DNA of 27,935 nucleotides from a virus: IMG/VR virus record IMGVR_UViG_3300027816_000333, positions 1 to 27,935 of that record; one strand, written 5' to 3'. The translations under genes and the position numbers were made by a program. Shown piece by piece: positions 1 to 27,935 of this stretch (its first letter is position 1; each line of letters opens with the position of its first letter). Under the pieces are notes generated by a model. The model saw only the letters and a list, made by a program, of their open reading frames with translations, was not told the DNA's origin and made no database searches.

Positions 1-1627
1 GTTTAAATCCTAGTTTGTTATTTTTATCATTTAATTTACTGGTAATAGCTTTGGTCATATCCTCCTCAATTAGATTCCTAATTTCCAAAACTGTTTTTTC
101 TATGGTTATTATTTTATCCCTAAACGAATTTTTACCTTCAAAATAATAAAACGTTGATTGTGTTGTCCCAGCTGAAAAAAATTCATTCTTACTATCTGTA
201 ACAAATTTATCATAAACGGGACCTGAAGAATTTTTTACTGTTGGGTTTCTTTGTAGGTAACTCTGTTCAAAATTAATATCATCAACAGTTATTGGGTACT
301 TAAATGTTTGTAGTGATATGTCAACGGGAACTGTTTTTTGTACTTCATTGACATTTATTGTTACCCTACCGTTTTTACCAAGTACCGGATTGTCGGACAA
401 TTTTTTATTATACTCAGTTATGTATCCTTCTAATATGGTTATAGCTTCAGTTCTTAATGTTTCAGTGTTTAATTCTTTTTTAAATTGATATACCTTAACA
501 TCTGTGTTTTTAATAACTAGATAATTTGTGGTATCCATAAATTTATTAAACCACGATTCTGTTTGTGACTGAAACACTTTTTGATTGTACTCGTAGATAA
601 TTCTTGAATAGTTATCTATTTCGGTTAGTACAGCGAAATTTTGTTTTGAGAAACTGTTTAAAACATCGGTTATGAATAAATCTAATCTGGATTTTAATTG
701 TTTTAGTGTTATCTCTGGGAAATCGTCACCAATTAAACCTTTTGATTTATATTCCGAATAAACTTCTTTTATTTTTTGGTACCCACGACTAACCGTTTTT
801 TTACTGATACTTGATACGTTTGTTTGATTATCTGTCGTTGTGAATTTAACTGTACTAACATTACTGTTGTACATATGTGGTACCGACATTAATGAAGCCC
901 AATTTATATACGAAAGTAATGTGTATTTATAACCATAAAATTTTAATTTAATTACAAAGTTTCCACTGGACGGTTGGAATGTCGATGTGAAGGACTGTAA
1001 CATTATAGGGTACTTAACCGCTTTACCATAATACCCTTTAAGTGTTAGTGTAAATTGGGGGTATGGTAATTGAAAGAAAGCGGCGTATGGTGAGTTGTCC
1101 CCCCCTTCAAATAAAGCTCTACCCTTAACGTCCTCTAATGTAATATCAATAACCGGTAAATAGTCTAGTCCAACTGAAACATTTATGTCAACAATACCAA
1201 GTAATCCATTATCAATTGATCCTGGTTTACCGTTACTATACGTTTCTTGTGTAATATAATAATCACCCTCTTTATTTGGGTTTTGTATTGAATTTAATTT
1301 AGGTTGGTTCACTCCTTGTCCGGTTAAGGATCCCTTACCTGTTACCTCATCGGTGTATGAATTATCTAAAAATGTTTTAAATCCTGGGTTTAGAAAATTA
1401 ATTTTACCAACTGAAATTGTCCTAACTTGATCATTAACCGCGGTACCTAACGCTAGTTTAGTTCTTGGTAATACATTACACTCTAGGTTAGCGTAAAAAA
1501 CTAAATCTTCTTGTTTAACAAATCTTTCCGAAACATTCCCTAAATCATCAATTACTTTATTTGGGTCTATTACGGTTATGTTGTCGTAGTCGTATTCTAC
1601 TAATATATTTTCACCGTTACCTACCAT
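1..1627 (-). CDS. Large virion structural protein, probably baseplate (partial, C-terminus beyond left edge)
   Basis: An uninterrupted reading frame starts at ATG 1627 and runs to base 1, giving 542 residues with no stop in the window. The start overlaps the last 11 bases of the upstream LysM gene (ATGGTAGGTAA), a typical coupled start with no Shine-Dalgarno. Around residues 160-240 lies a conserved-looking block (LPVIDITLEDVKGRALFEGG, then LTLKGYYGKAVKYPIMLQSF, then GYKYTLLSYI). This kind of block recurs in large structural proteins of big T4-like phages; I recognise it from memory and it is not a database hit. The second half is hydrophilic and mostly helical. Position after the LysM gene and the 1671-residue baseplate protein supports a baseplate role. 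The exact T4 counterpart is not clear. Confidence 0.72.
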   Translation of the reverse strand, partial: MVGNGENILVEYDYDNITVIDPNKVIDDLGNVSERFVKQEDLVFYANLECNVLPRTKLALGTAVNDQVRTISVGKINFLNPGFKTFLDNSYTDEVTGKGSLTGQGVNQPKLNSIQNPNKEGDYYITQETYSNGKPGSIDNGLLGIVDINVSVGLDYLPVIDITLEDVKGRALFEGGDNSPYAAFFQLPYPQFTLTLKGYYGKAVKYPIMLQSFTSTFQPSSGNFVIKLKFYGYKYTLLSYINWASLMSVPHMYNSNVSTVKFTTTDNQTNVSSISKKTVSRGYQKIKEVYSEYKSKGLIGDDFPEITLKQLKSRLDLFITDVLNSFSKQNFAVLTEIDNYSRIIYEYNQKVFQSQTESWFNKFMDTTNYLVIKNTDVKVYQFKKELNTETLRTEAITILEGYITEYNKKLSDNPVLGKNGRVTINVNEVQKTVPVDISLQTFKYPITVDDINFEQSYLQRNPTVKNSSGPVYDKFVTDSKNEFFSAGTTQSTFYYFEGKNSFRDKIITIEKTVLEIRNLIEEDMTKAITSKLNDKNNKLGFK

Positions 1628-1940
1628 AATAGAAGAAATGATTGTCTAATTGAGTTTTATAGTCTTGTAAAGAACTTACTAATGGAAATGGAATTGTCAA
1701 TACTGTACCGTCAGGAATATTACTTTCTAGTCCTCCAAGTTGGGGGTTAGCTGTTTGAATTAGCCATCCAAAGAATGGTGTTCCATAGTATTGTTGGGAT
1801 ATTTTATCTAACCTAGATTGATTAGCTACGTAAATATGTTTTTTATCGGATGACTTTGATGGTAAAGTAATATACGGAACCACGGTTTGTTCACCGTTAA
1901 TTAAAAATTCATTATATCTGTTATAATATTGTGATCCCAT
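1617..1940 (-). CDS. LysM-like small baseplate protein (gp53-like)
   Basis: This is a 107-residue protein. The N-terminal 35 residues (YYNRYNEFLINGE...VPYITLP) are followed by a LysM-like fold: a YVANQSRLDKISQQYYG segment, then GWLIQTANP, then IPDGTVLTIPFPL at about residues 36-88. LysM folds in phage baseplates occur in T4 gp53 and P2 gpX, where they act as structural modules and need not bind peptidoglycan. The C-terminus (LQDYKTQLDNHFFYYGR) overlaps the next gene. Its start lies 2 bases after the stop of the 1671-residue gene, so the three genes are surely one transcript. Function as a baseplate wedge or hub connector is inferred from fold and position. Confidence 0.72.
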   Translation of the reverse strand: MGSQYYNRYNEFLINGEQTVVPYITLPSKSSDKKHIYVANQSRLDKISQQYYGTPFFGWLIQTANPQLGGLESNIPDGTVLTIPFPLVSSLQDYKTQLDNHFFYYGR

Positions 1941-1942
1941 AA

Positions 1943-4900
1943 TTAATTTAATTTAACTTTACCATTAAATGTTTTTTTATCTTGATTCAAATTAAGATTT
2001 GAATATAACTCTTTTATTAGTTTATTTTTTGAGTTTAAATCGGTAGTTGGTGGTGTTTTATAATTCACGGTATTTCCTGGTATATTTGTTGTATTTTCAA
2101 TATTGTAATTTAAATATTTTTGGTATGATTCAGTTTTAAATAATAATGTGTCAATTTCACTAACCTCATTGTTGTGTATTGTTGTATATATGTTTTTTAA
2201 AAAATCACATAATTCTTTAATTTTATTGGCCGCATTTTTTGTTTTAACTTCATTCCCATTTGTTAAATCTGTCACAAATAAATTATACTTACTATCATCT
2301 AAAAAGTAATCAGACATTGACAAATAAAATCTATTAGCTTCTTCACCAGGAAAAGGATTTTTATAATATGATGAGGTTGATGTTTTTGGATCGTACTTAC
2401 TTGGTTTTAAAATAAAAGCTTCTAAAAACTCATAGAAGTTTTTTAATATATTTGACACACCTAACCTATAGGATAAATCCAATTTACCACCCTGTTTAAA
2501 ATATGTATCACCACTTAAATCATATGATTGTGGTTCATTATTTTGTGTTAACACTCCGTCAAGTTTATTCATCACAACGTCCATCTTTCTTAGTGAATAT
2601 ATTAAATTCTCTTCAACTTTGACAATTTGATTTGAGGTTGTTGTTATTACTTCTTTTAAAAATTCCTTTCTTGTGTTTACTTTGGTGATTAATTTTTCCG
2701 TTACCTCTCGTAAAACTTTTTTATCCATAGATGGATTAGATTTAATAGCCATCGTAATTGGGTCTTTATTATCGGTTACATCTTTAACTACGTCTTCAAC
2801 TAAATCATCCACAAATTTTTCAAAAGAATTAGGTTTACCATATAACTTAGTTGGTCTTGGTGATAGTATCCCGGTAGTAAATTCGGATATTACACCATCA
2901 ATATAATTTCTTTTACTATTAGTTAATTGTACAATACCGTAGTTTGTTGTTTTTAATAATGTACTTAATGAATTGGGTACTATCTTAAAGTAATCTATAA
3001 GTTGTTCATTTAATTTTGTAAGAATTACATCATATGATATTGTACCGGCTGTCACACCATCAATTATTTTACCAATTGTTTCCCCACCTTTTTTAGGTTC
3101 TTGGTTTACAATATCCTTTGTGGTTACTTTTTTCTTTAATTCTAATATCCTATTAACAACCAAATTATCTAATGTTGTTTGACTTTCGATGTCGGTAGCT
3201 GTAGCTCTTTCATCATAAACTTCGGTATTAGCGTAATAATTAAATGAAAGTGCGTTTTGTAGTTGGTCTACCGGTTCTTTTAGTCCGTGACCACCAATAA
3301 AGTTAAATCCTAAACTTATCTTAGCTATCATTGGTTGTACACCAATACCTTCAGGGTTCATATCGTAAATCAACGGATCATACGTTATACTGAGGTTAGT
3401 TGGGATTATTTTAGTGTGGTAGAAGTCACCAATTCTAAGTACTAGTACTGGTGGTGTACCAAACGATGTGTTAAGTGCGTCATTTGTTTTTGGTCTACCG
3501 TCAGTACCAATAACCGGTATTGATTGTCCAGGCCTAACACATTGATTTAAGAATGTTAATCTGGAGTTTAACCCTTCCGGTGTTGTTGAATGAAAGGTTG
3601 GATTAAAGTATTTTATTTTTTCCTTAATACTATCAAACACCATCGGACTTTCTTTTTTGATCACCTCAAAATAATCACACTCAGAAAATAATGTTCTAAC
3701 TACTTTTTTAGATATCCCATCTTTAATTTTTTGTTGGATGGTTTTTGTTGGTAGTGGTTTAATTGGTTGGGTGTTCACTTGTGGGACATCAACTGTAATT
3801 TCGGGTGCTGTGGTTGTTTGTACCGTTTCAACTGGTTTTACAACTTCTTTCACAACCGCTTTTATTTGTGAGATAACAACCCTACGACAAGCCATAGCTG
3901 GTATAGAATATTTTTTACCAGCTGACTGGGATGTCATTTTAACACCGTTGGAGTCATAACTAACTATTGGGGTTCTACAATTAACATCTTGTTGTGGTGG
4001 TATTACGTCATTTAATTCTGGGTTATTAGGGTCTGGTGTTAAAGTAGCGTCAATAGCTTTAGCTATTACAGTTCCCTCACCAAGAGTATCACTCTTTAAG
4101 AATGTGATTTTTCCGTCTTTCTCCCATTCAGCGAATGTTTTTTCACCGATTTTTTGAGCTCTAAACCAACGTTTTACCGCGTCATCTCTTCTTATTGATA
4201 TGTTTATATTATAATCGTCAGTATTTGGTGATGAAGCTGAAGCTATTAACTTTAATTCAAATGTACCTTTTTGTTCTGATACCACCTTTGTTATTTTAGG
4301 TATTAAAACATCTTGGATTTTTTTATAGTTGGCTTCAACAACTTTATTGAAGAAGTCAGGTACAGATGATCCAGAATATGTTTTATCAGTTCTAACTTCA
4401 TAGGGTGCGTTGTTTATATATGTATCCTTTTTACCAACATATAAATCATACCACTTGTTATATGGTTCTTTACCGTCGGTACCGGTATCATTTTTACAAG
4501 TAGGACAGTTATTGTCAAAATAGAAACCTAAATCTATAATGTCATTAAATTCACTACTCACATCTTTATCAACTGTTTGTTCTTCGGTAATTGTTCCATT
4601 ACCCCCAACTCCATCCTGATTCGTACCAGCGGCACCTTCAGCGTTTTCTTTTATTAAAATGTTTATAACCGGATCGGGTCTTATTTCGACCGCTACTGAT
4701 TGTAGTTCCTCATCGGTTAATCTTGGACTCTTAAGTATGTCTTGATAAGTATATAAGTCACTTACTGGTATTTGATTGAATTTAGCCGCTAATTCATACA
4801 AATCATATTTAACACAACCAGCGAAAAATGAATCCATTATTGAATCAATTCGTTCTTTTGGTATATTTTTTAATTGTTCCGTAACAATTTTATTCATTAT

Positions 4901-6958
4901 TTGGGGGTGGTCAACAACTATTTTCCAACTAATCGTTCCACTACGACTTGTGTTTTTATATGTGTATATTGGTTCAGGTCGTCCAAGGAAATTTGTTTGA
5001 TTAAAATCAGGTTTACTATCATCGGAGAATTGTAAATCATACGGTGGGAACCACATGATTCTACCCCCATTTGGTCCTTGTTCACAAACAGGTAATTCAC
5101 TAACGGTGTATCCCGGTTTATCTGAGGTTCTCCAAGCTAAATTCTCAATCGAGAACATATACTTTTTAACTTTATTATCAATAATGTTAGTTGATCCTGG
5201 ATTTTTTAATGGAGCTATATTTAAATTGTATGTATTATCCAACACAGAGTAACTAAATCGTCTATTGGCTATTGTTATACCTTCAGTCTTTTGTAAGTCA
5301 TCATATGTAAAATACGGGGTATCTTTAGTGAAAACTCTACAATACTCAATACCCTCCTCAACACCTGTTGTGTCGTTTGTATATGAAAGTACTTGTGATC
5401 CTTTGGTTAGTTCCTTATACCCATCGTTAAACACCTTTGAGACCTGGTTAATTGCGTTACCCACATGTTTTAATCTAGCTATACCAGAAACGTTATCAGC
5501 TGAGTCGATTAACCTTTGTGTGTTATCCAAAATGGATCCTGGTTTAAATTCACCCACTTCGGTAGATTGGTACTGATTATACTGAGTGGTTAAACTTTCA
5601 AACCCAGGATCTAAACTACCTTTCTTACCATTTTTACCAACTCTAAGTCCAGCGTCACCCTTGTACTTTGGTGATGTCCAAACCATTTGACCGGTAATAC
5701 CCCCATCGTTAGAGTACGATTTACCTTTTAATCCGAAGTTTAATTTACTTTCATTACCTTCATATAAAATACCAAGTTCAGATGGACCGTATACTAATGA
5801 TTGGGTTTGTTTACCAAATCTATCTACGGGTACCTGATTAGCTGGTGATGTTATTTGTGAAGGTTCAGCGTCTTGACTACCGACATAATACCCACCGGTA
5901 TTTGGTCTATCTTCATCAAATAAACGACCAATAGCGGTTGTTAGTCCTTGGGTTAGTCCTCGGTTATAAGCTGGTTTATATCTATTATAATCTAAACTTT
6001 TAAATAATACAGATCGTTGACCGTTACCTGTATTTTGTACGAAAGTCTCTGACGGGTTTCTAAATTTGTTTAATACCGGACCTAAGAATCCACCTGTGAG
6101 TTTATTCACCACACCAAGTGCTGATTCAACCTGGGGACTTTGTATTGGGTCTGGGTCATTAAAATAATCACCAGGAATAAATGATACCGGAAAATAAGTT
6201 CCAGTCAATCTATTAGCTAATGATACAGCAGCTAATACTGGTGATTCGGGTACGGTAATTTTCCAATCCTTATCAAAAAAAGGTTGTTTACCTGTCGCCA
6301 CCATAGCAGCTGTGAACGGATCTTGTAATGTGTCTAAATTAAATCTACCTACAGTAGCTTGTGATATTTCAGCGGCAATCCTTTCTTGGAAAGCACCCTT
6401 TAGTTGTGTTGATCCTATTTTAACAATAAAACTATCTTGTGATAACAAACCATTAGATCCTGTTGGGTTGTCCTGGAATATCATTGAGAACGTACTGTAC
6501 GATGAATTGATAAACATGTCGGCGTACGGTAGGAAATATTGATTAACGTTATAGTTATCTGTTACAATATATAAATCTTTATACCCATCTTCTGGACCAA
6601 ATATGTTTTTTACATAAGCTGAATCAATAAAAAATTCATTAACCAACTCTAGATTTGAGTCGTTTATATCGTAAGGACCTTGATTTGGGTCAACGGGTAA
6701 TAAATTATTGACATTTATTGGGTTATCAAACCCACCATCGGGTCCATACTCATTTAGTGGGTAAACCGAATTAGCGAATTGATTTGTGGATACTAGATTG
6801 TTTGGTGAATCAACAACACTAAAAACATTTAAATTTGTTTGTTGTACAACGTTTGTTACCGGACCAAAAACCCCAGTAACAGAGTATGGTGGTAAGTTTT
6901 TAACTAATAGGTTATTCCTAAAAGATTCTGTTGATACAAATGATAGTGAACTTGACAT
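1943..6958 (-). CDS. Giant baseplate structural protein with an internal OmpA-like domain
   Basis: The protein has 1671 residues and no signal peptide. Three regions stand out. About residues 640-720 contain a motif-rich segment (PVCEQGPNGGRIMWFPPYDL, then a TYKNTSRSGTISWKI stretch). About residues 800-960 resemble an OmpA-type peptidoglycan-associated domain: it opens with GFYFDNNCP, followed about 95 residues later by LIASASSPNTDDYNINISIR and RRDDAVKRWF, which fits the family pattern of a sugar-contacting loop plus N..(L/I)S..R...V. About residues 1165-1260 contain LVLRIGDFYHTKI, DMNPEGIGVQPMIAKISLGF and FIGGHGLKEPVDQLQNALSF, which I associate with baseplate proteins of large myoviruses. 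It lies between the tape measure and LysM genes, as expected for a baseplate hub or wedge. An AAGGAGA sequence touches the ATG at 6958. The OmpA-like call is from motif recognition only. Confidence 0.8.
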   Translation of the reverse strand: MSSSLSFVSTESFRNNLLVKNLPPYSVTGVFGPVTNVVQQTNLNVFSVVDSPNNLVSTNQFANSVYPLNEYGPDGGFDNPINVNNLLPVDPNQGPYDINDSNLELVNEFFIDSAYVKNIFGPEDGYKDLYIVTDNYNVNQYFLPYADMFINSSYSTFSMIFQDNPTGSNGLLSQDSFIVKIGSTQLKGAFQERIAAEISQATVGRFNLDTLQDPFTAAMVATGKQPFFDKDWKITVPESPVLAAVSLANRLTGTYFPVSFIPGDYFNDPDPIQSPQVESALGVVNKLTGGFLGPVLNKFRNPSETFVQNTGNGQRSVLFKSLDYNRYKPAYNRGLTQGLTTAIGRLFDEDRPNTGGYYVGSQDAEPSQITSPANQVPVDRFGKQTQSLVYGPSELGILYEGNESKLNFGLKGKSYSNDGGITGQMVWTSPKYKGDAGLRVGKNGKKGSLDPGFESLTTQYNQYQSTEVGEFKPGSILDNTQRLIDSADNVSGIARLKHVGNAINQVSKVFNDGYKELTKGSQVLSYTNDTTGVEEGIEYCRVFTKDTPYFTYDDLQKTEGITIANRRFSYSVLDNTYNLNIAPLKNPGSTNIIDNKVKKYMFSIENLAWRTSDKPGYTVSELPVCEQGPNGGRIMWFPPYDLQFSDDSKPDFNQTNFLGRPEPIYTYKNTSRSGTISWKIVVDHPQIMNKIVTEQLKNIPKERIDSIMDSFFAGCVKYDLYELAAKFNQIPVSDLYTYQDILKSPRLTDEELQSVAVEIRPDPVINILIKENAEGAAGTNQDGVGGNGTITEEQTVDKDVSSEFNDIIDLGFYFDNNCPTCKNDTGTDGKEPYNKWYDLYVGKKDTYINNAPYEVRTDKTYSGSSVPDFFNKVVEANYKKIQDVLIPKITKVVSEQKGTFELKLIASASSPNTDDYNINISIRRDDAVKRWFRAQKIGEKTFAEWEKDGKITFLKSDTLGEGTVIAKAIDATLTPDPNNPELNDVIPPQQDVNCRTPIVSYDSNGVKMTSQSAGKKYSIPAMACRRVVISQIKAVVKEVVKPVETVQTTTAPEITVDVPQVNTQPIKPLPTKTIQQKIKDGISKKVVRTLFSECDYFEVIKKESPMVFDSIKEKIKYFNPTFHSTTPEGLNSRLTFLNQCVRPGQSIPVIGTDGRPKTNDALNTSFGTPPVLVLRIGDFYHTKIIPTNLSITYDPLIYDMNPEGIGVQPMIAKISLGFNFIGGHGLKEPVDQLQNALSFNYYANTEVYDERATATDIESQTTLDNLVVNRILELKKKVTTKDIVNQEPKKGGETIGKIIDGVTAGTISYDVILTKLNEQLIDYFKIVPNSLSTLLKTTNYGIVQLTNSKRNYIDGVISEFTTGILSPRPTKLYGKPNSFEKFVDDLVEDVVKDVTDNKDPITMAIKSNPSMDKKVLREVTEKLITKVNTRKEFLKEVITTTSNQIVKVEENLIYSLRKMDVVMNKLDGVLTQNNEPQSYDLSGDTYFKQGGKLDLSYRLGVSNILKNFYEFLEAFILKPSKYDPKTSTSSYYKNPFPGEEANRFYLSMSDYFLDDSKYNLFVTDLTNGNEVKTKNAANKIKELCDFLKNIYTTIHNNEVSEIDTLLFKTESYQKYLNYNIENTTNIPGNTVNYKTPPTTDLNSKNKLIKELYSNLNLNQDKKTFNGKVKLN

Positions 6959-6969
6959 TCTCCTTTTAT

Positions 6970-6980
6970 TTTATAAATAC
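6970..6980 (-). promoter_or_regulatory. Late-promoter-like motif GTATTTATAAA upstream of the 1671-aa gene
   Basis: Read on the minus strand the sequence is GTATTTATAAA, 11 bases before the ATG at 6958, in the 49-base gap after the tape measure stop. It matches the (A/G)TATTTAT motif seen before most structural genes here. Promoter function is inferred from recurrence and orientation. Confidence 0.35.
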
Positions 6981-7007
6981 GATTTGGGTTCATTTTTTAA
7001 TGTTTGA

Positions 7008-8864
7008 TTAGTTTCTTAATCCACTATCTTTCACCTCAAACAATTTATTTAACCAAGATTTTCCTTCAGCTGTACTTAACCAGTTGTTAATTGTGTTTTG
7101 GATCTCGGTTGTTGACATGTTTGTTAATGTACCGGAACCTGTTATTGTTATGTTAGCGTTAACTGTTGATTTTGTTATTATCTCTTTCTTTTCAATAACT
7201 TCTTTTTTTGCATTCAATTCCTCAACAATTAACTCAGCTTGGGTTTTTTTTGGTTTTGGGTTTAATTGGTTTTCGTACGTTTTTGTTAACTCTTGTCGAT
7301 ATTCTTTGATAAATTCGTCAAACTTATTTTTAACACCCGTTTGGAAATTTTTTTCTAAATTACCCATAGATGTGAAAGCGTTTTTAAAAGCTTCAAAAGA
7401 TCCTGTCTCATCTCCTTTAGCTAATTTTAAAGCCGCATCTTCTAATAACCCACTAAACTGATCAACACCAGTTCTAATAGTTTCTGTTGTTACATCTCTG
7501 GTAGCTATTTCGGTGTATTTTGTTTGGACTTTAGTTAAAGCATCAAAAACACGTTGGACGGGTGCTGCGGTAGCTTTACCAAGTGTTAATTTACCCAACA
7601 AAGAACCAAGATTAGCGTTTATAGCGTCTAATGTGTTTAATTGATCATAAGCTAATTCCTCCAAACTTTTATTTTGGTCGGCAGCTTGTTCTCTTAGTTG
7701 TTCAATTTCTTGTGGTAGTAAATCTTCCACTTTTTTAGTGACTTCTTTACCTTGTTCATCCCTAACCTTAATAACCGCGGTTCCACCTGATAGTGTTGCT
7801 AATGAAGCGATCATTTCTCGAGTTTGTTCGTCTTCTGTACCAACTAATGATGGAAATTTAATCTGTTGTAGTTTTTTATCGAAGTCGGCAGCTCTTATTG
7901 ACATTTTTGTCAATTCTGAAGCTGGTATATTCAATTCACTAGCTATTTCCCTAATCCTACTTTTAGCACCTGGTAATATTTCAAATTGTTGGGTTTTTTC
8001 ATTAAACGTTGTCCATTCTTTAGTAATATTAACTAATTCCTTTTCCAATTGTTCTGGGTCATTACGTGCTAAATCCATAGCTCTTAATGGGTCTAAAAGA
8101 CCATTAGCTGTAACCCCCAATCTTTGTAACCCAGCTGCCAACTCAATCGCACCTTCCGGGTTAAATACCTTCTCAGCAATAGCAAATACGTGTGACATAT
8201 CAACACCTAGTCTAGAAGCTTGAGCTGCCATCTTAGCTAAACCTTTAACACCGTTTTCAAAATTGTAAAGATTCATTTTGTCTAGATTAGTCAAAACACC
8301 TTTTGATACCGCTTGTACACTAACACCCACGTTTTTAGCGTAATCAATAACTTCCTTCATTCTATCACCAGCGTCATATATTGACACACCAACGTCTCTA
8401 AAACTAGACGCAAGTGTTGTGATATCTTCACCGGTTAACCTACTTACCGCTGATAACTCAACAACGGCCTCTTTCCCAACCATAGCGTTTGTCCCTAAAC
8501 TTTTGGTAATGTCTATTACGGCTTGGGTAGATTCTTCTTGACTAAAACCCATTTTAATCAATTCAGGTGTGGTGTCAGCGATTAATGTTTTAAATTCACT
8601 CAATCTTTGTTTACTTACACCAAAAGCGTTTTGTATTTTTGTGGCTTCTTCATCTAAAAATTTTAAGGAATTAAGTTCGGTAATTGAGTCAGCTGATATC
8701 TCAAGTATTTTTTCCATACTTTTGGTTACATTTACCAAATCACCCATACTACTAACGAACGATTGATTCAAATCAAAAGCTCGTGACATTGTTGATTGGT
8801 ATTTTTGATACCCTTTAAATTTCTCAAATTCTGGATCTAGGGTGGAAGTACTTGATATAGCCAT
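7008..8864 (-). CDS. Tape measure protein
   Basis: The protein has 618 residues, predominantly helical and with repeated coiled-coil-like segments. The N-terminal region (about 1-330) has pieces typical of tape measure proteins: QAFGVSK-like helices, SQEESTQAVIDITKSLG, SAVSRLTGEDITTLASSFRD and GVSVQAVSKGVLTNLDKMN. The C-terminus (about 570-618) is a Thr/Asn-rich beta stretch followed by NWLSTAEGKSWLNKLFE. It lies directly downstream of the tail tube and the tail chaperone with its frameshift extension, the canonical place for a tape measure. At about 0.15 nm per residue it would specify a tail of roughly 90 nm, close to T4, whose gp29 has 590 residues; this length is an estimate. No transmembrane segment or peptidase motif is evident. 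Confidence 0.82.
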   Translation of the reverse strand: MAISSTSTLDPEFEKFKGYQKYQSTMSRAFDLNQSFVSSMGDLVNVTKSMEKILEISADSITELNSLKFLDEEATKIQNAFGVSKQRLSEFKTLIADTTPELIKMGFSQEESTQAVIDITKSLGTNAMVGKEAVVELSAVSRLTGEDITTLASSFRDVGVSIYDAGDRMKEVIDYAKNVGVSVQAVSKGVLTNLDKMNLYNFENGVKGLAKMAAQASRLGVDMSHVFAIAEKVFNPEGAIELAAGLQRLGVTANGLLDPLRAMDLARNDPEQLEKELVNITKEWTTFNEKTQQFEILPGAKSRIREIASELNIPASELTKMSIRAADFDKKLQQIKFPSLVGTEDEQTREMIASLATLSGGTAVIKVRDEQGKEVTKKVEDLLPQEIEQLREQAADQNKSLEELAYDQLNTLDAINANLGSLLGKLTLGKATAAPVQRVFDALTKVQTKYTEIATRDVTTETIRTGVDQFSGLLEDAALKLAKGDETGSFEAFKNAFTSMGNLEKNFQTGVKNKFDEFIKEYRQELTKTYENQLNPKPKKTQAELIVEELNAKKEVIEKKEIITKSTVNANITITGSGTLTNMSTTEIQNTINNWLSTAEGKSWLNKLFEVKDSGLRN

Positions 8865-8878
8865 TTAATAATATTTAA

Positions 8879-8889
8879 TGATAAATATT
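8879..8889 (-). promoter_or_regulatory. Late-promoter-like motif AATATTTATCA before the tape measure gene
   Basis: On the minus strand AATATTTATCA lies 14 bases before the tape measure ATG. The same 11-mer stands exactly 14 bases before the gp14-like start at 16632, and again at 18476. No -33/-35 box is seen. Confidence 0.42.
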
Positions 8890-8890
8890 T

Positions 8891-9043
8891 TTAGTTTCGT
8901 TTTCCTTCATTAAATATTTTTTCAAGAAGATATTTACGAACATACGTTGGGATTTTAAAGAATTCACCGTACTGTACTCCCAGGTGTTTGGCAAGATAAT
9001 AATATTCGTCTAATATAACTTTTGAGTAATCAGAAGAAAGGCC
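8891..9043 (-). CDS. Frameshift extension of the tail assembly chaperone (+1 frame)
   Basis: A frame +1 to the gp26-like gene is open from 9070 down to a TAA at 8891-8893, but contains no ATG or GTG start. From the GGC at 9043 it encodes 50 residues beginning GLSSDYSKVILDEYYYLAKH and ending with a basic tail. The segment GEFFKIPTYVRKYLLEKI resembles the 'mP.(y/w).R.f...kl' helix found in small downstream ORFs of T4-baseplate-family chaperones. Its position between chaperone and tape measure mirrors lambda G-T and equivalents, where the extended form binds the tape measure. The predicted fusion is 251 + 50 = 301 residues. Initiation at a TTG in this frame is possible but unsupported by any ribosome site. 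Coding nature is clear from the protein-like sequence; frameshifting is inference. Confidence 0.68.
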   Translation of the reverse strand, partial: GLSSDYSKVILDEYYYLAKHLGVQYGEFFKIPTYVRKYLLEKIFNEGKRN

Positions 9044-9797
9044 GAAAAAATTCCACCCCAAAGGCAAGACTCACGGTCACCTTTTCTCCAGACGGGGCTA
9101 CAATTTCTTTTTTTAGGTCTAATCTTGGTTCGTTGTCTCTTAGAAAATTTCTAATGTGTTTTGAATCTCCGATTGGCATATTTTCACAGAATGTGGATAT
9201 ATCGTTTCGATCTGGATTACCATTTAACTCCACAACCATTCTATTTAATCTTGTGGTTACTGTTGGTGTTACACGACCAGCTGGGTAACTATCTAGAATT
9301 TTATCAATTTCAATTGTGTCATAAAGTGACAAAAATTTAACTTTAACCGTATTCTTTGAAAATGGTAATGTTAGGGTAAATGTACCGTCATCATTTGGTT
9401 TCTCTTTAGATTGAACAATATTCATCCTATCTAACATTATTGATGTTTCAAATTGTTTACCGGTTTTTGGATCCTCAACACTTAATTTATATTCAGGACC
9501 AAATGATGTATTTCTTAAAAATATTAATATTGATTCAACGTCACCTTCTAAAAGTTCTTCGGGTCTAAGTTCTCTCTCATATAACTTATTTCTAAGTAAT
9601 GGTAAAACAATAGCTTCCTTTATTGATTTACGACTATCGTTATTTAGTAAAATGTTTTCATCTGAAGCTGTTAGATATCCAATCTTAACACTTTTCTTTT
9701 TAGATTTATAAAATATTCCACCAGAAGGTAATTCCAACACGTCGTGTGGAAGATTAAAGTCAGTCTGACCGTAATTAACTATATCATTTGTTTCCAT
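9030..9797 (-). CDS. gp26-like tail assembly chaperone / baseplate hub assembly protein
   Basis: This 255-residue protein resembles the T4_baseplate (gp26) family. An N-terminal segment DVLELPSGGIFY is followed by VKIGYLTASDENILLNN, then EELLEGDVESILIFLRNTSFG at about residues 85-105. A beta-rich middle follows, then an acidic and basic helical C-terminus ending VEFFRPFF. In phages with contractile tails this family lies between tube and tape measure and often serves as the tail chaperone, with a longer frameshifted form. The last codons TTT TTT CGG are followed four codons later by TGA, and the +1 frame continues for 50 codons. No Shine-Dalgarno is visible before ATG 9797; a terminator separates it from the tail tube, so it may use its own promoter or readthrough. 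Confidence 0.78.
   Translation of the reverse strand: METNDIVNYGQTDFNLPHDVLELPSGGIFYKSKKKSVKIGYLTASDENILLNNDSRKSIKEAIVLPLLRNKLYERELRPEELLEGDVESILIFLRNTSFGPEYKLSVEDPKTGKQFETSIMLDRMNIVQSKEKPNDDGTFTLTLPFSKNTVKVKFLSLYDTIEIDKILDSYPAGRVTPTVTTRLNRMVVELNGNPDRNDISTFCENMPIGDSKHIRNFLRDNEPRLDLKKEIVAPSGEKVTVSLAFGVEFFRPFF
9042..9050 (-). other. Candidate +1 frameshift site TTT TTT CGG
   Basis: Read on the minus strand the zero frame is GAA TTT TTT CGG CCT TTC TTC TGA. A Phe tRNA (anticodon GAA) on the second TTT could slip forward onto TTC, a perfect cognate, while the A site holds CGG, apparently a rare Arg codon in this window. This is the same logic as the prfB CUU U shift. A -1 slip would meet a TAG after 11 codons. 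Confidence 0.5.
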
Positions 9798-9824
9798 TGT
9801 TATTTGAAATTAGGTTTTATTATA

Positions 9825-9863
9825 ATAAAAAATCCGCATACACTAATATAGTACACGGATTTC
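9825..9863 (-). terminator. Intrinsic terminator after the tail tube gene
   Basis: On the minus strand, AAATCCG (9862-9856) and CGGATTT (9836-9830) form a 7-bp perfect stem with a 19-base loop, followed by a T-run, 20 bases downstream of the tube stop at 9882. The long loop makes it weaker than usual. It probably sets the level of the abundant tube relative to the chaperone and tape measure. Confidence 0.6.
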
Positions 9864-9881
9864 AATATAAGTAAATATTAT

Positions 9882-10370
9882 TTAGTAAACTAATATACAA
9901 CGGTCCATACGGATACTAGCTGAGATTCCAGCTATTTTGTCACTTGAATAATCTAGTGTTCCACCATCGTAACCAAGTAAGAACGCTCCCTCCAAAATCC
10001 ACTTTTCAACCACAACTCCAGTTGGGTCTAACATTTCAAGATCAACATTCTTTTTGTAACCAGCTGCGTAACCCATACGACCTGTAACTGATTCAGCACA
10101 TAAACGAATCCATTCCATAACCGCTTGTGAAGCTGAAGGTCCAATTGGATCTCTAAACTTAACGGGGATTTCTTCCCAGTTGAATCGTCCAGCTACATAT
10201 GTTGAGGTATTTAAGAACGGGATTTCAGTCGAAGCTATTTTAAGTTTCGGTCTTGAAGTACTCTCTACGTACCATTCATTGATACCTAAAGATGATGGGA
10301 ATCTAAGAATCCAACGGTTCTCACGTTTAGGTTCATAGGGTATAGGCATTTTCATTAATAAATCAGCCAT
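9882..10370 (-). CDS. Tail tube protein (T4 gp19-like)
   Basis: The 162-residue length is right for the T4 gp19 family (163 residues), which stacks as hexameric rings inside the sheath. Family features are visible: an N-terminal PYEPKRENRWILRFP segment, STSRPKLKI and the FNWEEIPVKFRDPIGPSASQ core at about residues 62-82. These are followed by WIRLCAESVTGRMGYAAGYK, DVVxKW-type LDPTGVVVEKWILEGAFL, and a C-terminal SASIRMDRCILVY strand. It has its own upstream motif and a downstream terminator, so it is probably monocistronic and highly expressed. No Shine-Dalgarno is seen. The sheath gene lies upstream, but a HAD-like gene and a repeat region are inserted between the usual sheath-tube pair. Confidence 0.93.
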   Translation of the reverse strand: MADLLMKMPIPYEPKRENRWILRFPSSLGINEWYVESTSRPKLKIASTEIPFLNTSTYVAGRFNWEEIPVKFRDPIGPSASQAVMEWIRLCAESVTGRMGYAAGYKKNVDLEMLDPTGVVVEKWILEGAFLLGYDGGTLDYSSDKIAGISASIRMDRCILVY

Positions 10371-10402
10371 AGTAAATTTTTTTAGTCTTGTTTATTTTCA
10401 TA

Positions 10403-10413
10403 TAATAAATATA
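10403..10413 (-). promoter_or_regulatory. Late-promoter-like motif TATATTTATTA before the tail tube gene
   Basis: On the minus strand TATATTTATTA lies 32 bases before the tube ATG at 10370. The spacing is nearly identical to that of the sheath motif (31 bases), suggesting a leader of about 20-25 bases if this is a -10 element. Confidence 0.42.
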
Positions 10414-10471
10414 CCAAAAAAATTTTTTATTCTATTGACTTTTATTTTTTTTATTTATATAATTGCCAGCA

Positions 10472-10576
10472 AGCTAGCTTTTTATATTAATAATAATTAG
10501 CTAGCTGCTAATAAAAGATATATAAATATAATAATTAATTAGCTAGCTGCTAATAAATTATAATAATTAATTAGCT
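10472..10576. repeat. GCTAGC-centred palindromes and direct repeats in the tube-HAD intergenic region
   Basis: The gap 10371-10566 is about 196 bases of AT-rich sequence without a gene. It holds three copies of the palindrome AGCTAGCT at 10472-10479, 10499-10506 and 10541-10548. Two of them lie in a perfect 21-bp direct repeat (10495-10515 and 10537-10557, period 42). An 18-bp repeat, TATAATAATTAATTAGCT, occurs at 10527-10544 and 10559-10576; its second copy covers the last codons and stop of the HAD-like gene. Each unit can fold as ATTAGC-TAGCT-GCTAAT. Role unknown: mRNA 3' end structures, protein binding sites or slippage-amplified ends are all possible. Confidence 0.75.
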
Positions 10577-11382
10577 TTTGCTAGGTCAATCTTAACTTTT
10601 TTACCGTTTTTTGTGTGGTAAATACTAATATTGAAGTCCTCCCGGAAAATTTTATCTCGAATTAAATTAACATTATCTATATCATCATCTGAAAATCCTA
10701 TTGATGGTTTAATGTTAAAATCCAAATTAACGTAAGAAACAAGACTAATCCTTACTTTTTTTGATTGTTCCTCAATGTAATTTAAAAAATCATTCATCGC
10801 TTTAACTTTACCCTCCGATGGATCCGACATTGTACCATGTAGATAAGTTATTGGGTAGAACCTACACTTATCCAAATAATCCTTAATTAACCAGTCATAA
10901 TCATTATTAAATTTTGAGTTGGTTATTATATGATACCCAATTAGATTATTTATCAATTTATCCCTGTCAATTCCCTCGTATGATATATCTATAAGATTTT
11001 TTATACCATTTTTAATTGTTTCTGGGTTGTGACCCCTAGCAGTAATAATTGAAAATATTGATCCGTTGTTTATGGCCTCAACAAAGTCTTTCCAAATATC
11101 TGATGAAGCTATCTTAGCTTTCTTAATGTCCATCATAAATCTATCGTCACCGCCCTGTAGGAAATCCCTAAACGGTTCATTATCATACCCAACAATTAAA
11201 TTACCATTAAATTTAAATTGTCTTTTACCGATTATAGATTTCTTAAACGAGTATTCATATGTTGGCATACCAACGACACGATCATCCTTTGTTTTCAAAT
11301 AAACCATTGTTGGCATTTTTAATATATTGTCATCCCAATCAAAAGCGTAATACTTCAATCCAAAATCGGTGATATTTTTCAT
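10567..11382 (-). CDS. HAD-superfamily phosphatase-like protein
   Basis: The protein has 271 residues. Motif I is FDWDDN at residues 14-19, with candidate nucleophile D15 and acid D17. Motif II is IITARGH near residue 111, which supplies the Ser/Thr. A lysine in EGKVKAM near residue 200 could be motif III. GFSDDDIDN near residue 228 fits the acidic motif IV. These are the four HAD signatures, so a phosphatase or related phosphoryl transferase is likely, acting in the cytoplasm on an unknown substrate such as a nucleotide, a polynucleotide end or a modified protein. An insert between motifs I and II (about 25-95) may be a cap domain. It is unrelated to the tail genes on both sides and has its own host-like promoter, suggesting earlier expression. 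No Shine-Dalgarno is seen. Confidence 0.75.
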   Translation of the reverse strand: MKNITDFGLKYYAFDWDDNILKMPTMVYLKTKDDRVVGMPTYEYSFKKSIIGKRQFKFNGNLIVGYDNEPFRDFLQGGDDRFMMDIKKAKIASSDIWKDFVEAINNGSIFSIITARGHNPETIKNGIKNLIDISYEGIDRDKLINNLIGYHIITNSKFNNDYDWLIKDYLDKCRFYPITYLHGTMSDPSEGKVKAMNDFLNYIEEQSKKVRISLVSYVNLDFNIKPSIGFSDDDIDNVNLIRDKIFREDFNISIYHTKNGKKVKIDLAKAN

Positions 11383-11402
11383 AAATTAATTTTAAAGGTT
11401 AA

Positions 11403-11434
11403 CAAATATAAATAAAAAAAGGGAGATAATCAAA
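11403..11434 (-). promoter_or_regulatory. Bacteroidota-type promoter for the HAD-like gene
   Basis: On the minus strand TTTG (11434-11431) is followed by 20 bases and then TATATTTG (11410-11403), matching the Bacteroidota consensus TTTG-N19/20-TAnnTTTG. Transcription would begin around 11397, giving a leader of about 15 bases. The -33 box lies in the loop of the sheath terminator. Confidence 0.55.
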
Positions 11435-11442
11435 TATCCCCC
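11414..11442 (-). terminator. Intrinsic terminator after the tail sheath gene
   Basis: On the minus strand GGGGGATA (11442-11435), a 6-base loop and TATCTCCC (11428-11421) pair over 7 of 8 positions, followed by seven T residues, 26 bases after the sheath stop. A-runs and T-runs flank both sides, so it could act in both directions. Confidence 0.75.
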
Positions 11443-11467
11443 TTAATTTTTTTAAACTATTTGTTTT

Positions 11468-14400
11468 TTATACATCATCAAACGAAGCTCCGGTTGGTGT
11501 GATATAGAATGTTATATCAATAAACTCAAGAGATCTTGTTGGTTTAATGTATATTTTACCAGTCATCTGATTTCTATCTAAGTCAGAAGTATCTGATGAT
11601 ACTGTAACTCGGAAGTCATATAAACCTCTATCTCTTCTAATTGCGTCTAAGATTGGATTTACTGAGTTTAAGAAATCTTGTCTAACTTGTTCATCGTTTT
11701 GGTCAAACAATAACCTTACAGATACCGCAGAAATCAATTTACGTGCTTGTAGTAGTAATCGTCTAACGTTAATTCTATCAAGTGCTGATTCACGTACCTG
11801 TAAAGTTTTATTACCCCATATAACTGTACCAACATCAGCGAAGGTAGCGATTGGGTTAATTCTACCCGTATATAACACGTCTCTATCTTCTTGTGTTAAT
11901 TTTTTACGAGCTTTAATTGAGTTAACAATACCTCTCGTGTAACCTGCCGCTGCGAACCATGGGAACGCTATGTTGTCAGTTAAAGCTAAGTTTCTTGTAA
12001 CCTCAGCTGTAGGTGGTATGTAAATTTGTGTATTGTTTACCGTATCTCTTGTTAATACCCAAGGGTAATAAGTAGCTGTGTAATTCGAATCAAGTCCGAT
12101 TAACTCAAGATTATCAACCGCTTCCTGTGGGTATATTAATCCATCCGTTCCGGTGGTTGTTGGTAAATATAAATTATAATCTGGTGTTGTTGTGATATAC
12201 AAAGAGTCCGCTCTGTCGTTCTCGATCATATCTATCGCTGACTCAACCAAATTACTATTATTTACATAATCAATACCAGGGGTAACAAATACATTAATGT
12301 TAACAGATTCTGGATTGGAGAATGTTTTAATACCTAATAGGTAAGCGTAATAATCTGTGTTAGCGAATTCAGTTGTACCATCACCAACAGAGATTTGTTT
12401 AAACGCTCCCCATCCAGATGCGTTAGGGTACCTATCACTAGGACAAGCTCCATTCAAGAATCCGGATTTACCTAAAACAAACTCATCCTTATTTGTTCTA
12501 TATTCTCTATAGATATCCCAACCATCAAAACCACCTTGTACTAATAAAGTAAATTTACGAGCGTACAGTCTATAATATGGGTTTGCGGTATCTGTTGGTT
12601 CACTACTAAACGAAGCGTCACCAACATAGAATCTAGGTGTTCCACTTGTTGAGAATCCGTTTGAGATTGTAATTCCACTAGCGTTTTTATCCATGTGGAA
12701 TCCTTTACTTAAATAGGACCACTCAACACCATCAATGTCACAAGAAGAACTAGGATTTCGTTTACCTTTATATTCGTAGTAACTACTGTCATACCCAAAA
12801 CTATTTGAGATACCTAGATATGTTCTTCGAATATTATCACCAGGTTCTGTGGTAGCGTCATCATTACCATTAGCAAATCCAAATGGTGGGTTAAAGAAAA
12901 CTTCACCAGGGAAGAAATATTTTGTTTTGATGATAGGGAATGGAGATCTAACACCATCGTACTGACGGAAATTATACCCATCAAAACCACAAGGTAGTGA
13001 ATCATTAGGTGCGTCCTCATTAATCTCAATCATTATGTATTTTGAATTTAATTCGTACTCACCGTCAAGTGTACCAATTTTTTTAGCTACAAAACTATTT
13101 TCATTTGGATTCATTGAACAGTTTGTGAACTTTTCTAAAACCACGGGGTTTGAATCCGTATCATAGTAATCCCTAACTAAAACATCAAATGTTAAATTAT
13201 TAAATGATATATTAATAATTGATATTTTTACTTGTGTATTCGCTGCGTCACCATCAGATACTGTGTAGAATTTAAATAGATTATACACTTTAGTACCCCT
13301 CAATTCGGAAACAACCCAAGGTGAGTTAGCTGATTGATATCTATCTAAATACCACCCTATTGAATCCGAAGTTTCACTTTGAGCTGAATCTAAAGCTACT
13401 AATTCAGAATTAATACCCCTAATGTATCCTTTTCTAAAACCAAAGTTCAATAAAGATTGGAACCTCTCCTCTAAAAATACAGGAACAACACCTTTAGGTT
13501 TACCAAAGTTGTCGGTACCAAATACTTTAGTTACGTAGTTTGAGTCAGATATACTGAAAGATGTTTCAAATGTAAAGTTAGTTCCATTATCATTTGTTAC
13601 ATTGACAGCAAATGGTAAATATGGATTTTTGGTAGCTCCAGAATAAATCCCAGATACATTTAAAGTTACGTTATTAATGTTTGAAACTTCATAACCTGGG
13701 TTTTCACTAGATGTATAATTTGATAAACCTCTAGATCTTAAAGTAGCGATAACTAAATCATCATACTCAGTATATGAAGTACCGGTATATGTGTAAATTA
13801 CACCAATCAACGAACCAGTGTAACACTCAACAATTAGTGGAACTGGTGTAGCTGTTGGAACTGGGGTCGGAATAGGTGTAACACAAGGGTCTGGTGGTGG
13901 TGGGGGTGGTGGTACAGGTTGTGTAGTTGTTGTTGTCACAGGTGTAACATTTGTTAATCCAGTAATATATGAAAAGAATGAGAATCCTGAATACTCACCA
14001 TTACCTGTATTATCAAATTGTGAATAATACCAAGGGTCGTTAAACGCTGATTCCAAATCAGTATCATTTAGTGATACATCAGGAACACCATATACATTTG
14101 TTTCAGCTGTAAACACAGGTGATAGTATATTATAATCCTCAGTATCAATTGATCCGAAGTAACTAATTGTTGTAGCTTCAGCTAATGACTGATCGACAGA
14201 TCCTATAACGTCATATATTAAATCATTTAAATAATCGTTTATTGATGAGGTGGACCCGTTGAATTGTTCAAACTGTAGATTTAATTTTTCTAAAATTAAA
14301 GGATCAATTCCAGACACATCAAATGTTGATTGACCAGTTGAATTTGTACAAGCTGTAAAATTGAATGTATATCCAATTTTTTCATACTCATTACAAGCTG

Positions 14401-14803
14401 GTAAACAATCCACGATAACTGGATCGGTACAATATCTACCAATTGTGTTAGGATCAACATTAGCTTTAGTCATGATTGACCAAGATGGTCCAGCGTCATA
14501 ACCAGATAAACCCAATACTCTAGTTACAAACAATTGATTTGATTGTTGTAAATAAGCTTTAGCTATATAAGCCGCTTCATATTTAGGGATTTGTGTGTTT
14601 ATAAATTTTTCAGGTGTTGTACCCCCAAAGTAAGTCTGGAACTCATCGTAATTTCTAACGAATATTGGTTCAAAAGCTGGTCCTTTGATAGTTTCACCTA
14701 CGATACCTAAAGTGGTAACACCGACACTTTGAGCTACAAAACTCAAATCGACTTCAGACGTATACACTCCAGGTGATACAAATACTTTACTGTTAGTAGC
14801 CAT
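11468..14803 (-). CDS. Contractile tail sheath protein (gp18-like), unusually long
   Basis: The protein has 1111 residues, against 659 in T4 gp18. The N-terminus carries the sheath signature SPGVYTSEVDLS followed by GVTTLGIVGETIKGPAFEP. The C-terminal 170 residues form the conserved core: a PWFAAAGYTRG stretch, then KKLTQEDRDVLYTGRINPIA, VIWGNKTLQ, RINVRRLLLQARKLISA and a final ITFYITPTGA strand, which mediates sheath-to-sheath and sheath-to-tube contacts. Between them, residues 290-325 form a low-complexity linker (TTTTTQ, then seven consecutive prolines, then PIPTPVPTATPVP) before several hundred residues of apparent inserted surface domains. The linker and flanking regions carry several cysteines. 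It has its own upstream motif and a terminator, consistent with strong late expression. No Shine-Dalgarno is seen. Confidence 0.95.
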   Translation of the reverse strand: MATNSKVFVSPGVYTSEVDLSFVAQSVGVTTLGIVGETIKGPAFEPIFVRNYDEFQTYFGGTTPEKFINTQIPKYEAAYIAKAYLQQSNQLFVTRVLGLSGYDAGPSWSIMTKANVDPNTIGRYCTDPVIVDCLPACNEYEKIGYTFNFTACTNSTGQSTFDVSGIDPLILEKLNLQFEQFNGSTSSINDYLNDLIYDVIGSVDQSLAEATTISYFGSIDTEDYNILSPVFTAETNVYGVPDVSLNDTDLESAFNDPWYYSQFDNTGNGEYSGFSFFSYITGLTNVTPVTTTTTQPVPPPPPPPDPCVTPIPTPVPTATPVPLIVECYTGSLIGVIYTYTGTSYTEYDDLVIATLRSRGLSNYTSSENPGYEVSNINNVTLNVSGIYSGATKNPYLPFAVNVTNDNGTNFTFETSFSISDSNYVTKVFGTDNFGKPKGVVPVFLEERFQSLLNFGFRKGYIRGINSELVALDSAQSETSDSIGWYLDRYQSANSPWVVSELRGTKVYNLFKFYTVSDGDAANTQVKISIINISFNNLTFDVLVRDYYDTDSNPVVLEKFTNCSMNPNENSFVAKKIGTLDGEYELNSKYIMIEINEDAPNDSLPCGFDGYNFRQYDGVRSPFPIIKTKYFFPGEVFFNPPFGFANGNDDATTEPGDNIRRTYLGISNSFGYDSSYYEYKGKRNPSSSCDIDGVEWSYLSKGFHMDKNASGITISNGFSTSGTPRFYVGDASFSSEPTDTANPYYRLYARKFTLLVQGGFDGWDIYREYRTNKDEFVLGKSGFLNGACPSDRYPNASGWGAFKQISVGDGTTEFANTDYYAYLLGIKTFSNPESVNINVFVTPGIDYVNNSNLVESAIDMIENDRADSLYITTTPDYNLYLPTTTGTDGLIYPQEAVDNLELIGLDSNYTATYYPWVLTRDTVNNTQIYIPPTAEVTRNLALTDNIAFPWFAAAGYTRGIVNSIKARKKLTQEDRDVLYTGRINPIATFADVGTVIWGNKTLQVRESALDRINVRRLLLQARKLISAVSVRLLFDQNDEQVRQDFLNSVNPILDAIRRDRGLYDFRVTVSSDTSDLDRNQMTGKIYIKPTRSLEFIDITFYITPTGASFDDV

Positions 14804-14834
14804 TTTCTATTAATTGTTTATTCTTTTATTTTAA

Positions 14835-14845
14835 TAATAAATATT
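14835..14845 (-). promoter_or_regulatory. Late-promoter-like motif AATATTTATTA before the sheath gene
   Basis: On the minus strand AATATTTATTA lies 31 bases before the sheath ATG at 14803. No TTTG or TTGACA-like upstream box is seen at the expected spacing, so any promoter would rely on this element alone, as T4 late promoters do on theirs. Confidence 0.45.
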
Positions 14846-14879
14846 GACGTTTTTTGTAAAAACTTTACTTATCAAAAAG

Positions 14880-14890
14880 TATTTATATAT
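14880..14890 (+). promoter_or_regulatory. Late-promoter-like motif GTATTTATATA before the small plus-strand gene
   Basis: GTATTTATATA lies 31 bases before the ATG at 14922, the same spacing as on the divergent sheath side. It favours the start at 14922 over an in-frame ATG at 14844, which lies upstream of the motif. A TTTG at 14853-14856 is 23 bases upstream of TA, so a host-type promoter is an alternative. Confidence 0.4.
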
Positions 14891-14921
14891 TGGTATGATT
14901 TTTTTCTACCTTTTTTCTACC

Positions 14922-15083
14922 ATGGATAACAACAAGAAAATAAAGAACTTAAAGATATCACCAGAGGTACATTCTGTATTAAAAAAATACTGTGATAAAC
15001 GAGGTATTAAAATGTATAAGTTTTTGGAAAATTTAATAATGGAGAAGTGTAAAGATAAAAAGGATATTTACGGTGAAAATTAA
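14922..15083 (+). CDS. Small ribbon-helix-helix-like protein
   Basis: With the start at 14922 this is a 53-residue basic protein (MDNNKKIKNLKISPEVHSVL, then a KKYCDKRGIKMYKFLENLIMEKC helix pair). A short basic strand, a helix starting after SPEVH, a turn at RGIK and a second helix match the layout of Arc/MetJ-type ribbon-helix-helix DNA-binding proteins. These dimerise and insert the paired strands into the major groove. An upstream ATG at 14844 would add 26 hydrophobic residues encoded by AT-rich spacer containing a promoter-like motif, so I reject it. The gene is divergent from the sheath and its stop overlaps the stop of the convergent gp15-like gene by three bases. A role as a phage transcription regulator is inference. 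Confidence 0.65.
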   Translation: MDNNKKIKNLKISPEVHSVLKKYCDKRGIKMYKFLENLIMEKCKDKKDIYGEN

Positions 15084-16117
15084 ATTAATTCTTCATTAAA
15101 TATAATCTCAGACGGTTGTGTGTTATCTAATTTTGTAATAACAACCCTAACAAGATCCCCATTATTGATTTGAATTTCCGTAATATCGTTACCATAAAAA
15201 TCATCATTTATGAATACCTGGTAACTGTCAACATTTTTGTCACTAACATAATGTAAATTAACGACGTAATCGTAAGTCTTCTCATTAACCAAATTACCGA
15301 CCGGATAAGTAAACAAGGACGTACCTGGGGTTGGGGGGATTTCTTTTCTTATTTTTTTCCTTTTAACTTTTGTATCCGTTTCATACATTTGAAATACTCG
15401 TGTTAAAGCTGGTTTCACCTCAAACTCATCTTCATCAATTAAAAATCCAAGTAATGTGAAGTTGTATTTTTGAATATAGAATTTTCTTTTTTCCATATCC
15501 ATAACCGATTCGTCTTGTATGTCGTCATTAATAATTGGAATATAATGTCCTTTAATTACTTGGTACGCTTGTCTTGACGCGAACTTCTCGATAATAATTT
15601 GATTAAATTTATTTAACTCCCTCATTCTATTACATACAATAGCTACCGTATATTTAATATCTACCGGGACTGGTTGTGGTATTTTATAAATGTCCATCCC
15701 ATGTCTTTGTCCATCCCATGTTGGAACCTGAGCGTAATAGTACATTCTTCTATTTGGTATGTTATATAGTGTAGCTGGATTGGTACCAAATTTAACTTCC
15801 GGTGTTCTTATTACCGTTATAAATGGGGGTTCAGCGTTTTTATCTATATTTTGAAAGTCCCAAGACTCGGTAAACTGAGACCAATTCTGTGTCGTTAAAA
15901 GTATATCAACCATCGGTACAACACTACCCTCAACTACACATCTTAACTCATCACGTACAAAATCTAAAAACCCCCGATCTAAATCAGCGTGTAATAAACT
16001 TTTTGGTAGGTAAGTACCATCCATAGAAATCATGTCAGCCATTTCATGTCTTCTAGGTAATAAAGTTTTCTTATCAATAAGATCTATATTCTTCTTTATT
16101 TTTTTAGGTAATCCCAT
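15080..16117 (-). CDS. Tail completion / sheath stabiliser protein (gp15-like)
   Basis: The protein has 345 residues. The central part (about 95-245) has the layout I associate with T4 gp15: FITVIRTPEVKFGTNPATLY, then PQPVPVDIKYTVAIVCNRMR and LNKFNQIIIEKFASRQAYQ. After these come GHYIPIINDD, MEKRKFYIQKYNFTLLGFLI and an acidic turn. T4 gp15 forms the hexamer that caps the tube and sheath and joins the tail to the neck. The C-terminal 90 residues (after a KRKKIRK basic stretch and PPTPG linker) look like a beta-rich add-on domain. It lies two bases after the gp14-like gene and upstream of the sheath, matching the T4 order 14-15-18. Assignment is by pattern and synteny only. Confidence 0.65.
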   Translation of the reverse strand: MGLPKKIKKNIDLIDKKTLLPRRHEMADMISMDGTYLPKSLLHADLDRGFLDFVRDELRCVVEGSVVPMVDILLTTQNWSQFTESWDFQNIDKNAEPPFITVIRTPEVKFGTNPATLYNIPNRRMYYYAQVPTWDGQRHGMDIYKIPQPVPVDIKYTVAIVCNRMRELNKFNQIIIEKFASRQAYQVIKGHYIPIINDDIQDESVMDMEKRKFYIQKYNFTLLGFLIDEDEFEVKPALTRVFQMYETDTKVKRKKIRKEIPPTPGTSLFTYPVGNLVNEKTYDYVVNLHYVSDKNVDSYQVFINDDFYGNDITEIQINNGDLVRVVITKLDNTQPSEIIFNEELI

Positions 16118-16119
16118 TT

Positions 16120-16632
16120 TTACAATCCTCTAAATTCGTTAGGTCCAACAGGTGAACCAATTATTGTTCTATAGAATGGTTTATACCCCCTATAGTTATG
16201 TTTTGTGTCGGAAACAACACGACCATCATTTACCACTGTGTAATATCTAACAAAAGTCTCACTTTCATAGTACCCAATGTAATCCCCAAAACTAATGTCA
16301 ATTTCCAAATTCTCCAATGTTTTTTGATACACCGATACCGTAATATTCCCAGGTTCCATCTGATCCATTTTGGTTGTACCCAATGATTTATTCTCAGGAG
16401 CTGCTATACCGACGTAAGCGTTAAACTCAACCGGAGGTAGAAATTTTATCCCATCAGATACCGTCTCACCGTACACATCATCAGTTTTTGTTTTTGTTCT
16501 ATCAATTCGATATAGTATACAGGTGAAGTTCATATCACCAACTAACCACTCCTCACCCATGGAAATTTCAAGGTCATAATCACTATCACCAAAAAATTTT
16601 CCTAACCTTGTTATTGGAATTTTATTCGACAT
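16120..16632 (-). CDS. Neck protein, gp14-like (tentative)
   Basis: I place the start at ATG 16632 (MSNKIPITRLGKFFGDSDYD), giving 170 residues. A longer in-frame start at 16722 adds 30 residues encoded in AT-rich spacer that contains the promoter-like motif, so it is rejected. Recognisable stretches are CILYRIDRTKTKTDDVYGET (about 38-57), FLPPVEFNAYVG, and MEPGNITVSVYQKTLENLEI followed by FGDYIGYYESETFVRYYTV. The 'DDVYGE...FLPPVE' and 'GDYIGYYE' pattern is loosely like T4 gp14 (DLIFGED, GDLIYFP). Its place before the gp15-like gene, two bases apart, fits a neck protein between portal connector and tail. Similarity to gp14 itself is weak; a tail-terminator or adaptor role is possible. Confidence 0.5.
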   Translation of the reverse strand: MSNKIPITRLGKFFGDSDYDLEISMGEEWLVGDMNFTCILYRIDRTKTKTDDVYGETVSDGIKFLPPVEFNAYVGIAAPENKSLGTTKMDQMEPGNITVSVYQKTLENLEIDISFGDYIGYYESETFVRYYTVVNDGRVVSDTKHNYRGYKPFYRTIIGSPVGPNEFRGL

Positions 16633-16646
16633 TGTCAACTTTTTAT

Positions 16647-16657
16647 TGATAAATATT
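16647..16657 (-). promoter_or_regulatory. Late-promoter-like motif AATATTTATCA before the gp14-like gene
   Basis: On the minus strand AATATTTATCA lies 14 bases before ATG 16632, identical in sequence and spacing to the tape measure site. It would drive the gp14-gp15 pair. Confidence 0.42.
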
Positions 16658-16690
16658 AAAATTTTTGTTATTTTTAAAATAAAAGGTATT

Positions 16691-18457
16691 TTGGATATCG
16701 GACAACAACTAATAGAACACAAAGCTTTAGACTTACTCGGCGTGTATTCCGGGTCGAATAATTATATATTGTTTTTAAAAAACAAAAAAGAAACAAATAA
16801 AAAATTTTACCCGACTAGAACTCAAGCTGACTACATTGTAAATTATTTTGACACCATACCAAAAGTGGCTAGAAAATGGGTTGAGTTGGATACATACTTC
16901 GCACAAAAATTTTCAGAGGAAAAATATCTATTAAAGGTACCAGAAAAGGTATACGTAGAGAAACTTCTTGTTGAGAAAGATAAATCGTACCATATATGGG
17001 CTAAATTCTTTGAGGAGGATCAACTAAGTGAGTTTTGGGTTCCAAAATCATCACTAATTAAATCACAAACCACAAAGGACGTAACTATAGATTACTCAAA
17101 GTATTCACATAGACCACCCCTACAACATCAAAAAGAAGCGATTGAAAAACTTGTTGGGTCCAGAAGATATATTTTAGCTGACGATATGGGTCTTGGTAAA
17201 ACAACATCAACCATCATCGCAGCACTTGAAACAGGATCCAAAAAGATACTGATAGTGTGTCCAGCGTCGTTAAAAATAAATTGGCAGAGAGAGATCGAGA
17301 ATTATTCAGACAGAAGTGTTTATATCTGTGAAGGTAAGAAATTTTCAACCGAACACGATTTTGTTATTGTTAACTATGACATTATAAAAAATTTCCACGA
17401 TCCCAAGAATCCAAACGAGTCGTTAATTACTCAGTCAAATTTTGATTTGGTTATTATGGATGAAGCACACATGATTTCAAATACCCAAGCACAAAGAACC
17501 AAAGTTATTAATAATTTTGTGAAAGGAATTAAGTATGTTTGGTTATTGACTGGTACACCAATGACATCCAGACCTATGAATTATTATAATTTGTTATCGA
17601 TAATTGAAAGTCCGGTAGCTCAAAACTGGATGGCGTACGCCATAAGGTATTGTCAGGGATACCAATTCAGAGCTGGTAACAGGAAAGTATGGAATGTTTC
17701 GGGAGCCTCAAACCTGGAAGAATTACGTGACCGAACATCAAAACAAGTTTTACGACGATTAAAGGAGGATGTGTTGGATTTACCTGAAAAAATAATATCC
17801 CCAATTTATTTAAGATTAAAATCAAAAGAGTATGAGGAAGTTATGGGTGAATACTATGATTGGTATGATAAAAATCCAGACGAATCTTCATCGTTAACTG
17901 TACAGTTTTCTAAATTAATGAAGGTTAGAAAAATCATCGCGAATGAAAAAGTTAACCAAACAATTGAGATTGCTGAAAACATTATTGAACAAGGTAAGAA
18001 AGTTATTATTTTCACAAACTTTACAGACACACTCCAGTTAATACACAACCACTTCAAAAAAGAATCGGTATATCTTGACGGTAGTTGTTCAAAACAACAA
18101 AGACAACACTCCGTTGATCAGTTCCAGGAAAATGAAAAAATAAAAGTTTTTGTTGGGAATTTAAAAGCTGCTGGTGTTGGTTTAACTTTAACATCCGCTG
18201 AGGTTGTCATAATGAACGATTTGTCATTTGTACCGGCGGAACACTCCCAAGCTGAGGACAGAGCTTACCGATACGGTCAAAAGAATAATGTCATTGTTTA
18301 CTACCCCCTATTTGACAACACAATAGAAGGTATCATATATGATATATTAAATAATAAAAAACAAGTTATTAGAACCGTAATGGGTGATGGGGAAATAGAA
18401 CAAACTAGTGGTGACATGGTTGAGGAAATTTTAAATCTAATAAACAAACGTAGATAG
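16691..18457 (+). CDS. SNF2-family DNA helicase / translocase
   Basis: All main helicase motifs are present. Walker A is DDMGLGKTTS near residue 165, Walker B is MDEAH near 256, and motif III is LLTGTPMTSRP near 286. The second RecA lobe has KVIIFTNFTDTLQLI, then GNLKAAGVGLTLTSA and the SNF2 box QAEDRAYRYGQ near 525. This layout resembles SMARCAL1-type annealing or fork-remodelling enzymes, functionally like T4 UvsW. It is expected to translocate on duplex DNA in replication or recombination. The N-terminal 140 residues may form a small accessory domain. The start is uncertain because there is no ATG before the Walker A motif. I choose TTG 16691 (588 residues), preceded by AAAAGG; TTG 16646 would add 15 residues translated from spacer. 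Confidence 0.9.
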   Translation: MDIGQQLIEHKALDLLGVYSGSNNYILFLKNKKETNKKFYPTRTQADYIVNYFDTIPKVARKWVELDTYFAQKFSEEKYLLKVPEKVYVEKLLVEKDKSYHIWAKFFEEDQLSEFWVPKSSLIKSQTTKDVTIDYSKYSHRPPLQHQKEAIEKLVGSRRYILADDMGLGKTTSTIIAALETGSKKILIVCPASLKINWQREIENYSDRSVYICEGKKFSTEHDFVIVNYDIIKNFHDPKNPNESLITQSNFDLVIMDEAHMISNTQAQRTKVINNFVKGIKYVWLLTGTPMTSRPMNYYNLLSIIESPVAQNWMAYAIRYCQGYQFRAGNRKVWNVSGASNLEELRDRTSKQVLRRLKEDVLDLPEKIISPIYLRLKSKEYEEVMGEYYDWYDKNPDESSSLTVQFSKLMKVRKIIANEKVNQTIEIAENIIEQGKKVIIFTNFTDTLQLIHNHFKKESVYLDGSCSKQQRQHSVDQFQENEKIKVFVGNLKAAGVGLTLTSAEVVIMNDLSFVPAEHSQAEDRAYRYGQKNNVIVYYPLFDNTIEGIIYDILNNKKQVIRTVMGDGEIEQTSGDMVEEILNLINKRR

Positions 18458-18475
18458 TCATCTTTTATTATTGGT

Positions 18476-18486
18476 AATATTTATCA
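18476..18486 (+). promoter_or_regulatory. Late-promoter-like motif AATATTTATCA before the metallopeptidase-SOD gene
   Basis: The same 11-mer as at 8879 and 16647, here only 3 bases before ATG 18490 but 36 bases before the next in-frame ATG at 18523. If it is a -10 element the real start may be 18523. Confidence 0.4.
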
Positions 18487-18489
18487 TTA

Positions 18490-19587
18490 ATGAAAGTTAA
18501 TGTCAAACATATTAAATGTGATATGTCTTCGGAAGATAGAAAATTAACCGACGACTTTATCAGATACCTACAGAAAAAAATTCCGATTAAACGTGAAATT
18601 ACCATAAATTTTGTTGGTGAAAGAATTGGTAGTATGTCAACTGGTGGTCACCACCCAGAACGAGGTATAAAAGTTCTAACAAAAAATAGATTAAACCGGG
18701 ACATATTAAGAACATTAGCTCATGAATGGGTTCACGAATACCAACGAGATGTTTTGAAACGTGAACGTGGTGAGGATATTGGTGGACAAAACGAAGACGA
18801 AGCTAACGCGTACGCTGGTCGACTGGTTAAAATGTTTGAAAGGGACTACCCACAATACGAAAATTTAGTTTATGAAAGTTTATATGGGGTTGAAAAAAAA
18901 CTTAACCTAATCAGTGAACAATTAGTGATTCAGGAAAAAACAAATTTAAGATCTGAATTACTTATGGAAATGAAAAAAATTGGTATAGAAAGATTACCAT
19001 ATTCATATTCATCAATGAGTCAATTTGTGGATCCAAAAACAATGGACATCCATTATAACAAACATTATAAAGGGTATGTTAAAAAACTTAATGACGCGTT
19101 GTCCAAAAAAAACTACAAAGGTGATTTAGAATTGGAAAGTATTATTAGAACCATAAGTAAGTATAACGATACAATTAGGAACAACGCTGGGGGTGCGTTT
19201 AATCACGCGTTGTTCTGGAAAATGTTATCACCAAAGAAACAAGTACCAAAAGGTGAAGTTTACGAGAAAATCACAAAACAATACGGGAATATTAAAAAAA
19301 TGAAAGATGAATTTGAATCGGTAGCTAAAGATCGATTCGGATCTGGATGGGTTTGGTTGGTATTAACCAAAACAAATAGATTGAAAATTGTATCTACACC
19401 CAACCAAGATAACCCATTAATGAATACAGTTAAAGATGGGGGGTACCCAATTTTAGGTTTAGATTTATGGGAACACGCTTATTATTTAAAATACCAAAAC
19501 AAACGTGATGAATATATTAAAAAGTTTTGGAATCACGTTAATTGGGGATTTGTTAATGAGTTATACCTTCTTAGAACAAAACAATAA
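18490..19587 (+). CDS. Fusion of an HExxH zinc metallopeptidase-like domain and a Mn/Fe superoxide dismutase
   Basis: One 365-residue frame holds two domains. Residues 1-130 contain LAHEWVHEYQ (H78, E79, H82) and, 20 residues on, EDEANAYAGRLV with E104, resembling the HExxH...E.EAN.FA pattern of IrrE/ImmA-type zincins. A helical linker spans about 130-168. Residues 169-365 are a full superoxide dismutase: LPYSYSS opening, DIHYNKHYKGYV, NNAGGAFNHALFW, GSGWVWLVL, NQDNPLM, LGLDLWEHAYYLKYQNKR and FWNHVNWGFV. Metal ligands H188, H239, D325 and H329 are all present, as are gate Tyr Y196 and Q306. The GGAFNH plus NQD pattern fits Mn-type or cambialistic enzymes; one of the paired histidines in KHH is Tyr here. 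It lies between the helicase and gp13-like gene. Whether it is virion-borne or intracellular is unknown. Confidence 0.9.
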   Translation: MKVNVKHIKCDMSSEDRKLTDDFIRYLQKKIPIKREITINFVGERIGSMSTGGHHPERGIKVLTKNRLNRDILRTLAHEWVHEYQRDVLKRERGEDIGGQNEDEANAYAGRLVKMFERDYPQYENLVYESLYGVEKKLNLISEQLVIQEKTNLRSELLMEMKKIGIERLPYSYSSMSQFVDPKTMDIHYNKHYKGYVKKLNDALSKKNYKGDLELESIIRTISKYNDTIRNNAGGAFNHALFWKMLSPKKQVPKGEVYEKITKQYGNIKKMKDEFESVAKDRFGSGWVWLVLTKTNRLKIVSTPNQDNPLMNTVKDGGYPILGLDLWEHAYYLKYQNKRDEYIKKFWNHVNWGFVNELYLLRTKQ

Positions 19588-19598
19588 GATATTTATAT
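19588..19598 (+). promoter_or_regulatory. Late-promoter-like motif GATATTTATAT before the gp13-like gene
   Basis: The motif begins at the base after the SOD fusion stop and lies 13 bases before ATG 19612, fitting the 10-14 base spacing class. Confidence 0.38.
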
Positions 19599-19611
19599 AA
19601 AAACAAGTATC

Positions 19612-20739
19612 ATGGCAATAATTCAAGAACCTGAAAGAAGTAAATTGTACACCCAAATAAGACATTTACTTGGTGCTCCACAAAGAAGTGTTGAGTTGGA
19701 GGACGAACAAATGGACACACTGTTGGAATTCTCAATCGATGAATATTCACAATACATCCAAGACTGGTTAATTGAATCCCAATGGACAAATTTATATAAT
19801 CTAAACATGGATACTCAGTCATTGTCAAGAGCGTTCACAACTAGAAGTTTAGATTATGAAACAAGATATACTTACGCTTATTCAAAAATAGTTGGTCTTC
19901 AGGCCGGTGGTGATTACGTTTTGAAAAAAGATTACATCCAATTAGTACCTAATCAACAAATATATGAAATCCCAGCTAATAGGGAATTAAATGAGTTACT
20001 TTGGTTTACACCAGCTGAGTTAAATAACACTATGTTTGACCCTTGGTCATTTGGTGCTTTAGGTGTCGGTGGTGGACTAGGTGGTGGTGGTGGACTAGCA
20101 CAGATGGGTAATATGGGTGGTAGTTACTTTATGATGCCGGTATTTGATATGTTATTACGAATGCAGGAAATTAACATTCAAAGAAGAATAATTGTTGGTG
20201 ATTTAACGTATAGAGTTACAGCTTTACCTGATGGTAAAAAAGCTATTCACTTAATGAATACACCAGGTGGTAAGTTTGACTTCGGTAACTCAACACTCAC
20301 TAGAGGTAAAGTTTGGTATTGGTATTATGACGTTGGTCCTGAAGATAGGGACAAATGTTTAAAATTAAATCCAGACATCATTACAATGCCATCTGACGTA
20401 CCGTTTGATAGGATGAGTTGGGTTGACTTAAATAACCCATCACAGATCTGGGTTAGAAGATGGTTTATTGCTTATTGTAAAGAAACTTTAGCTAGGGTAC
20501 GTGGTAAGTTTAGTGGGAATTTAAAAACTCCGGATGGTGATTTAACGATGGATTACACTTCATTAGCTACCGAAGCTAAAGATGAGAAAACAAAATTAAT
20601 CGAGGAACTTATTGGAGCTGAAGGTAGATTAACCAGACTTAAACCAGAAAAGGTTATGGAACGTGAGGCTTTAATCGCTGAAAATCTAAACAAATCAATG
20701 AAGTTTAGAGCAATGCCAAGTCAAATTTATGTCATTTAA
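19612..20739 (+). CDS. Neck / head-tail connector protein, gp13-like (tentative)
   Basis: The protein has 375 residues. The N-terminus (EPERSKLYTQIRHLLGAPQR, then EDEQMDTLLEFSIDEYSQYI, about 7-53) is the type of helical start I associate with gp13-like neck proteins and head-completion adaptors of large T4-like phages. Residues 110-125 (YIQLVPNQQIYEIPA) and 235-300 (RGKVWYWYYDVG, then WVDLNNPSQIWVRRWFIAYC) are probable beta and connector regions. The C-terminus is a charged helix (KLIEELIGAEGRLTRLKPEK). A striking Gly/Met-rich stretch of about 30 residues (around 142-172) probably forms a flexible loop. Its stop overlaps the next gene by 11 bases. T4 gp13 completes heads and forms the neck with gp14; the gp14-like gene here is 3 kb away and divergent. 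Confidence 0.6.
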   Translation: MAIIQEPERSKLYTQIRHLLGAPQRSVELEDEQMDTLLEFSIDEYSQYIQDWLIESQWTNLYNLNMDTQSLSRAFTTRSLDYETRYTYAYSKIVGLQAGGDYVLKKDYIQLVPNQQIYEIPANRELNELLWFTPAELNNTMFDPWSFGALGVGGGLGGGGGLAQMGNMGGSYFMMPVFDMLLRMQEINIQRRIIVGDLTYRVTALPDGKKAIHLMNTPGGKFDFGNSTLTRGKVWYWYYDVGPEDRDKCLKLNPDIITMPSDVPFDRMSWVDLNNPSQIWVRRWFIAYCKETLARVRGKFSGNLKTPDGDLTMDYTSLATEAKDEKTKLIEELIGAEGRLTRLKPEKVMEREALIAENLNKSMKFRAMPSQIYVI

Positions 20740-21088
20740 AATAACAAACATATCACCAAGAAAAACCGTAATGAGAGGACCACAAAGTATAAGTGTACCA
20801 GTAAATAAAAAACCGGTTAGTAAAGTAGTTGACACACCAGAATATAAAGTATCAAATGAAACTTTATTAATTGTTCGAGGTACCCAAGAATCAACAATAA
20901 CTTTAAACTCGGTAGATAATCACATGATTATCGTTAAGTCATTAACAACGGTATTGGTTAAACCTGACATTGGTAAAATTGATGAGGAGTGGGACGAACT
21001 AATGATGGAAAAAGGTTCGTGTGTACAATTATTTTTTGTCGATGGTAATTGGTACATACTATCATCAGATGGACTGAAGATAGATTAA
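20729..21088 (+). CDS. Small beta-rich protein of unknown function
   Basis: The protein has 119 residues. It starts inside the end of the gp13-like gene (11-base overlap), so it is translationally coupled and probably structural. The sequence alternates hydrophobic and polar residues in a beta pattern: a Lys/Pro-rich N-terminus, then ETLLIVRGTQESTITLNS, DNHMIIVKSLTTVLVKPDIG, and a C-terminal SCVQLFFVDGNWYILSSDG. The closing 'WYILSSDG' resembles the end of small phage head or tail decoration and fibre-tip domains, but I cannot name a family. There is no cysteine pattern, signal peptide or catalytic motif. Its last 24 bases overlap the 3' end of the convergent DNA polymerase gene. Confidence 0.7.
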   Translation: MSFKITNISPRKTVMRGPQSISVPVNKKPVSKVVDTPEYKVSNETLLIVRGTQESTITLNSVDNHMIIVKSLTTVLVKPDIGKIDEEWDELMMEKGSCVQLFFVDGNWYILSSDGLKID

Positions 21089-24022
21089 GTCACCCTCATC
21101 CACATATTTTAACATAACTGGGTCAGCGTCTTTGTACATGTGGTAAGGACTAACACCCACTTTTTCCCAAAAAAATCTTTCATCTTTTGTTATATACATA
21201 ACATCCCTATCTAGATCATCCTGATCTTTCTGTTCAAATGGTTGACCGTTTATTAGTTGGGATTGTTCTTTAGTAAAGAAAGATCTATCTTCAGGTTTTG
21301 TTACCAATATGGAATCACGGATTTCTGTTTTAAACACAACTAGTAGTGGTTCCACTCGTTTGTTAAATGTAGATACAGCTCTTGGTATGTTGTATTCCCC
21401 TAACATTCCCGGATTATTTTCCAAGTCTGACGGATCAATTCTATAACAATTAAGTTGTATAACCGAATCTGAACTAGACGATCTATACGCTACATCTGTT
21501 GGTACTCCGGTGTTAGATTCTTTATTTTTAGAGTCACTACGTACCCAGTTATCGTCTGACCAGGATTTTTCCCAACCATTGTTTAATAAGTATTGTTCTT
21601 TATTCTTATAATCAGATCTTTCACCTTCTGAAAAGAACAATCTTACCTGTTCCTCACTCCACCCCCTCTTTGGTCTATTAACTTTCTGAACATCCCCCTG
21701 GGAAACTTTTGTTCCATTATTAACATAATAAATAACATCACCTAGACTTACATTTAAATTATCTTTAATAACAAGTTCCATGTGAGCTTGTCTAGACATT
21801 AAACTACCAGCTTTTGTTCTTTGTGTACTACGTATTTTGTAATCCTTTACGGTTTGTTTTATCCTACCCTTATTAGCGATCTCAGATAATGGTATTTTCT
21901 GATCACAAATCTTTTGTAAGTACTCATAGTACCACTCAATAAATTCCTGACCCTTACCATCTAATAATAACTTAATACCTTTTTCTAAGAATACCTCAAT
22001 GTATTTTGGCATCTTCTTAGACTTAATACTATTACCAGTTAACTTTATTTTTCCTTTAGCTGTGATAAGAGCGTAGTTCTTTCTAGATAAATTAATACAC
22101 GCTGGCCATTGACCATCAGTGTCTAGAGCCATTTCACCTCTCATCGCTAGGTCGTTAAACTCCATCACATCAGCTTCCTCACCAACATATTCCTTACCCT
22201 CAACGACTTTCCAGTTTAACCCCTTACCGACGTATCTTCTGGATTCAGTACCATCAGGTACCGAAAAGTTAATACCATCGGTATCCATCACCAACGGGAC
22301 ATACCCACGATCCATGAAGAAATGGATCATCATACGAAGATATTGTCTACCGGTACATGTGATCATTTCACCTTTATCGATATCAGCCCAGTGAAATACT
22401 TGTGGAGCTGATAACGCACCAAACATGGAGTTAATGAAAATCTTAACTGGTAATTGTTTACGGTCAAATGATAATGATTTTTTCTTATCTATTGTTGAAT
22501 ACTCTTCAGCTAAGTTTTTATACATAATACGAGAGTTCCTAAAGTAAGATAATAAACCTTTCATAACTCCAGTCACATCACACTCCGGGAATACATCGTG
22601 AACTAATTGGATTGACGGGTATAGTGAAGAGTAGTCAAGTTTTAATACATTTCTGGAGTACCCGGTTTTTATTAACCTAGATAATCCACCGACAAATTCA
22701 CGTCTTTCTTGTTTACCTGGAACAGCTAATCCATTTTTATATGACCAAGCCAACATTAATATTTTCCATAGAGTAGCGGTACCCATGGTGGACACCCTCT
22801 CATATGTGGTTGGTAGTAATGACGCGAGAAGAAAAGATCCCTGATTATATTCATCATCAACCAATAATGTTTCTTCTAAGTCATCATCAAGATACCTCTC
22901 AACAATATCATCACCAGTTGTTTTTATGTATGTGTCAGACCTTCTTTCACACACCTCATCGACATTCGGATCAACACCAACCTTTTTATAATTACCATTT
23001 TTAATGTTTAACCAATATTCTTCCTTATCCCTATACATTGGACCAATTCTAGTATGGTCAATATAGATTCGATCTTCAGCTTCAGCGTCAATAAATTTTG
23101 TGATATACTTAAGACCGGCTTCCTTAATGTTTGAGTTAATCGCTTGAGCTCTACGAACTGAATGTAGTATGTCAATAACATTATAACCCCATATCTGAGT
23201 CTGGGGGAATTTCTCAACCTCATTAGCTAATTTTAGTAATGAATCTTTTTGTGATATTGATTTATCTTTGGACAATGACTTACATATTCTTTTAATATCT
23301 AAGTTTAACATTTTACACCTTTCAAATATCCAATTCCAGTCAAAGTTAAATGAGTTGTACCCAGCTACTATTGATGGTTTAATCTCGTCAATAATTCTAA
23401 AGAATTCGGTAATTCCTCTTCTTTCTTCATCCTCATCAGAACACTCAATTACTTTTTTGTATCCTTTATTTGTTTTAATTCCTATCATGAATATACGACC
23501 GTCTTTAGGTTCTAGAGCGGTCGTCTCCAAGTCGAATACAAGTCTAGTGATATCATTGTATTCTTCAAAACCTTTAAATAATCTTTTTTCTTTTGATATT
23601 AAGTATTGTTCTACCGGATTTAGAACTAATATTCTATCCTTAGTATTTTCACCCCAAGGATCCAATCCACCATCTCTAAAGAACTGAATCAAGGACCTGT
23701 AACCTTTTAATGATTTAACCATGAATGTTAATCCAGATTCCAGTCTTTCATTCCCATCGGTACGTAATTTTTCAATCATTATACCGTACTTGGTCATAGC
23801 TTGTTTTTGTAAATCCTTTGACGAGTTGTAGAAGTTTAAACCTCTTAAGTCACCCACCCAAGCGAACGCTATTAATGTGTCTCGTTGGACTGTTTTACCC
23901 TTACCGGGTACTTCTTTAATTTTGTAAATGTGATCTGATTTGTGATCAAACTCTACGGAAACAATATATTCTTCCGGGTCGTTTCCTTCTAGGAAATTTT
24001 TAATTTCTTCTTGTGATATCAT
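21065..24022 (-). CDS. Family B DNA polymerase with 3'-5' exonuclease domain (T4 gp43-like)
   Basis: The protein has 985 residues, a little longer than T4 gp43 (898). Exonuclease motif I is VFDLETTAL near residue 163 (D and E metal ligands) and motif II is GYNSFNFDWNW near 225. Polymerase motif A is LKLDYSSLYPSI near 459, motif B is KIFINSMFGAL near 530, and motif C is VMDTDGINF near 577. Motif C departs from the usual YGDTDS: the Ser is Gly and Tyr-Gly is Val-Met, but both catalytic aspartates remain. The enzyme is the replicative polymerase acting with phage clamp and helicase outside this window. It has a host-like promoter and a hairpin leader. Its 3' end overlaps the convergent small gene by 24 bases, so transcripts from both sides collide there. 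No intein or frameshift is seen. Confidence 0.96.
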   Translation of the reverse strand: MISQEEIKNFLEGNDPEEYIVSVEFDHKSDHIYKIKEVPGKGKTVQRDTLIAFAWVGDLRGLNFYNSSKDLQKQAMTKYGIMIEKLRTDGNERLESGLTFMVKSLKGYRSLIQFFRDGGLDPWGENTKDRILVLNPVEQYLISKEKRLFKGFEEYNDITRLVFDLETTALEPKDGRIFMIGIKTNKGYKKVIECSDEDEERRGITEFFRIIDEIKPSIVAGYNSFNFDWNWIFERCKMLNLDIKRICKSLSKDKSISQKDSLLKLANEVEKFPQTQIWGYNVIDILHSVRRAQAINSNIKEAGLKYITKFIDAEAEDRIYIDHTRIGPMYRDKEEYWLNIKNGNYKKVGVDPNVDEVCERRSDTYIKTTGDDIVERYLDDDLEETLLVDDEYNQGSFLLASLLPTTYERVSTMGTATLWKILMLAWSYKNGLAVPGKQERREFVGGLSRLIKTGYSRNVLKLDYSSLYPSIQLVHDVFPECDVTGVMKGLLSYFRNSRIMYKNLAEEYSTIDKKKSLSFDRKQLPVKIFINSMFGALSAPQVFHWADIDKGEMITCTGRQYLRMMIHFFMDRGYVPLVMDTDGINFSVPDGTESRRYVGKGLNWKVVEGKEYVGEEADVMEFNDLAMRGEMALDTDGQWPACINLSRKNYALITAKGKIKLTGNSIKSKKMPKYIEVFLEKGIKLLLDGKGQEFIEWYYEYLQKICDQKIPLSEIANKGRIKQTVKDYKIRSTQRTKAGSLMSRQAHMELVIKDNLNVSLGDVIYYVNNGTKVSQGDVQKVNRPKRGWSEEQVRLFFSEGERSDYKNKEQYLLNNGWEKSWSDDNWVRSDSKNKESNTGVPTDVAYRSSSSDSVIQLNCYRIDPSDLENNPGMLGEYNIPRAVSTFNKRVEPLLVVFKTEIRDSILVTKPEDRSFFTKEQSQLINGQPFEQKDQDDLDRDVMYITKDERFFWEKVGVSPYHMYKDADPVMLKYVDEGDLIYLQSI

Positions 24023-24045
24023 TTGTTAAATTTTGGTGTATTAGC

Positions 24046-24064
24046 TATCGTAACCTTTACGATA
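24046..24064 (-). promoter_or_regulatory. Perfect 8-bp hairpin in the DNA polymerase mRNA leader
   Basis: On the minus strand TATCGTAA-AGG-TTACGATA is a perfect inverted repeat with a 3-base loop, 23 bases before ATG 24022 and just after the predicted transcription start. T4 and RB69 polymerases repress their own translation by binding a leader hairpin, so an RNA operator is a natural hypothesis. A DNA operator for a dimeric repressor is the alternative. Confidence 0.55.
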
Positions 24065-24077
24065 TTTACCTTGACCA

Positions 24078-24109
24078 CAAAGATATAATAAAAAAATAAT
24101 TAAATCAAA
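24078..24109 (-). promoter_or_regulatory. Bacteroidota-type promoter for DNA polymerase
   Basis: On the minus strand TTTG (24109-24106), exactly 20 bases, then TATCTTTG (24085-24078). Both boxes match the Bacteroidota consensus exactly, with the same spacing as the HAD-gene promoter. Predicted start near 24072 gives a 50-base leader containing the hairpin. Confidence 0.6.
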
Positions 24110-26836
24110 TTAAATCCAAGACATTTCAACCCCAGTCACATGAGCTGTCCATCTAATATTATCACTAGCAACCCCAGTCACTAAAATTTCTAATTGATCT
24201 AAAGTGTTATTTGCGGAAATAGAAACATTCCAAGCAGTATTATTTTCAACGTCGGTACCCACTGTTGAAACCGCCCCAATAAGTGTGGTGTTCCCACCAA
24301 CATTTTTAACAGCAACTTTTCTAATATAATGAGCTGAACAACCAACACCACATGGGAATGTTGCGTTTTCTTGAACAGCTGAAATTGATACCGTTAAAAA
24401 TAAAGCTTTACCACTAGGTACTGTTAACCCTACTGTACTTGTTGGGTAATCTAAAAATAATTTAGTTGGTGTTGCTGTATTAGTTTTATTTGAAAGTAAA
24501 AACTCTACCTTTTGATTATCTCCCGGATTTGAAAACGTACCTATCGATAAACTTTGTTGACCATATCTGGATGTTAAAGCACCACAACCATAAGCTGTAC
24601 TATATTCTGATTGTACTGTATTACATCTACCACCAATTATTGAACTATAAGTGGAATTTGAGGATATTCTATTTTGTATTCCGTTAATTATTGTACTATA
24701 ACAAGTCCCCCCAGATATAAAATTAAGTTGACCATTACCGATCATATTAACACATCCACCACTAAAAATGTAATTTAATGCACCACCGACAATTATACTA
24801 GAATTTGACAAAATTGTATTACAAACACCACCATTAATTATACCATATATCGATGAACAACTAATTGTATTATGTATACCACCATTAATTGATGACCCCG
24901 TTGTTCCTGTAAATACCGTATTTTTAGCCCCACTATTAATGTTTGAAAAACACGAGGATGATGCTACCGTGTTCCCACTACCCCCACCTATAAATCCATG
25001 ATCACCATTCAAACAGTTTGATACCCCACCACCAATAACACTATCCGTGGACATTACTGTATTTGTTGATCCACCACCAATAACAGATCTGGATCCTCTA
25101 AGGTTATTAAGTAATCCACCTAAAACTGAAGAATGGTTACCAATGTTTTGATTACTTTGACCACCAACAATAACACTACAACCACCTAATGATTGATTAC
25201 CTAAACCATTACCAACAAATGAATATTGACCGCAAGATTGATTACAATACCCACCAACAATTGATGAATAACAATTATCTGTTATGTTATTACAACCACC
25301 ACCAATAAATGAACAACAAGAGTTTAATTTGGTTAAGTTCTTTTCCCCTCCGGAAATGACAGAACTACCACCACATGATGTATTACAAATACCACCACCA
25401 ATCAAAGATTTTGTACCTGTTGACCATATTGTGTTTTTACAACCACCATTAATTACTGAACAAAAAGAGTACGATGTATTACATTCTCCACCACCTATCG
25501 TATTTAATACACCTTCACTGTAATTTAAAATACCACCAGATATTACACTCTTTGAAGTAGGACACATTATTTTATTTTGACATCCACCACCAATTACTGA
25601 ACAATCACTAGTCCCCCAAATTGTGTTTAAACACCCACCAGCAATTGTACCATTAGTGGATAAGATGGTGTTGTCATTTCCACCACCAATAACAGCCCCT
25701 CCAGACGATACCCAAACCACATTTGAATTACCTCCGTTTATGGAACTAACCGTTCCCTCAGATACATTAAAAATTCCACCGGTAATAACCGAACCAATAC
25801 CATTTGATGTAATAATGTTTCCACTACCACCACCAATATTACCACCGGTCTCGATTGTGTTATTATCACCACCACCGATTGTTGACAAAGTACCAATCGC
25901 AGTATTAGAACCACCGCCAGCTATGACTGAACATCTACCGTTTGATGTGTTTGATATTCCACCACCAATTACCGAAAAACAAACTGAAGCGGTATTACAA
26001 TACCCACCACCGATTGTTGTGGAACAACCTACAGATGTGTTATAATACCCACCAGTCACGTTACTATATATAGTATAAGAGGTATTACCCTCACCACCAA
26101 GTACTGAAGAACAATCACCAAAAGAATTAGAATTTACATTTATTCTTTGTGTGGAATTAATACCAGTACCAACCTCATGTAAAATGTCTATCCCAGCTAT
26201 TGATGCCGTAGTTGTTTGTGTATTTAAATCTAATGTACCAGTTGTTATGTCATAAGTTCCACCAGTTACATAGTGATCTGTATACCCAGTCACAAATCCG
26301 GTTACAGTAAATGTACCACCAGTACTGTTTGTAAATTCAACATCGCCAGTATTTAAATCGTAAGTACCTCCTGTCACAAAAGTATCACCAAGTAAAGGCA
26401 ACAGACTTACAGTATCACTAAACCCATCATTTCTAGTTATTGTCAAATCCATCGCTGGAGTTTGGAATGTTAGTCCAGTGAAATATGTGTCAGTAAATCC
26501 AGTTATGAGAAAATTACTACCATCATTATTTGTTAATGTTAATTCTTCGGTAATGTCATTATATGACCCACCGACAACGTATTGGTATCCAGGTATAGTT
26601 ATCGTACCACCGGTTGAGTTATTTAATTGTAGTAATCCTGAAGATGGGAAATATGTCCCACTTACAATATCCCCGCCAGAAGTAACCCCACTTAAAACAT
26701 AAGGTAAAAACTGACTTAATGGTGTATGTTTTGTCGTACCACTAAATACATCATAGTTTACTATAGCTATTATGTCATTAGTTGTGTAGCCTGTGTTCCC
26801 AACGTAAGGTAACTGTGATATTCTTTTATCTGCCAT
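24110..26836 (-). CDS. Tail fibre / adhesin with YadA-like head repeats
   Basis: The protein has 908 residues in four parts. Residues 1-50 (ADKRISQLPYVG, then NDIIAIVNYD and GTTKHTPLSQFLP) form a probable virion-attachment module, also present in shortened form in the next fibre. Residues 85-205 hold repeats of the form GGTYDxxTGxxxFTNSTGGTFTVTGF. Residues 243-755 hold about 25-30 repeats around (S/V)(V/I)IGGGxxNT, of the kind found in YadA/Hia trimeric adhesin heads, predicted to stack as a left-handed beta-roll. The C-terminal 145 residues end in a beta domain (PSGKALFLTVSISA, then IRWTAHVTGVEMSWI) that may bind the host surface. About 30 cysteines lie almost entirely in the repeats, which is odd for a cytoplasmically assembled fibre. 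No chaperone-domain motif is obvious. Confidence 0.88.
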   Translation of the reverse strand: MADKRISQLPYVGNTGYTTNDIIAIVNYDVFSGTTKHTPLSQFLPYVLSGVTSGGDIVSGTYFPSSGLLQLNNSTGGTITIPGYQYVVGGSYNDITEELTLTNNDGSNFLITGFTDTYFTGLTFQTPAMDLTITRNDGFSDTVSLLPLLGDTFVTGGTYDLNTGDVEFTNSTGGTFTVTGFVTGYTDHYVTGGTYDITTGTLDLNTQTTTASIAGIDILHEVGTGINSTQRINVNSNSFGDCSSVLGGEGNTSYTIYSNVTGGYYNTSVGCSTTIGGGYCNTASVCFSVIGGGISNTSNGRCSVIAGGGSNTAIGTLSTIGGGDNNTIETGGNIGGGSGNIITSNGIGSVITGGIFNVSEGTVSSINGGNSNVVWVSSGGAVIGGGNDNTILSTNGTIAGGCLNTIWGTSDCSVIGGGCQNKIMCPTSKSVISGGILNYSEGVLNTIGGGECNTSYSFCSVINGGCKNTIWSTGTKSLIGGGICNTSCGGSSVISGGEKNLTKLNSCCSFIGGGCNNITDNCYSSIVGGYCNQSCGQYSFVGNGLGNQSLGGCSVIVGGQSNQNIGNHSSVLGGLLNNLRGSRSVIGGGSTNTVMSTDSVIGGGVSNCLNGDHGFIGGGSGNTVASSSCFSNINSGAKNTVFTGTTGSSINGGIHNTISCSSIYGIINGGVCNTILSNSSIIVGGALNYIFSGGCVNMIGNGQLNFISGGTCYSTIINGIQNRISSNSTYSSIIGGRCNTVQSEYSTAYGCGALTSRYGQQSLSIGTFSNPGDNQKVEFLLSNKTNTATPTKLFLDYPTSTVGLTVPSGKALFLTVSISAVQENATFPCGVGCSAHYIRKVAVKNVGGNTTLIGAVSTVGTDVENNTAWNVSISANNTLDQLEILVTGVASDNIRWTAHVTGVEMSWI
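24560..26110 (-). repeat. Protein-level repeat block of the fibre (IGGG..NT units)
   Basis: Degenerate repeats of roughly 14-24 codons share a core encoding IGGG or INGG, followed two residues later by NT or N. DNA identity between units is low except for the core, so the array is old and diverged rather than recently amplified. Limits are approximate. Confidence 0.8.
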
Positions 26837-26846
26837 GTTCTTTATT

Positions 26847-26857
26847 ATATAAATATT
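26847..26857 (-). promoter_or_regulatory. Late-promoter-like motif AATATTTATAT before the fibre gene
   Basis: On the minus strand AATATTTATAT lies 10 bases before ATG 26836 in the 36-base gap between the two fibre genes. Spacing matches the short class. Confidence 0.38.
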
Positions 26858-26872
26858 AATTATAATTAAAAA

Positions 26873-27490
26873 TTACTCCCCAATCCTAACCACCTCAAAA
26901 TACGGCTGGTTAAAAAATGTATTATCAAATACTGGGTACCCTTGATTACCTACACCACCACTAGCACCACCATGTAAACAAACGATCCCGATCCATTCGT
27001 TACCTAATGATGTATATATTTTTGAACCGGATTTTGTTGACTCACCATTCCCGGTTGTACCAATGAAACCTTGATCTAAGTATTCAATCTTTGTACCTAG
27101 ATCCCCACTACTTGATGTTGTTGAGGTTATCAAGGCCAACCTCAAAAAGTCAGTTCCGTCAGTCATATCGTAACTAGAGTACCTAGCTTTAATTAAATAT
27201 CTACCGGGTAATATTAGTTCTATTTTACTGCTGGTTGGATTAAAAACCGACGGAGAAGTGTTAATTACGGTATTATTATACGGGACTAAAAACTCAACAC
27301 CATTGGTCGTATTAGACAAACCAGAAGAACCATTAATGTTTATTTTACAATATGGGAACTGTAAATATTCGGTTATTGATGAAAATGGAGTGTGATAAGT
27401 TGTTCCGGTTAATTCGATGGGGAATAGGGTATCCTCAGTTATATTAGTGAGTACTGGTAATTCACCGATTGTTTTTCCTGTTAGTGACAT
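26873..27490 (-). CDS. Short tail fibre protein with C1q/TNF-like C-terminal domain (tentative)
   Basis: The protein has 205 residues. Residues 1-45 (KTIGELPVLTNITEDTLFPI, then TGTTYHTPFSSITEYLQFPY) match the attachment module of the neighbouring 908-residue fibre (ISQLP, then NDIIAIVN, GTTKHTPLSQFL). The two probably dock on the same baseplate or fibre site. Residues 55-205 are beta-rich with the spacing of a jelly-roll head: VEFLVPYNNTVINT, then IELILPGRYLIKARYSS, DFLRLALITS and GNEWIGIVCLHG. The 'lp.pG.Y.I.a..s' strand is typical of trimeric C1q/TNF-like domains used for receptor contact. The assignment of the C-terminal fold is by pattern only. No Shine-Dalgarno is present. A TATAAATA sequence lies before the start on the coding strand. 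Confidence 0.72.
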   Translation of the reverse strand: MSLTGKTIGELPVLTNITEDTLFPIELTGTTYHTPFSSITEYLQFPYCKININGSSGLSNTTNGVEFLVPYNNTVINTSPSVFNPTSSKIELILPGRYLIKARYSSYDMTDGTDFLRLALITSTTSSSGDLGTKIEYLDQGFIGTTGNGESTKSGSKIYTSLGNEWIGIVCLHGGASGGVGNQGYPVFDNTFFNQPYFEVVRIGE

Positions 27491-27502
27491 AATCTTATTT
27501 AT

Positions 27503-27935
27503 TTATATTGGGTTATTATATTTTAAGTAATTGTTTAAACCCACATTTAGATACGTATCACTGCCAACTATAATTGGATCGATAATATAATATGTGGATG
27601 TTGGGGTTACAGTTGGGGTTGGTGTTATAGTATTTGTTGGTGTTACGGTAGGTGTTACAGTTGGTGTTACAGTTGGTGTTATAGTATTTGTTGGTGTTAC
27701 GGTAGGTGTATTTGTTGGTGTTACGGTAGGTGTATTTGTTGGTGTTACAGTTGGTGTTATAGTATTTGTTGGTGTTACAGTTGGTGTTACAGTTGGTGTT
27801 ATGGTATTTGTTGGTGTTACAGTTGGTGTATTTGTTGGTGTTACAGTTGGTGTTACAGTTGGTGTTACAGTTGGTGTATTTGTTGGCGTTACAGTTGGTG
27901 TATTTGTTGGCGTTACAGTTGGTGTTACGGTAGGT
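27503..27935 (-). CDS. Thr/Pro-repeat protein, C-terminal part (partial, N-terminus beyond right edge)
   Basis: An open frame on the minus strand enters from the right edge and ends at TAA 27503-27505, giving 143 visible residues. About 110 of these are a T-x dipeptide repeat (x is mostly P, V, N or I, as in [12 protein letters not shown]). The last 33 residues are non-repetitive: [20 protein letters not shown] followed by [11 protein letters not shown]. The strand is chosen because it matches the neighbouring fibre genes, has a normal C-terminal domain and stop, and resembles the Thr/Pro linker inside the sheath protein. It is probably the linker and tip of a fibre or surface protein. The stop lies 12 bases before the next gene's ATG at 27490, so the two are likely co-transcribed. 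Confidence 0.72.
27600..27935. repeat. Near-perfect short tandem repeat tract (12-bp units)
   Basis: The plus strand shows repeated GGTGTTACAGTT and GGTGTATTTGTT type units running to the window edge. Units differ by only a few bases, implying recent expansion by slippage or recombination. Because units are multiples of three, gains and losses keep the frame of the Thr/Pro protein. Confidence 0.92.

Follow-up and report, generated by a model that had tools for sequence, protein, structure and literature searches.

The window analyzed here, a stretch of virus DNA of 27,935 nucleotides, contains a gene (18490–19587, + strand) that raises the question of why a phage joins a metallopeptidase-like domain to a superoxide dismutase (SOD), and what becomes of the joined product. 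The gene starts with ATG and encodes 365 aa without an internal stop up to its stop codon, as the first-pass annotation had stated when it described a single frame joining an HExxH domain to a complete SOD. A scan of IMG/VR with the fusion protein gave 342 relatives, and the best 80 of these were retained for analysis. Zincin and SOD lie in a single open reading frame (ORF) at all 80 kept loci, so that the domain pair first seen in one sequence recurs in viral metagenomes. These best 80 relatives are 66–100% identical to the fusion protein and all match it from residue 1 to at least residue 362; four other records among them encode a 100% identical protein. The HExxH residues and the SOD ligands are invariant in 25 representatives below 92% identity, and both halves are under purifying selection (dN/dS of 0.04–0.23 for the zincin and 0.02–0.07 for the SOD in 12 pairs). 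The fusion is real and conserved, and its SOD site is intact. Modelled at full length, the fusion protein has a pLDDT of 74.2. In one fusion copy (L246:2809-3804), the beginning of the SOD with the H188 region is lost through an in-frame deletion.

The C-terminal half (residues 161–362; 18970–19575, +) is placed in the Fe/Mn SOD family by Pfam, by sequence matches in the PDB and by its fold. Two Fe/Mn SOD Pfam domains, Sod_Fe_N (PF00081; E 2.4e-19, 70 bits with a curated cut-off of 27) and Sod_Fe_C (PF02777; E 2.3e-39, 134 bits with a curated cut-off of 20.9), cover residues 167–247 and 253–357. The NCBIfam equivalog SOD [Mn] (NF008177) is matched strongly at 197.9 bits, below its own cut-off of 363, and PHROGs gave no SOD match for the fusion protein, just two weak hits. 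The closest solved structure is the MnSOD of Sphingobacterium sp. T2 (6gsc), with 44% identity over the SOD domain. The metal ligands H188 (19051–19053), H239 (19204–19206), D325 (19462–19464) and H329 (19474–19476; all +) are, together with Y196, G235 and Q306, invariant in 61/61 distinct fused and 41/41 distinct unfused phage SODs, a count from which ten ORFs with a partial SOD (L246 among them) were left out beforehand. All SOD residues named in the first-pass annotation (H188, Y196, H239, Q306, D325 and H329) are thus borne out. We take G235 and Q306 to fit the pattern of Mn-type SODs, and the phage enzyme appears, by its residues, to be of the Mn type. With three His and one Asp as ligands, it is a predicted dismutase.

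The N-terminal half (residues 1–129; 18490–18876, +) is identified as a zincin by its structure model and by zincin matches in the PDB; a Pfam search placed these residues in no curated family above its cut-off. In the HExxH motif H78-E79-W-V-H82 (18721–18735, +), recognized as such from the start, H78, E79 and H82 are invariant in 146/146 distinct domains. The third zinc ligand, previously given as E104, is very probably E102 (18793–18795, +), since this Glu is present in 146/146 distinct N-domains and position 104 is Glu in just 108 of the 146; a set of 73 sequences gives the same picture. The model of residues 1–129, built from 73 sequences (pLDDT 92.4, pTM 0.89), has E102 near the start of helix 100–119, and the H82–E102 spacing of 19 residues presumably resembles that of gluzincins. 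In a fold comparison with the PDB, the model matched the YbeY-type structure 1oz9 (Z 9.8), M1 aminopeptidases (up to Z 8.9; 7v9n, Z 8.9) and Wss1 (5xbv, Z 8.7); the matches to 1oz9, 7v9n and 5xbv span 107–113 residues with an rmsd of 2.9–3.2. Foldseek alone gave no match for the model at E 0.001. Pfam searches with 73 family members matched DUF6055 in 33 (best E 5.7e-8), SprT-like in nine and M76 in seven, and the PHROG ‘metallo-protease’ was matched by ten of the 73 (best E 1.2e-6). The sole match of the window’s own domain is M76 (E 0.017, below its cut-off). Assignment of the model to a single zincin family was rejected, as the family matches are not separable. With an HExxH motif, a third ligand on the next helix and a zincin fold in the model, residues 1–129 are assigned to the zincin superfamily as a predicted peptidase.

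The fusion gene is preceded by a conserved SNF2/phrog_62 DNA helicase (16646–18457, +; profile matches and locus comparison) and followed by a conserved head-tail adaptor (phrog_211; 19612–20739, +; PHROG match and locus comparison), beyond which comes DNA polymerase B; genes for sheath, tube and hub are close by. The earlier statement that the gene lies inside the morphogenesis region agrees with the adaptor downstream and with the nearby sheath, tube and hub, but not with the helicase upstream or the polymerase behind the adaptor. A late-type motif had also been ascribed to the gene; the exact T4 late-promoter string TATAAATA was not found just upstream on the gene’s strand, and its nine exact copies in the window, with 6.56 expected, are no enrichment. 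Elsewhere in the window, a 908-aa protein (24110–26836) contains many imperfect glycine- and asparagine-rich repeats, and a long repetitive protein (27503–27934) lies at the window’s end.

Both halves also occur apart. An unfused SOD occupies the locus position of the fusion, in the order helicase-SOD-adaptor-polB. The scan with one such protein (L302) gave at least 596 relatives, of which 80 were kept; together with L302 and L303 they form 82 ORF records, equal to 81 places because L302 and L308 are one place in one contig. No zincin was found in the loci of these 82 ORF records. The helicase lies directly upstream in 76 of the 81 records having a helicase, and adaptor, p119 and polymerase surround the unfused SOD. 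In a T4-like jumbo-phage lineage, an Fe/Mn SOD is thus a regular gene between the helicase and the head-tail adaptor, which in the window’s sublineage is fused behind a small zincin.

Using the zincin homologue of Synechococcus phage S-SRM01 as query, we found 129 relatives and kept the best 80; SOD is absent from the locus in 80/80. On its own, the zincin is a small protein encoded by phages. Among 79 loci (L214–L292), 41 are SOD-fused (several being contigs already present in the fusion-protein scan), 37 lack a SOD in the locus, and in the remaining one (L250) zincin and SOD are neighboring, overlapping ORFs in different frames, with the SOD preceded by a 30-residue leader of the kind described below. 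This split is a single record and may be a sequencing frameshift. In nine of the 37 SOD-free loci (L223–L230, L235) the zincin has a different C-terminal fusion partner, ParB-like as judged by eye, the [IL]xE motif discussed below not being present in all linkers to this domain; in G021 a gene of the ParB-like type follows the zincin as a separate ORF (L392).

A SOD was found elsewhere in two of 18 contigs with a zincin and without the fusion, contigs that may be incomplete. Conversely, the zincin was sought in 12 contigs (11 with an unfused SOD, and G041 from the zincin-only scan) and found in six, namely four contigs of at least 317 kb, G018 and G041. The zincin is thus present in 4/4 contigs of at least 317 kb with an unfused SOD, about 172 kb from it; as the SOD is identical in three of these, the four count as two lineages. 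In G018 the distance is about 157 kb, and the six contigs where no zincin was found are 105–200 kb long. The separate zincin gene of G021, G034 and G018 lies among auxiliary genes and not among recognizable head genes. From these comparisons, the fusion joins two genes that are kept apart in sister phages. The event may have been the joining of two phage genes or the splitting of an existing fusion: a quick SOD tree (33 fused, 12 unfused and 8 cellular rows) splits phage from cellular SODs (SH-aLRT 99) and requires one change for the fusion, on a weakly supported branch (14), and gives no direction.

The two halves are connected by a linker (residues 130–160; 18877–18969, +) whose residues 130–155 have a pLDDT below 50. 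This linker corresponds to the unfused SOD’s own leader, which is about 30 residues long (33 distinct leaders). The unfused leader ends with [IL]xE right before the equivalent of M161 in 82/82 ORF records (81 places; the 80 kept of at least 596, plus L302 and L303). Likewise, 56 of 58 distinct fusion linkers end with [IL]xE before M161, the exceptions being one VSE and L246 with its deletion. In the window this candidate prohead-protease-like site is L158-M159-E160 (18961–18969, +), directly before M161, with residue 159 variable in the comparison of leaders and linkers. A second candidate site, I141-S142-E143 (18910–18918, +), follows the pattern [IL]xE[QENKD] in the middle of 58/58 distinct linkers and was not found in the unfused leaders compared. 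This comparison left out linkers not ending in E (1/58), which hides the VSE ending, and collapsed near-identical sequences; the 56/58 and 82/82 counts are free of this filter. Leader and linker alike thus end in the motif of the T4 gp21 prohead protease, a likeness of motif read from sequence. The propeptide-like stretch is N-terminal in the unfused SOD, whereas in the fusion it is internal, behind the zincin. Hydrophobic positions are regularly spaced in leader and linker, and a coiled coil is an equally good reading of the leader. E160 is also the first residue of an invariant block (160–162, 164–166, 169–174) and may be conserved for the sake of the SOD fold. A tblastn search with the leader peptide against 50,697 phage records gave no match even at E 10, possibly a limit of the short query, and we found no mention of the letters RLTESDL in the open-access literature.

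In many fused members the SOD is followed by an extra module, of which there are several kinds. An [IL]xE within 25 residues behind the SOD was found in 34/34 distinct tails (29% of background windows), and a stricter motif in 28/34 (6.8% of background). The tails are related within types, giving an effective number of about five by eye, and loci, leaders and tails share descent, so that these counts overstate the independent cases. About five types of module were distinguished by eye (L042–L080, L250–L289, L302, L303). Two of them show a conserved E...D...QxKP pattern like that of PD-(D/E)xK nucleases, a profile match links two tail types, and no convincing match for a nuclease identity was found in Pfam, PHROG or PDB. 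A separate gene with a leader-like start MRKMKIMLSESQYF (L079:1635-2639) lies one gene away from the helicase; its match to RE_MjaI (MjaI restriction enzyme) is sub-threshold (E 0.0054, 17 bits with a cut-off of 22.7). Five proteins gave no match in a library of defence systems.

The reading that we favor, to which we would give slightly less than an even chance, is a head-packaged precursor that is cut in the prohead and ejected with the DNA. The leader or linker would be a propeptide bringing the protein into the prohead core, where a gp21-type protease would cut after [LI]xE, between E160 and M161 and possibly also at E143 and at the sites behind the SOD. Zincin, SOD and nuclease-like module would each become a small enzyme of its own, packaged along with the DNA and delivered to the host by ejection; there the SOD would remove superoxide as infection begins, and the zincin would cut some protein. 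A cleaved precursor is likelier than a two-headed enzyme, given that sister phages encode the halves separately and that the linker is the counterpart of the SOD’s leader; cutting by gp21, packaging, ejection and enzyme activity are what we infer from this arrangement.

The window’s own record is a 27.9-kb fragment, and gp21 and gp23 are known from its relatives: a gp21-type protease (PF03420) is encoded in six and a gp23-type capsid protein (PF07068) in seven of 12 large contigs. Six gp23 sequences contain LINE|AT near residue 60 (FLINE in five, HLINE in one; two look identical), and T4 gp23 loses 65 residues at the corresponding point according to a passage of PMC9958956. T4 gp21 cleaves after L/I-X-E, and internal proteins have propeptides for targeting, as described in sections of three papers (PMC9026906, PMC9958956, PMC3012670), and ejected head proteins of the giant phage SPN3US are cut by the prohead protease, as stated in part of PMC10052503. 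The first-pass suggestion that the protein may be packaged thus gains indirect support from the T4-type prohead-protease motif ending leader and linker and from relatives encoding gp21 and gp23, and still concerns a candidate.

Leaders of this type are not confined to the SOD. A strict leader motif of the type MKKVIRLTESDLTRIVKRVINE was found in 15/386 ORFs of G001 (L100–L115) and 10/373 ORFs of G002 (L116–L130), with 0.18 and 0.26, respectively, in shuffled proteins. In 24 of these 25 ORFs it is N-terminal or nearly so, with different bodies behind it, and each leader ends by eye with [IL]xE, like a capsid-targeting propeptide. Neighboring genes in L392 and L394 also have leader-like N-termini, e.g., MNLQENINRIKEVMGINES and MRDLIRRILREE. 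Proteome-wide enrichment of N-terminal [IL]xE (2.14 and 1.70, with 1.42 in a cyanophage control; 1.75 and 1.51, with 1.47, after correction for composition) was barely above the control and was dropped as proof of packaging. A broader proposal, tentative and with the balance against it, is that short N-terminal [LI]xE leaders are a general modular packaging tag loading many unrelated proteins into the head, and that the SOD gene encodes a polyprotein of ejected zincin, SOD and PD-(D/E)xK-like nuclease, freed by the prohead protease and acting on the host’s oxidative state at entry.

Against a packaged precursor, the zincin has no [IL]xE leader at its own N-terminus and T4 targeting sequences are N-terminal, the separate zincin is not found among recognizable head genes, [IL]xE is a short and common motif, and the E143 site was not found in unfused leaders. 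The serious rival is a cytoplasmic auxiliary enzyme, quite conceivable though short of probable: the SOD would lower superoxide during replication, the zincin would be an independent intracellular peptidase, the join would give 1:1 expression or a scaffold, the linker would be flexible or a coiled coil, and nothing would be packaged. Zincin-free Fe/Mn SODs in jumbo phages of the PA5oct/MIJ3 group, the non-virion neighbors helicase and polymerase, the regular hydrophobic spacing in leader and linker and the auxiliary surroundings of the separate zincin are all in its favor. It does not by itself explain why both architectures preserve an [IL]xE end precisely where the SOD begins, nor why [IL]xE recurs before different C-terminal modules.

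We consider it improbable that the intact two-domain protein is an IrrE/PprI-like stress regulator, in which the zincin would cut a repressor and the SOD would be a coupled antioxidant arm. The zincin fold does resemble PprI (8sln, Z 6.8), and 11 of the 73 family members weakly match Pfam M78 (PF06114; best E 1.6e-4), but YbeY, M1 aminopeptidases and Wss1 outscore PprI, DUF6055 matches more members (33/73), the window’s own domain has no M78 match up to E 0.1, and in sister phages each half has a gene of its own. Comparison of residues 1–130 with M78/IrrE and other zincins, as the first-pass annotation had in mind, thus supports a zincin fold and not an M78/IrrE identity, which the domain does not demonstrably have. 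An assembly, frameshift or contamination artefact is so improbable that it hardly counts: fused relatives were found in metagenomic contigs only and none of 29 matching phage records in an annotated collection covers 80% of the fusion protein, but the identical join recurs at all of the best 80 of 342 loci over 66–100% identity, helicase and adaptor adjoin it wherever the flanks reach that far, and the tree separates phage SODs from eight cellular ones.

The host probably belongs to the Bacteroidota. The SOD was matched in 61/61 genomes of this phylum, the one compared (top rows 44–48% identity, highest 50%), and a Flavobacteriales MAG contig with otherwise bacterial-looking genes has a zincin homologue (45% identity) at its edge. 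A G001 protein next to gp23 resembles, as we assume from its motif, a T9SS cargo. The freshwater contig MW462191, which contains a SOD, was set aside; its neighbors look bacterial.

Within the sections consulted of the open-access literature on phage SODs, SOD with metalloprotease, virion SODs and freshwater-phage SODs, no description of a zincin-SOD fusion was found, and we regard it as a new domain architecture built from known families. In part of a Microcystis bloom study, Fe/Mn SOD is given among virus genes (PMC12542629); term searches found a bacterial SOD list in PMC13059738 and no ‘dismutase’ in PMC5332604. If packaged, the protein would be an antioxidant enzyme delivered by a phage along with its genome and a multi-enzyme precursor processed by a head protease, and its leader would be a simple tag predicting which of the phages’ many uncharacterised proteins enter the host. 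Packaged or not, SOD is a syntenic gene regularly present in a large group of jumbo phages, which makes the role of superoxide in phage infection testable.

Among known systems, YbeY, M1 aminopeptidases, Wss1/SPRTN and PprI/IrrE share with the phage zincin the overall fold, the HExxH helix and a next helix with a Glu, but the sequence identity is 9–19% in the listed rows. The Mn-type SOD 6gsc of Sphingobacterium sp. T2 has the fold of the phage SOD, whereas the phage protein is viral and carries a leader or linker, a zincin and often a C-terminal module. The Pseudomonas jumbo phages of the PA5oct and MIJ3 group also encode an Fe/Mn SOD, with 27.5% identity; query residues 155–359 alone are matched and the zincin is unmatched. 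A term search of the main text of the MIJ3 paper found no mention of this SOD (PMC6892783). A packaged viral SOD would have a precedent by analogy in chlorovirus PBCV-1, whose Cu/Zn SOD (A245R) is reported, in a passage of PMC7019647, to be virion-packaged and tied to lower superoxide in infection; that enzyme is unrelated and from an algal virus, and the passage mentions no fusion. A parallel to the proposed processing is offered by the propeptides of the T4 internal proteins IPI-IPIII and Alt, which likewise end in L/I-x-E (PMC9026906, in the part consulted), and relatives of the window’s phage encode T4-type gp21 and gp23. In contrast to these proteins, the SOD leader has about 30 residues rather than 7 (Alt) or 10 (IPIII), and the candidate cargo, recognized from its sequence, would be a superoxide dismutase.
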